Part shown: positions 1-64,000 of the stretch, one piece after another
How positions within the stretch are numbered: the stretch's first letter is position 1
How the letters are laid out: each line of letters begins with the position of its first letter
Assembly: GCF_015679185.1 (NCBI RefSeq)
Contig: NZ_CP064939.1
Span: forward strand, 3,472,001 to 3,536,000
DNA length: 64,000 bases
Direction: 5' to 3'
DNA from: Pedobacter endophyticus
GTDB taxonomy: Bacteria; Bacteroidota; Bacteroidia; Sphingobacteriales; Sphingobacteriaceae
Position numbers and translations under genes: made by a program
The notes under the pieces: generated by a model
The model's input: only the letters and a program-made list of their open reading frames with translations
What the model was told of the DNA's origin: nothing
Databases searched by the model: none

Positions 1-378
1 GGCCAGGTTAGAAAATGATTCGCTCGTGGTTCCGGTTGGATGCTGCCTTGATGGAATTAATGCTGTTTTCGGCACCGGAACTCCGATTTGTTCTGCTAAG
101 GCATTGTTAAAGAACTTTTCGTCTGCGCTCCACCAAAACGGGTTGTTGATTACGGCGGTTCCGGTAATGGCTGCATTTTTTAACGACGCACGATAAAACG
201 GAACATCTTGAGAAATACGGTCGATAATTACCGAATAACCCAAAGGTGAGTTTTGAAATATCTTCTCGATTTTAACTGCTTCGGCGGTAATGCCTTGCTC
301 TGCTTTTTGATTAATCCGCTCGATTACGGCCTCAGGAAAAGAACGCTCCTGGCCAAATAAAATCCCTATTTTTTTCAT
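1..378 (-). CDS. ATP-grasp family protein, N-terminal part (cut by left edge)
   Basis: An open frame begins at the ATG complementary to 376-378 and runs without a stop to base 1, giving 126 codons. The protein begins MKKIGILFGQE and contains a stretch ending in GVPVPKTALIPS, which I recognise from the N-terminal (pre-ATP-grasp) part of ATP-grasp carboxylate-amine ligase-like proteins of Bacteroidota. The ATP-binding lysines and the Mg-binding residues would lie outside the window, so catalytic competence cannot be judged. It points the same way as the esterase gene at 553-1260, with about 175 bases between them containing short tandem copies of aactggaa. A ligase acting with neighbouring esterases is plausible, but the substrate is unknown. 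Confidence 0.7.
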   Translation of the reverse strand, partial: MKKIGILFGQERSFPEAVIERINQKAEQGITAEAVKIEKIFQNSPLGYSVIIDRISQDVPFYRASLKNAAITGTAVINNPFWWSADEKFFNNALAEQIGVPVPKTALIPSRQHPTGTTSESFSNLA

Positions 379-479
379 TGGTTTTAATTTAATTTTTAAT
401 GGGTTAACTGTTTTTACGGGATGTTTTATTGTTGGATGTTTAGCTTTTTGTTATTGGGTTAACTGTTTAATTGACTGAA

Positions 480-552
480 TTGTTTAATTTTTAAATTGCC
501 TATTGTCAACTGAAAACTGCCAACTGAAAACTGGAAACTGGAAACTGGAAAT
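480..552. repeat. Short tandem repeat before the ATP-grasp gene
   Basis: The stretch between the esterase stop and the ATP-grasp start carries several imperfect copies of an 8-base unit, aactggaa, after a run of aactgttta-like words. It is low-complexity DNA with no visible reading frame. It could vary in length by slippage. No function is visible. Confidence 0.5.
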
Positions 553-1260
553 TTACAACTGCGCTATGTAATTCGGAAACATTTCTCGCCAAATTGGCCA
601 GTCGTGATCTGCATTTTGTCGAATATCCAGCCAGTGGTCAATTCCTTTTTGGCTCAAAATTCCCGAAAGTCGTTCATTATCCGGTCGGCACATGTCTCGA
701 TCTGTAGTTCCCAAAACAATTTTCATGTAATGCAACTCGGGGTTGCTGTTGTTCATTAAATTATCAATCGGGTTATTAAAATACACATCATCATTATAAA
801 AGCCGTCGAGCTGGCCGGTAATATCAAATGCGCCGCTCATGCTGAACATATGACTAACCAACCAGGGGTGCCTAAACGCAAAGTTTGCGGCGTGATACCC
901 ACCAAAGCTGCACCCCGCGGTTATAATTTTGCTGTGACCGGTTTCGTGCCTTGCCAATGGTGCAAGTTCTTCTAAAAGATACCTATCGTACCAAATATGA
1001 TTTTTGACCCGATCGGACGGATGAATGCTTTTATTGTACCAACTCAACTTGTCAATGCCGTCTGGACAATAAACCTTAACCTTTCCCTCATTAATAAAGC
1101 CTTCTATTGAATCAATTAGCCTGAAATCTTTGGTTTCATAATATCTTCCCATGCTTGTTGGAAACAGCAGAATAGGAATGCCGCCATGACCGAAGATGAG
1201 CATATCGATATCCATACTCAAATTAGGGCTGTACCATCTTTTATGTTCTTCTTTAATCAT
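553..1260 (-). CDS. Alpha/beta-hydrolase fold esterase
   Basis: A 235-residue protein without a signal peptide, so probably cytoplasmic. The nucleophile elbow reads GCSFGGY, with the serine near residue 117, and the C-terminal NADHDWPIW carries the likely catalytic histidine. It belongs to the putative esterase (EstA/Fes-like) group of the alpha/beta hydrolases. Substrate is unknown. It lies between the ATP-grasp gene, in the same direction, and the divergent esterase at 1422. Two esterases plus an ATP-grasp enzyme in a small block suggests a conserved pathway module rather than unrelated genes, but that is inference from position only. Confidence 0.75.
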   Translation of the reverse strand: MIKEEHKRWYSPNLSMDIDMLIFGHGGIPILLFPTSMGRYYETKDFRLIDSIEGFINEGKVKVYCPDGIDKLSWYNKSIHPSDRVKNHIWYDRYLLEELAPLARHETGHSKIITAGCSFGGYHAANFAFRHPWLVSHMFSMSGAFDITGQLDGFYNDDVYFNNPIDNLMNNSNPELHYMKIVLGTTDRDMCRPDNERLSGILSQKGIDHWLDIRQNADHDWPIWREMFPNYIAQL

Positions 1261-1356
1261 ATTTAAAATTTAATGTTTTAAGATAGAAATTATATTCAAC
1301 AAATGGAATTGATTTATCTGAAAATAAGATCATAATGTAAAAAAAGTGCCCTAATA

Positions 1357-1386
1357 TTTAATAGTTTACCAAGATTTGTACCTTTG
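1357..1386 (+). promoter_or_regulatory. Candidate Bacteroidota promoter for the 1422 esterase
   Basis: TACCTTTG at 1379-1386 matches the Bacteroidota -7 consensus TAnnTTTG exactly. TTTA at 1357-1360, 18 bases upstream, is a one-mismatch -33 box. The start codon is 36 bases downstream. No other candidate in the 160-base gap fits as well. Confidence 0.5.
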
Positions 1387-1421
1387 CCGAGAATTTGAGG
1401 CTTTGCCAGTGATAGGGGATT

Positions 1422-2237
1422 ATGATTATGTACAACACAGTTTTATCAGTAAATATTAACGTTAACAATTTAAAGGTGCCCTCTGCTTACTTAAAGCGTG
1501 AGGTTGAAATAGATATCTATGCACCCGAAGGATTGTTGGGAAACGAAAAAATAGAGCTTCTTTTATTAAACGATGGCCAGGATGTGGCCAAGATGAATTT
1601 CTCGAAAATATTAGAAGAAACGCACCATAACAAAAGGAACCACAGGTTAATTGTGGTGGCCATTAAAGCGTCAGAAGAGCGTTTAATGGAATATGGGGTG
1701 GCCGGCACACCCGATTTTAAGGGCAGAGGCGCGAAGGCGCAGCTGTATAACGACTTCATAGTTAAGGAGCTTTTACCCTTTGTAAAGAAAAAATTAGCAC
1801 TGCCGATTACAGGTAAGGTTGCTTTTGCGGGGTTTTCTTTAGGCGGATTGTCTGCTTTTGATGTCGCCTGGAACAATCCGACGGTTTTTGATGTAGTTGG
1901 GGTTTTCTCCGGCGCATTTTGGTGGCGTAAAAAAGCATTGACGGATGGTTATACAGATGCCGACCGCATTTTGCATACGCTTATTGAAACCACCTCGACC
2001 AAGCCCGACATGAAATTTTGGCTGATGACCGGAACGGAAGATGAACAGGCCGATCGGAACAACAACCTGATCATCGATTCGATAGATGATACAATAGATG
2101 TGGTGAAAGCCTTATTAAAGAAGGGTTATAAACGCCCCAAAAACATTTTTTATTACGAAAAGGTTGGTGGGAAGCATGATGTGGCGACCTGGGAAAGTGC
2201 AATGCCAGCATTTTTAAACTGGACTTTCGAAGCTTAG
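1422..2237 (+). CDS. Esterase, alpha/beta-hydrolase fold (Fes/esterase D-like)
   Basis: A 271-residue soluble protein of the Fes/YbbA-type esterase family. The nucleophile elbow is GFSLGGLSAF near residues 147-156, and GGKHDVATW near residue 252 supplies the histidine. The acid is probably within TGTEDEQ around 204-209. An alternative ATG two codons downstream is equally good. The gene is divergent from the esterase at 553-1260 and has its own promoter candidate. Enterochelin-esterase-like proteins of this group hydrolyse varied acyl esters, so the fold does not identify the substrate. Confidence 0.78.
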   Translation: MIMYNTVLSVNINVNNLKVPSAYLKREVEIDIYAPEGLLGNEKIELLLLNDGQDVAKMNFSKILEETHHNKRNHRLIVVAIKASEERLMEYGVAGTPDFKGRGAKAQLYNDFIVKELLPFVKKKLALPITGKVAFAGFSLGGLSAFDVAWNNPTVFDVVGVFSGAFWWRKKALTDGYTDADRILHTLIETTSTKPDMKFWLMTGTEDEQADRNNNLIIDSIDDTIDVVKALLKKGYKRPKNIFYYEKVGGKHDVATWESAMPAFLNWTFEA

Positions 2238-2269
2238 GCCTGCTGATATAAGGCCAACCATATCATTTC

Positions 2270-2370
2270 ATCTGCCCTGTCGGGCCGAGCGGAGTCGAAG
2301 CCCACTTTAGCGGCCTTTCGACTAAGCTTGTATTGAGCGCAAACAAAATGCTCAGGACGACAACCTGCAT
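2270..2370. repeat. Intergenic repeat, class 1 (HPERSRR-encoding type)
   Basis: This stretch contains gagcggagtcgaagcccact followed by a partner arm in inverse orientation. The same module occurs at 3165-3240, 27697-27760, 44297-44342 and 62930-63000. Arms are partly complementary, so a transcript could fold. It sits between two genes that converge here. Confidence 0.7.
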
Positions 2371-2393
2371 CAAGTTTTACGCTTGAGTTAACA

Positions 2394-3071
2394 CTAGTCA
2401 TATTTAGATAAAATCGGACCGTCGAAAATGGTCCATAAGCACGCTTTTTGGCCGCATGCTTTCAGCGCATTGTTGGTCCAGGTGTTGCAGGTTTTGAAAA
2501 TGCTGTAGCTGCCAACTGCGTTGTAAAAAGCGTCGCCCTTATCATAATGGACTGGCGAATTAACTTTGATAACGTGGCCGTAGGCATCTGTTTCGAAGCT
2601 TTTTGAAATGTATTCAACCAGTTTTGCATATTGTTGCTCGCTTACAAACAACTTTTTACAGTATTTATCTTCAGTAACAGTTTGATAATAGGTAGTGTGC
2701 ATTGCTGAACTATTGGTGCCCGAAATTGCCCCTAAGGCTGTGGTTAACTTTAAATCTGAAAATTCGGGGGTTTCGAGATAAAATTGCTTATCGCCCCAGC
2801 CGATTGCCAAAAAATTATAGGAACTATCTGCACCGATTGTATTCGAAAACTTAATTTCAGTACTCCAATCTTTTAATCCGTTTTTCGTCGGAACAACAAT
2901 ATCGGTATGGATCCCATTGCTCATGACATACAGGGTTACGTCGTTTTGCTTTGGGGTATTGCTGTTTACCGTAATGTGCGATAAACAGAATGCAAGCAAG
3001 AAATAAAAGGCTATCAATACAAAAACAACAAGGATAAATTTAGCTGTATGAGTTAAAAATTTTTTGGTCAT
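2394..3071 (-). CDS. DUF2459 (TIGR02117) family membrane-anchored protein
   Basis: A 225-residue protein with one N-terminal hydrophobic helix (about residues 12-31) and a periplasmic domain. The motif NGIHTDIVVP followed by AIGWGDKQFYLETP matches the DUF2459/TIGR02117 family as I remember it. Members have no established activity; conserved His, Asp and Cys residues hint at an enzyme of papain-like type, but that is unproven. It is followed downstream by a class 1 repeat. It faces the same way as the toxin-antitoxin pair but is separated from it by a short gap. Confidence 0.75.
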   Translation of the reverse strand: MTKKFLTHTAKFILVVFVLIAFYFLLAFCLSHITVNSNTPKQNDVTLYVMSNGIHTDIVVPTKNGLKDWSTEIKFSNTIGADSSYNFLAIGWGDKQFYLETPEFSDLKLTTALGAISGTNSSAMHTTYYQTVTEDKYCKKLFVSEQQYAKLVEYISKSFETDAYGHVIKVNSPVHYDKGDAFYNAVGSYSIFKTCNTWTNNALKACGQKACLWTIFDGPILSKYD

Positions 3072-3111
3072 TTGTATTTATAGGGCCGCTTGGCGTTTAT
3101 TGAAAAAATAT

Positions 3112-3534
3112 CTAAAGCATGAGGTCCGTATAGCTTAAAAAACCAAAACACAATACCTTTTTATCTGCTCTGTCAGGCTGAGCGGAGTCGAAGCCCACTT
3201 TAACTGCCCTTCGACTCCGCTCAGGGTGACAATCGACATGAACTTTTACGCTTGACTTAACGCCGGTGTGATAAATGGCAACCACAAGAATTTCTCTTTT
3301 AGGTTTATAAACCCTAAATACAATCAGGTATGGAAAAATTGCAGTCTTGCTTTCCCGACAGCCTCTCTTTTTCAGCTGATAGCTTTCGGGGTTGTTTGAA
3401 ATATATTGAATTTGTTTTTCGACAGCATTGATGAATCTTTCGCCCAAACCTTCTAATTGTTTTTCATACCACAAATAGGCGCTGATAAATTCTTTTTCCG
3501 CTTCGGGATGAAACAGGATAGTGTAGTCGATCAA
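3112..3534 (-). CDS. RelE/ParE-family toxin with repeat-derived C-terminal tail
   Basis: Residues 1 to about 95 form a normal ParE/RelE toxin. It begins ILFHPEAEKEF, then LWYEKQLEGLGERFINAVE, and ends near FRVYKPKREILVVAIYHT, where family members normally stop within ten residues. Here the frame continues for about 45 residues, including HPERSRR and DSAQPDRADKK, which are encoded by the class 1 intergenic repeat at 3165-3240. The toxin core would act on ribosome-bound mRNA (RelE) or gyrase (ParE); which one cannot be told. The start overlaps the antitoxin stop by 4 bases (ATGA), so translation is probably coupled. Confidence 0.8.
   Translation of the reverse strand: MIDYTILFHPEAEKEFISAYLWYEKQLEGLGERFINAVEKQIQYISNNPESYQLKKRGCRESKTAIFPYLIVFRVYKPKREILVVAIYHTGVKSSVKVHVDCHPERSRRAVKVGFDSAQPDRADKKVLCFGFLSYTDLML
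3165..3240. repeat. Intergenic repeat, class 1, inside the toxin frame
   Basis: This is an inverted pair of arms carrying gagcggagtcgaagcccact and its near complement cttcgactccgctcagggtg. It is the same module as at 2270 and 27697. Unlike the others it lies inside a coding frame, adding a foreign tail to the ParE-like toxin. Confidence 0.8.
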
Positions 3535-3767
3535 ATTTTTGATGTTTTAGCTTTCTGCTTAACTTCCTCAAATGTCGAAGCAGTTATTTCGCGATTCTCA
3601 TATTGTTCAAGACGCATATCAATCTCCTTTAAAAAAGCTTTATCCTCCCAAAGGTTGGCCTGTTCGTTAATTTCGTCCTCTACCATGGCATATATTGCTC
3701 TTACCTTCTTCTCGTCAGCATAACGAATATAATCGTATAACCTTTCTCGTATTGTGCCAGTTCCCAT
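3531..3767 (-). CDS. Antitoxin of a RelE/ParE-type module
   Basis: A 78-residue, charged, helical protein starting MGTGTIRERLYDYI and ending EVKQKAKTSKI. The longer frame back to 3830 adds a hydrophobic, cysteine-rich stretch unlike an antitoxin, so I chose the internal ATG at 3767. Size, charge, position before the toxin gene and the 4-base overlap all fit an addiction-module antitoxin, which binds the toxin and usually represses its own promoter. The region EDKAFLKEIDMRLEQYENREIT resembles the short addiction-module component family in Bacteroidota. The DNA-binding class is not obvious from the sequence. Confidence 0.72.
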   Translation of the reverse strand: MGTGTIRERLYDYIRYADEKKVRAIYAMVEDEINEQANLWEDKAFLKEIDMRLEQYENREITASTFEEVKQKAKTSKI

Positions 3768-3924
3768 TTTAATTGAGTTATAGTCAAATTTACACAAAAA
3801 CACTATTATTTCAAAGAAGCAAACTGCCAACTTCAGTCTTCGGTTACGCGATAAGTTTAATTTTCTTTACCTTGATGCAACGTTTTAAAATCCCTGATGT
3901 CTTATTAGCAGAATATTCGAAATT

Positions 3925-4482
3925 TTGGAAGCCGTTTACGTAGATAAGAACCTTGACTTAGTAAGGGAGTGCATGCATGGTAGCAGGGCAGCGCAGTTTG
4001 AATTGTACAAACTGTACGCCAAGGCGATGTATAATGTGGCGCTACGGATTTTAAATTACGAAGAAGAGGCCGAAGATGTTTTACAAGAGTCGTTTTTAGA
4101 TGCCTTTACGCGAATTGTCGACTTTAGACAGGAAACTACTTTCGGACTCTGGTTAAAACAAATCGTAATTAACAAGTCTATAAATTATCTGCGCAAGCGA
4201 AAATTCGACTTTGTGGGTACTGATGAGATTTCGGAAGTGCCGGATGAGTTGGTGGCCGATGATTATGAGGTGCAGTTGCAGGCAGAAGAGATACGTAAAG
4301 CAATAAAAACATTGCCCGATGGTTATAGGGTGGTGTTGAGCTTGTATCTTTTAGAGGGCTACGACCACGAGGAAATTGCACATATTTTGAAGATAAGTGA
4401 AAATACAAGTCGCACACAGTATATGCGGGCGAAGAAAAAACTGAAAAGTATTTTAGAACAGAAAGGGATGAGAGATGAATAA
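3925..4482 (+). CDS. ECF-type RNA polymerase sigma factor
   Basis: A 185-residue sigma-70 family protein. Region 2 lies around residues 20-90 (LYKLYAKAMYNVALRILNYEEEAEDVLQ and on), and region 4 around 125-180 ends in a helix-turn-helix, HEEIAHILKISENTSRTQYM. The frame starts with TTG at 3925; the first ATG, at 3973, would remove the first 16 residues ahead of region 2, so TTG is preferred. The stop overlaps the start of the next gene by 8 bases. ECF factors in this arrangement are normally held by the membrane partner encoded next, and usually control a surface or stress response. Confidence 0.85.
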   Translation: MEAVYVDKNLDLVRECMHGSRAAQFELYKLYAKAMYNVALRILNYEEEAEDVLQESFLDAFTRIVDFRQETTFGLWLKQIVINKSINYLRKRKFDFVGTDEISEVPDELVADDYEVQLQAEEIRKAIKTLPDGYRVVLSLYLLEGYDHEEIAHILKISENTSRTQYMRAKKKLKSILEQKGMRDE

Positions 4483-5020
4483 TAGATTGGAAACTTTTGT
4501 AAAGGAAAACCGTAAGGCGTTCGATATTATGGAACCACCTGCGGGGCTTTGGACAAAAATTGAATTGGAACTTGACGCAAAAAAAAGCTTAGTAGCACAT
4601 GATAAAAAAAAGTCGGTAAGGATTTATTTATGGATGAGTGCTGCAGCAGCCGTGGTGGTGGTATTTGCTTTAGGCTGGCTTTACGCCGGAAAATTACAGG
4701 CAAACCACTTAGATATCGCTGATGTAAACGCAGCCTACGCCAAGAAAGAGGTACATTTTGCAGGGCTGATTACCGAAAAAAGAGACAGTTTGGCCATATT
4801 TGCCGAAGCAAACCCCGAGCTGTATAAAAAGTTTACCGCCGATTTGGCCAAGCTCGACGAAGAGTACGACAGACTTAAATCAGAACTGCCAAAGTCGTTA
4901 AATCAGACTTTTGTAGTCAAGGCGATGGTTAAAAACCGCGAAATACAGCTGCAATTACTTAAACAACAATTGTTGATTATTAATCAGGTAGACGATTATA
5001 AAAGAGTGAATCAGATTTAG
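4475..5020 (+). CDS. Membrane protein, probable anti-sigma partner
   Basis: A 181-residue protein with a soluble N-terminal segment (about 1-48), one transmembrane helix near 50-70 (YLWMSAAAAVVVVFALGWLY) and a periplasmic domain with heptad-like spacing, predicted coiled coil. It lacks an obvious zinc-binding HxxxCxxC anti-sigma motif. Its 8-base overlap with the ECF sigma gene and its topology argue for an anti-sigma or signalling role. The repeat protein at 5216 follows in the same direction after about 195 bases. Confidence 0.6.
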   Translation: MNNRLETFVKENRKAFDIMEPPAGLWTKIELELDAKKSLVAHDKKKSVRIYLWMSAAAAVVVVFALGWLYAGKLQANHLDIADVNAAYAKKEVHFAGLITEKRDSLAIFAEANPELYKKFTADLAKLDEEYDRLKSELPKSLNQTFVVKAMVKNREIQLQLLKQQLLIINQVDDYKRVNQI

Positions 5021-5215
5021 TCGGGAGTCGCGAGTCTTTCGAGAGAAAGCAGAGCAAGGTAGCGATTTTTAAATAATCAGTAAGCAATTCAACAGTTTAA
5101 CAATCCAGCAATTTAGCAGTTCAACAGTTTGGCATTCACCAGTAAATACGCTCAGTGCATTTAATGAAGCTACCAGTTGGCAGGTTTTTTAATTAGATGT
5201 TAACAACTAACAAGC

Positions 5216-6508
5216 ATGAAAACAGTTAAAATATTTTTTGCTTTAATGGCATTTATTGCCGTAAAAAGCCAGGCCCAGGAATACGTTGAGGTCAGCACAT
5301 CAAACACTTACGCTTCAAATAATAATGTAACTACATCAACTACCACCGTTACCCGTACTGTAACAAATCAGGATGTTCCATCGGGCGCTGATGCGGAAAG
5401 ATCGAAATCATTCACAAAAAGTTTTAGTGTCGATAACAGCGACAAGATAAATTTAAACAACCAGTACGGATCTATCCTTATTAAAACATGGGATAAGAGA
5501 GAGGTTCGGGTTGATGTAGACATCAGGGCCTATAGCAGTTCTGAAAGTGATGCCCAGAAGTTAATTGATGCCGTTAGCGTTGATGCGAGCAAAACTGGTG
5601 ATTTGGTTGCTGTAAAAACCAACATGGCGGATAGAAACGGGCGGTATGGCCGATCGGTAAAAAATGGCGTTACCACCTGGAGACGAGAAGTAAAAATCAA
5701 TTATGTGGTATACATGCCTGCCAGTAATCCGCTTGCTATTTTACAACAGTATGGGAATGTTGAACTCGGAAATTTCGCCGGCCCAACCTCGCTAAAAGTT
5801 CAATATGGCAACTTGGTTGCCGGTAACCTGAGCAACAGCAACAATTACATCAATGTTCAATATGGCAAGTGCGATGTTCAGGATTTAAATGCTGCGGTGG
5901 TAAAGCATGAATATAATGGCCCGGTAACAATTGGTGCGGTGGGCACGCTCGAACTAGATGCCGAATATGTTGGCGTAAACATCAATACCATCAGAAAATC
6001 GGCAGATATTAAGGTGCAATACGGAAAGGGCCTTACCGTGGGTACAATTGGCGGTAATTTGCTGCTAAACGCAGAATATGCCAAAGTGAATATCAATACG
6101 GTTAGAGGAAATACCGTGGCCAGGCAAGCTTATGGCGACTTCAACATCGCTTCGGCTGGCAAGATTGCCGTTAATGCAGAATATTCTAACGTTACTTTAG
6201 GTACGCTCAACGGCGATGCCAATATTACCATGGATTACAATAGACTCAACGTAAATGAAATTACGCCCGCTTGCAGAAATTTCAATTTCGCAGGCGAATA
6301 TGTAAGCGTCAGTTTGGGGTTTGCCGATCGGTATAACGGTAATTTCAACGTTTCTACTTCGTACGCCGGCTTCAAATACGGCTCAAACGTAAGCGCTAAC
6401 TTAGTCAGCAAAGACGAGCAAGATAAAAGATACTCGGGCAAAATCGGTAACGGTGGAACGGGGAATGTGAGCGTAAAAACAGAATACGGTGCAGTAACTT
6501 TTAAATAA
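5216..6508 (+). CDS. Exported beta-repeat protein (DUF4097-like adhesin fold)
   Basis: A 430-residue protein with a signal peptide (residues 1-20, ending KSQAQ). After a Thr/Ser-rich linker, from about residue 65 it shows the pattern INLNNQYGSILIKTWDK, typical of DUF4097 putative adhesins. It then has at least eight short repeats centred on QYG or EYA/EYV followed by V, I or N (for example VQYGNLVAG, AEYVGVNI, AEYAKVNI). Such repeats form a beta-solenoid. A secreted or surface structural role is likely. It follows the sigma/anti-sigma pair, as DUF4097 proteins often do in Bacteroidota, suggesting that pair controls it. Confidence 0.7.
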   Translation: MKTVKIFFALMAFIAVKSQAQEYVEVSTSNTYASNNNVTTSTTTVTRTVTNQDVPSGADAERSKSFTKSFSVDNSDKINLNNQYGSILIKTWDKREVRVDVDIRAYSSSESDAQKLIDAVSVDASKTGDLVAVKTNMADRNGRYGRSVKNGVTTWRREVKINYVVYMPASNPLAILQQYGNVELGNFAGPTSLKVQYGNLVAGNLSNSNNYINVQYGKCDVQDLNAAVVKHEYNGPVTIGAVGTLELDAEYVGVNINTIRKSADIKVQYGKGLTVGTIGGNLLLNAEYAKVNINTVRGNTVARQAYGDFNIASAGKIAVNAEYSNVTLGTLNGDANITMDYNRLNVNEITPACRNFNFAGEYVSVSLGFADRYNGNFNVSTSYAGFKYGSNVSANLVSKDEQDKRYSGKIGNGGTGNVSVKTEYGAVTFK

Positions 6509-6534
6509 ACTAGCATTCCTTTGAACGCGACATG

Positions 6535-6612
6535 TATTCATCCGATGAATATGATAGCAATGTACTCATCGGATGAATATAGCCAACATGCCAGGTATTC
6601 ATCCCATGAATA
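6535..6612. repeat. Palindromic element with ATTCATCSGATGAAT words
   Basis: Arms TATTCATCCGATGA (6535-6548) and TCATCGGATGAATA (6566-6579) are perfect complements across a 17-base loop. A third related word, TATTCATCCCATGAATA, follows at 6596-6612. A sequence nearly identical to 6566-6590 recurs at 27618-27642, where it again belongs to a perfect hairpin. It lies between the repeat protein and the terminator. Confidence 0.75.
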
Positions 6613-6645
6613 AATAAAAATATAACTAAACCAAACAAACCGTCG

Positions 6646-6673
6646 GCCTCGCCATTTAGGCGAGGCTTTTTTT
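6646..6673 (+). terminator. Rho-independent terminator
   Basis: Stem GCCTCGCC / GGCGAGGC (8 bp) with loop ATTTA is followed by seven T residues. It lies 138 bases past the stop of the beta-repeat protein gene and 57 bases before the thioredoxin-like gene, so it probably ends the sigma-factor transcript. Confidence 0.85.
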
Positions 6674-6729
6674 GGCAACACCGCAAGCAGATTCGTTTCC
6701 GCTGTGTACTTTGTCTATCTTCGTAGCTG

Positions 6730-7281
6730 ATGAAAACTTGTTTCTTCGCATTGATTTTTTGCTTTGGCATGGTTAAGGCACAGCAAACGCCGATAAAATG
6801 GGCTACTCAGGAAACCTTTTTCGAGGATTTAGTCGGAAAACCGTTGCCAGATTTTACCGGGTTAACTACCAATGGCAAATCTTTTTCGAGCATTGAACTG
6901 AAAGAACAAATTGTGGTCATAAATTTCTGGTTTGAGAACTGTCCGCCGTGCATCGCCGAGATGCCGGAGCTCAGCGCTTTGCAAAAAAGATTTGCCAGTC
7001 AAAAGATTCGGTTTATTGGCATCACGCACGACAGCCCTAAATCTGCAAGGCGTTTTCAAAAAAGTCACGATTATAACTATCAGGTTGTTAGCCTAACGAG
7101 TGATGAAATAAGAAAATTAAACATCAATCATGGTTTTCCATGTAATGTATTGGTTGGCAAAAACGGAAAGATCTTGTATGCTATGGCAAATATCTCATTC
7201 TCCGACCCGGCATTTAGACCGAAATCCACAATTTTTGAAGAGCTGTTGAGGAAAGAAGTATATCAGAAAACGACTGAATAA
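6730..7281 (+). CDS. TlpA-like thioredoxin-fold thiol-disulfide protein
   Basis: A 183-residue protein with a short signal peptide (about 1-17) and one thioredoxin fold. The active-site motif is WFENCPPCIAEMPEL near residues 68-82, a CPPC redox pair. FPCNVLVGKNGKI near residue 136 contains the structural region of the cis-proline loop, although the usual TP is replaced by FPC, which adds a third cysteine next to the active site. It probably works in the periplasm on exported cysteines. It forms a single-gene unit between a terminator and a repeat region. Confidence 0.75.
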   Translation: MKTCFFALIFCFGMVKAQQTPIKWATQETFFEDLVGKPLPDFTGLTTNGKSFSSIELKEQIVVINFWFENCPPCIAEMPELSALQKRFASQKIRFIGITHDSPKSARRFQKSHDYNYQVVSLTSDEIRKLNINHGFPCNVLVGKNGKILYAMANISFSDPAFRPKSTIFEELLRKEVYQKTTE

Positions 7282-7578
7282 AATTGAAAAATTTCTTGAG
7301 CATTTCAAATGAGGTTGTTTCAAAAGTCGACTTTTCCTCCCAAAGGGATGCCTATGGCACAAAGGGATGCCTTTGGCATAACTTTTCGTGCCAAATAAAA
7401 TTTTGCTTTTATAACCTCTCCCTATCAACGTTTGGGTTAAAAGCAATGCCTTTGCTTTACCTCTCCTCGAGGAGGACCTGTCCCGACTTTTCGGGGGGGA
7501 TGTACAGACAGCGCAAAAACCACCGCCATTAAAAGGGAGAGGTTTAGGTCGCTAATTTTAATGCTAACGGCCAAAGTA

Positions 7579-8469
7579 TTAAAGAATATATTCCTCGTTA
7601 ATTGGCTTAACAGGTTCGGGGATATTCTCTTCTTCGAGCATTTGCAGCAGGTTAATTTCAATGGTTCGGGTAATGGAGTTTAAGGGAACGCCCGCCGAAT
7701 TTGTTTCGAAGGGGTTGATCAAACTCATGCCGTTGATCTGAGTCGATACAAAAACGAACCCGATTAACCAACCTAAAAAAATAGCCGCTATACCAGCCGT
7801 GTCGCTAATGGCCAATGTAAATGTAACCACAAAAAGCCAGATGAAAACCTTGGTTAAGTAGCTATATGTTGTGGGGAAGATGGTATTTTTAATCCGCTCG
7901 CTCATGCCCATCGAATCCGAAAAGCGGACCAACATTTCGTTAATTTCAATAAACCTAAACCCATCAACCTGGTTTGCTTTCGAGAGCTTTTGTAAATCTC
8001 TGGCTTGAATGTTTAAAATGGCGTTGTGCATATTTTTATGTTTGGCCACTTCCTTTAAATCATCGTCTGTTAAGTATTTGATATAAATTTCATCAACTGT
8101 TCCTCGCAAACTGGCCTTTAGTGAGTATAAAAATGCAATGTGGCGGTGTATCATCGTAATCGAAGTGGTATTATCGCCGTCAACGTAATTAATCAGCGCC
8201 CTGGCAAACGATCGGGAATCGTTAACCAGCGCACCCCATATTTTTCGTGCTTCCCACCACCTGTCGTAAGCCTGGTTGTTATTGAAACCGATAAAAAAGG
8301 CAATAGCTGTGCCCAAAACAGTTGGTACAATGGCAGAAACTTGAAAGTGATGGGCAATGAGGTACTCTCGGGTAAAATAAGCGATGGTGCACGAAGCGAT
8401 CATAATAAGATCGACCCGCCAGGTATTAATTAAGATCCGGCTCAACCGAATGTTCTGTATTAAAAGCAT
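7579..8469 (-). CDS. Bestrophin-family channel
   Basis: A 296-residue integral membrane protein of the bestrophin/UPF0187 family. The N-terminal stretch GFNNNQAYDRWWEARKIWG near residues 61-79 is the family signature. Hydrophobic helices lie near 22-42, 50-62, 210-230 and 232-250. Bacterial members form pentameric anion or cation channels. The C-terminal ends EEENIPEPVKPINEEYIL. It is divergent from the MFS gene at 8606, and nothing around it fixes the transported ion. Confidence 0.85.
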   Translation of the reverse strand: MLLIQNIRLSRILINTWRVDLIMIASCTIAYFTREYLIAHHFQVSAIVPTVLGTAIAFFIGFNNNQAYDRWWEARKIWGALVNDSRSFARALINYVDGDNTTSITMIHRHIAFLYSLKASLRGTVDEIYIKYLTDDDLKEVAKHKNMHNAILNIQARDLQKLSKANQVDGFRFIEINEMLVRFSDSMGMSERIKNTIFPTTYSYLTKVFIWLFVVTFTLAISDTAGIAAIFLGWLIGFVFVSTQINGMSLINPFETNSAGVPLNSITRTIEINLLQMLEEENIPEPVKPINEEYIL

Positions 8470-8605
8470 TATTGTTTGTTTTGAGTATGAAAATACAAAA
8501 TGAAAGCCAAAATGTTTTATTGTAACAATTTAAATCGAAAATTATGGGTTTTATTGTTTTGTACGACAAATGATTATCTTAGAAAACCAAATATTCTCAA
8601 CTCTT

Positions 8606-10129
8606 ATGAGCGAAACCCTACCAAAGAATAATATTTTCAAAGTAATCGGTGCATCATCTCTCGGCACCTTAATTGAATGGTACGACTTTTACATTTTTGG
8701 CAGTCTGGCTGTTATTATTGGCCATCAGCTTTTCCCCGAAGATGCCGGTGCGTCGGCACTGATTAATACCTTGGCTATTTTTGCTGCAGGATTTATCGTA
8801 AGGCCATTTGGGGCTTTGGTATTTGGTCGTTTGGGCGATCTCATTGGCCGCAAATACACTTTTCTGCTCACACTGGTTTTAATGGGCGGCTCTACTTTCT
8901 TAATCGGCTTAATTCCATCGTATAAGAGCATCGGTTATGCGGCTCCAATTTTGGTTTTGATATTAAGGTTGGTACAAGGGCTTGCCTTGGGCGGCGAATA
9001 TGGTGGCGCGGCAACCTATGTAGCCGAACATGCACCCGAAAATAAACGCGGCTTTTTTACGAGTTGGATTCAAACCACCGCAACTTTGGGGTTATTCCTG
9101 TCGTTGGGTGTAATTGTAATTACAAAAAATCTGTTGGGTGCCGAAACTTTTGGCGATTGGGGCTGGCGTATTCCTTTTTTACTATCGATTGTATTAGTCG
9201 TGGTTTCGATCTACATTCGGATGAAGATGCACGAATCGCCGCTCTTCTCTAAGTTAAAGGCCGAGGGAAATGTATCAAAAAACCCACTTAAAGAGAGCTT
9301 TAACAATAAGGCAAATTTCAAGATGGTATTGTTGGCCTTATTTGGCGCAACCATGGGGCAAGGTGTAATTTGGTACACGGGCCAGTTTTATGCGCAGTCT
9401 TTTTTAGAGAATACCTGCAAGCTCGATTTTAACGACTCACGCTACATTTTGCTTTGGGGAATTGCTTTCGCCACTCCTTTTTTTGTAATTTTTGGCGCTT
9501 GGAGCGATAAGGTTGGACGCAAATGGATTATGCTTAGCGGCATGTTATTGGGCGTGATATTTTACCGCCCCATTTACCAAATATTTTTAGATGATACAGA
9601 TTTTAGCAAGGTTGAGCAAAGTGATGTCCTGTCATCAAAACCGGACCCGGTAACCACTGTACCAATAGCGAATGCCAACGACAGCTTGAGAACTGTTTCT
9701 ACGCAGGTTTTATTAAAAAATGGCGCTTCGTTTTATAAGGTTCAAGCCGATACCCTTTCAGCTACCAGAGGCCTTTTAACAGGTAAAGAGATAATTAGGG
9801 ACAAAGTGCTGCCGAAACCAATATTTTGGAAGTTTGTAGGTTTAATTTTCTTTCAAATTTTGCTGGTAACGATGGTTTATGGGCCAATTGCGGCTTTCTT
9901 GGTCGAATTGTTTCCAACGAAGATCAGGTATACATCCATGTCGCTGCCGTATCATATTGGTAATGGCGTTTTTGGCGGCTTAGTGCCGTTTATTGCAACC
10001 TTAATTGCCAGCTTTGCGGGCTCAACGCCTTTGTCGGGCTTGTGGTACCCCATTGGCATCGCAACATTGAGCTTAATTATCGGCACAATCTATTTATCAA
10101 ACAAAAAAGACGAACGTATTAACGATTAA
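8606..10129 (+). CDS. MFS transporter, metabolite:H+ symporter type, with long central insert
   Basis: An integral membrane protein of about 507 residues. The N-terminal part, ASSLGTLIEWYDFYIFGSLA, and GRLGDLIGRKYTF are characteristic of the MHS family (ProP/KgtP/ShiA-like). I take the ATG at 8606, since the preceding twelve codons are not family-like. The protein is some 80-90 residues longer than typical members. The excess is a polar insert at about residues 318-405 between transmembrane helices of the C-terminal half. Organic acids, betaines or proline are possible substrates. The next gene starts 4 bases after the stop. Confidence 0.85.
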   Translation: MSETLPKNNIFKVIGASSLGTLIEWYDFYIFGSLAVIIGHQLFPEDAGASALINTLAIFAAGFIVRPFGALVFGRLGDLIGRKYTFLLTLVLMGGSTFLIGLIPSYKSIGYAAPILVLILRLVQGLALGGEYGGAATYVAEHAPENKRGFFTSWIQTTATLGLFLSLGVIVITKNLLGAETFGDWGWRIPFLLSIVLVVVSIYIRMKMHESPLFSKLKAEGNVSKNPLKESFNNKANFKMVLLALFGATMGQGVIWYTGQFYAQSFLENTCKLDFNDSRYILLWGIAFATPFFVIFGAWSDKVGRKWIMLSGMLLGVIFYRPIYQIFLDDTDFSKVEQSDVLSSKPDPVTTVPIANANDSLRTVSTQVLLKNGASFYKVQADTLSATRGLLTGKEIIRDKVLPKPIFWKFVGLIFFQILLVTMVYGPIAAFLVELFPTKIRYTSMSLPYHIGNGVFGGLVPFIATLIASFAGSTPLSGLWYPIGIATLSLIIGTIYLSNKKDERIND

Positions 10130-10133
10130 GATC

Positions 10134-10385
10134 ATGAATACATTAAAGAAATTTTTAGGTTTAATTTGGATGATCCTCGGGCCCCTAGCAATGACTTTTT
10201 TGTTTTTGCAGGCCATTGAAAAAGTTGGGTTAACGCACACCGATATTGAGCGGACGAATACTATTTTGCAGTGGGCGATTATTCTTTTTATCTTTTTACC
10301 AATAAGCATTGGCCTGATGATTTTCGGTTTCTACGCCTGGAAAGGTGAGTATGATAGGTTGCCTGAAAGTTCGGGAGAACTTTAA
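10134..10385 (+). CDS. Small two-helix membrane protein
   Basis: An 83-residue protein with two hydrophobic helices, about residues 7-28 and 46-68, separated by a polar loop containing THTDIERTNTI. It starts 4 bases after the MFS transporter stop, so it is almost certainly co-translated and may be a subunit or stabiliser of that transporter. I associate it with the DUF6814 small-protein family found next to MHS transporters in Bacteroidota, from memory. No enzymatic motif is present. Confidence 0.7.
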   Translation: MNTLKKFLGLIWMILGPLAMTFLFLQAIEKVGLTHTDIERTNTILQWAIILFIFLPISIGLMIFGFYAWKGEYDRLPESSGEL

Positions 10386-11153
10386 TAAGGATGTTGTCAA
10401 AACCCTTGCTGTCATTCCGAGGCACGAGGAATCCCTATGCGATAGAAGATGAATGTTCATATACCGCTGCCAATGGCAGAGACGGAAATAAACACCGTCA
10501 TTTCGACGTTAGGAGAAATCTGTTTCCTACATGGCCCAACACTTTGTCGCAGCACTTCTTTTCGTGCATCTTGGGTTACAGATTTCTCGGCTAAGCTCGA
10601 AATGACGATATTTTGATGGATGCGTTGCCACGGAGGCACGGAAAGCACGGAGAAAAATGTGAAACATGTTTCCGTGTCAATCTGTGTTTCCGTGGCCGTA
10701 ATTTTGAGCACGCGATAATTGGGGTTGCCACGGAGGCATTCTGAATGAATAATTGGATAGGCAAAAGCGAGACGCTTGCGCCAGATGGGGGTTTTATCCT
10801 TAACTTAATAGCATTGGTAGCGTCCCGCTACGACGATCTCGGTTAATAGCGGGCGCAAACCCCTAGCTTTAAGATCCCCAGCCAAGCTGAGGATGACGAC
10901 CGTTCATAGTTGATGCCAAGATAGGCCCAACACTTTGTCGTAGCACTTCTTTTCGTGCATCTTGGGTTACAGATTTCTCGGCTAAGCTCGAAATGACGAT
11001 CTTTTGATGCATGCGTTGCCACGGAAGGCATTCTGAATGAATAATTGGATAGGCACAAGCGAGGAACTCCCCTACTTGGGTTACAGATTTCTCCTCGTTC
11101 CTCGTTCGAAATGACGATACTTCGGACTTAGGCCTTTCCGACCTCGGACTTCC
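10386..11153. repeat. Gene-free stretch filled with modular repeats
   Basis: This 768-base gap holds no credible gene. A 102-base unit at 10533-10634 recurs almost unchanged at 10924-11025; both include agatttctcggctaagctcg. A second pair, ggcattctgaatgaataatt, occurs at 10735 and 11027. A class 3 block (ccccagccaagctgaggatg) lies near 10875. Short frames that cross it encode only repeat-derived peptides. Confidence 0.85.
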
Positions 11154-12338
11154 TTACAAAACCCTCAACAATAGACCTTTCAAATATTCGCCTTCTGAGA
11201 ACGAAATTCTAACAGGGTGATCTTCTGGTTGGCAGAACTGCTTAATTATCTGTACCTCTTTGCCAGCATCTAAGGCGGCCCAGGCGATAATCTGCTTAAA
11301 GGTTTCAATATCAACAGCACCTGAACACGAAAACGTAGCCAGCAATCCGCCTTTTTCGAGTAAGAGCATGCCCAAACGGTTCAAATCTTTATATGCTCTT
11401 GCCGCCCGATCCAAAGCCGAACGCGATGGTGCATATTTTGGCGGATCGAGCACAATGACGTCGAATAATTCTCCGGATTCTTTAAAAGCCCTTAGTTGTT
11501 TATTTACGTCAGATTGTATGGCAGTAACCTTATTTGCATCGAACTTATTCAGTTCCACGTTCTGTTTTAACGTTTCTACAGCAAGGTTAGAGCTATCTAC
11601 GCTGGTAACATTCGCCGCATCGTTGGCCAAACAGTTTAAGCTAAAGCCGCCGCTGTAACTAAAGCAATCCAACACTTTTTTACCTTTTGCGTAACTGGCC
11701 AAAATCTTTCTGTTATCGCGTTGGTCGCAATAGAAGCCTGATTTTTGTCCCTCGGCAATGTTGATATTATAGGCAATTCCGTTTTCTTTAACTTCCAAAA
11801 ACTCGGGTGGGTTTTCGCCCCAAAGCAAGCCGTTTTCTATTGGCAGTCCTTCGTGTGTACGAGCGGTGGCATCGCTTTTATCAAAAATCCCTTTCGGCTG
11901 TAATTCTGCTTTTAAAATCTCAACAATGGTCGATTTTTCCCTTTCAATTCCTGTGCTCAAAATCTGTAGGGAAAGAAAATCGGCATATTTATCCACGATT
12001 AATCCGGGCAGAAAATCAGCTTCGCTGAACACTAAACGGCAGGTATTCGTTTCACTATTTAAAATCGGTTGGCGGGCGGCAATGGCCTGTTTCAATCGGT
12101 TTTCGTACCAATCTTTACCTATTGTTTGGTTTTCATCCCATTCTAGCAAACGCACCGCAACCCGCGAATTGCTATTGTAATAACCATAGGCTAGAAACTC
12201 CTTGTCAAAGGCAAAAACCTTTACCACTTCCCCATCTTCGGGTTTCCCTTTTACTTTTTCTAAAGCACCAGAAAATACCCACGGATGCCTTTGTAATGCT
12301 GCTTTCTCTTTACCCTTTTTTAATGAGATTTCTACCAT
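11154..12338 (-). CDS. rlmI: RlmI-type 23S rRNA (cytosine-C5) methyltransferase
   Basis: A 394-residue protein. The N-terminal PUA domain (about 1-80) contains RHPWVFSGALEKV. A central segment, INIAEGQKSGFYCDQRDNR near 192-210, and the Rossmann methyltransferase domain VLDCFSYSGGFSLN near 222-235 (SAM motif I) are followed by DVIVLDPPKYAPS near 295-307, the motif IV region. This order is that of RlmI, which methylates C1962 of 23S rRNA in Escherichia coli. The gene is flanked on both sides by repeat-rich DNA and seems monocistronic. Confidence 0.85.
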   Translation of the reverse strand: MVEISLKKGKEKAALQRHPWVFSGALEKVKGKPEDGEVVKVFAFDKEFLAYGYYNSNSRVAVRLLEWDENQTIGKDWYENRLKQAIAARQPILNSETNTCRLVFSEADFLPGLIVDKYADFLSLQILSTGIEREKSTIVEILKAELQPKGIFDKSDATARTHEGLPIENGLLWGENPPEFLEVKENGIAYNINIAEGQKSGFYCDQRDNRKILASYAKGKKVLDCFSYSGGFSLNCLANDAANVTSVDSSNLAVETLKQNVELNKFDANKVTAIQSDVNKQLRAFKESGELFDVIVLDPPKYAPSRSALDRAARAYKDLNRLGMLLLEKGGLLATFSCSGAVDIETFKQIIAWAALDAGKEVQIIKQFCQPEDHPVRISFSEGEYLKGLLLRVL

Positions 12339-13052
12339 GATGCAAAGGTAGTGATTTAGTCTCTAGTCTGAAGTCTTGAGTCTAAAGTCTGTGGTTTATG
12401 GGCGGCAATTCTGAGTTTTAATTTTTGGAAAAAAATCAATATAAAGTGACGTTTATTATTCTTGCCGTCTTTCCCGCAGGCGGGAATCTTAAAGCGAGAG
12501 CAGCAGCATTAGCATTAGGATCCCCAGCCAAGCTGAGGATGACGACCGTTCATGTAGAGGCTTTTAAAACAGTGAGTTGCAAACCAACCTCATTGCGAGG
12601 CACGCCCGCCTGACCGGACGGGCAGGAATGCTATTAAGTTAAGCTCTTCAGTTGTCATTATAAGAAAGAGTTTAGGCATAAAATCAAGTATGAGCTAAAT
12701 AGTTATCCGATCACCATTATTCTTGCCGTCTTTCCCGCGCAGGCGGGAATCTTAAAGCGAGAGCAGCAGCATTAGCATTAGGATCCCCAGTCAAGCTGAG
12801 GATGACGACCGTTCATGTAGAGGCTTTTAAAACAGTGAGTTGCAAACCAACGTCATTGCGAAGCCGGGCTTGTGCCTTTCGACTACGCTCAAGATAAACT
12901 CAGCTGAAGCAATCTGATTAACGGAAAGAGATTGCTTCGTTCCTCGCAATGACGACCGTTCGTAGAAGCTGTCCATTGATAGCGTGTAAGGATAACTATC
13001 GGATGACAGAAACAATTCAAACAATTAAACAATTCCAACAGTTAACCATTTC
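12339..13052. repeat. Gene-free stretch with a 140-base direct repeat
   Basis: A block of about 143 bases beginning ttcttgccgtctttcccgc occurs at 12455-12598 and again at 12716-12861. The second copy differs mainly by a two-base insertion in gcgcaggcggg. Each contains a class 3 module (gcattaggatccccag). A class 2 inverted module (cgtcattgcgaag to gattgcttcg) follows at 12853-12955. No gene is supported. Confidence 0.85.
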
Positions 13053-14087
13053 CTACAAAAACCTGTTGCCCAAACTCTTTTGTTTCCTCACGAGTTCAGT
13101 ATCCAAAACCTTTGTTTCAAATTCTGTTACTGGTCGTTTGGCTTCAATCATCGAAATCAGCAATTCTGTAGCCACCTGCCCCATTTCAAAAGCGGGTTGC
13201 TTTACTGAGGTTAGCGAGGGCGAAAACAGTTCGACAACGCTCGAATTGGTAAAACCGGCAATTGCAATTTTATGGGCAACCTCGGGGTTTGTTTTCTTTA
13301 GGGCCATAATACAGCCCGTGGTAAGTCTGTCGCTGGCAATAAAAATACCATCGGGGCTGAGCGGTATCAGTGCTTTAACCGCTTGCTCGAGTTCGGCGCT
13401 ATGCATGCCCCCATGTTGGCAATATTTCACCAAATCGGGGTTAAATTCGATATGATATTTGGCCAGAGCCGCCTGGTATCCTTTTAAGCGCTCCTTTGTA
13501 ATAGAAAGATTCTCTGAATTGGTTAAGTGCGCAATTTTCCGCTTTCCCGATAAAATCAAATGTTCTGTGGCATCAAAAGCGCCTTTAAAATTATTGGCAA
13601 TTACTTTGTGGGTTTCAAAATCTTCGGGCACACGATCGAAAAAAACGATGGGCAAACCTTTGCCATACAAATCGCGGAGGTAATCGATGTCTTGCGTTTC
13701 TGATGATAAGGCAATCAACAAGCCGTCAATCGATCTCGATGCCAGATGCTCAACGTTCAGCTTTTCCTGTTTGTACGATTCGTGGCTTTGAGAAATAATT
13801 ACATGATAATCCTTGTCGTAGGCAATCGACTCGATGCCGTTAATTACCTGCGAAAAAAAGTTGTTGGCAATTTCGCTAACGATGATCCCGATCGAGTAGC
13901 TTCGGCGTTCCTTTAAACTTCGGGCAATGGGGTTGGCCCTGTAATTTACCTTCTCAGCATACGCCAAAACGAGCTTTTTTGTTTCTTCACTAATTTCGTA
14001 ACGGTCTCTTAAAGCCCTCGAAACTGTCGAGGTAGACAGGCCCAGTGCTTTAGCAATATCTTTTATGGTAGAAGTTTCAAATCTCAT
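13053..14087 (-). CDS. LacI-family transcriptional regulator of the pectin locus
   Basis: A 344-residue protein. Residues 1-60 are a LacI helix-turn-helix plus hinge: TIKDIAKALGLSTSTVSRAL and VNYRANPIARSLK. Residues 62-344 are a periplasmic-binding-protein-like sensor domain, with GIIVSEIANNFFSQVINGIE and DGIFIASDRLTTG. It is divergent from susC, 253 bases away, and a near-palindromic AACGTT-centred site occurs in the gap. I infer that it responds to a pectin breakdown intermediate, probably a uronate derivative such as KDG, and controls the locus. The effector is not shown by the sequence. Confidence 0.88.
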   Translation of the reverse strand: MRFETSTIKDIAKALGLSTSTVSRALRDRYEISEETKKLVLAYAEKVNYRANPIARSLKERRSYSIGIIVSEIANNFFSQVINGIESIAYDKDYHVIISQSHESYKQEKLNVEHLASRSIDGLLIALSSETQDIDYLRDLYGKGLPIVFFDRVPEDFETHKVIANNFKGAFDATEHLILSGKRKIAHLTNSENLSITKERLKGYQAALAKYHIEFNPDLVKYCQHGGMHSAELEQAVKALIPLSPDGIFIASDRLTTGCIMALKKTNPEVAHKIAIAGFTNSSVVELFSPSLTSVKQPAFEMGQVATELLISMIEAKRPVTEFETKVLDTELVRKQKSLGNRFL

Positions 14088-14173
14088 CTTTCAGGGGATG
14101 CGTACAAGTTACGAAAAATATCTCTTTTGATGGTTTTGATCACAATATTAATAAACGTTAAAACTACGTTTTT

Positions 14174-14188
14174 GGGAACGTTTGCACA
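14174..14188 (-). promoter_or_regulatory. Candidate LacI-type operator upstream of susC
   Basis: The top strand reads GGGAACGTTTGCACA, which is TGTGCAAACGTTCCC on the other strand, a LacI/GalR-type pattern centred on an AACGTT palindrome. A second AACGTT core lies 23 bases upstream at 14154-14159. Very similar words occur at 39299-39313 and 40488-40502 upstream of other pectinase genes. It lies 87 bases upstream of the lacI start and about 150 upstream of susC. Confidence 0.55.
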
Positions 14189-14340
14189 GTTTTTTGGTTA
14201 AAATCGATTCCAATCCATTTTTAGTTTGTAAAATTGTTTAATCAACCTAACCAAATATAATCAACCCTTATCACCGCGACATAGAATTATCTTCTGAGTT
14301 CACCCTATAAATCATTCAATCAACAAATAAATCAATCACT

Positions 14341-17300
14341 ATGAGCAGAGTTTTACTCTTATTGGCATTTCTCTCTTTTTTTGGTTCGTCTGTAGTAAAA
14401 GCACAAAACAGACAGCTTACCGGAACAATAAAAGATAAAGCCGACGGGCAACCTTTAGTTGGCGTTAGCATTACCATTAAAGATTCGAAAACCGGCGCCA
14501 GCACCGACGGAAACGGTGTTTTTAAAATCAGCATTCCCTCAAAAGGTGCTGTTCTTACCTTTACCTACATCGGATATAAAACGAAAACTATCGGCGTAAC
14601 GGACCAATCCAAATTGGATTTAACCTTAGAAGAAGATGCAAATACCTTGCAGGAGGTTACGGTAAATGTGGGTTACGGCGTAGTACGGAAGAAAGATTTA
14701 ACGGGTGCAGTATCATCTGTTGGGGCCGATGTAATTGCAGCGGCGCCCGTTTCATCAGCGTTGGAAGCCATTCAAGGCCGTGTTGCTGGGGTTAATATCG
14801 CTTCAACCGAAGGTTCTCCCGATGCAGAAATGGTAGTTAGGGTAAGGGGCGGTGGCTCTATTACCGGCGACAATTCTCCGCTGTATATTGTAGATGGATT
14901 TCCGGTGGCTTCAATTGCTGATATTGCACCGCAGGATATTGAAACGATAGACATTTTAAAGGATGCATCATCGACGGCTATTTATGGTTCGCGGGGTGCA
15001 AACGGGGTAATTTTGGTAACAACAAAGAACAGTAAAGATGGCAAAACAACAATTGCCTACAATGTTTTTACGGGCGTTAAAAATTTAGCGAACAAGTTAG
15101 ATGTTTTATCTCCCCTTGATTATGTTACCTGGCAGTACGAACGTTCGTTGTTAGATAACTCGCCAATTGATTACACGCAGTACTTTGGCAACTATCAAGA
15201 TATCGATCTGTATGGAAATGTGCCGACAAACGATTGGCAGGAAATTGTTTTTGGCCGTACGGGAACTACATTCAACCAGAACCTGAACATTAGTGGCGGC
15301 GGCGAAAAAACCAAATATAGCCTTAGCCATAGTTATGTAAAGGACAAAGCGATTATGCAACTTTCTGATTTTGAAAGGCAGAATGTAAATTTTAAGCTCA
15401 ACCATAAATTATACGATAGGCTGACCCTCGATTTCGGGTTTAGATATGCCAACACAAAAATTAAAGGCGGCGGTGCAAACGAACAAAACGAGGTTTCGTC
15501 GGCCGATTCTCGCCTCAAAAATGCGATGATTTATCCGCCATTCCCCGTACCGGGCTTAACCACTACGACCGAAACCGACGACGAGTTTAACTTATACAGT
15601 CCTTTAATTTCTATTTCTGATAACGACCAATATATCCAACGTAAAACCTATAACCTAAATGGTGCGGTTAGCTGGGATATTATTGATAATTTAAGGCTCC
15701 GCACGGAGGTCGGTTACGATGGCTACCGGAACGATCAGGATCGTTTTTATGGTACAACAACCTATTACGTGCGAAATGTGCCCTCGGCCGAAAATCAAAA
15801 CCTTCCGGCCCTTATTCTTACCAATTCCAATAGAAACAGTTTCAGAAATACCAACACGTTAAACTATAATTTTAGTAAAATTTTAGGTAAAGACCACAAC
15901 CTAACTGCTTTGCTTGGGCAGGAATTTATAAAAACTGAACTGGACATTTTAACAAACGTGGTTCACGGGTTTCCAGAGTCATTCGGTTTTCAGGATGCTA
16001 GAAAATTATCTACGCAAGGAAAAGCCAATTCGATTGATAACAATTTTTCGCCTGATGATAAATTGCTTTCATTTTTCGGACGGGCAAACTACGATTACCT
16101 GGGCAAGTACTTAATCAGTGCAACTTTTAGGGCCGATGGTTCGTCGAAATTCTCGCCGGGCAATCAATGGGGTTATTTCCCATCAGTTTCTGCCGCCTGG
16201 CGCATTTCTCAGGAAGAGTTTATGCAGGGCACAAAATCGTGGCTTAGCGATTTAAAGTTGAGGGCCAGTTATGGTACTGCCGGAAATAACAATATCCCGC
16301 CGGGACAGATGAACCAAACCTTCCAAAATTCGGTTACCACTTGGGTAAATGGCTTTAACAACTATTGGGCAGCCTCTAAAACGATGGCCAATCCCGATTT
16401 GAAATGGGAAACCACCGTTACCAAAAATTTAGGTTTGGATTTTACTTTGTTCGATGCAAAAGTTACCGGTACTATTGATGCTTATCTAAACCGAACAAAA
16501 GATTTGTTGCTTCAATTCCCAGTTGCTGGTACAGGTTACGATTTTCAATACCGCAACATCGGCGAAACGCAGAATAAGGGGCTCGAATTCTCGCTGAACT
16601 GGAACGCGATCAGAAAGACGAATTTCGATTTATCATTTTCTGCAAACATCAACTTCAACAGAAATAAAATAATTTCGTTAGGTGCAATTAAAAACATCAA
16701 CGGCACATCCGGCTGGGCTTCAACGGAGATCAATGTCGATTATTTAGTAGAGGAAGGCGCTTCAGTGGGCAGAATTTACGGTTACCGCAACGCCGGCAGA
16801 TACGAAGTGTCGGATTTTACTGGCTATAATGCGACAACAAACACGTGGACGTTAAAGCCGGGCATCGTAAATGGTTCTGAGTTTTTAGGCACCATCAGGC
16901 CGGGAACAATGAAAATCGAAGATCTCTCTGGTGATGGCAAAATTGATTTATCAGACCGTACCGTTATCGGCAATGCAAATCCGCTAAATACCGGAGGATT
17001 TTCTGTCAATTCGAGAATTTACGGCTTCGATATTGGCGCCTACTTTAACTGGAGCTACGGAAACGATGTGTACAATGCCAATAAAATCGAATACACCTCA
17101 ACCAGTAAATACAGCTCTCGAAACATGCTCTCGATCATGGAATCGGGCAACCGCTGGACGAACCTTCGTGCTGATGGAACGCTCAGCAACGACCCAACCG
17201 AGCTTGCTGCCATGAATGCCAATACCACTTTATGGTCGCCATACATGAAAACCTTTGTGCTGAGCGATTGGGCGGTAGAAGATGGATCGTTTTTACGTTT

Positions 17301-17529
17301 ATCTACCTTAACGCTGGGCTATACGTTGCCGGCAAGAATTTCGAGCAAACTTAAAATGAAAAAGCTGCGCCTTTATGCCTCGGCATATAATTTATGGCTG
17401 CTAACAGATTATACAGGCTTTGATCCCGAGGTTTCGACCAGGCGCAGAACAAACCTAACGCCCGGTGTAGATTATTCGGCTTATCCAAAAAGCAAATCGT
17501 TTGTATTTGGTTTAAATGTTAATTTTTAG
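14341..17529 (+). CDS. SusC/RagA-type TonB-dependent outer-membrane transporter
   Basis: A 1062-residue protein. A signal peptide (1-22) is followed by a carboxypeptidase-like regulatory domain (about 24-100, beginning LTGTIKDKADGQPLVGVSI), a TonB-box and plug domain (about 105-225, with GYGVVRKKDLTGAVSSV and IYGSRGANGVILVTTK), and a 22-strand barrel ending KSFVFGLNVNF. It imports oligosaccharides, here presumably pectin-derived, with the SusD partner encoded 23 bases downstream. Expression is expected to be induced by pectin through the divergent LacI-family regulator or an unseen sensor. Confidence 0.93.
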   Translation: MSRVLLLLAFLSFFGSSVVKAQNRQLTGTIKDKADGQPLVGVSITIKDSKTGASTDGNGVFKISIPSKGAVLTFTYIGYKTKTIGVTDQSKLDLTLEEDANTLQEVTVNVGYGVVRKKDLTGAVSSVGADVIAAAPVSSALEAIQGRVAGVNIASTEGSPDAEMVVRVRGGGSITGDNSPLYIVDGFPVASIADIAPQDIETIDILKDASSTAIYGSRGANGVILVTTKNSKDGKTTIAYNVFTGVKNLANKLDVLSPLDYVTWQYERSLLDNSPIDYTQYFGNYQDIDLYGNVPTNDWQEIVFGRTGTTFNQNLNISGGGEKTKYSLSHSYVKDKAIMQLSDFERQNVNFKLNHKLYDRLTLDFGFRYANTKIKGGGANEQNEVSSADSRLKNAMIYPPFPVPGLTTTTETDDEFNLYSPLISISDNDQYIQRKTYNLNGAVSWDIIDNLRLRTEVGYDGYRNDQDRFYGTTTYYVRNVPSAENQNLPALILTNSNRNSFRNTNTLNYNFSKILGKDHNLTALLGQEFIKTELDILTNVVHGFPESFGFQDARKLSTQGKANSIDNNFSPDDKLLSFFGRANYDYLGKYLISATFRADGSSKFSPGNQWGYFPSVSAAWRISQEEFMQGTKSWLSDLKLRASYGTAGNNNIPPGQMNQTFQNSVTTWVNGFNNYWAASKTMANPDLKWETTVTKNLGLDFTLFDAKVTGTIDAYLNRTKDLLLQFPVAGTGYDFQYRNIGETQNKGLEFSLNWNAIRKTNFDLSFSANINFNRNKIISLGAIKNINGTSGWASTEINVDYLVEEGASVGRIYGYRNAGRYEVSDFTGYNATTNTWTLKPGIVNGSEFLGTIRPGTMKIEDLSGDGKIDLSDRTVIGNANPLNTGGFSVNSRIYGFDIGAYFNWSYGNDVYNANKIEYTSTSKYSSRNMLSIMESGNRWTNLRADGTLSNDPTELAAMNANTTLWSPYMKTFVLSDWAVEDGSFLRLSTLTLGYTLPARISSKLKMKKLRLYASAYNLWLLTDYTGFDPEVSTRRRTNLTPGVDYSAYPKSKSFVFGLNVNF

Positions 17530-17552
17530 GCTACAATTTTAATTTCAAAGAA

Positions 17553-19349
17553 ATGAAAAAAGTAATATATACATTATTCATCCTTACCGGCCTTACTTTG
17601 GTAACGAGCTGTAAAAAGGTGCTCGATGCCCCAACAAAGTCATCGCTTGATGAATCTGTAATTTTCTCTACCCCGGGGCTGGCCGAAGGCGCCATTGCAG
17701 GCATTATCCAATCGTTTGGCGAGACCAACTCCTATCGCGGTCGTTTTTTGGTTTATTACGGAATTAACAACGATACCGAGGTAAGTAACAGCTTAAAGGC
17801 AACCGGCGATGACAAATCGCGGTTATCTAATTACAACGCCAATGTAAACAACGGGCAAATGAATACCGATAACAATGCCTGGGCAAAGTTTTACGAGGGC
17901 ATTGAGCGGGCAAATTTGGCCATACGCGGTATAAGGACTTATGGCAAGGTAGAAAGCAACGCCCAAATGGCGCAAATACTTGGCGAAATACTCACTTTAA
18001 GGGCCGTGCTGTATAACGATTTAATTAAAGGTTGGGGCGATGTACCGGCCCGTTTTGAGCCCATTACTACGGCAACCACTTATCTGCCCCGAAGCGATAG
18101 AGATGTAATTTACAAACAGCTACTGGCCGATTTAGATGAAGCAGCGGGTTATTTGCCATGGCCGAACGATAATGCCACAACCAGCAATGTAGAGCGTGTA
18201 AACAAGGCCTTTGCTAAAGGGTTAAGGGCACGTTTGGCGCTTGCCGCGGGCGGTTATGCACAACGCCTCGATGGAACCGTACACTTAAGTACCGATCCTG
18301 ATTTGGCTCCTGCTAAAATGTACGCCATTGCAAAAACAGAATGTCTGGATATTATCAACAGCAATAAATTGAGATTATTGGGGTTTGAAGAAGTGTTTAG
18401 AAAGCTGAATGAGGAAGCCGGACAGGCGGGCTTAGAATCGATGTGGGAAATTCCATTTAGCGAAGGCAGGGGAAGGGTAATTTTCGACCTTGGCGTAAAG
18501 CACTTAAAAACCGATAAATATACCGGACAAAATAAAGGCGGAACGAACGGACCGAACCCGATTATGTTGTACGAATATGAGCCGGGAGACGTAAGGAGAA
18601 GCGTTACCGTGGTGCCTTACGAATGGGATGGCGGAACGGGTGAAACTGGTGGATATCAAGTGCCATCGAGCCTAGGCCGTTTGTATTTCGGTAAGTATCG
18701 TTACGAATGGATGAAAAGAAGAGTAACATCTACCAATGATGATGGTTTAAACTGGATGTACATGCGTTATGCCGACGTGGTTTTAATGGCTGCGGAGGCC
18801 GTTAACGAACTGGATGGGCCTGCAGCTGCGGCACCGTATTTGAAAATGATCCGCGATCGTGCTTTTCCTAACGATGCCGCCAAGGTTACCGCTTTTATGA
18901 CCACGGCAACCGCTTCGAAAGCAGCGTTCTTTAATGCAATTGTTAACGAAAGGGCTTTAGAATTTACTGGCGAGATGCTCAGAAAGGGCGACTTGATTCG
19001 TTGGAACCTTTTGGGTACAAAAATAGCCGAGGCGAAAATTAAATTACAGCAGCTCGAAAACAGACAAGGTAAATACGCAAATCTTCCAGCCAAAATTTAT
19101 TATAAAACGGCTGCAAACGGGGAAACCGTCGACATTTACGGGTTGAATTTCGGAGATACCGATGCGCAGGGTGTGGCGCTGGGTTACACCTCGAGTAAAA
19201 CGTGGACAATGGTTTCGACGGGTGATGCATCAACCTTTTGGGATGCACTTGCCGTAAAAGATCCGAATGCACAACAAGTTTGGCCAATATGGCAGGTGTT
19301 TTTAGATTCTTCTAACGGATTGTTAAATAATAAAAATTTGAACTTATAA
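17553..19349 (+). CDS. SusD/RagB-family substrate-binding lipoprotein
   Basis: A 598-residue lipoprotein. The signal peptide ends at the lipobox LTLVTSC, with Cys20 as the lipid-bearing residue. Four TPR-like helical pairs span the first half (for example FYEGIERANLAIRGI and ILTLRAVLYNDLIKGWGDVP), and the C-terminal SusD domain has WNLLGTKIAEAKIKL. It forms the lid of the SusC pore and binds the glycan at the cell surface. It lies directly between susC and the beta-helix lipoprotein, with short gaps consistent with one transcript. Confidence 0.93.
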   Translation: MKKVIYTLFILTGLTLVTSCKKVLDAPTKSSLDESVIFSTPGLAEGAIAGIIQSFGETNSYRGRFLVYYGINNDTEVSNSLKATGDDKSRLSNYNANVNNGQMNTDNNAWAKFYEGIERANLAIRGIRTYGKVESNAQMAQILGEILTLRAVLYNDLIKGWGDVPARFEPITTATTYLPRSDRDVIYKQLLADLDEAAGYLPWPNDNATTSNVERVNKAFAKGLRARLALAAGGYAQRLDGTVHLSTDPDLAPAKMYAIAKTECLDIINSNKLRLLGFEEVFRKLNEEAGQAGLESMWEIPFSEGRGRVIFDLGVKHLKTDKYTGQNKGGTNGPNPIMLYEYEPGDVRRSVTVVPYEWDGGTGETGGYQVPSSLGRLYFGKYRYEWMKRRVTSTNDDGLNWMYMRYADVVLMAAEAVNELDGPAAAAPYLKMIRDRAFPNDAAKVTAFMTTATASKAAFFNAIVNERALEFTGEMLRKGDLIRWNLLGTKIAEAKIKLQQLENRQGKYANLPAKIYYKTAANGETVDIYGLNFGDTDAQGVALGYTSSKTWTMVSTGDASTFWDALAVKDPNAQQVWPIWQVFLDSSNGLLNNKNLNL

Positions 19350-19359
19350 TAGCATTGTA

Positions 19360-20958
19360 ATGAACAAGAATAGATTGTACAGTTACATTTTCTTTCTGGT
19401 AACCCTGATTAGTTTCTCGGGATGTAAGGACAATAATTTGGAGGAGATTACCAACCTTGAAGTGGACCGGGCTTTTTCTCCAACAGGGCTTACTGCAACG
19501 GTAGTTAACAAAACTGGGGTAAGGTTGACATGGAAAGCGGTTAATAATGCCAAAACATACACCGTAGAGGTTTTTACAACGACAGATTTTTCGGGCACAG
19601 CCGTGAAAACCGTTAAAGACATCGCTTTTACGCAAGTGCCATACACAGTTACGGGGCTGGCAGGCGATACGCAGTATTATATCAGAGTTAAAGCATCGGG
19701 CGAGGGCGTTGATGATTCAAAATATGTTAGTGTGGCGATAAAAACTGAGCCTGAGCAAATTTTTCAGGATATTACCGCTGATAAACTCGGCTCGAGAACG
19801 GTAACCTTAAATTTCCCCGCTGGCGAAAATGCAACAACCATTACGCTAAATCCGGGCAATATAACCAGAGCCGTTACACCAGCCGAAATTACCGCCGGAG
19901 CGATAACACTAACGGGTTTAACACCAAAAACCACGTACACGGCAACCTTGCTCTTAAACGGAACGGTGAGGGGAACCAAAACTTTTACCACACCAGCAGA
20001 GTTGCCTACAGGCGCCGATGTTGTTATTGTAGCAGCAACCGACGATTTGGCTGCAATGATACAAGCAGCTACAAAGAGCACGAGGTTTGTAATTTTGGAA
20101 GGATCGAAATACAATGCCGATCTGGCTTTCACCTTACCGGCGGGCATCGATATTAGCATTATTGGTGAGGTTGCTGCGGTAAAACCGATTGTTTCCTTTA
20201 CACAAATTATTTTGCCTGTTACTGGCGGTAAGCTGCATTTCGAAAATGTCGACGTTAATGCGTATGCATTGGGCAATGAAACTACAACCCGACGCCAATA
20301 TGTAATTAACCAAAGTACAGCGTCTACCTTTGATGAGGTTTCTTTCGAAAACTGCAACATTCGCAACTTCGTTAACACGCCGATGCGCATGCAAGGGTCT
20401 GCAGCAATTACATTGAATAAATTCATTGTAAATAATTGCATAATCGATAACATCAGCATCGCCGATGCAGGCCCGGGCGGAGGAAACTATGCATTCATCA
20501 ATTCGAACGTGGCTACGGGTAAAATCAATAATATCACATTAACCAACAACACGTTTTCGAATATTGGCTATGGTTTAATCTTGCACAATCAGGCCCCATC
20601 TCAAACCGTGACGATAGAAAATAACACTTTTTATAACGTGGTGGGCGATGCGAGGTATTTTATCGATTACAACGCACAAACCATATCGGGCGGGTTTTCA
20701 TTTAAAAATAATATCGTAGCCAAAACACTATCACCAGCGGCAACAGCCAGAGGCATGAGAACTGCAACAGCGCCAACGGTAGCCAACAACTATCAAACCA
20801 GCGATGTGGTGTTTACGGCCAATCCTATTCCCGGTATTACCGCCTATGCCGGTGCAAGCACAGCTTTGTTCACGGCTCCGGCTACCAAAAACTTTAAAAT
20901 AAAAGATGATGGCTTTGCGGGGAAATCCACCGCAGGCGATCCGAGGTGGAGATTGTAA
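19360..20958 (+). CDS. Surface lipoprotein: fibronectin-III plus beta-helix (DUF4957/DUF5123-like)
   Basis: A 532-residue lipoprotein with lipobox FSGC (Cys22). Residues 45-130 form a fibronectin type III domain (TVVNKTGVRLTWKAV, then QYYIRVKA), with a second beta-sandwich up to about 215. Residues 225-532 look like a right-handed parallel beta-helix, with repeated N-rich turns such as ITLTNNTFSNIGYGLIL. This layout matches the DUF4957/DUF5123 pectin-locus proteins of Bacteroidota, placed where a SusE-like glycan-binding protein would be. Lyase activity is possible but no catalytic residues are evident. A terminator follows 11 bases after the stop. Confidence 0.75.
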   Translation: MNKNRLYSYIFFLVTLISFSGCKDNNLEEITNLEVDRAFSPTGLTATVVNKTGVRLTWKAVNNAKTYTVEVFTTTDFSGTAVKTVKDIAFTQVPYTVTGLAGDTQYYIRVKASGEGVDDSKYVSVAIKTEPEQIFQDITADKLGSRTVTLNFPAGENATTITLNPGNITRAVTPAEITAGAITLTGLTPKTTYTATLLLNGTVRGTKTFTTPAELPTGADVVIVAATDDLAAMIQAATKSTRFVILEGSKYNADLAFTLPAGIDISIIGEVAAVKPIVSFTQIILPVTGGKLHFENVDVNAYALGNETTTRRQYVINQSTASTFDEVSFENCNIRNFVNTPMRMQGSAAITLNKFIVNNCIIDNISIADAGPGGGNYAFINSNVATGKINNITLTNNTFSNIGYGLILHNQAPSQTVTIENNTFYNVVGDARYFIDYNAQTISGGFSFKNNIVAKTLSPAATARGMRTATAPTVANNYQTSDVVFTANPIPGITAYAGASTALFTAPATKNFKIKDDGFAGKSTAGDPRWRL

Positions 20959-20968
20959 CTTAAATATT

Positions 20969-20995
20969 AAAAAGGGCAGGTTTCTGCCCTTTTTT
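20969..20995 (+). terminator. Rho-independent terminator after the sus operon
   Basis: Stem AAAAAGGGCAG / CTGCCCTTTTT (11 bp) with loop GTTT ends in a run of T. It closes the susC-susD-beta-helix transcript. Confidence 0.88.
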
Positions 20996-21426
20996 GTTGA
21001 AATTTATTCCAACAATATTACTAAACGGTATGTCACACTGAGCGTAGTCGAAGTGGGTGTTTTGTGAGTCTTTACAGGAGTGGTCATAATGCTTAGACGT
21101 CAGTTTTAGGAAAGACAAGAGGTTGGAATGGCAAGTTTTGAAGACAGTGGGTTTTTAGCGTTCTATATTTCATCGCTTAGAGATTTACTTAATCAAGCTA
21201 CCAATGAAGAAATAAGAAAGATCGTCATTGCGAGGCACGAAGCAATCTCATTTCGTAAATCAGATTGCTTCAGCTCGCACAAACCCGGCCTCGCAATGAC
21301 GATTCGTCGAAAAAGGGATTGCATGAGCGTAGAGCAGTGCAAAATGGCGAACAGATTCTTTCCCGAGAATCCGATAGCTATCGGATGACAAACCAATAAA
21401 AAAATGAAAAACCTCTTAATAATGCA
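20996..21426. repeat. Repeat-bearing gap before the first pectinesterase
   Basis: A partial class 1 word (ctgagcgtagtcgaag) occurs near 21035. A class 2 inverted module runs from about 21218 to 21305 (cattgcgaggcacgaagcaa to ctcgcaatgacg). A frame at 21128-21388 crosses this module and is not a gene. No promoter was clear. Confidence 0.75.
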
Positions 21427-22428
21427 ATGAAACCATCAACCTATCTTAAAATTACTTTCTTTATTTTTGCATTCATCTTTTCTAATGCCCGGGCGCAAGA
21501 CCCAAAATATCCGGCAGAGATTACCGTGTCTCAAGACGGAGGGGGTAACTATAAAACCATTCAGGAAGCCATCAATTCCGTTCGCGATTTAGGCGAAAAA
21601 GAAGTGAAAATATTGATCAAGGCAGGCATTTATAAAGAAAAGATTGCCATTCCATCATGGAAAACCAAGATTAGCTTGATAGGTGAGGACAAAACAAATA
21701 CAATTATTACATTCGATGATTATTCGGGAAAGCCAATCCCGGCCAACAAGGATGCCTTCGGGAAAGATAAATTTTCAACCTTTACGTCGTACACCTTACT
21801 GGTGCAGGCAAATGATGTTAAACTAGAGAATTTAACCATTTCGAACACGGCGGGCCGAGTGGGACAAGCGGTAGCACTGCATGTTGAAGGCGATCGTTTT
21901 GTAGCGCTAAATTGTAATCTTTTAGGCAACCAAGATACGCTTTACGCTGCCACGGAAAACAGCCGACAGTTTTATCAAAATTGTTTTATCGAAGGAACAA
22001 CCGATTTTATCTTCGGTACTGCCACTGCAGTGTTTCAGGGTTGTACCATTAAAAGCTTGTCAGATTCTTACATTACGGCGGCGTCTACATCCAAAAATCA
22101 AAAATTTGGCTTCGTATTTTTAGGCTGTAAAATTGTAGCCGATTCTTCTGTGAGTAAAGTTGCACTGGGTCGACCATGGCGACCGTATGCAAAAACGGTG
22201 TTCATCAATTGCGATTTGGGAAAACATATTTCACCTGCAGGATGGAATCCGTGGAAAGGAGATTTGATGTTTCCTGATAAGGAAAAAACGGTTTTTTATG
22301 CAGAATATAAAAACGTTGGTGCAGGTGCATCTCCAAAAACAAGATTGCCTTGGGCGAAGCAGTTAACAGCCAAGGAAGCGGGGAGTTATACAATTGAAAA
22401 TATATTTGGTGATGGCTGGAAGCCTTAA
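21427..22428 (+). CDS. Pectin methylesterase, CE8
   Basis: A 333-residue secreted protein with a signal peptide (1-23, ending ARAQ). It is a right-handed beta-helix with the CE8 motifs in order: GQAVALHV (oxyanion Gln, about 142), GNQDTLYA (catalytic Asp, about 165), GTTDFIFG (nucleophile Asp, about 187-194) and GRPWRPYA (Arg, about 249). It removes methyl groups from homogalacturonan so that GH28 or pectate lyase can act. A second CE8 gene, at 39378, shares the same motifs. Confidence 0.92.
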   Translation: MKPSTYLKITFFIFAFIFSNARAQDPKYPAEITVSQDGGGNYKTIQEAINSVRDLGEKEVKILIKAGIYKEKIAIPSWKTKISLIGEDKTNTIITFDDYSGKPIPANKDAFGKDKFSTFTSYTLLVQANDVKLENLTISNTAGRVGQAVALHVEGDRFVALNCNLLGNQDTLYAATENSRQFYQNCFIEGTTDFIFGTATAVFQGCTIKSLSDSYITAASTSKNQKFGFVFLGCKIVADSSVSKVALGRPWRPYAKTVFINCDLGKHISPAGWNPWKGDLMFPDKEKTVFYAEYKNVGAGASPKTRLPWAKQLTAKEAGSYTIENIFGDGWKP

Positions 22429-22901
22429 TATAACGCTGTCATCCGAAAGCTATCGGATCTGAACGGTCGTCATCCTCATAGGTCAATTTTTGAAAAGAAT
22501 GAAGGAATTGAGATGACAGTCTAAACGCTGTCATCCTGAGGGGGTAATTTTTAACAAAATATCAATATCAAGTGACGTGTTTAAGGCGGTCGTCATTCCC
22601 GCGCAGGCGGGAATCTTAAAGCTTTAGCATTAAGATCCCCAGTCAAGCTGAGGATGACGACCGTTCATAGTTAGCGCCTTAGACAGCTTAACTAAATAGC
22701 ATTGGGACGGTCAGGCAGTGAAGAATCCGCAGGCGATGAAGACATGGCTTCAAACCTGCACAAGCCTAAAACATGAGCGTCGGCGGGCTCACAAGTTTCC
22801 GTGCTAATAGACTAGGGATTGCTTCGTGCCTCGCAATGACGCCGTAAAAGTAATTAAAAAGAAGTCAAGTTTTTAAAACTTGACTTCTTTAGTAATCTGA
22901 T
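22429..22901. repeat. Repeat-bearing gap with a long hairpin at its end
   Basis: Class 3 modules occupy about 22590-22672 (cgcaggcgggaatcttaaag). A junction word, cttaactaaatagcattggg, lies at 22687-22706, and a class 2 arm (gattgcttcgtgcctcgcaa) near 22818. The gap ends with a perfect 33-base inverted repeat at 22858-22890, listed separately. There is no gene in it. Confidence 0.8.
22858..22890. repeat. Perfect 33-base inverted repeat upstream of the CE12 gene
   Basis: Arms AAAGAAGTCAAGTTTT (22858-22873) and their exact complement (22875-22890) are separated by a single T. It ends 11 bases before the ATG at 22902, so it covers the leader and possibly the ribosome-binding region. A second inverted repeat of identical length and layout lies just past the same gene. 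Confidence 0.85.
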
Positions 22902-23648
22902 ATGAAAACTACAATCTACAAAACAACTGCTGCCATAATTCTTGTGGCTTTATTCTCATTCTCCAACCAAAAAAAGCAAACATCGCTTTACATTATTGGC
23001 GATTCTACAGCGGCGAACAAAGAAGCAAAGGCATATCCCGAAACAGGTTGGGGTATGGAGTTACAGGCGTTTTTTAATAGCGACGTTAAAGTAGATAACA
23101 GGGCGCTCAATGGAAGAAGTACCAAATCATTTCGGGCGGAGGGACGTTGGCAACCCATTTTCGACAACCTGAAAAAAGGCGACTATGTTTTTATTGAGTT
23201 TGGCCATAACGATGAAAAAGTTGATAAACCCGCAGTTGGCGTTTCCTTAGCTAATTTTAAAGTCAACCTTATTAATTATGTCAACGAAACGAGAAGTAAA
23301 AAAGCAATTCCGGTTTTGCTTACGCCGATTTCGAGAAGAACCTTTAAAGATGGAGTACTCATCGATTCGCATGGCGATTATCCAAAAATTACGCGACAAG
23401 TAGCCGATTCGCTAAAAGTTCCGCTTATTGACATGTTGGTTAAAACCGAAAGCTTGTTAACCCGTCTGGGCGATGCAGGGTCGATAAAGTTATTTAATCA
23501 TGTCGACTCAGGGCATGTAAATTATCCGCAGGGGAAAAAAGATGATACCCATTTGAGTCCGGCGGGGGCAAAGCAGGTTGCAGGCTTGGTTGTGCAAGGG
23601 ATTCAGGAATTAAAATTGGGCTTGGCGAAAAGGTTAGCCAGAGATTAA
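22902..23648 (+). CDS. Rhamnogalacturonan acetylesterase, CE12 (SGNH hydrolase)
   Basis: A 248-residue protein with a hydrophobic N-terminus that is a likely signal peptide (about 1-21). SGNH blocks are visible: GDSTAA (Ser near 35, block I), NGRSTKSF (block II, Gly/Asn), FGHNDE (block III, Asn near 107) and DDTHLSPAGA (block V, Asp and His near 212-215). It deacetylates the galacturonic acid of rhamnogalacturonan or pectin. It is paralogous to the gene at 42575. Both ends of the gene are bordered by perfect 33-base inverted repeats. Confidence 0.88.
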   Translation: MKTTIYKTTAAIILVALFSFSNQKKQTSLYIIGDSTAANKEAKAYPETGWGMELQAFFNSDVKVDNRALNGRSTKSFRAEGRWQPIFDNLKKGDYVFIEFGHNDEKVDKPAVGVSLANFKVNLINYVNETRSKKAIPVLLTPISRRTFKDGVLIDSHGDYPKITRQVADSLKVPLIDMLVKTESLLTRLGDAGSIKLFNHVDSGHVNYPQGKKDDTHLSPAGAKQVAGLVVQGIQELKLGLAKRLARD

Positions 23649-23680
23649 AGAGTTACTAACTTTTAAAAAGTTAGTAACTC
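23648..23680. repeat. Perfect 33-base inverted repeat downstream of the CE12 gene
   Basis: Arms AGAGTTACTAACTTTT (23648-23663) and their exact complement (23665-23680) are separated by a single A. The first base of the element is the last base of the stop codon. It lies between convergent genes and could terminate both, though there is no long T run after the stem beyond the arm itself. Confidence 0.85.
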
Positions 23681-23697
23681 TAAGGTTGAAATTCTCA

Positions 23698-25323
23698 TTA
23701 AAAAATATACTTCGTACTTAAAAAATTCGAGTCATCGCCTTTAACAATTTCGTTCAGTAGCTTTTTGTTGTCATCCGTAAACTTGGTGGCAACCAAAGAG
23801 CGGATCGAGAACGAACGCAAGGCATCAACAACCGAAAGTGTCCCTTCGGCGCTATCTTTACGGCCCGTGAAAGGGAAAGCATCTGGCCCACGCTGACATT
23901 GGCAGTTGATGTTTACCCGACTTACCTGATTAACCAAAGGATCGATCAATGAAGAAATAACAGCCGCATTATTGCTAAAAATACTCACCTGCTGCCCGTG
24001 TGGCGAACCGATTAAATACTCAATAGGCTCTTCGAGATCATCGAACGGCACAACCGGCACAATTGGGCCAAATTGCTCTTCGCGGTACAGCTTCATGTTG
24101 CTGTTTACCGGGTAAACAATGGCCGGATAAACAAAAGTTTCAAAGGTTTGTCCACCGTTTTTGTTCACCACCTTTGCACCGTGAGAAACGGCATCATCAA
24201 TACATTCTTTTAAATATTCGGGTTTATTTAACTCCGGCAATGGAGTAAGGTTAACTCCTTTTTCCCAAGGCATACCAAACTTCAATTTTTCTACCTCGGC
24301 CGATAATCGCTTTAAAAACTCTTGCGCCAAACTGCGGTGCACATACACGATTTTGATGGCCGTACAACGTTGCCCATTGAAAGAAAGCGAACCCAAAACC
24401 GTTTCCGAAACGGCGAGGTCTAAATCAGCATCTTTGGTAATAATAGCTGCATTTTTTGCGTCTAAACCCAAAATAGCTCTCAAGCGGTTTACTTTCGGGT
24501 GCAGTTTTTTAAGTTCATTGGCTACTTTACTCGATCCGATCAACGTTAACACGTTAATTTTTCCGGATTTCATCAAACCCGGAACAATCGTATTCCCACG
24601 ACCGTAAATGGTGTTTACCACGCCCTTCGGAAAGCTCGAGCGAAACGCCTCAAGTAAAGGATAATGTAATAACGTGCCGTGCTTAGGTGGTTTGAATAAA
24701 AGCGTATTGCCCATAATCAATGCCGGAATCAGTGTAGTAAAAGTTTCGTTTAAGGGATAGTTGAAAGGCCCCATACAAAGCACTACACCAAGCGGCGAAC
24801 GACGAACCTGCGCCACAATTCCTTGCTCGATCTCAAAACGCGACGATTGCCTGTCGATGTCTTTTAAAGCATCAATAGTTGCATAGATATATTCAACCGT
24901 ACGGTCGAATTCTTTAACCGAATCGGCATACGATTTACCGATTTCCCACATAATCAACTTGGCAACAATTTCCTTTTGCTCAATCATTTTATGCGTAAAA
25001 TTTTCTACGCAGGCAATGCGATCAGCTACGCTCATGGTCGGCCACTGGCCACGCCCGTTATCGTATGCGGCTACGGCAGCATCAAGGGCTTCGGTCGATT
25101 CCTTTTCGGTACAAACCGGAAAACTGCCAATGCGTTTTCGTTTATAGCCTTCGGGAGTTTTAACACATACCGGAGAAAAAACCTCATTAAAAGGTCCACT
25201 CCATGTTTTCATTTCTCCATTTGAAAGAAATTCCTTCTGATTGATCTCTTCCTTAAGCCTAAATTCATCTGGAATCTGGCTTTCTTCAACGAAAATACTT
25301 TCGAGGTTTAGCGTTGTACTCAA
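23698..25323 (-). CDS. Aldehyde dehydrogenase, GapN-like NADP-dependent glyceraldehyde-3-phosphate dehydrogenase
   Basis: A 541-residue cytoplasmic aldehyde dehydrogenase. The cofactor fold covers about 170-310, with GPFNYPLNE (185-193) and LIGSSKVANEL (261-271). The catalytic cysteine is Cys320 in FNGQRCTAIK. The segment that is normally ELGGKN reads LGLDAKN at 285-291, so the usual general-base Glu position is Gly with an Asp two residues on. The long N-terminus and overall pattern fit the non-phosphorylating GapN group of Bacteroidota. KdgA, encoded nearby, produces glyceraldehyde 3-phosphate, a sensible substrate that would yield NADPH and 3-phosphoglycerate. A 2-oxoglutarate semialdehyde dehydrogenase is the alternative. 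Confidence 0.75.
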   Translation of the reverse strand: MSTTLNLESIFVEESQIPDEFRLKEEINQKEFLSNGEMKTWSGPFNEVFSPVCVKTPEGYKRKRIGSFPVCTEKESTEALDAAVAAYDNGRGQWPTMSVADRIACVENFTHKMIEQKEIVAKLIMWEIGKSYADSVKEFDRTVEYIYATIDALKDIDRQSSRFEIEQGIVAQVRRSPLGVVLCMGPFNYPLNETFTTLIPALIMGNTLLFKPPKHGTLLHYPLLEAFRSSFPKGVVNTIYGRGNTIVPGLMKSGKINVLTLIGSSKVANELKKLHPKVNRLRAILGLDAKNAAIITKDADLDLAVSETVLGSLSFNGQRCTAIKIVYVHRSLAQEFLKRLSAEVEKLKFGMPWEKGVNLTPLPELNKPEYLKECIDDAVSHGAKVVNKNGGQTFETFVYPAIVYPVNSNMKLYREEQFGPIVPVVPFDDLEEPIEYLIGSPHGQQVSIFSNNAAVISSLIDPLVNQVSRVNINCQCQRGPDAFPFTGRKDSAEGTLSVVDALRSFSIRSLVATKFTDDNKKLLNEIVKGDDSNFLSTKYIF

Positions 25324-25389
25324 TTTGGTTTGGATGTTAGGGTTTATAATATTGTTAATCTATCGTTTAAGTATAGATTTTAGCTTTGT

Positions 25390-25462
25390 TTCGTCATTGC
25401 GAGGAACGAAGCAATCTCTTGACTTATTGATTGAGATTGCTTCGTGCCTCGCAATGACGTAC
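25390..25462. repeat. Intergenic repeat, class 2 (inverted cattgcgagg...gcaatgac)
   Basis: Left arm cgtcattgcgaggaacgaag and right arm gcttcgtgcctcgcaatgac pair across about 30 bases. It lies between the exuT-like gene stop and the start of the aldehyde dehydrogenase gene, so it sits inside a possible operon. Confidence 0.8.
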
Positions 25463-25466
25463 TTCT

Positions 25467-26906
25467 TTACCTAAGTTCGATCACTTTGTATTTTGGTACC
25501 AGGGTTTTCATTACAATCCACCCGATTAAATAGCAAACTGCACAAATAGAAAAGATGATGAAATAACCCGCTTCAATTCCGTGGAAACCCATAAAATCCA
25601 ATTCGGTATTCTTACTATAATCAAACAAGAGTCCTGAACCTTTATTAATTATTGTAGCGCCAATACCTCCGGCCAAACCGCCAATACCGGTTATGGTAGC
25701 AATGGCCTTTTTAGGGAACATATCGCCAACGGTTGAAAAAATGTTTGCCGACCATGCCTGGTGTGCAGCTCCGGCGATACCAATAATAATTACGGGAATC
25801 CAATAAGTAATATGCCCCAACGGTTGTGCTGCTAAGGCTAAAAGCGGGAAGAATGCAAAAATCAACATGGCTCTCATCCTGCCTTCATAGGGGTTCATTC
25901 CCTTTTTATCAACAAAATAGGTTGGTAACCAGCCGCCAATTATAGATAGCAGGGTGATCATGTACAGCACAAATAATGGGAAAGCGCTTTCGGTCGAGTC
26001 CATTCCATACACCGAGCTTAAGTAGGCAGGTGTCCAGAATAAAAAGAACCACCAAACACCATCTGTCATAAACTTACCAAAGGCAAAGGCCCAGGTTTGC
26101 TTATACTTAAAACAATCTATAAACGATACTTTCTCTTTGGTTTCTTCAACGTAATCGGCCAGTTTACGATCGTTGATAAGATCTTGTTGAATGTAAGCCA
26201 ATTCTGTTGCACTCACTCTTTTGTGTAGCTCGGGCTTATTGTAAACGAAGATCCAAAGGCCCATCCAAACGAAGCCTAAAGCACCGATAATAATAAACGA
26301 CATTTCCCAGCCGTACGCTTGAGCAATGAAAGGGATTGTAATGGGGGCAGCAAGTGCACCAACGGTAGCACCGGCGTTAAAGATACTGGTGGCGAAGGCC
26401 CTGTCTTTTTTAGGAAAATACTCTGCTGTAGCTTTAATTGCAGCGGGGAAATTACCTGCTTCGCCCACTGCCAACACAAGACGGGCAAAAATAAATAAGG
26501 TAACACTTACCGATACTACCATTCCGGTATCGCTAATTCGGCCAATTATTTCTTTCGCGCCTTCGAAACCTACAAACCAGTTGCCATTAATGATTCCAGC
26601 GGTTGCAATACCACAAAAGGCGTGCAAACATGCCCCTACAGACCAAATGCCAATGGCCCATAAAAACCCTTTTTTAGTGTCTAATCTATCTACTAACCGG
26701 CCAGCAAAAAGCATTGAGACGGCATAGAAAATGGAAAACAAAGCGGTTATATTTCCATAATCGTTGTTATCCCAGTGAAATTCGGGCTTAATGAAATCTG
26801 TCCACGTTAACGAAAGTACCTGTCTATCTAAATAATTTATGGTTGTGGCCAGAAACAAGAGTAAACATATGGTCCATCTGTAATTGCCGATCTTTGGTTG
26901 GTTCAT
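25467..26906 (-). CDS. Hexuronate MFS transporter, ExuT-like
   Basis: A 479-residue, 12-helix transporter of the anion:cation symporter group of the major facilitator superfamily. INYLDRQVLSL near residues 22-32 and FAGRLVDRLDTKKGF near 66-80 are the ExuT/GudP-like signatures. It would import galacturonate or glucuronate, or small uronides, across the inner membrane. It lies in a minus-strand run with kdgA 20 bases upstream, next to the genes that consume galacturonate. Substrate preference among uronates cannot be read from the sequence. Confidence 0.85.
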   Translation of the reverse strand: MNQPKIGNYRWTICLLLFLATTINYLDRQVLSLTWTDFIKPEFHWDNNDYGNITALFSIFYAVSMLFAGRLVDRLDTKKGFLWAIGIWSVGACLHAFCGIATAGIINGNWFVGFEGAKEIIGRISDTGMVVSVSVTLFIFARLVLAVGEAGNFPAAIKATAEYFPKKDRAFATSIFNAGATVGALAAPITIPFIAQAYGWEMSFIIIGALGFVWMGLWIFVYNKPELHKRVSATELAYIQQDLINDRKLADYVEETKEKVSFIDCFKYKQTWAFAFGKFMTDGVWWFFLFWTPAYLSSVYGMDSTESAFPLFVLYMITLLSIIGGWLPTYFVDKKGMNPYEGRMRAMLIFAFFPLLALAAQPLGHITYWIPVIIIGIAGAAHQAWSANIFSTVGDMFPKKAIATITGIGGLAGGIGATIINKGSGLLFDYSKNTELDFMGFHGIEAGYFIIFSICAVCYLIGWIVMKTLVPKYKVIELR

Positions 26907-26926
26907 TTGGTTAGGTTGTGTTAGTA

Positions 26927-27589
26927 TTATTTGTTTTGTTGAATCAAATTGAGCGCTATTTTAGTGTTTTCGAAAAGGTCATCGTAAAGGCCTTTGCTCA
27001 TTACCTCTTTACTAATGAGCTTGCTGCCCATCCCTACGGCGCAAACGCCAGCTTTAAACCACGTTTTTAGGTTGTCGGCATCAATTTCGACACCGCCCGT
27101 TGGCATAAATAACTGTCCGGCGAATAAATCCTTAATTGATGAGAGAAATTCAGGGCCAAGGATGTTCGCAGGGAAGATTTTGATCAACATGGCTTTATGT
27201 TCCTGTGCGACGCTGATTTCGGTAGGCGTCATACAACCCGGAACCCAAAGCATGCCAATTTTGTTGGCAATTTCGGCTACGGCCGGATTAACGATTGGTG
27301 CTACAATGAAGTCGGTTCCAGCTTCGATAAAAGCATTGGCATCGGCGGGCGTTTTGATCGTTCCGATACCCAAATAAAGATCGGGCATTTCTGCATCGCG
27401 AACTTCTTTCAGCTTTTTAAAGTTGGATAGCGCCGATTTACCACGGTTTGTGTATTCGAAAACACGAATGCCCGCTTTGTACAAGGTGCGTAATATCTCT
27501 ACACTGCCCTCTTCGCTATCTTGATAGAAAAGTGGCAGCATGCCTTGCTCCAAAATGGCATCTAAAATTTTGTGCTTGTTACTTATCAT
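26927..27589 (-). CDS. kdgA: KDPG/KHG aldolase
   Basis: A 220-residue class I aldolase with a (beta/alpha)8 fold. FEYTNRG near residues 39-45 supplies the catalytic Glu, and LIKIFPAN near 135-142 carries the Schiff-base Lys. The C-terminal MPTGGVEIDADNLKTWFKAG is the phosphate-binding loop. It splits 2-keto-3-deoxy-6-phosphogluconate into pyruvate and glyceraldehyde 3-phosphate, the last step of the galacturonate route encoded here. It is transcribed with the ExuT-like gene. A perfect 18-bp-stem hairpin lies just upstream at 27614-27664. Confidence 0.92.
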   Translation of the reverse strand: MISNKHKILDAILEQGMLPLFYQDSEEGSVEILRTLYKAGIRVFEYTNRGKSALSNFKKLKEVRDAEMPDLYLGIGTIKTPADANAFIEAGTDFIVAPIVNPAVAEIANKIGMLWVPGCMTPTEISVAQEHKAMLIKIFPANILGPEFLSSIKDLFAGQLFMPTGGVEIDADNLKTWFKAGVCAVGMGSKLISKEVMSKGLYDDLFENTKIALNLIQQNK

Positions 27590-27613
27590 TTGTAATGTTC
27601 AGTTTTTGGTTAT

Positions 27614-27664
27614 TTAGTCATCCGATGAATATAGCGACCATGTTATTATTCATCGGATGACTAA
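27614..27664. repeat. Perfect 18-bp hairpin related to the 6535 element
   Basis: The left arm TTAGTCATCCGATGAATA (27614-27631) and right arm TATTCATCGGATGACTAA (27647-27664) are exact complements around a 15-base loop. The start of the element nearly matches 6566-6590. It lies 25 bases upstream of the kdgA start and could affect its leader. There is no T tract, so it is not a typical terminator for kdgK. Confidence 0.85.
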
Positions 27665-27696
27665 TTCACATATCGTTTTATTCACTTCTTCTTTTT

Positions 27697-27760
27697 ATGT
27701 CAGGCTGAGCGGAGTCGAAACCCAACTAGCAACCCCTCGACTCCGCTTGGGGTGACAAGC
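27697..27760. repeat. Intergenic repeat, class 1
   Basis: This is the module gtcaggctgagcggagtcga with an inverted partner cgactccgcttggggtgaca, between the kdgK stop and the kdgA hairpin. Same family as 2270 and 3165. Confidence 0.75.
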
Positions 27761-27771
27761 CTTACTTATCA

Positions 27772-28821
27772 TCATTTAATCATTCGCTTTTTTATATCTT
27801 CAACCGTGCTGGTGGTCGCATCACTCGGAATGTACAATTTATCGTAAGCGGCTGCGGTTGCAAAATTTAGGGTTTCGGCAACCGATAAATGGTTATAAAA
27901 ACCGTAAATCAAGCCCGCCATAAAACAATCGCCACTGCCTACCTTATCTAAAATCTCTTCGGATACATATTCTGAAGATACGGTTAGTTTATCTTCGGTA
28001 TACATTGTGGTATAATACCTGATCCCTTTTCCATAATCGAAACGAAAGGTGTTGGCCACAGCCTTACACGCTGGAAACAAACTTAATATTTCTTTTGAAG
28101 TATCGGTTGCTTGTTGCAGTAACGTTTCTTTTGCATAACCCGCTGTGGCCAGCAAATCTTTGTGAAGCGCAGTGCCCATCATTTTATTCGCCGCCCAAAC
28201 GTTGCCCATAATTAAGGTGCAGTATTTGGCTAGCTCAGGTAAAATATCAATCGGTTCCTTGCCGTATTTCCAAAGTTTCGATCGATAATTTAAATCTAAC
28301 GAAATAGTGATGTTTCTGGCCTGTGCAGCTTTCAGGGCCTCGAGGCAAACATCGGCAATAGATTGGCTAATTGCAGGGCAAATGGCGCTAAAATGAAACC
28401 AGGTTACGCCTTCGAAAACATTGTCCCAGTCAATTTGACCCACTTTTAAATCGGCATAGGCAGAGTTTGCCCGATCGTAAATTACCCCGGCATTTTTAAG
28501 GTCTTTCCCCTTCGGAAGATAATATAAGCCAAGCCGATCGCCATGAAAAACCATGGGTTTAGTATCGATATTGCGCTCGTTGAGATAACCCACAATTTCC
28601 TGGGTGACAGAATTATCGGGCATTGCCGATAAATACGCCGATGGTACATCCCAAAGCGCCAAAGCTGTGGCCACATTCAGTTCGGCACCGCCAACGTAAA
28701 AGGGCAATTTATTTTCTTTTAGCCATTGCCCATCCATATCCGGGCAAATGCGCAAAAGGATTTCTCCAAAACTTAAAACTTTTTCTCCTTCTTTTGCCAA
28801 GGATGCTATTTGGTTACTCAT
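27772..28821 (-). CDS. kdgK: 2-keto-3-deoxygluconate kinase (PfkB family)
   Basis: A 349-residue sugar kinase of the PfkB/ribokinase fold. The N-terminal FYVGGAELNVATALALW matches the PfkB signature 1 region, and DKVGSGDCFMAGLIYGF near residues 288-304 is the anion hole with the catalytic Asp. It phosphorylates 2-keto-3-deoxygluconate made by UxaA to KDPG, the substrate of KdgA encoded downstream. The gene is in the minus-strand uronate block, with a 345-base repeat-bearing gap separating it from uxaC. Confidence 0.88.
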   Translation of the reverse strand: MSNQIASLAKEGEKVLSFGEILLRICPDMDGQWLKENKLPFYVGGAELNVATALALWDVPSAYLSAMPDNSVTQEIVGYLNERNIDTKPMVFHGDRLGLYYLPKGKDLKNAGVIYDRANSAYADLKVGQIDWDNVFEGVTWFHFSAICPAISQSIADVCLEALKAAQARNITISLDLNYRSKLWKYGKEPIDILPELAKYCTLIMGNVWAANKMMGTALHKDLLATAGYAKETLLQQATDTSKEILSLFPACKAVANTFRFDYGKGIRYYTTMYTEDKLTVSSEYVSEEILDKVGSGDCFMAGLIYGFYNHLSVAETLNFATAAAYDKLYIPSDATTSTVEDIKKRMIK

Positions 28822-29166
28822 TTTTTATATTGGTTCGCTTTGTGTAATAAACACGGCACTTTATAGTTTCACTATCGTTTTTAATCCTCTTTTGTAAATT
28901 CTTTTATCCTTTGCTCTTTGTTTGCAAATTATTTGCCCCCGACCATGAACGGTCGTCCTTCCCAATTAAATTGGGAATCTTAATGCTAATGCTCTCGCTT
29001 TAGGATTCCTGCCTGCGCAGGAAAGACGACAAAGAATAAATACCACTTAAAGATTGGCTCAATGAAAAAAAAATAAAACTTAGATTGCAACAACAGCTAC
29101 GCATGTTAAAAACTTCCGTGACCTCTGTGTTTCCATGGCAAAAATCCGTGCTCCATTGTCCAAAAA
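28822..29166. repeat. Gap between uxaC and kdgK with class 3 and class 5 repeats
   Basis: A class 3 module occupies about 28945-29031 (gaacggtcgtcc to cctgcgcaggaaagacg). A class 5 fragment, gtgtttccatggcaaaaatc, follows near 29120. Nothing resembling a gene is present. Confidence 0.7.
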
Positions 29167-30567
29167 CTAAAACGTAAAATAATTTTTCGCGTTAAAATAC
29201 GAAATGTCCTGCACTATTTTTCCCACCCATTCCAAATCGTCGGGCAGTTCGCCATTCTCAATGTCCTCTCCAAACAGATTACAAACTATTCTGCGGAAAT
29301 ACTCGTGGCGAGGAAATGACAAGAAACTGCGTGAATCAGTTAACATACCCACCAAACGACTTAAAAGCCCCATGTTTGATAGTGCGTTCAATTGTTTGAT
29401 CATGCCGTCTTTTTGATCCAAGAACCACCAGGCCGAACCGAATTGGACTTTACCTGCAACCGAGCCATCGTTAAAGTTGCCAATCATGGTTGCAATTAAT
29501 TCGTTATCAGCCGGATTCAGGTTGTAAATAATCGTTTTAGCCAGCTTATCTTGATTGTCTAATCGGTTTAAGAATTTAGAAAGCATTCGTGCCTGACTAA
29601 AATCGCCGATTGAATCCCAACCCGTATCAGGGCCGAGCTGCCTTAACATGCGGGCGTTGTTGTTGCGCAAGGCACCTAAATGGTATTGTTGAACCCAACC
29701 TTTTTCGTGATCCCATTCTGCAAAATAGATCAGCATTGCCGATTTAAACTTGAGGTTTTCCTCGTAAGAAATACTTTGCTTGCTGCGAATCTTATCAAAA
29801 ATAGAGCTGATTTCCTGCTCGGTATAATCTTCAGCGTAAATTTGTTCTAAACCATGATCGGAAACTGAACATCCGTTTTCGGCAAAGTAATCGTGGCGGC
29901 CTTTCATTGCGTCGATATAATCTTGAAAACTGCCTATCGATTTATTTACAACGCTTTCCAATTTATCAATGTATTCGTTCAATCCGGCCACGTCATCGCT
30001 GTTCATTGCTTTATCGGGACGGAAAGCGGGCAACATTTTTAAGGCGATGCCTTCGTTTGCCAATTGCTGGTGGAAGTTTAAGCTATCTAACGGATCATCA
30101 GTGGTACAAACGGCCTCTACGTTCATTTTAGCTAATAAACCACGAACCGAATATTCAGGCGTTTGCAACTTTGCCGAACAGTCATCGTAAATTTTTTGGG
30201 CAGTTCTGCCAGTAAGTAAGTCGGTTACACCGAAATATCTTTGCAGCTCTAAATGGGTCCAGTGGTATAGTGGATTCCGCAAGGTAAACGGAACAGTTTC
30301 TGCCCACTTTTCAAACTTTTCAAAATCAGTACCCGACCCGGTAATGTATTTCTCGTCGACGCCATTGGCACGCATCGCCCGCCATTTATAGTGGTCGCCC
30401 GCCAACCACACCTGACTCATGTTTTCAAACTGCGTATTGTTTGCAATTTGCTCAGGAATTAAGTGATTATGGTAATCGATAATGGGTAACGTTTTTGCAA
30501 AATCATGGTATAGTTTTTCGGCCGTTTTACTTTGCAAAAGGAAGTTTTCGTCTAAAAATGATTTCAT
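29167..30567 (-). CDS. uxaC: Glucuronate/galacturonate isomerase
   Basis: A 466-residue metal-dependent isomerase of the UxaC family (amidohydrolase-like fold). PIIDYHNHLIPEQIA near residues 29-43 carries the HxH-type metal site. EAVCTTDDPLDSL near 150-162 and RLVGMLTDSRSFLSFPRHEYFRRI near 410-433 are further family motifs. It converts galacturonate to tagaturonate and glucuronate to fructuronate. The UxaB and UxaA enzymes needed for the next two steps are encoded upstream on the same strand. Confidence 0.93.
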   Translation of the reverse strand: MKSFLDENFLLQSKTAEKLYHDFAKTLPIIDYHNHLIPEQIANNTQFENMSQVWLAGDHYKWRAMRANGVDEKYITGSGTDFEKFEKWAETVPFTLRNPLYHWTHLELQRYFGVTDLLTGRTAQKIYDDCSAKLQTPEYSVRGLLAKMNVEAVCTTDDPLDSLNFHQQLANEGIALKMLPAFRPDKAMNSDDVAGLNEYIDKLESVVNKSIGSFQDYIDAMKGRHDYFAENGCSVSDHGLEQIYAEDYTEQEISSIFDKIRSKQSISYEENLKFKSAMLIYFAEWDHEKGWVQQYHLGALRNNNARMLRQLGPDTGWDSIGDFSQARMLSKFLNRLDNQDKLAKTIIYNLNPADNELIATMIGNFNDGSVAGKVQFGSAWWFLDQKDGMIKQLNALSNMGLLSRLVGMLTDSRSFLSFPRHEYFRRIVCNLFGEDIENGELPDDLEWVGKIVQDISYFNAKNYFTF

Positions 30568-31062
30568 TTCTTTTGAGATATGAGATTTGAGACATTAGAT
30601 ATGAGAATATCAATGGCTTATCTTTTAATGTTGATTTTTTATGCCGTGAACCACAGTCCACAGCGTTCATTCTTCTTTTTATTTGAAGGCAATACTGACA
30701 AACGCATTATCTTTCAATTATCCGTCATGTCGAAAACCGATTCTCCATCGGTTGAGATATCTCTTGCCTATTAACACAAAACTTAAGACCAGCAGTGTAT
30801 AGGTAACAGATTTCTCCTTGAGCCGGAAAAGCTCAAGATCGAAATGACGTTGTACTAGTAGCTGCTTCGCGGTACTCACTCCGTCAAATTCGATAGCTAT
30901 CGGATGACAATCCCTTACAGTCATACTGGTACGAGACAATGTCATTTCGCAAGCTGAGATTGCTTCAGCTCGCACAAGCCCGGCTTCGCAATGACGGTTT
31001 AATGGAACGATGATTTTGGCATTTAAACCTCGGTCCCCAGACTCCCGACTTTCGGACTTTTC
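30568..31062. repeat. Gap between uxaA and uxaC with class 4 and class 2 repeats
   Basis: A class 4 module (cagatttctccttgagccgg to cgaaatgacgt) spans about 30806-30850. A class 2 module (atttcgcaagctgagattgc to cttcgcaatgacg) lies near 30943-30996. The word atagctatcggatgacaa at 30891-30908 recurs near 21370. No gene is supported. Confidence 0.7.
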
Positions 31063-32709
31063 CTACAAACTCACTCCTCGTTTCCAAGGAATAAAATCAT
31101 CTTGATTTAAAAGTACTGCCTTCGGAATCACCTCGCCGCTTGCCGCTTTAATGCAATATTCCAAAATGTCCTCACCCATTTGTTCGATGGTTTTTTCTCC
31201 CTCGATAACCGGTCCACAGTTGATATCGATGATATCGCCCATGCGTTTGGTTAAGGCGTTGTTGGTAGAAACTTTAATGGTCGGGCAAACCGGGTTTCCT
31301 GTTGGTGTACCCAAGCCCGTGGTGAACAAAATCAAGGTTGCGCCCGACGCTGCTTTACCTGTTGTAGCCTCCACATCGTTTCCGGGCGTACAAACTAAGT
31401 TTAACCCCGGTTTTATTGCGGGTTCGGTATAATCTAAAACATCTTCAACGGGCGATGTTCCTCCTTTTTTGGCCGCACCGGTACTTTTTATGGCGTCGGT
31501 AATTAAGCCATCCTTAATGTTTCCGGGCGATGGATTCATGAAAAAGCCAGAACCTACACTTTCGGCCTGCGCATTATATGTGGTCATCAGCTCGATAAAC
31601 TTTCGGGCGGCAGTTTCATCTTTGGTCCGATCGATTAATTGCTGTTCGGCGCCGCAAAGCTCGGGGAACTCGGCCAAAAGAACCGTTCCGCCAAGCGCTA
31701 CCAACAAATCGGAAGTGTAACCCACCGCAGGGTTTGCGCTAATGCCGCTAAAGCCATCGCTACCGCCACATTTTACGCCTACAACCAGTTTGCTCAATGG
31801 CGCCGGCTGACGCTCAATTTTGTTGATCTCGGTTAAACCAATAAAGGTTTTCCGAATGGCTTCTTTAACCAATTGTTCTTCGCTTTGCGATTGTTGTTGC
31901 TCGAAAACGAATAGCGGCTTATCAAAATTAGGGCTGCGTTTCTTTAGATCGTCCATGAAATCCTGAACCTGCAAATTTTGGCAACCTAAACTTAATACGG
32001 TTACACCAGCAACGTTCGGGTGATCGGCATAAGCCGCCAGAAGTTTGCTTAATGTAGCTGCATCGCCACGGGTGCCGCCGCAACCACCCTGATGGTTTAA
32101 AAACTTAATGCCATCTACATTTTTGAAGATGCGGTTTGCGGCCGGGTTTGCCTGCCCGATAGCGCTTGTATCAGCACCCTCGAGGTTTTCGCCGTTTTTA
32201 TAAGCCTCTACCAGATGGTGAGCATATGTTTTATACTTATCGGTTACGGCATAGCCCAATTCGTTGTGTAAAGCCTCGCGAATCACATCCAAATTGCGAT
32301 TTTCGCAAAAAACGGTTGGGATAAACAGCCAATAATTTGCGGTACCAACACGGCCATCGCTGCGGATATAACCATTGAAGGTTCGGCCTTCAAATTTTGA
32401 AACATCGGGCGCATGCCACTCGTAATGGTACGGTCTAAATTCGAAAGGATCTGACGCATGTTTGGTATTTTCGGTATCCATTAAGCCCCCTTTGGGGATA
32501 AAATGCTGTGCCTTGCCCACCAATACGCCATACATGATAATATGATCGCCAGCATTCATATCCTGCATAAAAAACTTATGCTTGGCTTGAATGTTATCCT
32601 GTAAAACATACTCGTGCCCATCGTGAATAATCGTTTCGCCCTTTGCCAAATCTTGTAAGGCAACAAGCACGTTGTCATTCGGATGGATTTTTAATATTCT
32701 AGTTACCAT
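31063..32709 (-). CDS. uxaA: Altronate dehydratase
   Basis: A protein of about 548 residues. I start it at the ATG at 32709, where MVTRILKIHPNDNVLVAL matches the family N-terminus; the frame is open 16 codons further, but that would overlap uxaB. The N-terminal SAF domain (about 1-90) is followed by the large UxaA catalytic domain with GQANPAANRIFKN, GGCGGTRGDA and VVGVKCGGSDGFSG. It dehydrates altronate to 2-keto-3-deoxygluconate, an iron-dependent reaction. The gene starts 1 base after the uxaB stop, so the two are translationally linked. Confidence 0.93.
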   Translation of the reverse strand: MVTRILKIHPNDNVLVALQDLAKGETIIHDGHEYVLQDNIQAKHKFFMQDMNAGDHIIMYGVLVGKAQHFIPKGGLMDTENTKHASDPFEFRPYHYEWHAPDVSKFEGRTFNGYIRSDGRVGTANYWLFIPTVFCENRNLDVIREALHNELGYAVTDKYKTYAHHLVEAYKNGENLEGADTSAIGQANPAANRIFKNVDGIKFLNHQGGCGGTRGDAATLSKLLAAYADHPNVAGVTVLSLGCQNLQVQDFMDDLKKRSPNFDKPLFVFEQQQSQSEEQLVKEAIRKTFIGLTEINKIERQPAPLSKLVVGVKCGGSDGFSGISANPAVGYTSDLLVALGGTVLLAEFPELCGAEQQLIDRTKDETAARKFIELMTTYNAQAESVGSGFFMNPSPGNIKDGLITDAIKSTGAAKKGGTSPVEDVLDYTEPAIKPGLNLVCTPGNDVEATTGKAASGATLILFTTGLGTPTGNPVCPTIKVSTNNALTKRMGDIIDINCGPVIEGEKTIEQMGEDILEYCIKAASGEVIPKAVLLNQDDFIPWKRGVSL

Positions 32710-32710
32710 T

Positions 32711-34222
32711 TTAAATTGTTCTTTCTGAGTGCAAGTTAAGTAAAGTTTCGTTTGCACCTTTATTTTGTAGTAAATCTACGTAAGATTTTACGGCGGCGTT
32801 AAAACCGGGGTAGTTGTTTAGGTTTTTATCCCAAAGGCGCCTATCGCCCAAGGTATTATCTACCACCGTTTCGGGGTCTTTCCAGTAATTGTATAACGTT
32901 TCGGCAAATTCATCCTGTGTGGGGAAAGCCTTGCCGTTTGCATGGGCAATATAGTTTTCGCCTTCTTTGCTTACATTCATAAATACGATGTACGCGGCCA
33001 CGCCCAGGGCGGTAAGTTGCGGCACTTCGTTCTTTAACGCGTAATACCGTCTAATTAACGGCATATTGCGCATCTGCAATTTTGAGGTGAAGTTTAAGGT
33101 GATGGCCTGCCATTGATGATCTAAAGAGCGATTGCTAAAACGATCAATTACACTTTTTGCAAAGGCTAGGGCCTCATCGTAAGTAATGTTCTCATTAACT
33201 ACCACTGGCGCAATTTCGTTTTCCATCAACTTTAAAACGTGGTTGGCAAAAAGTTCATTTGCCATAGCCTCTTTAACCGTTCTAAAGCCCGCTAAAATGG
33301 CCAGCCCGCAACTAATGGTGTGCGTGCCGTTTAGTAAGCGAAGTTTAAGCTCCTTAAATTTATCGATCGATGGAACAATAAAAACACCTTTGTCGGCCTG
33401 TGCAAAAGATAAGATTTCCTTCACTTTTTCGCTCGATGACTCAATGGCCCAAAGCCTGAAAGGCTCGGCCATAATCATCAATTCATCTTGATAGCCCAGT
33501 TCACTTTCAATTGCTTTTTGATCGGCTTCTGGAAGTTTCCCCGGCACAATCCGATCAACCAAGGTTTTGCAGAAATAATTGGCTGTTTTTAACCAATTCT
33601 CGAAATCCCAGCCTAATTTATTTTGAATCGCCAGATCTAATAAAATCTCTTTTAATTTATCGGCGTTATCGCTAATTAATTCCGTTGGAACGATAACCAT
33701 TCCGCTATCTTCAGCGCCATTAAATGCTTTATATCTTTCGTGTAAAAAGGCCAGCAACTTACCCGGATAGGATTGCGGCGGGTTATCAGTAATTTTATCC
33801 TCACTTTTTACAATCCCAACTTCGGTAGTGTTCGAAATAACCACTTTCATTTCTGGCTGGTGTGCAACCTTCAAAATCTCTGGCCACTCTTGCGACGCAG
33901 AAAGCACACGACTAATTGAAGAATTGATCATGTTTTCTTCAACCTCTTCACCATCTTCAATGCCTTTTACGCATAAGGTATACAAGTTATCTTGATTGGC
34001 AAAATCATCAACACCCGATTTTGAAGTCGATTTTACTACTACTATTCGTCCGTTGAAAATACCTTGATGATTCGCCTTATCGATAAAGTAATCGGGTAAG
34101 CCACGTAGTAAAACGCCCGTTCCAAATTGGATTACCTTTTCTGGTAATTCCAGCATTTCGGCGGTTGGTTTTATCACCTTTTCGCCGTTAATGTTTTTTA
34201 AGTTTTCCTTGTTTAAAATCAT
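32711..34222 (-). CDS. uxaB: Tagaturonate reductase (altronate oxidoreductase)
   Basis: A 503-residue NAD-dependent mannitol/altronate dehydrogenase-family protein. VIQFGTGVLLRGLPDYFID near residues 30-48 is the nucleotide-binding segment, and RLLNGTHTISCGLAILAG near 302-319 contains the family Lys/His region (here NGTHT). It reduces tagaturonate to altronate. It is encoded between the PL10 gene, 11 bases upstream, and uxaA, so secreted lyase and cytoplasmic catabolism appear to share one transcript. Confidence 0.92.
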   Translation of the reverse strand: MILNKENLKNINGEKVIKPTAEMLELPEKVIQFGTGVLLRGLPDYFIDKANHQGIFNGRIVVVKSTSKSGVDDFANQDNLYTLCVKGIEDGEEVEENMINSSISRVLSASQEWPEILKVAHQPEMKVVISNTTEVGIVKSEDKITDNPPQSYPGKLLAFLHERYKAFNGAEDSGMVIVPTELISDNADKLKEILLDLAIQNKLGWDFENWLKTANYFCKTLVDRIVPGKLPEADQKAIESELGYQDELMIMAEPFRLWAIESSSEKVKEILSFAQADKGVFIVPSIDKFKELKLRLLNGTHTISCGLAILAGFRTVKEAMANELFANHVLKLMENEIAPVVVNENITYDEALAFAKSVIDRFSNRSLDHQWQAITLNFTSKLQMRNMPLIRRYYALKNEVPQLTALGVAAYIVFMNVSKEGENYIAHANGKAFPTQDEFAETLYNYWKDPETVVDNTLGDRRLWDKNLNNYPGFNAAVKSYVDLLQNKGANETLLNLHSERTI

Positions 34223-34233
34223 TGCTAAATTTT

Positions 34234-35250
34234 TTATTTTCCGTTAGCGGCAAGCCACTTTGGGTATTCCTTTTCAATTAATTTTTGCCCCCAGTTACCG
34301 TACCAGGCATAGCCATTCCGTCTTTCGGGGCTTAAATCTTCCAATTTCGATTTAATGGTATTATCCCGGTCGCCAAAAATGGGTGTGTTCTTCTCTAAAT
34401 CGTAGAAACGAGCCCAAGCCATACTGGTATCATCGGCAATTAATGCCGCCGTTTTACCTTTTTCGCGATCGAAGCGATACCCCGCTATTTTATGTGTATT
34501 GAACCATTTCATAGCCCCAGCAATCGAATTTCGAACCGCATCAGAAGGGTTTTTAATGCCCATTAAAAAACGAACAAGGCTAGCCGATTCGCTTGTAGCT
34601 AACGATGCAGGTTCGAATGCCCTCGCCTTTGCGGGTAACAACGAATCTTTATCGTATTGCGCCGCCCAAATGGTTAACTCGCCATTTTGTTTTACCTGCG
34701 TTTTCAAAATGCAATCGATGCCTTTGGCGACTGCTTTTTGTGCTTTTGGAATGTAATCGGAATTTACTACTTCAAAATCGTTTTTTTGCAGGGCAATGTC
34801 GTTTAAAATGTTCAACACGTTAATCATCGCATCGTCGTTATAGGTAATCTCCGAGCGATAAAGCGCCTTGTCAGGATAATATTGTGGCCAACCGCCATTT
34901 GCATATTGCGCCTCTAAAATATAATCTAAGCCCTTTTCTGCCGCTTTTAAATAAGCTTTGTTCTGTGTTTTCTTATACGCTTTAACCAAATAAACTACCT
35001 CTCTGCTCGTAGCTTTATTGTCGAAGGTGGCATGTTTAACTGTAGTTTCCTTTATTTTGGCCAACAGTTCAGGCGTTAATGCAGCGCCATAGTTTACCAC
35101 GCTTTTATCTTCGAGCTGCTTTGGCCAGCCGCCATTAGCAAGCTGATAAACCAACATTTTTTCGGCAACAGCATCCGTTGGCATTTGCGCATAGCAAGAG
35201 CTGAGCAAGATGCTGCAGAAAATGGTTAACACTATTTTAATTTTCATCAT
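34234..35250 (-). CDS. Pectate lyase, PL10
   Basis: A 338-residue secreted lyase of the PelA/PL10 type (TIGR02474). A signal peptide spans about residues 1-21. The (alpha/alpha)3 toroid shows the repeated word ANGGWPK near 36 and ANGGWPQYYP near 116. TYNDDAMINVLNIL near 136 supplies acidic calcium ligands, and IADDTSMAWARFYDLE lies near 268-283. It cleaves de-esterified homogalacturonan by beta-elimination, giving unsaturated ends that the GH105-type enzyme can remove. It heads the PL10-uxaB-uxaA unit. Confidence 0.9.
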   Translation of the reverse strand: MMKIKIVLTIFCSILLSSCYAQMPTDAVAEKMLVYQLANGGWPKQLEDKSVVNYGAALTPELLAKIKETTVKHATFDNKATSREVVYLVKAYKKTQNKAYLKAAEKGLDYILEAQYANGGWPQYYPDKALYRSEITYNDDAMINVLNILNDIALQKNDFEVVNSDYIPKAQKAVAKGIDCILKTQVKQNGELTIWAAQYDKDSLLPAKARAFEPASLATSESASLVRFLMGIKNPSDAVRNSIAGAMKWFNTHKIAGYRFDREKGKTAALIADDTSMAWARFYDLEKNTPIFGDRDNTIKSKLEDLSPERRNGYAWYGNWGQKLIEKEYPKWLAANGK

Positions 35251-35616
35251 TTTTTAGTTTCCTTTAACCGTTGACTGAAGTCAACGGCAATGGGTTTGAA
35301 ATCGATCAATCCCTCCTTGTTGTCATGCTGAGTTTTAATTTTCTATTGAAAGTCAATATCAGTGACGTTTTTAAGGCGGTCGTCATTGCGAGGCACGAAG
35401 CAATCTTTTTTGGTAGAGCAGATTGCTTCGGCTCACACAAGCCCGGCCTCGCAATGACGGAAATAACCTAGCAGCAGTGCAGAACACAATCTGGCGAACC
35501 CTAATTCATCGGTTTTTTAGGGTTTGGTTTTCCATCGCTTGCAGATTCTTTCCCGAAGTATCGGGACAGGCCCTCCTTTTTATTTCTCATTGCCGTTGGT
35601 TTCAACCAACGGTTTT
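35251..35616. repeat. Gap with a class 2 repeat between PL10 and GH105 genes
   Basis: A class 2 inverted module lies at about 35380-35460 (cattgcgaggcacgaagcaa to cctcgcaatgacgg). A pair, ccgttgactgaagtcaacgg, at 35268-35287 forms a short near-perfect palindrome. No gene is present. Confidence 0.7.
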
Positions 35617-37542
35617 TTATCTCGGCACCTGCTTAATCAGCCAGTTTACTAAATCATTTGTGGCCTTAAAGTTCTCTAAATCTGCCGGCAGCTTTCTACC
35701 GTCGATATATTCGTTGTAAAACCATGGATCGCCAACCGCGAACACTGTGCCTTTTCCATATTTTGCCGTTGCAATAATCACATCGCCCTTGTCTGTTAAG
35801 GCCGAAACCGCGGGGCTTTTAGCTACAATTGTCGAAATCTCCTTAATATAAACTTTTTTCGCTGTTTTAAAGATTGAGTTTCCGGCAGGAATATTTACAG
35901 CACCTTGCTCAAAGTTTGCGCCTTGCACTTTGTTGCGGCTATCTTCATTAAAATGAATACCAAAAGTTTCGGGCAATGCATTAAATTTCGAGATTTCGCA
36001 ATTGCCAACATCGTTAAGCAACAACACTAAAACGCCACCGCTTTTTACCCATTCGCTTACCTGTTTAGCGTGTTCAGCATTCATGAAGTTAGGATTGGCC
36101 GTTTCTTTTTCCGTATCCGGATCAACGATAATATAAATGTTGGTGCCTTTTAAGTTTGAAGTGGTTGGCGCTGTTTTGAGCGTGGTCGTTTTTACGCCAG
36201 CATCGTTAAATATTTTGCCAAATAACGAAAAGCCGTTGTTGTCATCTTCCTGCCACAGATAATGAAAAGGAATCTTATCGCCCGTCGGCCCCGTCATGAA
36301 TTCATTATTGAAAAAATTATCGACCGTAACCGTTAAACCTTTTCCCGGTTTTGGCAAGGCGGCAACTTCCATTTCGGCAGCCGCACAAATAAATGCGCCC
36401 ATGCCTTTCGGGTCGTTGGTAATCACTTTTTCACTAATGTAGTATTCGAAGCTTCCATCACGGTAACGCGGTTTGCCGCCGAGGCCCGAAACCGACACCG
36501 TTTTGGTCAAGTTGATGCGTTCATCGCCGGCTTGCTCAACAAATTCTTTTTTCAAGCCAGCATAACCTTTGTTGGCCGCTGCCATAAACGATTGTGGCAA
36601 CCACCCTTTACGAACGCCTTTTGCCAGGCCGTAAACAAACATGCTCGATGCCGAGCTTTCCAAATAATTACCTTTTCGCGTCGGCATGTCCATAATATCG
36701 AACCAAACGCCCGATTTCTTATCCTGATATTTAACCGTTGCTGTTGCAGTGCGATTTAAAATGGCTAATAACTCCTTTCGCTGCGGATGATTTTCCGCAA
36801 AATTATCCAACACATCAACTAAGGCCATGATGTACCAGCCCATTGCCCTTGCCCAAAAATTTGGCGAGCGACCAGTGGTTTTATCCGCCCATTTCTCCAT
36901 TTTACTTTCGTCGTAGCCGTGGTAAAGCAAACCCGTTTTGGCATCTCGAGCGCTTTTTTCCATTAAGATAAATTGCTTTGCGATATCATCAAAGGCCGCA
37001 TCTTTTTTCATCAAATTGGCATATTCGGCGTAAAAAGGCTCGCCCATGTACAATCCATCCAGCCACATCTGGTTTGGATAAATCTTTTTGTGCCAAAAGC
37101 CACCTTCTTTTGTGCGAGGCTGTTTTTGCAACTGATCATACAGTTTATTTGCCGCCAGTAAGTACTTCTGTTGGCCTGTTACCTTGTATAGAAGCAAAAG
37201 TGACCGACCGTTTTTGATGTTGTCGATGTTAAAATCATCGGGTTTGTAGGTCGCAATGTTTCCCTCTTTATCCAGATAAGCATCCATCGACGATTGAATG
37301 TACTTGAAATATTTTCCGTCGCCAGTGTTGCGCCAAACCGCAGCCGCACCTTCCAGCACCACGCCCATATCGTAGCTCCATTTTGGCCCCTTGGCGCCTT
37401 TCAAAATCGTAGTGTCCTGAAATAATTTTTCCATTGCCGTTAAGGTCAACTGCTCCGAAAGTTTCTTTTGGGCAAAGCCGATTTGCACCGATGCTAAAAG
37501 CCCCAGTAATGCCGTTGTTGTATATAGAATGATTTTCTTCAT
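35617..37542 (-). CDS. GH105/GH88-type unsaturated uronyl hydrolase with C-terminal DUF4350-like domain
   Basis: A 641-residue protein with a signal peptide (1-24). Residues 30-390 form an (alpha/alpha)6 barrel of the GH88/GH105 clan: YDMGVVLEGAAAVWRNTGD, FWARAMGWYIMALVDVL with the likely catalytic acid region, and GSFEYYISE. Residues 410-641 are a second domain with a Rossmann-like, glutamine-amidotransferase-type fold, including EWVKSGGVLVLLLNDVGN, resembling DUF4350. It removes unsaturated galacturonate from lyase products. The extra domain is found in some Bacteroidota GH105 proteins and has no proven role. It starts 5 bases after the GH28 stop. Confidence 0.85.
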   Translation of the reverse strand: MKKIILYTTTALLGLLASVQIGFAQKKLSEQLTLTAMEKLFQDTTILKGAKGPKWSYDMGVVLEGAAAVWRNTGDGKYFKYIQSSMDAYLDKEGNIATYKPDDFNIDNIKNGRSLLLLYKVTGQQKYLLAANKLYDQLQKQPRTKEGGFWHKKIYPNQMWLDGLYMGEPFYAEYANLMKKDAAFDDIAKQFILMEKSARDAKTGLLYHGYDESKMEKWADKTTGRSPNFWARAMGWYIMALVDVLDNFAENHPQRKELLAILNRTATATVKYQDKKSGVWFDIMDMPTRKGNYLESSASSMFVYGLAKGVRKGWLPQSFMAAANKGYAGLKKEFVEQAGDERINLTKTVSVSGLGGKPRYRDGSFEYYISEKVITNDPKGMGAFICAAAEMEVAALPKPGKGLTVTVDNFFNNEFMTGPTGDKIPFHYLWQEDDNNGFSLFGKIFNDAGVKTTTLKTAPTTSNLKGTNIYIIVDPDTEKETANPNFMNAEHAKQVSEWVKSGGVLVLLLNDVGNCEISKFNALPETFGIHFNEDSRNKVQGANFEQGAVNIPAGNSIFKTAKKVYIKEISTIVAKSPAVSALTDKGDVIIATAKYGKGTVFAVGDPWFYNEYIDGRKLPADLENFKATNDLVNWLIKQVPR

Positions 37543-37547
37543 GCTTA

Positions 37548-39221
37548 TTATTTTGAAATCTGCAATGCTGTTTTATTTACTTCCTGGCTAATGGCCGATG
37601 CTTTTTTCGCTTTAGAAACATCCGTGCCCGTTACGTTTACCCCCTTGGTTTTTTCGCCCGTGATATCAAATAAAAGCTCAGCTCCGTTTTTATATTGAAG
37701 TCCGTTAATGTTAATATTCGTACCATTCTGCACGTGCACAACCGGGTTGGTATCGTTGGTAATGACATTCACATTTTTAAGAAAAATACCCGAGGCCTCG
37801 ATAATTTCGATTCCCTTTTTTGATTGGATGGTTACATTTTCGAGGTGAATATCCTTGATGTTCATTTCGGGTAAACCCCGAAAGAAAATCGCTTTTTCGG
37901 CACCATTGGCCACCACATTTTTGATGTAGAAATTTTTAAACTGCGGCGTAGCTGCTGTAACCGGAACGGTAACCGTTTTTATGGCCTCACGTTTTTCGCC
38001 CGCCAATGGAACCGGATCAACGGCTGCGTAATACATATCGAAGAGGATGGCTTCACCCGGAATATCGATCATGTTGATATTGTCTACAAAGATATTCTCG
38101 ACCACTCCACCACGGCCCCGAGTAGTTTTGAAACGCAAACCAATGTCGGTACCAATAAAAGAGCAATCGTACACCCAAATGTTTTTTGCGCCGCCACTCA
38201 TTTCACTACCGATAACAAAACCACCATGTGCGTGGTAAACTACGTTGTTTCTGATAATGACATTTTCCGTTGGAACGCCACGCTTGCGACCAGCTTCATC
38301 TCTACCCGATTTAATGCAGATGCCATCGTCGCCAACATCGAAAGTGCTGCCTTCAATTAGTACGTTTTTGCACGATTCAACATCAACACCATCGCCGTTT
38401 TGCGCAAACCAAGGGTTTTTTACCTGTAGGTTCCTCAGCGTTAAATCCTCACAAAGCAAAGGATGTAAATTCCACGCGGGCGAATTTTGAAAGGTAACAC
38501 CCTCTAAAAGAATTTTTTTGCAATTAGTGAGCACCAATAAATTTGGGCGGAGGAAATCTTTGATATCTTCATAATCTGCCGCAGTTTTTCCTGCCACAAT
38601 TACGCCTGCATTTTTGGTTTTAGATCCTTTTACCGTTTTTTCTGATGGATACCACATTTTACCATCCTCACTAACCACGCCGCCAGAAGATATTAACTTT
38701 TTCCACTGCGTTTCGGTGAGTTTATCTTTTTTCACCATGCGCCAGGCGCCGCCGTTTCCATCGATTATTCCGCTACCTGTAATGGCAATGTTTTCGAGGT
38801 TAACACCTGATATTGGGCTTTGGTTACGCCATGCGGGTTGTCCTTCCCAGTTTCCCTCTACCAACTTATATTGATTAAAATCATCCGTAAATTGAACAAT
38901 GGCATCGCGTTTTAGGTGGAGATTTACATTGCTTTTTAGCTCGATAGGACCTGTTAACCATAAACCCGATGGGATTAAAACCACACCGCCGCCCTTTTGG
39001 CTTACGCTAGCAATGGTTTTGTTGATGCTTTGGGTGTTTAGCGTCACGCCATCGCCTTTTGCACCAAAGCTGGCAATACTTGTAGTGTCTTTTTTGAAGT
39101 TAACCTGCTGAATTATCGGCAAATTAACTTTTTGTTGCGCCATAGCCGAAGCTGCAGAGAATAAGAAAATACATGCAAGGGCAATTTTAGAGTGGCAAGA
39201 ACAAGCAGAAATATGTTTCAT
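37548..39221 (-). CDS. Polygalacturonase, GH28
   Basis: A 557-residue secreted beta-helix enzyme with a signal peptide (about 1-28). Catalytic motifs appear in order: NGDGVDVESCKN near residue 282 (NTD-type motif with Gly in place of Thr), GDDGICIKSG near 300 (two of the three Asp), HGGFVIGSEMSGG near 336 (His) and RFKTTRGRGG near 363 (RIK-like). It hydrolyses galacturonan or its oligomers from the non-reducing end. A LacI-type operator candidate lies 78 bases upstream of its start, and the GH105 gene follows directly. Confidence 0.9.
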   Translation of the reverse strand: MKHISACSCHSKIALACIFLFSAASAMAQQKVNLPIIQQVNFKKDTTSIASFGAKGDGVTLNTQSINKTIASVSQKGGGVVLIPSGLWLTGPIELKSNVNLHLKRDAIVQFTDDFNQYKLVEGNWEGQPAWRNQSPISGVNLENIAITGSGIIDGNGGAWRMVKKDKLTETQWKKLISSGGVVSEDGKMWYPSEKTVKGSKTKNAGVIVAGKTAADYEDIKDFLRPNLLVLTNCKKILLEGVTFQNSPAWNLHPLLCEDLTLRNLQVKNPWFAQNGDGVDVESCKNVLIEGSTFDVGDDGICIKSGRDEAGRKRGVPTENVIIRNNVVYHAHGGFVIGSEMSGGAKNIWVYDCSFIGTDIGLRFKTTRGRGGVVENIFVDNINMIDIPGEAILFDMYYAAVDPVPLAGEKREAIKTVTVPVTAATPQFKNFYIKNVVANGAEKAIFFRGLPEMNIKDIHLENVTIQSKKGIEIIEASGIFLKNVNVITNDTNPVVHVQNGTNININGLQYKNGAELLFDITGEKTKGVNVTGTDVSKAKKASAISQEVNKTALQISK

Positions 39222-39298
39222 TAATTGTGCTGTTTAATTATACTTGGTTAACGTAATAACAAGTGTACGTTGTTTAGCGCTAAAAGCGAAGAGAAATC

Positions 39299-39313
39299 TA
39301 TGCAAACGTTGCC
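39299..39313 (-). promoter_or_regulatory. Candidate LacI-type operator upstream of GH28
   Basis: The top strand reads TATGCAAACGTTGCC, matching TGTGCAAACGTTCCC (the complement of the site at 14174) at 13 of 15 positions. It lies 78-92 bases upstream of the GH28 start, a normal place for an operator or activator site. Confidence 0.5.
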
Positions 39314-39377
39314 GGAGAAGCTGCGGCAAAAGCTATGTTTAACACATGTTTATCTTCTGGTAATCAATATCATAAGG

Positions 39378-40337
39378 CTATTTCGTGGCCTCTGGATTCC
39401 AACCACGGAAAACGTTTTCCAAAATATAACTTTTATATTCTTCATCGCTAAGTTGATGCGCCCATTTTACCCTATTTTTAACATTGGCGCCTTTTCCCTT
39501 GCTTTTGTATTCGGCATAATAGGCCGTTTGCTCATTACTTTCCTTTCCCCAATTATTCCAGCCTTCGGGACGAATGAGCTCGGGCAAATCGCAATTTAAA
39601 AAAACGACTTTGGCGTATGGCCGCCACGGGCGACCGAGATAAAAGCTATTTGCTGGGGCATCGCCTATTATTTTGCAGTTGTTAAAAACGTAGCCAAATT
39701 TGGTGGTATCGGCTGTTGATGCTGCTGTAATGTAGCCTTGTTTTTTGCAGAAGATTGTGCAAGTTTCAAACCATGCTGTAGCTGAACCGAAGATAAAATC
39801 GACCGTGCCCTCGATATAGCAGTTCTTATAATACTGACGATTGTTTCCGCCGTAGGTATAAAGTGTATCCTGAAAACCTAAAAACCGACAGTTGATAAAA
39901 GTCGATTTGTCGCCGCCTGCCCAAAGAGCAACCGCTTGCCCAACTGGGCCCGACGAATTTTGGAAAGTGATGTTTTCTGCGCTGAAACCCTCGCCGTAAA
40001 TATAGAAGCTCGATGATCCTGAGGTTCCCTTTTCTTCGCCAAAAATGTTCTTCTTTTGCGCATAATCATCATAAGTTAAAACAGTTTCCTTTAAGCTTTC
40101 GCCGATCAGTTTGACGTTCTTCTTCGAGGCAGCCAAAACGAGTTTTTCCTTGTAAATTCCTTTTTTAATGAAAATAATAGTCGTTTTGTTCCTAAAGTCG
40201 GGCACTGCATTTATGGCCTCCTGTACGGTTTTAAAGTTTCCGCTTCCGTCTGCAGCCACGATAAAATCGGGTTTATTTTCTGTTGCCTTTGTAGTAAATG
40301 AAAACGCAACTAAGAGAAATAAGATAATGGACTTCAT
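39378..40337 (-). CDS. Pectin methylesterase, CE8
   Basis: A 319-residue secreted CE8 with a signal peptide (1-18, ending TKATE). Motifs: GQAVALWAGGDKS near residue 131, GFQDTLYTYGG near 151, GTVDFIFGSATA near 177 and GRPWRPYA near 235, which carry Gln, Asp, Asp and Arg of the active site. It lies divergent from the GH43 gene and upstream of GH28, so demethylation and hydrolysis would be expressed together. It differs enough from the CE8 at 21427 (motif surroundings and length) that they are older paralogues, not a recent duplication. Confidence 0.92.
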   Translation of the reverse strand: MKSIILFLLVAFSFTTKATENKPDFIVAADGSGNFKTVQEAINAVPDFRNKTTIIFIKKGIYKEKLVLAASKKNVKLIGESLKETVLTYDDYAQKKNIFGEEKGTSGSSSFYIYGEGFSAENITFQNSSGPVGQAVALWAGGDKSTFINCRFLGFQDTLYTYGGNNRQYYKNCYIEGTVDFIFGSATAWFETCTIFCKKQGYITAASTADTTKFGYVFNNCKIIGDAPANSFYLGRPWRPYAKVVFLNCDLPELIRPEGWNNWGKESNEQTAYYAEYKSKGKGANVKNRVKWAHQLSDEEYKSYILENVFRGWNPEATK

Positions 40338-40919
40338 AAAATTTGGTTAGACTTAAATTAAAACCGGCCACGCAGAAGCATCAAATCTTGCAGCGTAGCC
40401 GAGAGTTAAAATATATGATGAACAAGTTTAAACATTAAAAACGGCCCGAACGAAGAAAATAACACAATAAAGATCGCAAACGATGTCGGGAACGATTGCA
40501 CAATATTGGCTTGCCAGAAAATAAAAAAAGGGTTAAACTTGGGTTTGTCATTCTGAGGGGTAAATTATTCGATGGAATCAATATGAGTGTGATGCTTTTT
40601 GATGAGAACTCCTAGAAAGGTCGTCATTTCGAGCGCAGCCGAGAAATCTTTTTCCAAGGTTCAAAGATTTCTCCTCCGAAGGAGCTCCTATGGAGCACTT
40701 CGGTCGAAATGACGATTTTAGGAAGTTCTCGGGAAACGTCAATGGTAGGAACGAAGCAATCTGCAAGCGATGGAATGCCAACGCGAAAAAAGCACAAGCC
40801 TAAAGAGTGGTTGTGTGTGGATAAACGCTAGCTAAGTGCTGGTAGGGGACAGATTCTTCGCTGCGCTCAGAATGACAAAGCCGCAATGACGATTGCTGGA
40901 AAACTAACCAAATACCATA
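40338..40919. repeat. Divergent gap with operator candidates and a class 4 repeat
   Basis: LacI-like words sit at 40475-40486 and 40488-40502. A class 4 inverted module covers about 40618-40716 (catttcgagcgcagccgaga to ggtcgaaatgacg). A class 2 fragment (aggaacgaagcaatctgcaa) is near 40749. No gene is supported in the 582 bases. Confidence 0.75.
40488..40502 (-). promoter_or_regulatory. Candidate LacI-type operator between CE8 and GH43
   Basis: The top strand reads GGGAACGATTGCACA, one base different from the word at 14174-14188. A related word, CGCAAACGATGT, directly precedes it at 40475. It is 151 bases upstream of the CE8 start and 418 bases upstream of the GH43 start. Confidence 0.5.
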
Positions 40920-42551
40920 ATGAAATATACATTCACTACCATATTTATTTCGATACTGTGCCTAAGCGCCCTTGCTCAACATCCAAACTACATATCAAAG
41001 GTTTGGGTGGCCGATCAGGGTAATGGAACCTATAAAAACCCGGTAATCAATGCCGATTATTCAGATCCCGATGCCATCCGTGTGGGCGACGATTTTTATA
41101 TGGTTGCATCCAGTTTTGATGCCATTCCGGGCTTACCCATTCTCCATTCGAAAGACCTGGTAAACTGGAGGCTCATCAGTTATGCGCTGAAACGCCAGCC
41201 ACCATTCGATCATTTTGCAAAAACTCAGCACGGCAACGGCGTTTGGGCGCCATCAATCCGCTATCGGAACGGCGAGTTTTACATCTATTACCCAGATCCC
41301 GATTTCGGAATTTACCTCACTAAGGCCAAGACGGTAACGGCAGAGTGGTCGGCCCCAAAATTGGTTGTTGCAGGTAAAGGATTGATTGATCCTTGCCCCC
41401 TGTGGGATGAAGACGGAAAGGCGTATCTGGCCTATGCCTTTGCCGGTAGTCGTGCCGGAATAAAAAGTGTTTTAGCGGTGATGCCTTTGTCGGCCGATGG
41501 TTCAAAAGCCATTGGAACGGGCAGAATTGTGTACGACGGACACGAACTCGATCCCACCATTGAAGGGCCTAAATTTTATAAGCAAAATGGTTATTACTAT
41601 CTGTTCGCCCCGGCGGGTGGCGTTGCCACAGGTTGGCAAACGGTGTTGAGGAGTAAGAACATTTATGGCCCCTACGAAAGAAAAGTGGTGATGGACCAAG
41701 GGAAATCGACCGTTAATGGACCGCATCAGGGCGCCTGGGTAAATACACAAACTGGCGAAGATTGGTTTTTGCACTTTCAAGATAAAGATGCTTACGGCAG
41801 AGTAGTGCATTTACAGCCTATGAAATGGATAAATAACTGGCCCGTTATCGGATCGGATAAAGATGGGGATGGCGTTGGAGAACCTGTTATTGCCTATAAG
41901 AAACCCAACGTAGGTAAAGTTTATCCCATAGAAACACCTGTAGAAAGTGATGAATTCAGCTCCACTAATTTAGGGTTACAATGGCAATGGCAGGCAAACC
42001 CACAGGCGAATTGGTTATTTACAGATGAAAACTCAGGAACGTTAAAGCTTTATACGGGCAAAATTCCCGATGAGGCTAAAAACCTTTGGGATGTTCCTAA
42101 CTTGTTGATGCAGAAATTTCCGGCCGATGAATTTATGGCTACTACAAAAGTGACCTTCAAGCCAAATCCTAAGCTCGAAAATGAGCAAGCTGGACTGGTG
42201 GTAATGGGGCGCAGCTACGCAAAAATGAGCATCAAAAGTAAAAAAGATGGCCTGTTTTTGGTTTACGGCGTTTGCGAAGGTGCCGATAAGGGAAGAACTG
42301 AAAACGAAAAAGAAGTTACGCAACTTAAATCTGCTACTCTGCAGTTGAGGGTTAAAGTTTCGAACGGGGCGAAATGCCAGTTTAGCTATAGTGAAGATGG
42401 AAGTACGTTTATTAATGTTGACGGAGAGTTTCAAGCTACGGCAGGCCAATGGATTGGCGCCAAAATGGGTGTGTTTGCGGTAAGGGATTCGCAAACCAAC
42501 GATTCTGGAATTGCCGCATTCGATTGGTTTAGGGTTGAACCGCTAAAATAA
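40920..42551 (+). CDS. GH43 glycoside hydrolase with C-terminal beta-sandwich
   Basis: A 543-residue secreted enzyme with a signal peptide (1-19). The five-bladed propeller (about 38-330) has the three GH43 acids in context: NADYSDPDAIR near 44 (general base Asp), GLIDPCPLWDEDGKAYLAYA near 160 (pKa-modulating Asp) and PTIEGPKFYKQNGYYYLF near 213 (acid Glu). Residues 345-543 form the concanavalin-like C-domain seen in beta-xylosidase-type GH43 (DEFSSTNLGLQWQWQANP). It probably trims arabinose, galactose or xylose side chains from pectin. Linkage specificity cannot be read. Confidence 0.87.
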   Translation: MKYTFTTIFISILCLSALAQHPNYISKVWVADQGNGTYKNPVINADYSDPDAIRVGDDFYMVASSFDAIPGLPILHSKDLVNWRLISYALKRQPPFDHFAKTQHGNGVWAPSIRYRNGEFYIYYPDPDFGIYLTKAKTVTAEWSAPKLVVAGKGLIDPCPLWDEDGKAYLAYAFAGSRAGIKSVLAVMPLSADGSKAIGTGRIVYDGHELDPTIEGPKFYKQNGYYYLFAPAGGVATGWQTVLRSKNIYGPYERKVVMDQGKSTVNGPHQGAWVNTQTGEDWFLHFQDKDAYGRVVHLQPMKWINNWPVIGSDKDGDGVGEPVIAYKKPNVGKVYPIETPVESDEFSSTNLGLQWQWQANPQANWLFTDENSGTLKLYTGKIPDEAKNLWDVPNLLMQKFPADEFMATTKVTFKPNPKLENEQAGLVVMGRSYAKMSIKSKKDGLFLVYGVCEGADKGRTENEKEVTQLKSATLQLRVKVSNGAKCQFSYSEDGSTFINVDGEFQATAGQWIGAKMGVFAVRDSQTNDSGIAAFDWFRVEPLK

Positions 42552-42574
42552 TAAAGCTATTAAAACATAACATC

Positions 42575-43366
42575 ATGAAAAACTATAGATTTTTGTTCGC
42601 CTCATTCATCATTTTGACGCTAACGATGTCGTTTATCATTAAGCCGAAACCCGTTAAGGTGTATTTAATTGGTGATTCAACCGTTGCAGATTATTCGTTA
42701 GAACCGGATTATATGCAGAAGAAATATCCAATTACGGGTTGGGGGCAGGTTTTTCAACAATTTCTACAAAAAGATAGCCTCAAAAACCTTAACAAACTCA
42801 TTCGGAGCGACAGCGCTTTGGTAATTGATAAGGCAAAAGGTGGCAGAAGTACAAGAACGTTCTTTGAAGAGGGCCGCTGGAAAGAGGTTTTAGATTCACT
42901 AAAGAAAAATGATCTGGTTTTAATTCAGTTTGGGCATAACGATGCCGCCAAAAACAAACCTGAACGGTATGTAGATATTCCCGGATATAAGGATTTTTTG
43001 AGGATGTATGTTAAAGAGACAAAAGCCAAGGGTGCGATCCCGATTTTGCTTACGCCCGTGGCAAGGAATAGCCCGTGGAAAGAGGGCAAGCTTCTAAATG
43101 CACATACCGATTATCCACAAGCGGTAAAAGATGTTGCGGCTGAGCTCAAAGTGAAGATGATTGATTTGAACGAACTTTCGGCCAATTTCTTTACCTCGAA
43201 AGGTAGGGAGTTCTCCGCAAAAAATTACTTTATGAATTTAGATTCTGGCAAATTTGTAGCTTATCCGAAAGGACAAAAAGACAACACCCACTTTCAACCC
43301 GAAGGCGCCAAGGAAATTGCCAGACTGGTTTACGAGGGATTGAAAAAGATTAATGAGGGTGATTAG
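42575..43366 (+). CDS. Rhamnogalacturonan acetylesterase, CE12 (SGNH hydrolase)
   Basis: A 263-residue protein with a hydrophobic N-terminal signal or anchor (about 5-22). SGNH blocks: GDSTVADYS (Ser near 35), GGRSTRTFFEEGRW, FGHNDAAKNKP (Asn near 126) and DNTHFQPEGA (Asp and His near 244-247). It follows the GH43 gene by 23 bases, so the pair probably forms one transcript. A terminator-like stem follows. It is a diverged paralogue of the CE12 at 22902. Confidence 0.88.
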   Translation: MKNYRFLFASFIILTLTMSFIIKPKPVKVYLIGDSTVADYSLEPDYMQKKYPITGWGQVFQQFLQKDSLKNLNKLIRSDSALVIDKAKGGRSTRTFFEEGRWKEVLDSLKKNDLVLIQFGHNDAAKNKPERYVDIPGYKDFLRMYVKETKAKGAIPILLTPVARNSPWKEGKLLNAHTDYPQAVKDVAAELKVKMIDLNELSANFFTSKGREFSAKNYFMNLDSGKFVAYPKGQKDNTHFQPEGAKEIARLVYEGLKKINEGD

Positions 43367-43368
43367 TT

Positions 43369-43413
43369 AAAGGCACTAAGTTTTACTTACAATTCGGTGT
43401 TCTTAGTGCCTTT
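43369..43413. terminator. Bidirectional terminator-like stem
   Basis: Arms AAAGGCACTAAG (43369-43380) and CTTAGTGCCTTT (43402-43413) form a 12-bp stem with A and T tails on either side. It lies between the convergent CE12 and AhpD-like genes and can serve both. Confidence 0.75.
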
Positions 43414-43426
43414 TGTCGTCAAACTA

Positions 43427-43861
43427 CTATCCCACCATTACTTTTGCTGTAATTGCAAGTCGGTTCCAAGCATTAATAGTTACAATTGCCATAATAATTT
43501 GCGATAGTTCTTGCTCGTTAAAAAAGCTTGCAGCTTGATTGTAAGTGGCGTCGGCTACATGATTCGAAATTAAGGTTACCTCTTCGGTTAAGGCCAAAAT
43601 TGCTTTTTCTTTTTCCGTGAACAAGGTCGTTTCTCGCCAAGCATTTAACAGGTATAAACGTTGCTCCGTTTCGCCCATCTTAAGGGCATCGGTAGCATGC
43701 ATGTTTAGGCAAAAGGCGCAACCGTTAATTTGCGACGCCCGCATTTTAATCAGCTCTAAAAGGATTGCATCAACTTTACTGGTTGACAAATATTTTTCTA
43801 AACCGTACATGGCTTGATACGCCGCTGGTTCTGCTTTCTGGATGTTAATTCTGCTTTCCAT
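43427..43861 (-). CDS. Carboxymuconolactone decarboxylase / AhpD-like protein
   Basis: A 144-residue all-helical protein of the AhpD fold. CAFCLNMHATDALKMGE near residues 48-64 carries the CxxC redox pair and the following His, typical of alkylhydroperoxidase-like members rather than true lactone decarboxylases. It could reduce peroxides or act as a small thiol oxidoreductase. It is isolated between a terminator and a repeat-rich gap. Confidence 0.85.
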   Translation of the reverse strand: MESRINIQKAEPAAYQAMYGLEKYLSTSKVDAILLELIKMRASQINGCAFCLNMHATDALKMGETEQRLYLLNAWRETTLFTEKEKAILALTEEVTLISNHVADATYNQAASFFNEQELSQIIMAIVTINAWNRLAITAKVMVG

Positions 43862-44390
43862 TTTTTTGTTTTTTGATTACGATGTAAAGGTCGGCAACAG
43901 AGCCTTCAAAAAACTTAATCTAGTTTAAGAAATACCCGCGGAAACACGGAAATACACGGAAATCATTTTAGGAAACACAGAAATCAATTTATTTTCTGTC
44001 CCGTGGCTTTCCAGCCTCCGTGGCAATTGTTAGCACGATGCTGGGGCGTATTGAAAAGGATTGGCCACGGAAACACAGAAATACACGGAATTATTTTATG
44101 TTCCGTGGCTTCCCATCTTCCGTGGCAATTGTTTAGCACGGTGCTGGGGGCGTATTTAAAAGGATCAGCCACGGAAACACAGCAATACACGCCCGCCTGT
44201 CGGATGGGCAGGAAAATCATTTTATGTTCCTGTTCCGTGGCTTCCCCGCCTCCGTGGCAATGTCATTTAGTTAAGGATAAAACTAAAAAACATTGTCACC
44301 CTGAGCATTTCGACTACGCTCAATACAGGCTCAGTCGAAGGGCAGATGTTAATCGATTTACCTGCAAAAACGTCTCCGACGGAATTCTTC
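43862..44390. repeat. Tandem class 5 repeats (ccacggaaacacag unit)
   Basis: Three imperfect tandem copies of a unit of about 103 bases start near 43987, 44090 and 44218. Each pairs a word like ttccgtggcttcccatcttc with gccacggaaacacagaaata. A junction word, caatgtcatttagttaagg, ends the array at 44258-44276, and a class 1 module follows at 44297-44342. Long frames crossing this stretch encode repeat peptides only. Confidence 0.85.
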
Positions 44391-45323
44391 CTAAGCTTTT
44401 GCAGCATTCTTCTGACTCAATTGCATGGCCATCATTTCCTTCATGGTTTTGTTCATGCCTTCGGTGCTGCCATCCAAAAAGATTACATTGCCCTCGCTGT
44501 ATTCTGCGAACTGTTTAATCGCTTCGGTCCACATCGTGAAAAGAATTACCGACGTATCCAGGTTGGCCTGTTGCATTTCGTGTGCGGCATTCGTCATCCC
44601 TTTTGCCACTTCTTCCCTGAAAAGCGCAATTCCCTGTCCACGCAACTGTGCTGCCTCACGTTCGGCCGTTGCTGCAATTTTAATTGCATTGCCGTCAGCC
44701 TCGGCACCTTTTGTTTTCGTAATCAATAGCGCTTGCCCCTCATTTTCAGCTGCCGCCTTTAAGTTGTTCGAAGCCACCACGCGACTCATTGAGCGCATAA
44801 TCTCTTCATCGAAAGTAATGTCGTTGAGTTGAAGATCTTGCAAGTGATAACCCCATCCATCCAGAACCTGATCGATTTGTTCCTTAACATGAAGCACGAT
44901 TTCCTTGCGCTGTGCCAAAACGTTGGCTTGCTTTTGTGTAGCCACGTACGCACGAATAGAACCCTCGATGGTTCTGATTAAAGCCTGCATCAAATTGGTT
45001 GAATCAACAAATTTAAAAGCAACGTTCTTAATGGTTTCCTCATCCTGATTGATAACCGAATAAAGCAACATCGCCTTAAAATAGACGTTCGCCTGATCTT
45101 GGGTTACCGCCTGAAACGATAATTCTACCGAGCGGTTCTGAATGGAAATTCGAGAATAGATTTGCTCAATTAAAGGTATTTTTAAACTTAAGCCCGGGCG
45201 TAGTAAGCGTTGATACTTACCAAAAACGGTTACTACGGCTATTGTTCCTTGTTTTACGGTAACAAAAGAACTTAAAAGGATAACGAGTCCGAAAAAAGCG
45301 AGGATGTAGAGAGTGATTTGCAT
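44391..45323 (-). CDS. SPFH/slipin-family (stomatin-like) membrane protein
   Basis: A 310-residue protein with an N-terminal membrane helix (about 2-22), an SPFH/PHB domain (about 25-185, TIAVVTVFGKYQRLLRPGLSLKIPLIE) and a helical coiled-coil tail rich in Ala, Glu and Lys (LKAAAENEGQALLITKTKGAEADGNAIK). It forms ring-shaped oligomers in membranes. Slipins are often paired with an NfeD protein, which is absent here. A detached role in membrane organisation or protease modulation is likely. Confidence 0.87.
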   Translation of the reverse strand: MQITLYILAFFGLVILLSSFVTVKQGTIAVVTVFGKYQRLLRPGLSLKIPLIEQIYSRISIQNRSVELSFQAVTQDQANVYFKAMLLYSVINQDEETIKNVAFKFVDSTNLMQALIRTIEGSIRAYVATQKQANVLAQRKEIVLHVKEQIDQVLDGWGYHLQDLQLNDITFDEEIMRSMSRVVASNNLKAAAENEGQALLITKTKGAEADGNAIKIAATAEREAAQLRGQGIALFREEVAKGMTNAAHEMQQANLDTSVILFTMWTEAIKQFAEYSEGNVIFLDGSTEGMNKTMKEMMAMQLSQKNAAKA

Positions 45324-45437
45324 AATTGTTTTTTCGATGAAGTTATGAAAAAATTAATGCAAAAGCTGAAGCTAAAAAATGTCATTCGCAAAACAAAAAA
45401 ACTTTTCTTTTGTCTATATGATACTAAAAATTAGATC

Positions 45438-45623
45438 ATGAATGTAAAACGAATCTTTGGAACTATTTTAACCATATTAGGTGTAATCGGATTAATTTAC
45501 GCTGGCTACGGATTTGTGAACCACGCCCAAAATACAAGAGGCCTGTTGGTATATGGAATAATCGGATTGATATTCTTTGTGTCGGGCATAGGCCTGGTTA
45601 AAAACACGAAAGATGAGAGTTAG
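45438..45623 (+). CDS. Small two-helix membrane protein
   Basis: A 61-residue protein with helices about 5-24 (IFGTILTILGVIGLIYAGYG) and 36-55 (LVYGIIGLIFFVSGIGLV), ending KNTKDES. It resembles short membrane proteins frequent in Pedobacter-like genomes. The function is not known. A degenerate copy of its last codons lies at about 45853-45902. It converges on the small gene at 45631-45801. Confidence 0.7.
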   Translation: MNVKRIFGTILTILGVIGLIYAGYGFVNHAQNTRGLLVYGIIGLIFFVSGIGLVKNTKDES

Positions 45624-45630
45624 TGAATAA

Positions 45631-45801
45631 TCAAAACTTTGGTTGTTCTCTTGACTTGCCTTTTACTGCATCGAGAAAAATTGATGTCATGGCAACCGCT
45701 AATAAATAATTATAACAGGCTCCCGTCATTGACATTGCTTTTGTTCCCAGGTAACACAGGAGGCAAAGTATTCCTATGATTTTATAAAAGGATAGTTTCA
45801 T
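45631..45801 (-). CDS. Small hydrophobic protein (56 residues)
   Basis: The frame starts MKLSFYKIIGILCLLCYLG and ends VKGKSREQPKF. It has a hydrophobic segment at about 6-18 and another at 30-45, and four cysteines or so in the first half. It is too short for usual gene calls but has a plausible start, good hydrophobic periodicity and the gap to itself. It converges on the gene at 45438-45623, with stops 7 bases apart. I do not recognise a family. Confidence 0.45.
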   Translation of the reverse strand: MKLSFYKIIGILCLLCYLGTKAMSMTGACYNYLLAVAMTSIFLDAVKGKSREQPKF

Positions 45802-45852
45802 CTTGTATGTTTAAATAAATTTATATTCCTTGATGCTTAAGGTCCGTTTTGT

Positions 45853-45902
45853 TCGTATCAGGAATTGGTACGGTTAAGAATACTAGAAAATGAGAGTTAG
45901 TA
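45853..45902 (+). pseudogene. Decayed duplicate of the 45438 gene's 3' end
   Basis: A stretch containing ggttaagaatactagaaaat and gagagttagtaaa aligns with the final 50 bases of the small membrane gene (45575-45628), with roughly one difference every five bases and single-base indels. No start or membrane segment remains. It looks like a relic of a tandem duplication. Confidence 0.5.
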
Positions 45903-45918
45903 AACATGGCATCAGCGA

Positions 45919-46056
45919 CTAATTGACAAAAAAAATATCACTTTCCGTAAGTTCTGAGGGCTTTCCATCAGGTTGAATTTTTCCATTCTCGATAGTATAG
46001 AGGCTATCCTCTTTTTTGCGGTTTAAATTTTACGGGGCACCACCTATATTAGCCAT
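45919..46056 (-). pseudogene. Possible small gene with an in-frame stop
   Basis: From an ATG at 46056 the frame reads MANIGGAP, then TAA, then continues NLNRKKEDSLYTIENGKI to a TAG at 45919. In all there are 46 codons, with one internal stop at codon 9. The second part has a normal protein-like composition (YTIENGKIQPDGKPSELTES), and the ATG has an A-rich region before it. It may be a broken small protein or a chance frame. I do not recognise a family. Confidence 0.3.
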
Positions 46057-46519
46057 ATCATTTTTAAGGTTTTAAAGTGCTTGAAAAATTAAGCTCTATA
46101 TTCCTTTCCATTGCAGCAATATATTCATTCAATGACAAAAACCTGAGAGTTTAAAAGTAACTCTGTTTAATCAACTTAGAGCAATTTTTACAAAATTGGG
46201 CATATTGTGAATGTGATGAACTAACTTTATTGAAATATTGGTTAAGCATGCCTCAAATCAGTTTTAAGCCAATTTGCAAAAAGCAAAATTGAAAGAGCAT
46301 TAACGCACCTTTTTGCTTTGACTTTAAACTTGCTTAGCTAAAGGCTGACTGTTTCAATTTCTTTCTAAAAACCTATTTGCTTTCCAAGTGCATGTAGAGT
46401 AATTTTCTTTAGACTCTTTATTTTAGTTTAAAGCAACCATCCCTTTTGTGTACTTTTATTCGTTAGACAGCTTAAGGTCTAGTTGGTAGGCAACTATTCT
46501 TTAAAGAACGCAAATATCT
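46057..46519. other. Gene-free AT-rich stretch before the fkbM end of the operon
   Basis: About 460 bases with no credible reading frame, no class 1-5 repeat modules and no clear hairpin. It separates the decayed small genes from the minus-strand biosynthetic operon, whose last gene ends at 46520. No terminator stem was recognised. Confidence 0.5.
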
Positions 46520-47326
46520 TTAATCATTAGTTTCCGACAAAATATGTTCAGGAATCAACTTTGATTTTAAATAAAGAACATTTGCTATCGCTGGCCCGGC
46601 CGAATAGCTAAGGATTGGGGTGAAACCATGTTCGTTGAGATAGCTGTCAAAATCATATCTTGTTGGAATATCCTCATATCGCATTTCCGTATTTGCTTCA
46701 AGATCAATTAGTAAAATTGACTTTAGAAACCTCTCTCCGCCTTTTAGAGCCTTTAATTCTGATCCTTGAATATTCATTCTCAGGTAGCTAAAATCTTTAT
46801 TCGTCCAGCTATTAGGTAACTCGTCAATAAGTTGATCCAAAGTTTTACAGGGTACAGACAGCTCGCCATAAGCTAAAGAATCCAAAATGTCAGAAAATTG
46901 ACCTTTAACTGGTTTTGTCAGAGAAGAAAGTGAACTTATTTCGGTACGGTATATTTTGGCTAAGCCCGATTCATCAGAGATGGCGCAATTTACTCCATGG
47001 GCTTTCATTCGAATTTCTTCTCCAAGAAAGCTCGATAAACTAATAAAAGTACTATTGTAATCGTCAATTCTCGTTTGCATTATTTTGAATTCTTCCGGCA
47101 AGGGTTCAACCATAACTACGTTCCGAAATCCAAGAGCAGCGTACATCGGTAATTCCTCTCCTATATGTCCTCCCAAATGTATAACCCCAGATCTGGAAAT
47201 ATTAAACTTCTCCAGCAATATTTGATATCCATATAGCAACGGGTCTAAATTGGCTTTTGCATTTCTTTTAGTAGCTAATTGCATCAGGTTTGCTGGGATA
47301 ATTTTATAAGAGTTTTCTGGTTTCAT
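46520..47326 (-). CDS. FkbM-family methyltransferase
   Basis: A 268-residue Rossmann methyltransferase. SAM motif I is VIHLGGHIGEELP (48-60), with VVMVEPLPEEF (70-80) carrying the acidic ribose-binding residue. IYRTEISSLSSL and the C-terminal LRMNIQGSELKALKGGERFL are the FkbM family signature. FkbM enzymes O-methylate sugars, acids or natural-product hydroxyls. As last gene of the minus-strand operon, 32 bases after the PaiB-like gene, it could cap a hydroxyl or carboxyl of the proposed product. Confidence 0.85.
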   Translation of the reverse strand: MKPENSYKIIPANLMQLATKRNAKANLDPLLYGYQILLEKFNISRSGVIHLGGHIGEELPMYAALGFRNVVMVEPLPEEFKIMQTRIDDYNSTFISLSSFLGEEIRMKAHGVNCAISDESGLAKIYRTEISSLSSLTKPVKGQFSDILDSLAYGELSVPCKTLDQLIDELPNSWTNKDFSYLRMNIQGSELKALKGGERFLKSILLIDLEANTEMRYEDIPTRYDFDSYLNEHGFTPILSYSAGPAIANVLYLKSKLIPEHILSETND

Positions 47327-47358
47327 AATTATTTAAATTTACAGATGTACTTAAGGAA

Positions 47359-47979
47359 CTAACTTTTCTTCTTCAAATTTGAAGTCATGTATTCCGCAGT
47401 GATTCTATCCTGACTGTTTTCACTTTTGCTCAGCGTGTTGATGATCCGTTTCTGTTCATCAATCGTCTTGTTCTGACTCATTTTTTGACTGGCCTGCAGC
47501 TCTGTTACCGTTATAGTAAACGGTACAATCCCATTTAACATCTTGTCTTTAAAGCTATCAGATAACGAATCCCATTGCGGTCTATAACCGGGCTCGTAAG
47601 TTAAAATCATGTCTTCCAGCGACCGAATTGCATCCGAATGATCTTGCACCACAATACAGTTTCCATAAGCATGCACAGCATAGTAATTCCATGTCGGAAC
47701 ACTTTCCGTCTTATCATAATGTTTCGGGGAAATATAAGCATGTGGCTCACTGAAAATAACTAGTACAGTTTGTCCCTCAATATTTTTCGCTTGTTGATTA
47801 GCCTTTGCAAAATGTGCATGCAATGTAACGACCTCATTTTCGTAAGTAATTGTAAATGGCAAATGTGTAGCCTGTGGAATCTGATCAATCGTTGAAACAA
47901 TTGTAGCAAAACTAAATCTTTTCATAAAAGATACGAGTTCCTCTTTATCGGATACCTGGTTTAATTTAGAGGTATACAT
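47359..47979 (-). CDS. PaiB-like FMN-binding protein
   Basis: A 206-residue split-barrel protein of the PaiB/FMN-binding family. PQATHLPFTI near 35-44 and HAHFAKANQQAKNI near 54-67 are conserved blocks, and WNYYAVHAYGNCIVVQD near 101-117 is the signature of PaiB. Family members are often called negative transcriptional regulators, but the fold is that of a flavin-binding oxidoreductase. In this operon a redox or tailoring role is as likely as regulation. It lies 12 bases after the beta-hydroxylase gene. Confidence 0.8.
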   Translation of the reverse strand: MYTSKLNQVSDKEELVSFMKRFSFATIVSTIDQIPQATHLPFTITYENEVVTLHAHFAKANQQAKNIEGQTVLVIFSEPHAYISPKHYDKTESVPTWNYYAVHAYGNCIVVQDHSDAIRSLEDMILTYEPGYRPQWDSLSDSFKDKMLNGIVPFTITVTELQASQKMSQNKTIDEQKRIINTLSKSENSQDRITAEYMTSNLKKKS

Positions 47980-47991
47980 TAGTTTAATAAT

Positions 47992-48849
47992 TTAGATAAG
48001 TTCAACATCAATACAAGTACCAGCAATATTTAGCGCCAAAGATTTAACAGTATTTTCACGAGAAAAAACGTAATCTACATACGCTTCCATAGGGAGCCCT
48101 ACCAGTGAAATCTTGTCTTCAGTAAGCGCCAGTGCTTTTAATAAAGGCTGGTCATTCACCAGCACACATAATTCTGCATCTATTAACCTGACACTTCCCT
48201 TTAAACTTTCGTTCAAGTCCAAAAAGCCCATCCCTGGTAAAGAAAAGCCTTTGGGAAGCAAAAAATTACAGTTGAAACGAGATAGTGTCTTTGTATCTAT
48301 TTCCACATGGTCATCTAATTTAGCAGCGGCAATCAGCGCCAAAGGAATAGAATCTAGAGGAAACAATTTCAGTAGATCCTTGGTTACTGTAACATCAATC
48401 ACCAGATGCACCCTGGTTTGCTGGCTCTTGTTTACACCATGATGAGGTTTAGAAAAATCACCAAACCATAATTCACCAGGTTGCCAGTTACAACGTAAAT
48501 CATCAAGAAAAAACTCAACATTCTGGTTAGTAAAAACCGGAATATGCAACCGAACTATCCGGTCTGATAGAAACGAATCGCTATGTTCTTTGATGATACC
48601 ATCTGGTTCAAGCATCATAAAACGAACAAGTCTTAGCCTGAGCTTCATTGCTTTTAATTCGTCCAATAACTCATCCGTTTGGGGTAAGCTTTCACGTTCT
48701 TCATTACCTAATGAGTATATTGGAATCGTATTCCAATTAAAATTTCCCTCGCCTGGATATCCCGCTGGAGCACTTTCAATGTTCTTAATACCATTGTAAA
48801 CGCGAGTGAGCATCTCGACCGAAAAAGTTTTATTTAATCTTAAATTCAT
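47992..48849 (-). CDS. Aspartyl/asparaginyl beta-hydroxylase family protein (Fe/2-oxoglutarate)
   Basis: A 285-residue protein whose first 160 residues form the Asp/Asn beta-hydroxylase jelly roll. H89 and D91 in KEHSDS form the HxD metal pair, and HHGVNKSQQTRVHLVIDV supplies the distal metal His (136 or 137) and the 2-oxoglutarate-binding Arg146. Related domains hydroxylate free or carrier-bound aspartate in siderophore pathways, making an iron-binding beta-hydroxyaspartate. Residues 165-285 are unrecognised. Its presence beside an exporter and a TonB receptor is one reason to suspect a metallophore. Confidence 0.85.
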   Translation of the reverse strand: MNLRLNKTFSVEMLTRVYNGIKNIESAPAGYPGEGNFNWNTIPIYSLGNEERESLPQTDELLDELKAMKLRLRLVRFMMLEPDGIIKEHSDSFLSDRIVRLHIPVFTNQNVEFFLDDLRCNWQPGELWFGDFSKPHHGVNKSQQTRVHLVIDVTVTKDLLKLFPLDSIPLALIAAAKLDDHVEIDTKTLSRFNCNFLLPKGFSLPGMGFLDLNESLKGSVRLIDAELCVLVNDQPLLKALALTEDKISLVGLPMEAYVDYVFSRENTVKSLALNIAGTCIDVELI

Positions 48850-48865
48850 AATAATAAGTTATATG

Positions 48866-50287
48866 CTATGTTTGTATAATTAAATTATCATTTATAAATG
48901 CCTCAACTACTTGTTCAAAATTTGGATTGACAGATAAACCGGCCTTCAATGCTACTTGGTGAGAAATTCTTTTATAAGCCCAAATCGTTTTCTGAATTGA
49001 GGCTTTCATTTCATTAATGCTGCTGTGCGGATAAATACCACTTGCAATCATCGCGGCGATATCAATTTGACTTGTAATTGGTTCGCCAGCATAAGTCTTG
49101 AGGTCATTTAGCCAATCGATCATTTCGCTTAGCCTTTTTTTGATATTGTTATCCAATATAAAAATGGCATAATAAAAGTCATTTCTAATCAATTTTACCA
49201 TCATTTTATAACAGTACTGCCAAAACTGATTATAGTTGTTATAGAACATGTCATTATACGCTTCACTTTTATAAAATTCTAAGTTAGCATTGAGCAGAGC
49301 AGGTAAGTTATGCTGTTTAGAGCAATTGATTTTACATTCAGAACATTGCGGTTTTTTAATACTTTTACTTATCAGGGTTTCCAAATCACTATTGATTTTA
49401 AAGCCTTTCGACAAAGCGATTGGATGGGATAATTGTTGGTAAACCAAAATTGACTGATCAATAGCATTAGTCATACGGGGGAAATCCTGATGAGGAAATA
49501 TACTATATAACTGTTGAATAATCGATTCATCACACCAATCATATATCTTCGCTCCTTTATAAAACACGTCCAGATCTTTATTATTTGGATCCAGCAATGT
49601 ATGCCAGTATACCATTTGAATCAGCGATTTTTTGATTTCATGATCATGGACATTTAATGCCTGAAAATAGTGTCCTCTTTCTAACTCAAGATTCATCTTG
49701 CAACAGGATTGCCAGAACTGGTTATAATTCCGCTCAAAAGTATTTTCATTAATCAGATTATTGCGTTCTTGATAAAGCTCATGTTTATATGCATCAAAAA
49801 TTCTTTCAATTAGACTTTTGATATTCACTTGATCGTAGAGTATTTGATATCCTCTTTTTAGATAATAATGGAAAGTATATAGTTTTTTATCCACGCTTTC
49901 CAATAACTTTTTTGGAATAACAGTTGATAAACCGACTTTCTTCAGCCATAAGAAATACTTTGCCGTCCGAAATTCACTAATATCTACCGTGATAATATCT
50001 AGACTAAACTCATTTTCGAGTACAATTCTGTTAAACAGAATTTGATCCATCAGCTCTTCCACAATTACCCTGGAAAGTATATTTCCGAAACTTTCTAAAA
50101 GCCATTGGTTTTGGTTTTTATCAAGATAACGAGCTCTATCAGTAGTGAAAATGAAAATATCCAAATCGGAGTTCTCATCAACTTTTTTTCTATTAGTCGA
50201 TCCAAAAGATACAATTGCCTTTATATCAGCATTATTCTCGGCCAGATCTATTGTTGCGGTTATGGCTTCGGTTAATCTGCTTTTCAT
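48866..50287 (-). CDS. AadK-like nucleotidyltransferase with duplicated C-terminal domain
   Basis: A 473-residue protein. Residues 20-105 form a nucleotidyltransferase fold: SFGSTNRKKVDENSDLDIFIF gives Gly29-Ser30 and the metal Asp41/Asp43, with a third acid near 97-102. This resembles aminoglycoside 6-adenylyltransferase. Residues 188-305 and 351-462 are two copies of the same helical domain (NYNQFWQSCCKM against NYNQFWQYCYKM), joined by a linker with CSECKINC (Cys315, 318, 322), a possible metal site. Typical AadK proteins are about 290 residues with one such domain. It may adenylate a pathway intermediate or give self-resistance. It starts 1 base after the receptor stop. Confidence 0.78.
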   Translation of the reverse strand: MKSRLTEAITATIDLAENNADIKAIVSFGSTNRKKVDENSDLDIFIFTTDRARYLDKNQNQWLLESFGNILSRVIVEELMDQILFNRIVLENEFSLDIITVDISEFRTAKYFLWLKKVGLSTVIPKKLLESVDKKLYTFHYYLKRGYQILYDQVNIKSLIERIFDAYKHELYQERNNLINENTFERNYNQFWQSCCKMNLELERGHYFQALNVHDHEIKKSLIQMVYWHTLLDPNNKDLDVFYKGAKIYDWCDESIIQQLYSIFPHQDFPRMTNAIDQSILVYQQLSHPIALSKGFKINSDLETLISKSIKKPQCSECKINCSKQHNLPALLNANLEFYKSEAYNDMFYNNYNQFWQYCYKMMVKLIRNDFYYAIFILDNNIKKRLSEMIDWLNDLKTYAGEPITSQIDIAAMIASGIYPHSSINEMKASIQKTIWAYKRISHQVALKAGLSVNPNFEQVVEAFINDNLIIQT

Positions 50288-50288
50288 G

Positions 50289-52712
50289 TTATTTAATTAC
50301 ACGTTCTTCTATCTCGTCAATAGCCTTGTTAATTTTTCGTTGCACTTCCAGTTTGATATTTCCGAAAGTATGGGTGTAAGTTAGCCTGACTATTCTTGAC
50401 TCATACCTATAATCGGTTAAAGCAGAAAAATTCGGATTCCCTTCATTTATTGATGTTACATGATAACGGTCTGAAAGAATATTGCTGATACTAAGTTGCA
50501 AACGATCATTTGAAGCCAACCATTTTTTATCAATTGACACATCAATTTTATTGGAAGGACTTGTCCTTGAAGCACCTGTGAGTCTGGCAGACTGGTAGGA
50601 ACCAAATACCTGAATATAGTATTGTTTTGACAGCATGAAATTCTGAGTGCTTTTAATTCTATAGTATGAATCTGATAAGCGTCCTCTGCTTAAAAGCTGA
50701 GTAGATTGTAATACACCCTGTAAGGAATTATCGATCTGCCACCAATCAGACAGCCTCACAGGTATATACAACAATGCTGAATATATTTTATTATTTTTAA
50801 GGTTGATTGGCATAAAAACCTGCCTGTTATCCTCAGAGAGAACAGGTTGAAATCTAAATATCGGATCAATTGTATTTATGAATTCAGTAGTGATCGAGTA
50901 TCTTTTAAAATTGTACGTCAACGTATATACATCACTTAATGAAGGCTTCAGGGATATATTTCCATTATAAAGGGTTGTAGGATCTAAAAACAAAATGAAC
51001 GGAGCAAGATCGTTATAAGTCGGCCTGCTGATTCTTTTGCCATACGATAACAACAAAGTGCTGTTAGCATTCAATGTCCTTGACAAAAACAAGGTCGGAA
51101 ATACCCTTCCCAAATTTCGGTTCACAACTTGTTTTTGTTCAATAATAGTTAAATGAGTATCCGAATTTTCATAACGCAATCCAACGTTCATAGTTGTGTT
51201 TTTATTAATATTCCATTTCGCTGAACCATAAAAGGCATGAATAATTTCATTCAAATGAGAGCGTCCACTCATCGCTGGGTCAGGCACGTATTCCTGACCG
51301 AGTAATCGTGCCACACTAACGAGATTATCCAATGAGGTAAGGGTAACTTTATATCCCGCTTCCAGTTTCATATTTTTATTGACCTGAACACCATAGTCGG
51401 TCCTTGCTGCCCAAATATTTACAGGCGTTCTCTTCTCAGAAGTAAAAACGTCCTTTAGAATCTCCTTATTTGCAGCATCAGCATAGGTGTTCTCATAGAA
51501 ATTGGGGTTTTTATTATAAAAATACAAATAGTCCAGATCGACATCCAGATTTGATTTTTTATCGATTTTATACGCTAAATTTACATTACCAGTAAACAAA
51601 GTTTTCTTGCTGTTTTCTGAATTAAAAATGCCTAAATTCACGATGGAATCAGGTCGATAATAGATATTCCCTCTACTCTTTACATGCTGATCCCATGTAT
51701 TCAGAAGCCCATAAATGCTACTTCCTAAAGTTGTTTTATCATTTAAACTGAAATCCAGACCAAGTCTTCCAGAATAGTTAGCACTTGTAGGAAATCTGCT
51801 TGAAACGATTGCGCTTGAATAATTACTTGCATTCGTGGTGATTGTTTTATAATTCTCAAAACGCCTATAGGAACGGTCCCGATTATAAGATAAGTCGCCA
51901 AAAAAATTGAGTGCTTTTTTTCTTGTATTCCAGTTTACTGCCAACCGCTGCTTGTCAAAATCACCAAAGCCTAATGCCGTAGTATATGCACCATTAGTAC
52001 CATCGGTAGTCCTTTTGTTCAGCAGAATATTGATCAGCCCACCTGCATTTCCAGCTTCATATTTTGCAGGTGGATTGGTAATCAACTCAATCTGCTTAAT
52101 GTTTCCAGCCTCCATTGTATTCAGCATCTGTATCAGTGAGCTTAAAGGGATATTGACAATTTTTCCTTCCAGCATAATTCCAACCTCTTCTTTTCCATTC
52201 AACGAAAGGGAAGAAGTTTGACGATCAACCTTTACCCCAGGTAGCTTTTCTAAAACCTCAAGGACACTTCCGGAAACTAATGTATTTTGATTACCAATAT
52301 TGACGGCTACGCGATCAATTTGTCGTTCATAAAGCGGCCTGTTTGCTTTTATACTTACCTCTTTCAAGTTGACTTCACTAGGTTCCAGGTGAATAGCTGG
52401 AATGATTGTGTTTAATTCTCTAATTGAAACAGGAACCCTGCTATTCTTGTAAGACCATGAAATTAAAGAAACAAAATACTCCCCCATATTATTAACCTGT
52501 AATTTATATTTACCATCCAGCGTAGTCATTGAAGAGGCGACTGTGGAGGAATCTGAGAGCCTGACAACGGAGATTTTTGTATAGGCTACCGGCAGATTTT
52601 TATTATCCAACACTTCACCAGTTATGCTATATTGACCCCGTATATTGCCAAACCAGCAAAGTAGGATAAATGAAATGATCAGAAAAGGTTTTGATAGAAT
52701 TGGGAGCAACAT
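50289..52712 (-). CDS. TonB-dependent outer-membrane receptor
   Basis: An 807-residue protein with a signal peptide (about 1-26) and a carboxypeptidase-like regulatory domain (28-108, ITGEVLDNKNLPVAYTKISV). A plug domain spans about 125-235 (LEKLPGVKVDRQTSSLSLNG, NPPAKYEAGNAGGLINI), followed by a beta-barrel of the OMP_b-brl_3 type. A short charged tail follows the last strand. This is not a SusC-type protein, lacks a SusD neighbour, and lies in the middle of a biosynthetic-type operon, which suits recovery of the operon's own product. The ligand is unknown. Confidence 0.88.
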   Translation of the reverse strand: MLLPILSKPFLIISFILLCWFGNIRGQYSITGEVLDNKNLPVAYTKISVVRLSDSSTVASSMTTLDGKYKLQVNNMGEYFVSLISWSYKNSRVPVSIRELNTIIPAIHLEPSEVNLKEVSIKANRPLYERQIDRVAVNIGNQNTLVSGSVLEVLEKLPGVKVDRQTSSLSLNGKEEVGIMLEGKIVNIPLSSLIQMLNTMEAGNIKQIELITNPPAKYEAGNAGGLINILLNKRTTDGTNGAYTTALGFGDFDKQRLAVNWNTRKKALNFFGDLSYNRDRSYRRFENYKTITTNASNYSSAIVSSRFPTSANYSGRLGLDFSLNDKTTLGSSIYGLLNTWDQHVKSRGNIYYRPDSIVNLGIFNSENSKKTLFTGNVNLAYKIDKKSNLDVDLDYLYFYNKNPNFYENTYADAANKEILKDVFTSEKRTPVNIWAARTDYGVQVNKNMKLEAGYKVTLTSLDNLVSVARLLGQEYVPDPAMSGRSHLNEIIHAFYGSAKWNINKNTTMNVGLRYENSDTHLTIIEQKQVVNRNLGRVFPTLFLSRTLNANSTLLLSYGKRISRPTYNDLAPFILFLDPTTLYNGNISLKPSLSDVYTLTYNFKRYSITTEFINTIDPIFRFQPVLSEDNRQVFMPINLKNNKIYSALLYIPVRLSDWWQIDNSLQGVLQSTQLLSRGRLSDSYYRIKSTQNFMLSKQYYIQVFGSYQSARLTGASRTSPSNKIDVSIDKKWLASNDRLQLSISNILSDRYHVTSINEGNPNFSALTDYRYESRIVRLTYTHTFGNIKLEVQRKINKAIDEIEERVIK

Positions 52713-52742
52713 AAAACTAAAATTAAAGCGTTTGCATTGTAT

Positions 52743-53801
52743 TTATTTTGTGGGTCTAAGAAACTTATTTAAAAGATGTGCAACAGGCTTTTTAAAGATT
52801 GCGGTTAGTACTGGATTTTTAAGAAGCACTGATATATATACATCTTCATGCCCGGCCTGAAACTTATCCTTCATCGATGCAGAGGAAGATCCCATATCAA
52901 TATGGAGACATCTTTGGTCAATGGCAAAACGAATCGATTCAAGCATAATCTGATACCAAAGATTGTGCGTTTTAGTAAACCTGTAATCGAATCCTGTGAA
53001 CAAACATTTCACTTCCCGACTATTGAAGAACATCAGACCGAATGCAGCAATCTTATTTTGTAGGTTATAAGTAATAACCTTAGTTTTGATTTTACTGTCA
53101 CACAGTGCAGAAAATACAGATCGGTTAACCGCTGCTGTTCTGTTTTCTTTAGCTTTCGCATTAGTTTTCTGATATAGAGGATAAATCAGATCGACTAATT
53201 CTGGAGTTAGTTCATAGAGCCCAACACTCACCGCAGAATCTTGCTTACATTTCATTACACTTCTAAAATAATTACGTTTTTTTGAGGGTAATGCATTGAA
53301 ATAATCTTCAAATGAGGCAAAAGAAGCTATATTCAGATAGCTCTTCACTAATGCATGATGATTTAAAAACCCCATGTCTTGGTTTTTGGCCATCAATGGT
53401 TGATCTGCTGTACCATAAAATTCACGTAAAATAACTACGTAAAATTTATACTGCTTCTTCAAGGTCTGCAGAATTTGCTTTACAAAGGTGCTATAAGAAA
53501 TATGATTTTCACTGTGCCAGAACGCTTTTCCATTTGTTTTAGGAGCTCCAAACATAGCTATGGCGATTGGAAACCCGGCAATTCTGATCTTCAAAATTGA
53601 TATTAAACAAATAAAGATAATCTCCCCTTTTACAGATCCAGTATAGAAAAATGTATTAATATCCTGCTTATTATACAAGTGAAGATAGTCGAGTGTTAAT
53701 GTAAAATTATTCGTTGCCACATGGAGATTCCAACTCTCTGTCTTAGGCTTATCCGCACAAAAAGCAGACAAGCTGTTATTCACAATATTCAACTCTGTCA
53801 T
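52743..53801 (-). CDS. FemAB/GNAT-like acyltransferase
   Basis: A 352-residue protein of the GNAT-fold group that includes FemAB and BioF2-like acyltransferases. SYLNIASFASFEDYFNALPSKKRNYFR near 165-190 and CLHIDMGSSSASMKDKFQAG near 302-321 are the family's two best blocks. FemAB-type enzymes use aminoacyl-tRNA to add residues to peptides and, in some natural products, to make amide bonds without NRPS. Its start overlaps the stop of the ABC transporter gene by 4 bases. Whether it uses tRNA or acyl-CoA cannot be told. Confidence 0.65.
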   Translation of the reverse strand: MTELNIVNNSLSAFCADKPKTESWNLHVATNNFTLTLDYLHLYNKQDINTFFYTGSVKGEIIFICLISILKIRIAGFPIAIAMFGAPKTNGKAFWHSENHISYSTFVKQILQTLKKQYKFYVVILREFYGTADQPLMAKNQDMGFLNHHALVKSYLNIASFASFEDYFNALPSKKRNYFRSVMKCKQDSAVSVGLYELTPELVDLIYPLYQKTNAKAKENRTAAVNRSVFSALCDSKIKTKVITYNLQNKIAAFGLMFFNSREVKCLFTGFDYRFTKTHNLWYQIMLESIRFAIDQRCLHIDMGSSSASMKDKFQAGHEDVYISVLLKNPVLTAIFKKPVAHLLNKFLRPTK

Positions 53802-55438
53802 AAAGCTATAAAATTGGGATTTTCATGAGTAACACGTATTAGCTTTCCTTCCTGCATTTTATATATGTAGTCAGTAAAGTAATAATATTTATCATCGTGG
53901 GTGATTGCGATTATGGTGAACCCTTTTCGTTTAAGCAAAGGAATGATCTCTTCATAAAATTTTTTCCTGAAATAAGGGTCCTGATCGGCTGCCCATTCAT
54001 CCAAAACTACAATAGGTTTATTCTCTAATAACACACAAACTAAAGCTAACCGTTTCCTTTGTCCCATTGATAAACCTCTGGTGGTAAATACATTATCTTG
54101 CCATCCCACCTTATCATTTAATTCAAAGATAGTCAGATACTCCTGTACCTGGATTGGGTCAACCTCAGGATTAAATACTTGATCAAAGAGATAATAATCA
54201 CTAAAAACGGCTCCGAACAACATTTTAAAAACCCCAATATTATCGAATCCAATCAACACATCATCGACATATACCTGACCAGTACCTGGCTTCAGTAGGC
54301 CTAATAAAAGCAACATAAAAGTGGTTTTTCCGCTTCCATTGCCTCCATAAATAAAATACACATTCCCCCGCCCGATCTCAAGGTCAATCGGTCCAATGCC
54401 AAAACCATTTTCCTGGCAAACGCTGGTTGGATAAGTGTACTTTAGATCCTGAACTTTGATCCTGGAAAAATTATCAAAAACCTCCTTTTTGGTAATTGGA
54501 TGATCATTGAATATGGTGCTAAATGTATCGCGTAAATCTACAACACGCTTGTATGCAATATTTGCCTGGTATAGCCCTGGTAAGAGTGCCATAGTCGTTT
54601 CAATTGCACTACGCAGAAACAGGAGTATAAAAACAAAATTAATTGATGTGGCCATTGGCAGACCGAACCTATTATTGAAAAACATCAAAACTGATAGTAT
54701 GAGCGTAAAGAAAAGAATCTGTCCCGTCAGCTGATTAAGAGAAATTCCGGTAAAAGCTTTAATGTTCAAGCCAATAGACCTTTCCGCAATTTGTTCTAAT
54801 TTAACTTGCCCCAGGATAGTCTTTTTATGCCGATCCAAAGATATTTCCTTGAACCCATTTATTAATGAATCCAATAGACTTACAAACTGCTCTTCTTCAT
54901 TTCTTGCGGCTTTTAGAAAAAACTGATTTCTCTTGAATGAAATACGATAAATAAAAGCTCCTGATACGATGACTATTAAGGTAAGAATGAACAACAATAT
55001 ACTGAGGTAGGCAAGATAGGCCATGCAAAGAATCATGGTCAAAAGGGAAGTAAGAAAATAGATGCAATGTTCGGCAGATTGTGTCAAAATCGAAACGTCA
55101 CTAATTAAGCATGCTGTAATTTTATGGGAATGCCTTTTAAAGTCGTTGAAGTTGGCATCAGACATTATTCTAACGACCTCTACTCTAAGCTTCCAAAACA
55201 AATGTTGTGAAAGCTTAATGGTTGAAAATGAGAAATAGATTCGCGTTAGGGCATATAAACCGATAAGTACAATCAAAAAAAGACAGTACTTTAATTCAAA
55301 GACTAAAGCTTTATCATTAACTTGTTTGTTGATCAACAGGTTAACCAAACTGATAAAGCCCAAAGTCAAGCTACTTGAGATTGTGCCCAACAAAAAAACT
55401 TTGATGAAATTTAGCTTTGATATAATAGGGTCTCTCAT
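53798..55438 (-). CDS. ABC exporter of the cyclic-peptide (SyrD/PvdE) type, fused TMD-NBD
   Basis: A 546-residue half-transporter. Five or six transmembrane helices cover 14-300. The nucleotide-binding domain has Walker A GGNGSGKT (365-372), signature LSMGQRKR (456-463) and Walker B VVLDEWAADQDPYFR (477-491). EWAADQDP followed by RKKFY is characteristic of the SyrD/PvdE cyclic peptide and siderophore exporters rather than of lipid flippases. It would move a product or precursor to the periplasm. Its position among the tailoring genes supports a secreted small molecule. Confidence 0.88.
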   Translation of the reverse strand: MRDPIISKLNFIKVFLLGTISSSLTLGFISLVNLLINKQVNDKALVFELKYCLFLIVLIGLYALTRIYFSFSTIKLSQHLFWKLRVEVVRIMSDANFNDFKRHSHKITACLISDVSILTQSAEHCIYFLTSLLTMILCMAYLAYLSILLFILTLIVIVSGAFIYRISFKRNQFFLKAARNEEEQFVSLLDSLINGFKEISLDRHKKTILGQVKLEQIAERSIGLNIKAFTGISLNQLTGQILFFTLILSVLMFFNNRFGLPMATSINFVFILLFLRSAIETTMALLPGLYQANIAYKRVVDLRDTFSTIFNDHPITKKEVFDNFSRIKVQDLKYTYPTSVCQENGFGIGPIDLEIGRGNVYFIYGGNGSGKTTFMLLLLGLLKPGTGQVYVDDVLIGFDNIGVFKMLFGAVFSDYYLFDQVFNPEVDPIQVQEYLTIFELNDKVGWQDNVFTTRGLSMGQRKRLALVCVLLENKPIVVLDEWAADQDPYFRKKFYEEIIPLLKRKGFTIIAITHDDKYYYFTDYIYKMQEGKLIRVTHENPNFIAL

Positions 55439-55480
55439 ATTTTACTTGATGTTGGTAGGCCGTTATTAATTGATGCTTAC

Positions 55481-56602
55481 CTATTTATTCAAATACATTA
55501 TCGTTTTATTACAGATGGAAATAAAAAATCTCCAAATTGATTTTTTAATGAGGCTGAGATGATCAAAATAGATCAAGTCATATTCTGCTCTTGCAATGCC
55601 TCCTCTATTTTTTTTAAACTCATCACCTCCAGAGCTATAGTTTAAATTTTTATGTTGTGTCTTTGCATCAAGAACCCTGATGGCAAAATTTAAGGTATAC
55701 AAATGAAAGTAATCAGCAGTATTCTGTTTGCACGCTCCCAGCGAACTGATGATGCTCCCATTATCTAAAAATGTTACAGTGAAGGCCACAACTTCCTGAT
55801 CTGAATTTTTAAATGCCTGTAACTTAAAAAACGGTAGTGCTCTAATCATTTCAAACCACTGTTGATTATAAGGCAAGCTATATTTAGAGTGTTTGCCGAA
55901 ATAAAGTTGATTATATAAATGCCTTATGGTAACCATATCAATACTTTTTAATTGATCTCCCTGTGTTAGCAGATAAGTAGTCTTTGCATTAGCCTTAATA
56001 GCTTTTTTAATATCGGACTTTTTTAAAAATTCTTCATCCATATCTACAGCATACACTATACGGTTCGTTAAGCAATTCGAATTAGGCAAAGACATGCCCT
56101 CAAAATGAAGATAATTGTTTACCCCTTTGAAAATTATCGCATATGATTTATAGGCACCTTGAAAGAATTCGCGGATATTCAATAACTCTTCATTGTTCAG
56201 ATAAACGGATGCCCCGGTAGGTATTATCCAGCAGTTAACATATACTGCTTTATTTATCCTTACCAGATTAAGCAGCGCATTCAGTATTATCCCCAGACAT
56301 TGTAAAGAGCCATATAGCAAACGGCTTTTAACCTTTTCCTTAACAGAATCTATCCCATGTTTAATATAATGAACACTCAGAGCTGATAAATAAGAGGATT
56401 TATCCTTTCCCTGGTTTATAACGATTGGAATAATTTTATCATTGACTACTAACAACTTGAATTCAGAATTAAATCCATCAATATAATATTGAGGCCCTTT
56501 TTCAAGCAGATTTATTAAATAGCCATCAGGCCCATCTTCTGAACGATAAACATGGGATAATGATTCATATTCAGTTACAGAAGAGCACAAATTAATGACC
56601 AT
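55481..56602 (-). CDS. GNAT/FemAB-like protein (Acetyltransf_6-like)
   Basis: A 373-residue protein. Its C-terminal half has the signature of CelD/FemAB-like GNAT proteins: FTVTFLDNGSIISSLGACKQ near 280-299 and NLNYSSGGDEFKKNRGG near 325-341, corresponding to the [DN]xxGG..fKxrfG motif. The N-terminal half (1-150) is less clear. It may acylate or aminoacylate the pathway intermediate. It begins 24 bases after the DUF3419 C-part and is followed 42 bases on by the exporter gene. Confidence 0.6.
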   Translation of the reverse strand: MVINLCSSVTEYESLSHVYRSEDGPDGYLINLLEKGPQYYIDGFNSEFKLLVVNDKIIPIVINQGKDKSSYLSALSVHYIKHGIDSVKEKVKSRLLYGSLQCLGIILNALLNLVRINKAVYVNCWIIPTGASVYLNNEELLNIREFFQGAYKSYAIIFKGVNNYLHFEGMSLPNSNCLTNRIVYAVDMDEEFLKKSDIKKAIKANAKTTYLLTQGDQLKSIDMVTIRHLYNQLYFGKHSKYSLPYNQQWFEMIRALPFFKLQAFKNSDQEVVAFTVTFLDNGSIISSLGACKQNTADYFHLYTLNFAIRVLDAKTQHKNLNYSSGGDEFKKNRGGIARAEYDLIYFDHLSLIKKSIWRFFISICNKTIMYLNK

Positions 56603-56626
56603 AAAATGTATGATTTATCATCGTGC

Positions 56627-57049
56627 TTATTTTAGTTTATAGATGTCAATGTTCCATAACTGAGTAGACTCTTGTAAAAACAGAGGCCGATATAAATTGC
56701 CAATTTCTTCAAAGCCATCAATTTGTGGCCGCGTTATTCTAAGATTACCTCTGACAACAACTTTGCCTGCGTTGGTCAAGTACGGTTTCAATAATTGCAG
56801 ATAGCTTGTCTCTAATTTACCGCCCATAAAAGATGGGACATCGGAGAGAGAAATAAAATCTATACTCTTCGGCGCTGTTTCCTGGATTACTTTTAATATA
56901 TCACCCTTAATATATTTGATCTCACAGTTCTCCAACCCTATTTTAACCTTATTGAACACTTCTGCATCTGCTTCAATCGGATTTGCACGGGTATTGATTA
57001 ATTTTCCAAAGAAACAAAGTTGTGCAAAAAAGCTTTTATTTACATCCAT
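56627..57049 (-). CDS. DUF3419 protein, C-terminal part (out of frame with N-part)
   Basis: A 140-residue frame starting MDVNKSFFAQLCFFGKL and containing SLSDVPSFMGGKLETSYLQLL and NAGKVVVRGNLRI, the distal half of the DUF3419/BtaA-like methyltransferase fold. It is in the +1 frame relative to the N-part and overlaps it by 14 bases. Read upstream without a start, the same frame gives NQIFHQMDVNKSFF, which would follow the N-part naturally. Removing one T from the run of five at 57069-57073 (complement) would join them. It is either one frameshifted gene or two coupled polypeptides. Confidence 0.75.
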   Translation of the reverse strand: MDVNKSFFAQLCFFGKLINTRANPIEADAEVFNKVKIGLENCEIKYIKGDILKVIQETAPKSIDFISLSDVPSFMGGKLETSYLQLLKPYLTNAGKVVVRGNLRITRPQIDGFEEIGNLYRPLFLQESTQLWNIDIYKLK

Positions 57050-57713
57050 CTGGTGGAATATCTGATTGAAAAATTCTTTTAAAATTTTTAAAGTGAGATC
57101 CCGGGATATTTTTCTTTGGAAAATCCCCTTTATAAAGCAGGCTATTTAATACAGAAGTATTTCCAAGTAAGCGCAAAACCAAATCCCATCTATGCCTTGG
57201 AAATCGATCAGTTAAATACGCTATCTGTTCTGGTAGGCTATTAGTTTCAAACAGCATTTGCCCCTTTCTACCCGTAATCAAACGATTCACCTTAGATAAT
57301 TTAATCAGAGTCTGTTCAAACTGACCCGTGTAAATAATCTCTGACCATTTAGCATTTACAAACACCTTTTCAAGATAAATCCGGGCCGGCTCAGAAAGGG
57401 GAAGCTGATCAAAGATTTTCCGTCGTTCGTCTGGAAGCAGAAATACAGGTGGGTATCCCAAAAAGGCTAGATACTGCTCAAAGTCCAAATATTTTATCGC
57501 CTCATACCGAAGTTCTGTCAGAAACAATTGTTCGTCAAGAATATCTACACAAGTTAATTTTTTGGGGCTGCGTGCAAGTAGAGGAAGCATTCTTCCTCCG
57601 CTGCCTGCTATACCCATAACATGGTTTACGTCTTCCTCTAGTATATTATATTCAACTCTAGAATCTTCGTCACCCAAACTGTAGTTTAAGTTCTTAAAGT
57701 ACTTTGGAGACAT
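57036..57713 (-). CDS. DUF3419 (BtaA-like 3-amino-3-carboxypropyl transferase), N-terminal part
   Basis: A 225-residue frame. NYSLGDEDSRVEYNIL near 10-25 and VMGIAGSGGRMLPLL (32-46, SAM-binding loop), then LTCVDILDEQLFLTELRYEAIK (53-74), match DUF3419, the family of BtaA. BtaA transfers the 3-amino-3-carboxypropyl group of SAM to diacylglycerol. The frame ends FQSDIPPDGCK in a different frame from its C-terminal half. It starts 6 bases after the diiron-enzyme gene stop. In this operon it could provide a homoserine-like building block or alkylate an acyl acceptor. Confidence 0.8.
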   Translation of the reverse strand: MSPKYFKNLNYSLGDEDSRVEYNILEEDVNHVMGIAGSGGRMLPLLARSPKKLTCVDILDEQLFLTELRYEAIKYLDFEQYLAFLGYPPVFLLPDERRKIFDQLPLSEPARIYLEKVFVNAKWSEIIYTGQFEQTLIKLSKVNRLITGRKGQMLFETNSLPEQIAYLTDRFPRHRWDLVLRLLGNTSVLNSLLYKGDFPKKNIPGSHFKNFKRIFQSDIPPDGCK

Positions 57714-57719
57714 AAATGG

Positions 57720-58460
57720 CTATTGGTTGATTAAGTGACTATATCTTGTTGAACTGTCAGACTGAAGTTTTAAATATTCTTCCACAATGTCATCCAGCAT
57801 CTCAGATTGAAGTTTCAAACTGGTTATCAATACGTCCTGTACTGATGACCAATCATCTTCAGTTTTGCAATACTTCTGAATCATATTTTCAATCTCTGCC
57901 GCATGATCTTCATCAATTGCAGCATGAGATACCAGAAAGGTCGTGTGCTTATTATTTAGTTCCAGCTTTTCAATAACAGATTGCATCAATGTTTGAATAT
58001 ATTGATAGGAGTCTTCTGCCCAAAAGCTATATCCCAATCTTCTAAGGGGGTTTCCAACTTTGGAGATTCTATATAAATAACCAATGAATGTTTCTGTAGA
58101 GGATAGTGGAAGTGGCATATTTGTTTCATCTTGATCTTGGGTTACACCTAGGTTTGAAAGGTCATGGAACGCCATCATTTCATGACCTGCTTCCTCTTCT
58201 GCGTGCTCATAGCAAAATTTCATATAATTGGAGGGCATTGATTCGAATCTTGTAGCTACCAATGCTTGATGCTTTGGATTATGCTGAACATAATGATATG
58301 TTTCAATTAAGTATATAGCATAAAATCGCCGATCATATTCTCCATTCAGAATAAAATTACACCACTTAGAGTTCTTGATAATTTTATTCCATTCTCTATC
58401 CCGCAGTTCAGACAAAGCAGTAAATTCTTTCGACCTTAATTCTGTTAATGATTTTTCCAT
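57720..58460 (-). CDS. Heme-oxygenase-like diiron enzyme (HDO superfamily)
   Basis: A 246-residue, all-helical protein of the iron-containing redox/TenA-like group. The six residues expected for a diiron HDO site are all present with family spacing: E53 and H60 (ETYHYVQH), E149 (FWAEDSYQ), H179, D183 and H186 (HAAIDEDH). HAEEEAGHE (86-94) is the second core helix. Related HDOs make N-nitroso, alkene, isonitrile-type or cleaved amino-acid products. It lies 7 bases after the LuxI-like gene and 6 before the DUF3419 gene, suggesting the three act on one substrate. Confidence 0.85.
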   Translation of the reverse strand: MEKSLTELRSKEFTALSELRDREWNKIIKNSKWCNFILNGEYDRRFYAIYLIETYHYVQHNPKHQALVATRFESMPSNYMKFCYEHAEEEAGHEMMAFHDLSNLGVTQDQDETNMPLPLSSTETFIGYLYRISKVGNPLRRLGYSFWAEDSYQYIQTLMQSVIEKLELNNKHTTFLVSHAAIDEDHAAEIENMIQKYCKTEDDWSSVQDVLITSLKLQSEMLDDIVEEYLKLQSDSSTRYSHLINQ

Positions 58461-58467
58461 AATTTAT

Positions 58468-59079
58468 TTATTTTAAAGTACTTGTTTTTAATACTTTCTT
58501 TTTTATTAATTTATTAAAGCTTGATATCTCACCGGTAACCAAATAATATTTATGATCTGCTCTACCCTTCAATAAAAAGCCCTCATCTATCACTGAACTT
58601 GCACCTATATTCTTATAGAGCCTTACTAAGCCTAACTTACAGACGGCGAAATAGACTGTATAAGGAGTGTTCTGAAGAACCCAATCTGAAAAATGATAGA
58701 ACATAAAAGCATGAAGATTTTGATTCCTATATCGATCTTCAATATAAACTCTATTAAGTTGCACGGCCTTATCTTTGTCAAGACTTAAGTTAATATCGTC
58801 TGGCAGATTCGATGAGATTTCCCATGCCTCATCATGATATGGCGTAATTCTGCAACTTGCTACAACTCGATTATCAACTGTAACATAAAATAGTATAGAA
58901 TAATCATCGAATTTATCCTTAGCAGGAAACTCTTTGGTTAAATCAAGAATATATGGAAAGTCTTTTTGACATATGTTCAACCTTGAATTATAAATAGCTA
59001 AATATTCTGATTGCGATTGGGCTCTCTTAAAAACAAAAGACGTTGTTTCGTTTTTCTTTAAATCTAGAAATATGGACAT
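58468..59079 (-). CDS. LuxI/FeeM-like acyltransferase (GNAT fold)
   Basis: A 203-residue GNAT-fold protein. DDYSILFYVTVDNRVVASCRITP (about 58-80) followed by VQLNRVYIEDRYRNQNLHAFM (106-126) resembles the N-acyl-homoserine-lactone and N-acyl-amino-acid synthase group, where a word like ExxR ends this strand; here Gln107 replaces the Glu and Arg110 is kept. Such enzymes join an acyl-ACP to SAM or to an amino acid. It is the first gene of the operon, 196 bases from the divergent XRE gene, with an inverted repeat between. An ordinary GNAT is the alternative. Confidence 0.65.
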   Translation of the reverse strand: MSIFLDLKKNETTSFVFKRAQSQSEYLAIYNSRLNICQKDFPYILDLTKEFPAKDKFDDYSILFYVTVDNRVVASCRITPYHDEAWEISSNLPDDINLSLDKDKAVQLNRVYIEDRYRNQNLHAFMFYHFSDWVLQNTPYTVYFAVCKLGLVRLYKNIGASSVIDEGFLLKGRADHKYYLVTGEISSFNKLIKKKVLKTSTLK

Positions 59080-59102
59080 AATCTGAATATTATAAGATTA
59101 AC

Positions 59103-59135
59103 TAAAGCTATAGTATGATTTATAATATTCCTAAA
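59103..59135 (-). promoter_or_regulatory. Weak candidate promoter of the minus-strand operon
   Basis: On the minus strand TAGCTTTA (59103-59110) is one base from TAnnTTTG. TTTA at 59132-59135 is 21 bases upstream, slightly too far. It is the best-placed candidate, 24 bases before the first start codon, but the match is poor. Confidence 0.25.
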
Positions 59136-59148
59136 CGGAGTATGTTTA

Positions 59149-59173
59149 AAATTATACACCAGATGTATAATTT
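59149..59173. promoter_or_regulatory. Perfect inverted repeat, candidate operator
   Basis: Arms AAATTATACA (59149-59158) and TGTATAATTT (59164-59173) are exact complements around CCAGA. It lies in the 196-base divergent gap between the biosynthetic operon and the small XRE regulator gene, 70 bases upstream of the operon's first start and 103 bases upstream of the XRE start. Size and symmetry fit a dimeric helix-turn-helix repressor. Confidence 0.6.
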
Positions 59174-59197
59174 ATTATTTGCTTTTGGCTATAATAT

Positions 59198-59228
59198 TTT
59201 GATTGTTCAATCTAAATATCTACACTTG
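59198..59228 (+). promoter_or_regulatory. Candidate promoter of the XRE gene
   Basis: TTTG at 59198-59201, a 19-base spacer and TACACTTG at 59221-59228 match the Bacteroidota -33/-7 pattern with one mismatch in TAnnTTTG. The start codon follows 48 bases later. Confidence 0.5.
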
Positions 59229-59275
59229 CATGTCTAACTCTTTCCTATCATCCCTAGGAAGCTAAACTTAACGCT

Positions 59276-59488
59276 ATGGATGAGGAAAAAATAAAATTAA
59301 TTTGCACGAAAATTAGATTAAAAAGAATTGAGATGGGTTACAGCCAAGAATACATGGCTTACCAATTGAGCATATCTCAAAATGTTTATTCGCAAAATGA
59401 AAGAAATATTAAAAATGTTCCTTTCTATAGGGTTTTACTGCTTGTTAATATCTTAGGGCTTGATATCTCAGAATTGATTAATGCTTAG
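59276..59488 (+). CDS. Small XRE-family helix-turn-helix regulator
   Basis: A 70-residue protein that is little more than a Cro/C1-type HTH: IRLKRIEMGYSQEYMAYQLSISQNVYSQNERN, with the recognition helix ISQNVYSQNERN near 37-48. There is no sensor domain, so it may need a ligand-binding partner or a modified peptide. It is divergent from the biosynthetic operon. The inverted repeat at 59149-59173 is the obvious candidate operator, implying control of the operon and probably of itself. A quorum-type feedback is an attractive idea because the first operon gene is LuxI-like, but no LuxR is present. Confidence 0.78.
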   Translation: MDEEKIKLICTKIRLKRIEMGYSQEYMAYQLSISQNVYSQNERNIKNVPFYRVLLLVNILGLDISELINA

Positions 59489-59536
59489 TCATCATTGCTA
59501 GGGTACTGAATCTACTATAATTCGGTCATTACCACG

Positions 59537-59851
59537 CTACCTAATCACCTTTATCCCAAACCGGGCGCCTATTTTCTGTTTATATGAGTGCTGGTATTGC
59601 CCCCAGTTTTGCTGGTGGTAGCTGAAATAACACCTGTTATTCGGCGAATTGAATACAATATAATAAGGAAACGACCTGTTCGAAGTTTCAGATCATCTAC
59701 ATATTCGAGGCCGACAAAAACACCGTCCTTTGGCAAATAGATGTTTCCATCGCTGATATCGATAATCAAATTGTTGATGCTACAGTCGTTCTTAAAAACG
59801 ATATTTCGAGTGAGGAGTTCAGCATCTGGGCATCCCTTTCTTTTATCACGC
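59537..59851 (-). pseudogene. C-terminal part of the disrupted carboxypeptidase-like surface protein gene
   Basis: Continuing from the N-terminal frame after 59852, the protein reads FRRDKRKGCPDAELLTRN, then IYLPKDGVFVGLEYVDD in the next frame. A second switch near 59670 gives PYYIVFNSPNNRCYFSYHQ and a natural end at the TAG at 59537-59539. So two single-base shifts (net +1, then -1) are needed to read it. No start codon of its own is convincing. It is either decayed or damaged by sequence errors in short homopolymers. Confidence 0.6.
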
Positions 59852-60433
59852 CTAAATAAATGGACGCAGGCGATTCGTTGTACAATTGGTTGCCAGCGTC
59901 AATTTGGAGCGGTTTACAACTCTAACATCGTTCACTAGGTTATACAACAATTTCGTAATTAACAATGTTGAGTCGCGGGTTTTGTTTGGAACAAACTGCG
60001 CTACATAATTAGCCCGTTCGCCACTGGGCCCAACGTAGTTTCCAAAACCTACAGGACCCGTTAACTCCTGATCTTTAAAGTACCCTAATCGTATTCTTTT
60101 TTTAGGTTTAGCACTAACATTAACGGACTGAAATTGAACGCTTACCGGTGATGACTGAATCGTAACATCGTCGTTGCCCTGCTCAATATCGTAATTTATC
60201 GTTTCGTAGCCAACACAGCTGATTATAAGGTCCGATAATGCAGTTTTTATGCTGAATTTACCTACGCTATCAGTGTAAATTACTCGCCGCTGCCCAGTCA
60301 CGTTTTTATACGTTACCGTAGCAAATGGAACGCCCAACGTGGTTTCGCTATTCACTACTTTCCCCTGTAGGTGTGTTTGACCAAAGCAAGCGAAACCAAT
60401 GGAAAAAACTTTAAAGAAAAAAATAGACCTCAT
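59852..60433 (-). CDS. Carboxypeptidase-like regulatory domain protein, N-terminal part (frameshifted gene)
   Basis: A 193-residue frame with a signal peptide (1-19). A carboxypeptidase-regulatory-like domain runs over 23-100 (LQGKVVNSETTLGVPFATVTY, then SVGKFSIKTALSDLIISCVGYE). The following part (about 105-190) matches the barrel-less companion proteins, about 300 residues long, of Bacteroidota. The frame ends NRLRPFI at a stop inside the natural gene, whose remainder lies at 59537-59851 in two other frames. It may be an inactive pseudogene. It is not part of the biosynthetic operon, being 570 bases beyond it behind the XRE gene. Confidence 0.6.
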   Translation of the reverse strand: MRSIFFFKVFSIGFACFGQTHLQGKVVNSETTLGVPFATVTYKNVTGQRRVIYTDSVGKFSIKTALSDLIISCVGYETINYDIEQGNDDVTIQSSPVSVQFQSVNVSAKPKKRIRLGYFKDQELTGPVGFGNYVGPSGERANYVAQFVPNKTRDSTLLITKLLYNLVNDVRVVNRSKLTLATNCTTNRLRPFI

Positions 60434-60574
60434 AAAAAGTAATCAGAATTAGTACCCGTTAAAGGTAAATTTCGAATGTGGGTTTTCCTAACCACCCCGT
60501 ATTTAAGTCATACATCACACGTATAACTATGTTACTATAATAGAACAAAAACAGACTACACGCTTAGCGTCTAA

Positions 60575-60618
60575 AACCCATAAAAAAAGCGACCATTTTG
60601 TCGCTTTTTTTATGGGTT
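60575..60618. terminator. Long perfect bidirectional terminator
   Basis: Arms AACCCATAAAAAAAGCGAC (60575-60593) and their exact complement (60600-60618) form a 19-bp stem with loop CATTTT. The inner part, AAAAAAAGCGAC/GTCGCTTTTTTT, is a classic terminator. It overlaps the last bases of the glnS stop codon, and on the other strand it would serve readthrough from the left. Confidence 0.85.
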
Positions 60619-62272
60619 AATTAGGTTTCTTAAAAGTATCCTTTAACGTTACCGTCCGGTTGAAAACCAATTTGTCAGACGTCGAATCTTTATCCAGGCA
60701 GAAATAGCCTTTGCGAATAAACTGGTAGCGTCCATCCAAATCAGCTTCTGCCAATGCCGGCTCAATGTAAGCATTCGATAAAACCTTTAAGCTTTCAGGA
60801 TTTAAGTATTCCTTAAAATCACCTTCCTCCGCATCTGGCGTTTCAGAGGTAAACAAACGATCGTACAACCGTATTTCAGCGGTTTTTGCATGTTGTGCAC
60901 TCACCCAATGGATGGTACCTTTTACGTTTATGCCGCTCGTATCACTTCCGCTTTTCGACTCAGGTATATAAGTACAATGTATTTCGGTTACGTTTCCGTT
61001 TTCGTCCTTTACGAAATCTTCACATTTAACAATGTAAGCGAATTTCAAACGAACCATTGCACCTGGGGCCAAACGGAACCATTTCTTTGCGGGCACTTCC
61101 ATAAAATCTTCCCGCTCAATCCAAAGCTCATTGCTAAAAGGAATCACACGCGTGCCGCCCCCATCTTCGGCTTCCGGATTGTTTTCGCCAATCAGTTCTT
61201 CCGTTCCCTTATCATAATTCGTAATAACCAATTTAATCGGATCTAAAACCGCCATTACACGGTTCGCTGTCTTGTTTAAATCCTCACGAATACAAAACTC
61301 CAATAAACTCAGCTCAATCAGGTTTTCGCGTTTAGCAATACCGATACGTTCACAAAACTCGCGAACGCTTTTCGGCGTAAATCCTCTTCTGCGTAAACCC
61401 GAAATTGTTGGCATCCGTGGGTCGTCCCAACCGCTTACCAGATTCTCGTTTACCAGTTGAAGCAATTTTCGCTTGCTCATTACCGTGCTCGTTAAATTTA
61501 AACGGGCAAACTCATATTGTTTCGACGGAAAGATCTCCAGTTTTTCGATAAACCAATCATACAGTTCACGGTGTGAAACATATTCAAGCGTACAAATCGA
61601 GTGCGTAATGTGCTCAATGCTATCGCTCTGACCGTGGGCAAAATCGTACATTGGGTAAATACACCATTTGTTGCCTGTACGGTGATGTTCAGCATGTTTA
61701 ATGCGATAAATAATCGGGTCACGCATCAGCATATTGGGGCTTGCCATGTCAATTTTGGCCCTTAAAATATAAGCGCCATCAGCAAACTCACCATTTTTCA
61801 TGCGGGTAAAAAGATCCAGATTTTCTTCCACGCTACGGTTTCTGAACGGACTATCCTGTCCCGGCTCCGTTGGCGTTCCCTTTAAGGCCGCAATCTCATC
61901 AGCCGAGCTTTCATCAACATAAGCCAGGCCTTTTTCTATCAATTTAACCGCAAAAGCGTACAACTCATCAAAATAATCAGATGCATACAGCTCATTCTTC
62001 CAGTTAAAGCCTAACCATTTTATATCCTCCTGCTGGCTGTTTACGTACTCCGTTTTTTCGGTTACCGGATTCGTATCGTCGAAACGCAAGTTCGTATAGC
62101 CGCCGTATTTTTGTGTCAGTCCGAAATTTAGGCATATCGCTTTGGCGTGGCCAATGTGTAAATAACCATTCGGTTCGGGCGGAAAACGCGTAACCAAAGT
62201 ATCGTACTTGCCACTATTTAAGTCGTTCTCAACAATTTCTTCAATAAAGTTCAATGACTTCTCTTCACTCAT
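60617..62272 (-). CDS. glnS: Glutaminyl-tRNA synthetase
   Basis: A 551-residue class I aminoacyl-tRNA synthetase. [13 protein letters not shown] near residues 32-44 is the HIGH motif, and VMSKRKL near 264-270 is KMSKS-type. The catalytic core is followed by the anticodon-binding beta-barrels typical of GlnRS (about 340-540), with [15 protein letters not shown]. It charges tRNA-Gln directly. It is monocistronic between a strong terminator and a repeat-rich gap, and is an ordinary housekeeping gene that marks the edge of the accessory region. Confidence 0.95.
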
Positions 62273-63131
62273 AAAAAGCTGTAAATTAGGAATGCAAAGG
62301 TAAGGAAAATGAGCGGATTTATCAACGCCGACAGCTTTATAACCTTATTACATTTTTTCGTTTTACCGATTGATTGTCAGTATGTTATTTTGGTTTGCTA
62401 TCCTGGAGCCTTTACCGTGGGCGCACCAAGCACCTAAAATAAACCTTATTGCGGCGATATCCTATTTTGATGCTTTAATGCTAACCAGGGTACAAACCTG
62501 CTCAAAATAGATTAAGCGGAAAGAAGGGCTTTGGTAACCGATACGTACAGGCTTTGCTTTATATAAAATGTTTAGTGCCTTCTTTTTTGAAGCGCAAAAG
62601 CAGTGGTCAAATTAACATTGTCACCCTGCCCGTTCCAATGCTATTAAGTTAAGGAATAATAATATGGTCATCCTAAGCGCCAACTATGAACGGTCGTCAT
62701 CCTCAGCTTGGCTGGGGATTTTAATGCAAAGGCTCATACATCTGCATTAGGATTCCCTCCTGCGCGAGAAAGACGGCAAAAATAAAGATCATCCGATAGC
62801 TATCAAATCATACTTGATTCTATGCCTAAATTCTTTCTTATAATGACAGCCAAAAAGCTTAATTTAATAGCATTGCTGCCCGTTCTGTCAGGCGGGCGTG
62901 CAATGTCATTTAGTTAGGGGTATTATTGAAAACATTGTCACCCTAAGCCTGTCGAAGGGCTGCTAGAAAGGGCTTCGACAAGCTCAGACTGACAGCACCC
63001 TTCGTGCGTAACTAAATGACATTGGGATGCCGCTTCGCCCCGGGGCTAAAAACCAAATGCCTGCCAAAAGCATTAAACCAATTTTCCTAATGCTTAAAAA
63101 TCGATACATTTACATCAACTTAATATTCGAT
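62273..63131. repeat. Gene-free gap rich in repeats before the B12-binding gene
   Basis: Junction words, ccaatgctattaagttaagg (62635-62654) and its relatives at 62857-62876, 62901-62920 and 63007-63026, separate a class 3 module (about 62686-62780) and a class 1 module (about 62930-63000). The 62339-62600 part carries no recognised repeat. No gene is supported. Confidence 0.8.
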
Positions 63132-63551
63132 ATGGGCAAAATATTAAATCGGCCGATCCGTGTTTTAGTGGCCAAGGTGGGGCTCGATGGTCACGACAGG
63201 GGCGCTAAGGTAATCGCTACATCTTTGCGAGATGCAGGCATGGAGGTAATTTATACCGGGCTTCGGCAAACACCAGAAATGGTAGTAAATACCGCTCTGC
63301 AGGAAGATGTTGACGCCATCGGCATTTCTATCCTTTCGGGCGCACACATGACGGTGTTTCCAAAAATTATTCATTTGATGAAAGAAAAACAGCTCGATGA
63401 TGTGCTGCTTACCGGCGGTGGGATTATCCCCGAAGGCGACCGCACAAAACTTGCTGAGTTGGGCGTTGGGGAATTATTTCCCCCTGGAACAACCATGGCG
63501 AGCATAGTTGATTATATTAAACATTGGGTTACAGAAAATAGAAATTTTTAA
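63132..63551 (+). CDS. Stand-alone B12-binding protein (methylmalonyl-CoA mutase C-terminal type)
   Basis: A 139-residue protein; I start it at the ATG at 63132, as the upstream frame runs through repeat [23 protein letters not shown] near 9-28 is the DxHxxG cobalamin-binding motif (DGHDRG), followed by [14 protein letters not shown] near 78-91 and [12 protein letters not shown] near 105-116. It would bind the corrin cofactor for an acyl-CoA mutase whose catalytic subunit is encoded elsewhere. The enoyl-CoA hydratase gene starts 4 bases after its stop. Confidence 0.88.
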
Positions 63552-63555
63552 AGCG

Positions 63556-64000
63556 ATGACGGATCAAAATTTAATAACAGCGGTAAGAGAAAACATTCTT
63601 TACATCACCATTAATCGCGAAAAAGCATTGAACGCGTTAAATAAGGCTACATTGGCCGAGTTGGCAGAGGCCATAACGTTTGCCAATACCACAGATGAGG
63701 TGAGGGGCGTAATTATTACGGGCAGCGGCGAGAAGGCTTTTGTTGCGGGTGCCGACATTAAAGAATTTTCAGATTATACGGGAGCGCAGGGCGAAGAACT
63801 TGCCCGAAAAGGGCACGAACTGGTGTTTAACGCCATTGAAAACGCTAAAAAGCCATTTATTGCCGCCATTAATGGTTTCGCATTGGGCGGCGGGCTCGAG
63901 TTGGCCATGGCCTGTCATATCCGTGTGGCTGCCGAAAGCGCAAAACTAGGGCTCCCCGAAGTTTCGCTCGGCTTAATTCCGGGTTACGGCGGCACACAAC
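63556..64000 (+). CDS. Enoyl-CoA hydratase/isomerase (crotonase), cut by right edge
   Basis: An open frame from the ATG at 63556 to the end of the window gives 148 codons. The protein reads MTDQNLITAVRENILYITIN, then VAGADIKEF near residues 66-74 (oxyanion-hole loop, AGADI), and INGFALGGGLELAMACHIR near 101-119, whose GGG(L)E supplies the first catalytic Glu, with GLPEVSLGLIPGYGG near 133-147. All are crotonase signatures. It follows the B12-binding gene closely, so a short-chain acyl-CoA route is likely. The C-terminal third is outside the window. Confidence 0.88.
   Translation, partial: MTDQNLITAVRENILYITINREKALNALNKATLAELAEAITFANTTDEVRGVIITGSGEKAFVAGADIKEFSDYTGAQGEELARKGHELVFNAIENAKKPFIAAINGFALGGGLELAMACHIRVAAESAKLGLPEVSLGLIPGYGGTQ

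Follow-up and report, generated by a model that had tools for sequence, protein, structure and literature searches.

The mangotoxin pathway (mboABCDE, PMC13185094), like the locus described here, is an NRPS-free small peptide pathway that includes a heme-oxygenase-like dimetal oxidase (HDO). The HDOs have a pattern of three histidines and three carboxylates, and a reaction is known for only about a dozen of them (PMC13108848). The mangotoxin pathway differs in that its ligases are of the ATP-grasp type and it uses a flavin/Fe2S2 redox partner, and no LuxI-fold, DUF3419, FemX-type or AspH protein has been described in it. The BtaA (DUF3419) aminocarboxypropyl (ACP) transferases of betaine-lipid synthesis have their Pfam family in common with a protein of the present locus, but the latter belongs to a distinct subfamily, has no BtaB, lies in a natural-product-like context and has a broken frame. 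Microcin C synthesis by MccE/MccD (PMC10491745) combines a SAM decarboxylase with carboxypropyl/aminopropyl transferase logic that may be paralleled in SpeD-bearing relatives of the locus, although SpeD is absent from the locus itself. The double-GNAT proteins PacB, VlmA, DhpH/DhpK and Orf11 (PMC12945691) and Sba18/Sbb17 (PDB 9wqw-9wqy) resemble one of its putative ligases in fold and in a conserved lysine, but they sit in different clusters. The AHL synthases (LuxI, BjaI and RpaI) and FeeM share their fold and two invariant arginines with the product of its first gene. None of the literature searched describes a pathway with this gene set, as the first-pass annotation of the sequence had supposed.

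Operon organization and upstream region

The window (the whole stretch analyzed, 64,000 bp of Pedobacter endophyticus DNA) contains an operon of 11 genes in 12 frames at 46520-59079 (Table 1). The first-pass annotation gave correct coordinates for every frame and correctly placed all of them on a single strand, but counted ten genes and eleven frames, whereas its own list contains 11 and 12. In transcription order the gaps are 7, 6, -14, 24, 42, -4, 30, 1, 16, 12 and 32 bases; the -14 is the overlap between the two DUF3419 frames, and the others agree with the range of -4 to 42 given earlier. The operon is AT-rich, with 35.4% GC against 42.4% in window positions 1-44000 (2-kb bins, sd 1.4%) and 43.6% beyond 60617, and the two local G/C counts first quoted for this contrast (20/60 and 26/60) are exact. 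It was probably acquired horizontally. A phage origin was rejected, as the HDO occurs in no phage record.

Table 1 Features of the operon and its upstream region, in window coordinates
Feature	Position	Strand	Evidence
FkbM methyltransferase	46520..47326	-	PF05050 E 9e-14; TIGR01444 above cut-off
PaiB-type FMN-binding protein	47359..47979	-	PF04299 E 3e-46
AspH-type 2-oxoglutarate oxygenase	47992..48849	-	PF05118 E 2e-18
Nucleotidyltransferase, aminoglycoside-6-adenylyltransferase-like	48866..50287	-	PF04439 E 6e-24, two matched stretches
Outer-membrane receptor, TonB-receptor-like	50289..52712	-	OMP_b-brl_3 E 2e-72; weak CarbopepD_reg_2
FemAB-like protein, second candidate ligase	52743..53801	-	PF04339 E 2e-6, just above cut-off
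ABC exporter, cyclic-peptide/PvdE type	53798..55438	-	TIGR01194 326.6 bits, curated cut-off 286.2
FemX-type aminoacyl-tRNA-dependent ligase candidate	55481..56602	-	No Pfam match; AF2 pLDDT 80
DUF3419 C-terminal frame, core 3 continued	56627..57049	-	PF11899 weak; 38% to Deefgea C-terminal part
DUF3419 N-terminal frame, core 3; stop before family's end	57036..57713	-	PF11899 E 1e-19; 49% to intact Deefgea protein
HDO, heme-oxygenase-like dimetal oxidase, core 2	57720..58460	-	Haem_oxygenas_2 PF14518 E 3e-15, above cut-off
LuxI-fold acyltransferase, core 1	58468..59079	-	AF2 pLDDT 88.5; VIA Z (see text); FeeM/Acetyltransf_5 weak
Perfect palindrome TTATACA-N5-TGTATAA in divergent intergenic region, candidate operator	59152..59170	.	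0 mismatches
Divergent XRE-type helix-turn-helix regulator, 70 aa	59276..59488	+	Pfam HTH_3 E 1e-6, above cut-off

The XRE regulator and the palindrome were absent from the first-pass annotation. Only 0.29 matches to the palindrome with up to two mismatches are expected per window, and it is a candidate operator. Scans for sigma-70 and Bacteroidota -33/-7 promoters gave no more matches than chance. The earlier family calls hold for FkbM, FMN_bind_2 (PaiB), Asp_Arg_Hydrox, Adenyl_transf, OMP_b-brl_3, FemAB_like, TIGR01194, DUF3419 and Haem_oxygenas_2.

The three core genes and their relatives

The LuxI/FeeM call for core 1 is weak by sequence and strong by predicted fold. No LuxI family sequence model matches the protein; only FeeM and Acetyltransf_5 do, below cut-off. 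The AHL-synthase fold is present in the predicted structure (VIA Z of 17.9 for RpaI, with an rmsd of 2.3 over 174 aligned residues, 17.8 for BjaI, 17.6 for LasI and 15.7 for FeeM), and one plain GNAT reaches an equal Z over 142 residues. The LuxI family motif is E-x-[ST]-R; in core 1 the arginine is invariant, but the Glu is replaced by Gln in the window protein, which reads QLNR.

Core 2 has the 3H/3C ligand set (E90xxH93, E149 and H179xxxD183xxH186, invariant in 18 sequences), and this pattern and its family match make it a candidate dimetal O2 enzyme. Its profile matches PDB entry 3dde (E = 2e-94) and MboA (7e-8), the latter being the only characterized PDB relative found. The HDO is missing from 59 genomes of the same genus and from all the others in a 395-genome sample of the phylum.

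Core 3 is the sole DUF3419 copy in the genome. It is intact in relatives and is split here by a +1 change of frame in an A/T-rich stretch; its N-terminal frame scores 71 bits (cut-off 28.2). A -1 recoding signal was rejected, the change being +1 and recoding being without evidence. Since the only DUF3419 gene changes frame, the pathway may be inactive in this strain or the sequence may be wrong; activity here is doubtful, though an isolated shift of frame could come from faulty sequencing. The DUF3419 proteins of loci that carry all three core genes are 39-57% identical to one another and 20-35% identical, mostly over partial lengths, to lipid-type proteins. They form a separate subfamily, and a lipid-type identity was therefore set aside. 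Family searches of the operon found no BtaB-type partner, the only methyltransferase there being FkbM. By analogy with BtaA, of a distant subfamily, the protein would transfer a 3-amino-3-carboxypropyl group from SAM; none of the papers searched assigns a DUF3419 enzyme to natural-product biosynthesis.

The trio was found across phyla, in 27 of 85 HDO loci including the window, so the outcome that the first-pass annotation named as counting against it, a trio never kept together in other genomes, did not occur. The count was 29 before Planctomycete loci were left out, because the DUF3419 gene beside the pair there is nearer the lipid type; an apparent DUF3419 fusion in those loci was rejected, the long frame being a different one. 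The order of the three core genes recurs in Deefgea (on a plasmid), Flavobacterium, Pseudomonas, Corallococcus, Aestuariibacter and Trinickia, and in Zooshikella with PaiB inserted; identities of the Deefgea trio to the window are about 23, 48 and 49%. A LuxI-fold gene lies on the same strand as the HDO gene in 73 of the 84 other HDO loci, and no more than 400 bases away in 62. AspH, PaiB, FemAB-like and FkbM relatives flank HDO-DUF3419 in Sorangium, Corallococcus, Pyxidicoccus and a Lysobacterales MAG (no LuxI-fold gene was detected next to the HDO in Sorangium and Pyxidicoccus), and FemAB-like relatives are near it in six loci. None of the related clusters contains the exporter, the receptor or the nucleotidyltransferase. 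Beside the Deefgea trio lies SpeD, scoring above its NCBIfam cut-off, and relatives of it occur in two further loci.

Ligases, transport and tailoring

The FemAB/GNAT call for 55481-56602 fails by Pfam, which does not match the window copy, and stands by fold, a FemX-type double GNAT (VIA Z 17.7 to Sbb17 and 16.4 to FemX). F329-K330 is invariant in six sequences, and a lysine equivalent to FemX K305 is present, as judged by motif against PMC12945691. The protein models closest to the aminoacyl-tRNA-dependent peptide synthases, and aminoacyl-tRNA would be its predicted donor. The NRPS condensation domain PF00668 has no match in the whole genome (control genomes were positive), and this, with the aminoacyl-tRNA-transferase-like fold, supports the earlier description of the operon as NRPS-free.

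The exporter matches the cyclic-peptide transporter family, which supports the export first proposed, and its nearest homolog in the sampled family adjoins two NRPS-looking ORFs of 1,441 and 1,546 aa. The receptor matches only OMP_b-brl_3 and CarboxypepD_reg-type models (E up to 1), not the TonB_dep_Rec or Plug signatures, and has no PDB relative by sequence. The AspH protein is related to L-proline cis-4-hydroxylase in the PDB (E = 3e-10), with H89xD91 and H136 invariant in seven sequences.

Possible product and alternative functions

The best reading is that the operon is a new type of NRPS-free cluster for an acylated, oxidized, SAM-derived amino-acid product. That it makes and exports such a small acylated product, partly built from S-adenosylmethionine, and was probably acquired horizontally is given a probability of about 0.6. 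The proposed steps, from the most to the least trusted, are as follows: (1) amide bonds would be formed from aminoacyl-tRNA by the FemX-type ligase and probably also by the FemAB-like protein, as they are by PacB, DhpH and Sba18/Sbb17; (2) the LuxI-fold enzyme would acylate an amine with acyl-CoA or acyl-ACP; (3) DUF3419 would add its SAM-derived group, a step that may be broken in this strain; (4) the HDO may desaturate, N-oxygenate or cyclize an amino-acid-like unit; (5) AspH may hydroxylate, FkbM methylate and PaiB handle flavin redox; and (6) the ABC protein would export the product and the XRE protein control the operon.

It is possible, if somewhat unlikely, that the cluster is decaying and non-functional in this strain, which is compatible with any other reading as its former function; the broken sole copy of DUF3419 suggests this, but the other ten genes are long, open frames and the break may be an error of sequencing. 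Because the LuxI-fold/HDO pair is found beside hybrid sensor kinases elsewhere, the product may instead be a signal, the pair making a diffusible autoinducer that is further modified in the trio clusters. The fold of core 1 is closest to AHL synthases, in most Burkholderiales loci the pair adjoins a membrane hybrid kinase of ~830 aa (its best NCBIfam match, below cut-off, is to LuxN across the kinase core), and in Pseudomonas plasmids it is near a LuxR gene. However, these kinase- or LuxR-linked pairs fall in a different HDO clade, the window operon has no sensor, and a larger product is suggested by its genes for the FemX-type protein, AspH and the exporter, so this function appears unlikely.

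Exporter and receptor within one operon, and the use of ACP transfer in known metallophores (PMC10491745), would fit an aminocarboxylate chelator of the nicotianamine/staphylopine kind that is exported by the ABC protein and taken up in loaded form by the receptor. This seems quite improbable. Nothing in the operon matches the opine dehydrogenase, NIS synthetase or NRPS families. Siderophore function, and the re-import that was part of the original proposal, are weakly supported because the receptor matches only OMP_b-brl_3 and the related clusters have neither exporter nor receptor; iron or zinc limitation as the relevant condition is a guess. Just as improbable is an aminolipid pathway, in which an N-acyltransferase, an ACP transferase and a lipid hydroxylase would make a betaine- or ornithine-like membrane lipid. 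In its favor, BtaA belongs to the DUF3419 family, the AspH protein has a weak resemblance to OlsC/LpxO, and after the Flavobacterium trio come genes for a GNAT-like protein, a PlsC-like acyltransferase and a fatty-acid desaturase. On the other hand, the subfamily difference and missing BtaB noted above argue against a lipid, AspH is nearer proline cis-4-hydroxylase, and a FemX-type ligase and peptide-type exporter fit a lipid poorly. Anti-phage defense (no meaningful PADLOC match) and a RiPP (gaps too small for a precursor gene, no RiPP enzyme seen) were rejected.

A broader, speculative and rather unlikely idea is that the LuxI-fold/HDO pair, with or without DUF3419, marks a class of SAM-linked metabolites that is widespread but undescribed. 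In Burkholderiales these would be signals, with hybrid membrane kinases as their sensors, whereas in the window and in myxobacteria they would be built up into peptide-like products in a tRNA-dependent way. A conserved core that combines an HDO, a LuxI-fold acyltransferase and a SAM-based group transferase suggests unexplored chemistry, and this can be tested in the relatives that cultured Pseudomonas, Corallococcus and Flavobacterium carry.

Operon layout and gene families

The operon comprises eleven genes in twelve open frames; the first-pass annotation stated ten genes, but its own list contained these eleven. Intergenic gaps range from -4 to 42 bases, the exception being a 14-base overlap between the two DUF3419 frames, and the operon has a GC content of 35.4% (vs 42.4% in positions 1-44000 of the window). 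Pfam and NCBIfam agree with the earlier calls of FkbM, PaiB, AspH, a nucleotidyltransferase (ANT6-like), an exporter (cyclic-peptide type), DUF3419 (in two pieces) and the HDO (heme-oxygenase-like dimetal oxidase), and they also confirm an OMP_b-brl_3 outer-membrane protein and one FemAB-like protein; structure models were needed for two family calls, the LuxI-fold protein and the FemX-type ligase candidate. The earlier description of the operon as NRPS-free is supported: no NRPS condensation domain was found in the whole genome. The DUF3419 gene is the genome's only copy, and relatives have intact ones; either the split frame is a sequence error or the pathway is broken in this strain. A regulator paired with a palindrome is a usual control arrangement, and the XRE-type gene and the palindrome next to the operon are candidates for its control.

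Features of the operon, its surroundings and related loci
Feature	Location	Remarks
Operon	46520-59079	minus strand
LuxI-fold protein	58468-59079	first gene
HDO	57720-58460	
DUF3419, two frames	57036-57713, 56627-57049	
FemX-type ligase candidate	55481-56602	
XRE-type regulator		70 aa; upstream of operon, opposite direction
Perfect palindrome		TTATACA-N5-TGTATAA, between regulator and first operon gene
CarboxypepD_reg-type gene	59500-60433	seeming remnant with early end, between operon and tRNA-synthetase-like gene
tRNA-synthetase-like gene	60617-62272	
Perfect 19-bp inverted repeat	60575-60618	end of tRNA-synthetase-like gene; terminator-like
Three imperfect 31-nt direct repeats (plus 45-nt pair)	44001-44265	beside band-7 gene
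Plasmid pair cluster, Pseudomonas syringae group	L003:9532-18099	also in L005
Dyadobacter pair cluster	L006:4790-14372	
Burkholderiales hybrid kinase	L062:10738-13239	example from L050-L078

Recurrence of the LuxI-fold/HDO/DUF3419 trio and the LuxI-fold/HDO pair

Neither 59 further genomes of the genus nor the remaining members of a 395-genome phylum sample contain the HDO; in the phylum sample an alignment profile gave two weak matches. The operon is thus rare, and probably acquired. Scanning 84,980 species genomes yielded 80 HDO loci. A same-strand LuxI-fold gene is present in 73 of the 84 HDO loci outside the window (at most 400 bases away in 62). The first-pass annotation had proposed looking for the full trio in other genomes, and it does recur: 27 of 85 loci carry it (window counted, and excluding two Planctomycete loci whose DUF3419 stands nearer the lipid type). 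An HDO gene followed by DUF3419 is found in Flavobacterium, Corallococcus, Sorangium, Pyxidicoccus, Zooshikella, Aestuariibacter, Trinickia, a Lysobacterales MAG and, as part of the full trio, fourteen Pseudomonas loci (L030-L041, L049, L056). A Deefgea plasmid has the trio in the window's order with an intact DUF3419 gene, and a SAM decarboxylase follows it. In the two Pseudomonas trio loci that were read (L032, L033), a dprA-like gene precedes the trio, which is followed by genes for a BioF-like synthase and a PaaK-like ligase. Dyadobacter joins the window in the HDO tree (100/95), and two Flavobacteriaceae complete a four-member group (100/100). Among themselves, the trio DUF3419 proteins share 39-57% identity; with those of other Bacteroidota, which are taken to be of the lipid type, they share 20-35%, mostly in partial matches.

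Relatives of AspH, PaiB, FemAB-like and FkbM proteins are encoded together with HDO-DUF3419 in Sorangium So ce26, four Corallococcus loci, Pyxidicoccus and the Lysobacterales MAG; the Sorangium locus has seven of the window's families, and no LuxI-fold gene was found there. None of these clusters has a counterpart of the exporter, receptor or nucleotidyltransferase. Within the sampled family of this genome, the nearest exporter homologue adjoins two very large ORFs that by eye appear NRPS-like, in keeping with a peptide-like cargo. Since the receptor has only the OMP_b-brl_3 signature and no counterpart in related clusters, re-import and metal uptake through it are unproven.

Most Burkholderiales loci have a gene for a ~830-aa membrane hybrid histidine kinase after the pair; the best NCBIfam match of the two scanned was LuxN (below cut-off, covering the kinase core), and this looks like an undescribed signalling module. 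On conjugative Pseudomonas plasmids the pair shares one cluster with LuxR, anthranilate synthase, a PaaK-like (phenylacetate-CoA-ligase-like) ligase, flavodoxin, an EamA exporter and a hydrolase, and the Dyadobacter cluster, where DUF3419 is absent, has a fused anthranilate-synthase-like enzyme, isochorismate synthase, AMP ligase, KAS III-like protein and PPTase. The pair thus serves in several settings, some of which resemble signalling. The first reading knew of no described pathway with this gene set, and a literature search, mostly without subscription journals, likewise found no description of pair or trio.

Candidate chemistry

The pathway would involve tRNA-dependent amide formation, acylation, transfer of a SAM-derived chain, oxidation by the HDO, hydroxylation and methylation, and product export. 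BtaA belongs to the DUF3419 family. It moves the carboxypropyl group of SAM (PMC10491745). The SAM decarboxylase added in three relative clusters suggests, by analogy with microcin C (PMC10491745), an aminopropyl variant there.

Sequence searches with the first gene's product give just weak FeeM and GNAT matches. The best full-length alignments of its model (pLDDT 88.5) are to AHL synthases (RpaI, Z 17.9; BjaI, 17.8; LasI, 17.6); plain GNATs align to a smaller part, 5jph tying in Z (17.7) over 142 residues. LuxI family models do not match it and the E-x-S-R motif position reads QLNR, so it is called a predicted LuxI-fold protein and, by this test, not an AHL synthase; the original LuxI/FeeM-like label survives for the fold but not as a LuxI family match. 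The ligase candidate has no Pfam match; its double-GNAT model (pLDDT 80) is closest to Sbb17 (Z 17.7) and Sba18 (17.5), which are aminoacyl-tRNA-dependent peptide synthases, and then FemX (16.4). A Phe-Lys pair is invariant among its aligned relatives, and this Lys is similar to the one that PMC12945691 describes in FemX and DhpH-C.

The six HDO metal ligands, invariant across 18 sequences, are the three His and three carboxylates stated for the superfamily, whose substrates are mostly amino or fatty acids (PMC13108848). The sole characterised PDB relative found is MboA, an acetylenase (PMC13185094). PDB 3dde, closely related to this HDO subfamily, is a solved structure whose title gives its function as unknown; it could serve as a guide for modelling substrates.

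Follow-up and report, generated by a model that had tools for sequence, protein, structure and literature searches.

The window, i.e., the whole 64,000-nucleotide stretch of Pedobacter endophyticus DNA analyzed here, carries a gene at 57720–58460 that raises a twofold question: does its product belong with the oxygen-using diiron enzymes or with the metal-free hydrolases of the same fold, and what might it help to make? About a dozen heme-oxygenase-like diiron oxidases/oxygenases (HDOs) have been functionally validated among more than 10,000 (PMC13108848), and for the subfamily addressed here a structure, 3DDE, has been available since 2008 without its function being explained.

Family and predicted fold

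The ORF lies on the minus strand, starts with an ATG and codes for 246 amino acids with no internal stops. Its product matches the Pfam family Haem_oxygenas_2 (PF14518) at 2.6e-15 with 57.1 bits (cut-off 28.9) and, more weakly, TENA_THI-4 (PF03070; 29.9 bits as compared to a cut-off of 22); an NCBIfam search with the protein returned no match. The sole strong match in a PDB sequence search is 3DDE (E 1.6e-61), i.e., Sden_3740 from Shewanella denitrificans, a structural-genomics entry titled only as heme-oxygenase-like/TENA. It shares about 42–45% identity and all six metal ligands discussed below with the window's protein and belongs to the same subfamily.

The AlphaFold2 model, with 20 homologues as the input alignment, reaches a mean pLDDT of 92.9 and a pTM of 0.90 and displays the heme-oxygenase-like seven-helix fold of the HDO superfamily. 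In VIA-align comparisons its best structural match is 3DDE (Z 31.5, rmsd 1.7), followed by CADD (Z 21.8, rmsd 2.4), with HrmI (Z 20.2), UndA (19.5), TenA (19.5, TenA structures spanning 18–19.5) and heme oxygenases (19.2) further down. HrmI, UndA, AetD and BesC are among the structural matches, while SznF, BesC and AetD are recovered as weak profile matches; these five share the superfamily fold at about 11–14% identity and have known substrates of their own. Thus, the fold alone does not separate an HDO from TenA, and the ligand residues matter. Taking the PF14518 match, the 3DDE relationship, the high-confidence model and the six aligned ligands together, we find the initial annotation of an HDO-type diiron candidate well founded: the protein is very probably a diiron enzyme that uses O2 and comes from an established, rapidly expanding superfamily, in which it is a member of a genuine, functionally uncharacterized HDO subfamily. 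A phage origin was also considered and rejected, as the protein has no match in phages and viral models give distant fold matches only.

The predicted metal ligands

The initial annotation had named E53, H60, E149, H179, D183 and H186 as a complete six-ligand set with the E-x6-H spacing of CADD. All six residues are present at those positions and with that spacing, and their conservation exceeds chance: across 20 homologues H60, E149, H179, D183 and H186 never vary, and E53 is found in 19. The set is indeed complete and includes the last four of these residues; the first pair was misassigned and is replaced by E90 and H93. The distance to E149 is 96 residues from E53 and 59 from E90. In CADD, with E81 as the α1 glutamate and E142 as that of α2, the equivalent distance is 61 residues. 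In the mangotoxin acetylenase MboA, whose crystallographic iron ligands are E86/H89/E143/H172/D176/H181, it is 57 residues, from E86 to E143 (PMC13185094). A profile search aligns E86/H89/D90/E143 of MboA with E90/H93/E94/E149, and a wider profile with MboA added aligns E81/H88 of CADD with E90/H93, a marginal match at E 0.095. E53 itself sits in an upstream helix. Opposite E53/H60 are Glu49/Met56 in MboA, where Glu49 is without a report as a ligand, and Tyr47/Phe54 in CADD, and the homologue on a Pseudomonas syringae plasmid (30% identity) has Q53 and Y60 while keeping E90, H93, E149, H179, D183 and H186. E53/H60 were hence rejected as the α1 ligands; their match to the E-x6-H of CADD is coincidental, and the actual form is E-x2-H-(D/E), as in MboA.

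An alignment that includes the P. syringae homologue and MboA and extends down to 18–30% identity (A6) has N61, E90, H93, M96, D100, G105, T122, L129, E149, H179, D183 and H186 as its invariant columns. The ligand-type residues among these are the six corrected ligands and otherwise N61 and D100 only. By alignment, the protein is predicted to keep the 3H/3C set E90, H93, E149, H179, D183 and H186. E94, an Asp in one homologue, may be a seventh ligand matching the exchangeable Asp90 of MboA, in whose crystal E86, H89 and D90 bind iron (PMC13185094). Were there an extra carboxylate, such as the SznF-type 3H/4C HDOs draw from an auxiliary helix, E94 would be a better candidate for it than E53. 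The helix from E53 to N61 is more likely substrate-contacting than metal-binding. Asn57 and Asp61, the reported substrate contacts of MboA (PMC13185094), land on an Asn and an Asp opposite N61 and Q65, which supports an offset of 25 for the numbering of the MboA PDB chain. For all these shared features, MboA is only 18% identical to the window's protein and has H-x3-D-x4-H on α3 as against the x2 spacing here. The correction keeps mutagenesis off two wrong residues, E53 and H60. A copy in Pseudomonas iridis (L019:7977-8726) has Q93 in place of H93 and a 5-residue insertion before α3, and may be inactive.

These residues also bear on two readings that would place the protein elsewhere on the same fold. 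A TenA-type thiaminase or another metal-free hydrolase would agree with the PF03070 match over its cut-off and with the Z-scores of the TenA structures. On the other hand, the complete 3H/3C set is kept, the TenA sequence matches (0.005–0.07) are confined to the N-terminal half, and 3DDE, MboA and one p-aminobenzoate (pABA) synthase all outscore TenA, so that such a hydrolase, already disfavored when the gene was initially annotated, is very improbable. The self-sacrificing pABA synthases CADD and NePabS share the fold and the ligand set; CADD is the closest fold of known function, and pABA synthases rank next after MboA in the sequence matches. However, the sacrificial Tyr27 and Lys152 of CADD are replaced by Cys34 and Leu158 (position 34 varies in the family), CADD has E-x6-H on α1, and folate context is absent around the gene. 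We therefore rejected a CADD-like pABA synthase, which is scarcely credible here.

The operon and its relatives

Twelve ORFs on the minus strand, of which the HDO gene comes second, follow one another between 59079 and 46520 with never more than 42 bp between neighbors (Table 1), a spacing from which we infer one transcript. Their GC content is 35.4% as compared to 42.2% for the remainder of the window, and the HDO gene is rare in related genomes, being present in 1 of 301 genomes of the family and 1 of 395 of the phylum, with the window itself in both counts. The low GC and the rarity suggest that the operon (46520–59079) was horizontally acquired. It holds two iron-enzyme candidates, the HDO and the Asp_Arg_Hydrox protein.

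Table 1. Features of the HDO gene and of the operon around it (window coordinates; AF2, AlphaFold2).
Feature	Position	Strand	Basis
HDO candidate (heme-oxygenase-like diiron oxidase/oxygenase), 246 aa	57720..58460	-	PF14518, 3DDE, AF2 model
Predicted α1 ligands E90 and H93, candidate seventh ligand E94 (codons E90 to E94)	58179..58193	-	alignment to MboA E86/H89/D90 and CADD E81/H88
Predicted α2 ligand E149 (codon)	58014..58016	-	aligned with MboA E143; invariant
Predicted α3 ligands H179-x3-D183-x2-H186	57903..57926	-	aligned with CADD H174/D178/H181 and MboA H172/D176/H181; invariant
E53..N61 helix, more likely substrate-pocket helix	58278..58304	-	N61 aligns with MboA N57; Q53/Y60 in P. syringae homologue
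GNAT1, LuxI/FeeM-like acyltransferase, first gene of the operon	58468..59079	-	weak PF21926/PF13444; AF2 model
DUF3419 (BtaA-like AdoMet enzyme), N-terminal part	57036..57713	-	PF11899 1.4e-19, profile 4-179
DUF3419, C-terminal part, other frame	56627..57049	-	PF11899 3.5e-05, 23.6 bits (below curated cut-off 28.2), profile 235-334; alignment to single-ORF relatives
GNAT2, 373 aa, distant GNAT-type protein	55481..56602	-	no Pfam match; plasmid homologues
ABC exporter, cyclic-peptide type	53798..55438	-	TIGR01194 326.6 bits, cut-off 286.2
FemAB/arginyltransferase-like protein	52743..53801	-	PF04339 2e-06; weak ATE_C
OMP_b-brl_3 outer-membrane receptor-like barrel	50289..52712	-	PF14905 1.8e-72
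Nucleotidyltransferase-like protein	48866..50287	-	PF04439 5.8e-24
Asp/Asn β-hydroxylase-like protein (Asp_Arg_Hydrox)	47992..48849	-	PF05118 2e-18
FMN-binding protein (PaiB type, FMN_bind_2), candidate electron donor	47359..47979	-	PF04299 2.8e-46; homologues upstream of GNAT in L009, L024
FkbM-type methyltransferase, last gene of the operon	46520..47326	-	PF05050 9.1e-14

The AlphaFold2 model of GNAT1 is nearest to RpaI (Z 18.9), BjaI (18.2), LasI (18.0) and FeeM (16.1), i.e., it has a predicted fold like that of the acyl-homoserine-lactone (AHL) and N-acyl-amino-acid synthases. While it has this fold (Z 16–19) and the R-x-T-P and E/Q-x-x-R motifs in common with FeeM and the LuxI-type AHL synthases, it shows no PF00765 match and is weakly related to them in sequence (weak FeeM/Acetyltransf_5 matches). 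The DUF3419 gene is split in the window into two ORFs that are read in different frames and overlap by 14 bp near 57036–57049, whereas the compared relatives have a single ORF. Because an A/T-rich tract contains or adjoins the break, the frameshift could be a sequencing error or a real mutation; with the gene frameshifted, this strain might not have a complete pathway. GNAT2 has homologues on Paenibacillus and Paraburkholderia plasmids, where they carry a GNAT annotation, and unnamed ones on plasmids of Rhizobium and Shinella. None of the GNAT1, DUF3419, GNAT2 and FemAB proteins had a significant match when searched by sequence against the PDB. The MboA cluster differs in having ATP-grasp ligases where the GNAT and DUF3419 genes are found here; a family search of the operon's 12 ORFs recovered no ATP-grasp protein, which sets it apart from the mbo-type clusters.

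Two conserved peptide patterns, searched for in 84,980 species genomes, recovered 22 loci, to which those of Deefgea and P. syringae were added from plasmid records. Leaving aside the window's own copy, 23 loci have a near-complete HDO, and in 20 of them a GNAT ORF is adjacent to the HDO or close by; the HDO–GNAT loci span Bacteroidota, Bdellovibrionota, and Beta- and Gammaproteobacteria. The full GNAT–HDO–DUF3419 set is also found in Pseudomonas, Trinickia, Deefgea and Aestuariibacter, with DUF3419 coming after the HDO there as in the window, and the GNAT–HDO pair in Bacteriovoracia and Dyadobacter. Thus, the tight linkage to DUF3419 and acyltransferase genes that had been noted for the window alone recurs in at least five genera, and the steadier partner of the HDO is the GNAT rather than DUF3419. 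The GNAT partner is nevertheless not universal, since the ORF immediately upstream of the HDO in P. syringae is without a family match. In a tree of the HDOs the window's protein groups with that of Dyadobacter (support 96/99) and 3DDE with that of Aestuariibacter (100/100).

Beyond these partners the loci diverge. In the Pseudomonas loci the gene set is flanked by yrdC/sua5 on one side and hemF/aroE on the other, and its next genes encode an α-oxoamine synthase and a PaaK-like ligase. The Bacteriovoracia loci are without DUF3419 and variously carry a hexapeptide acyltransferase, a ferritin-like protein, a fatty-acid desaturase and FkbM methyltransferases, the FkbM proteins adjoining or being fused to the HDO in loci of this type. 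In yet another locus (L023), KAS III and GH3 adjoin the HDO. With neighbors varying by lineage in this way, a single common product is unlikely. A literature search found no description of this gene combination.

Several of the loci have further features of their own. A small AdoMet decarboxylase (SpeD) lies inside the GNAT–HDO–DUF3419 clusters of Deefgea and Trinickia (L002:10805-11194 and L007:6707-7096). The FkbM methyltransferase–HDO fusions (L020:7011-8645 and L021:1192-2826) adjoin a fatty-acid desaturase and a GNAT. On the plasmid of P. syringae pv. actinidiae, which is conjugative and present in many strains, the distant HDO (30%) occurs with genes for a PaaK-like ligase, an FMN reductase and anthranilate synthase (L003, 4430-12174). 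The locus of Dyadobacter beijingensis (L004, 2790-12372) has GNAT–HDO without DUF3419 amid chorismate-using enzymes, together with a KAS III-like protein, a phosphopantetheinyl transferase and a beta-lactamase-type hydrolase.

Proposed chemistry and alternative readings

Characterized HDOs act mostly on fatty or amino acids (PMC13108848), and MboA has a dedicated redox partner (PMC13185094). In the Aestuariibacter and Algicola loci (L009 and L024), FMN_bind_2 also lies just upstream of the GNAT, and in P. syringae an NADPH-dependent FMN reductase (FMN_red) follows the HDO; these occurrences make it plausible that a flavin electron donor feeds the enzyme.

As the best explanation of the whole, to which we give a probability of roughly 0.7, we propose that a diiron HDO, perhaps fed by a flavoprotein, oxidizes an amino-acid unit, to which the GNAT adds an acyl group. 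The six predicted ligands would bind two irons, with E94 as an exchangeable seventh ligand in the manner of Asp90 in MboA. The reduced diiron center would then react with O2 to oxidize an amino-acid-type substrate gripped by the E53-x2-H56-x3-H60-N61 helix, and the FMN-binding protein of the operon would return electrons to the HDO. The adjacent LuxI/FeeM-like GNAT might join an acyl group to either the substrate or the product. In the subset with DUF3419, the amino-acid unit would probably bear a 3-amino-3-carboxypropyl group from AdoMet; the aminobutyryl-type amino-acid substrate initially suggested for the HDO is compatible with DUF3419 as a BtaA-like 3-amino-3-carboxypropyl transferase. 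A small acylated amino-acid or peptide-like metabolite would then be completed by other tailoring enzymes and leave the cell through the ABC exporter. The operon, of which we found no published description, thus probably makes a small acylated amino-acid product. Computation supports the fold, the aligned ligands, the recurring gene pairs and the gene layout, whereas the two irons, the O2 activation, the reaction, the order of steps, the electron donor and the product class are inferred.

The same likeness of the GNAT to the AHL synthases and FeeM would fit an N-acyl amino-acid lipid or signal, with the GNAT making the acyl amino acid and the HDO oxidizing its acyl chain or amino-acid part by desaturation, decarboxylation or C–C cleavage, as UndA and BesC do. 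The Z-score of UndA, the KAS III and GH3 genes beside the HDO in L023, and the desaturase, ferritin-like protein and hexapeptide acyltransferase next to GNAT–HDO in Bacteriovoracia are consistent with this; yet we noticed neither a carrier protein nor a dedicated fatty-acid gene in the window's operon, and peptide-like tailoring genes are there instead, leaving a lipid or signal a tangible but less than even chance. Hydroxamate siderophores use N-hydroxylase/acyltransferase pairs, which the constant HDO–GNAT pair resembles. The HDO might accordingly N-oxygenate an amino-acid side chain to a hydroxylamine for the GNAT to turn into a hydroxamate, yielding a metallophore that the ABC exporter would send out and the receptor-like barrel would recover, with the Asp hydroxylase providing a second iron-binding group. 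The exporter, the receptor-like barrel and Asp_Arg_Hydrox are all in one operon, and HrmI, which like SznF is an HDO N-oxygenase (PMC13108848), ranks directly behind CADD among the distinct structural matches. However, a common fold does not give the reaction, the exporter/receptor/hydroxylase set is seen in the window only and is absent from the other loci, and the GNAT is nearest to the AHL and N-acyl-amino-acid synthases rather than to hydroxamate acyltransferases. We hence regard a metallophore as unlikely.

What is useful here, irrespective of the product, is that the ligands have been corrected and that the GNAT/DUF3419 context is conserved; together with the candidate flavin donor, these results give the subfamily a testable setting. 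Returning to the oxidation and acylation of an amino-acid unit that we favor, a bolder and doubtful extension is that GNAT–HDO constitutes a new biosynthetic module, in which an HDO, and not a flavin N-hydroxylase, would oxidize the amino-acid unit, including units that DUF3419 makes from AdoMet, and the capping would fall to a LuxI-like acyltransferase. If this is true, both the chemistry and the class of metabolite would be new, and they would be spread over Bacteroidota, Pseudomonadota and Bdellovibrionota. Separately, plasmids from several phyla (L026, L028 and L029) carry a recurring KAS III/NAD(P) oxidoreductase/MBL-fold/F390-synthetase-like cluster, with DUF3419 (Rhizobium) or an ATP-grasp protein (Paenibacillus and Paraburkholderia) beside a distant relative of GNAT2.
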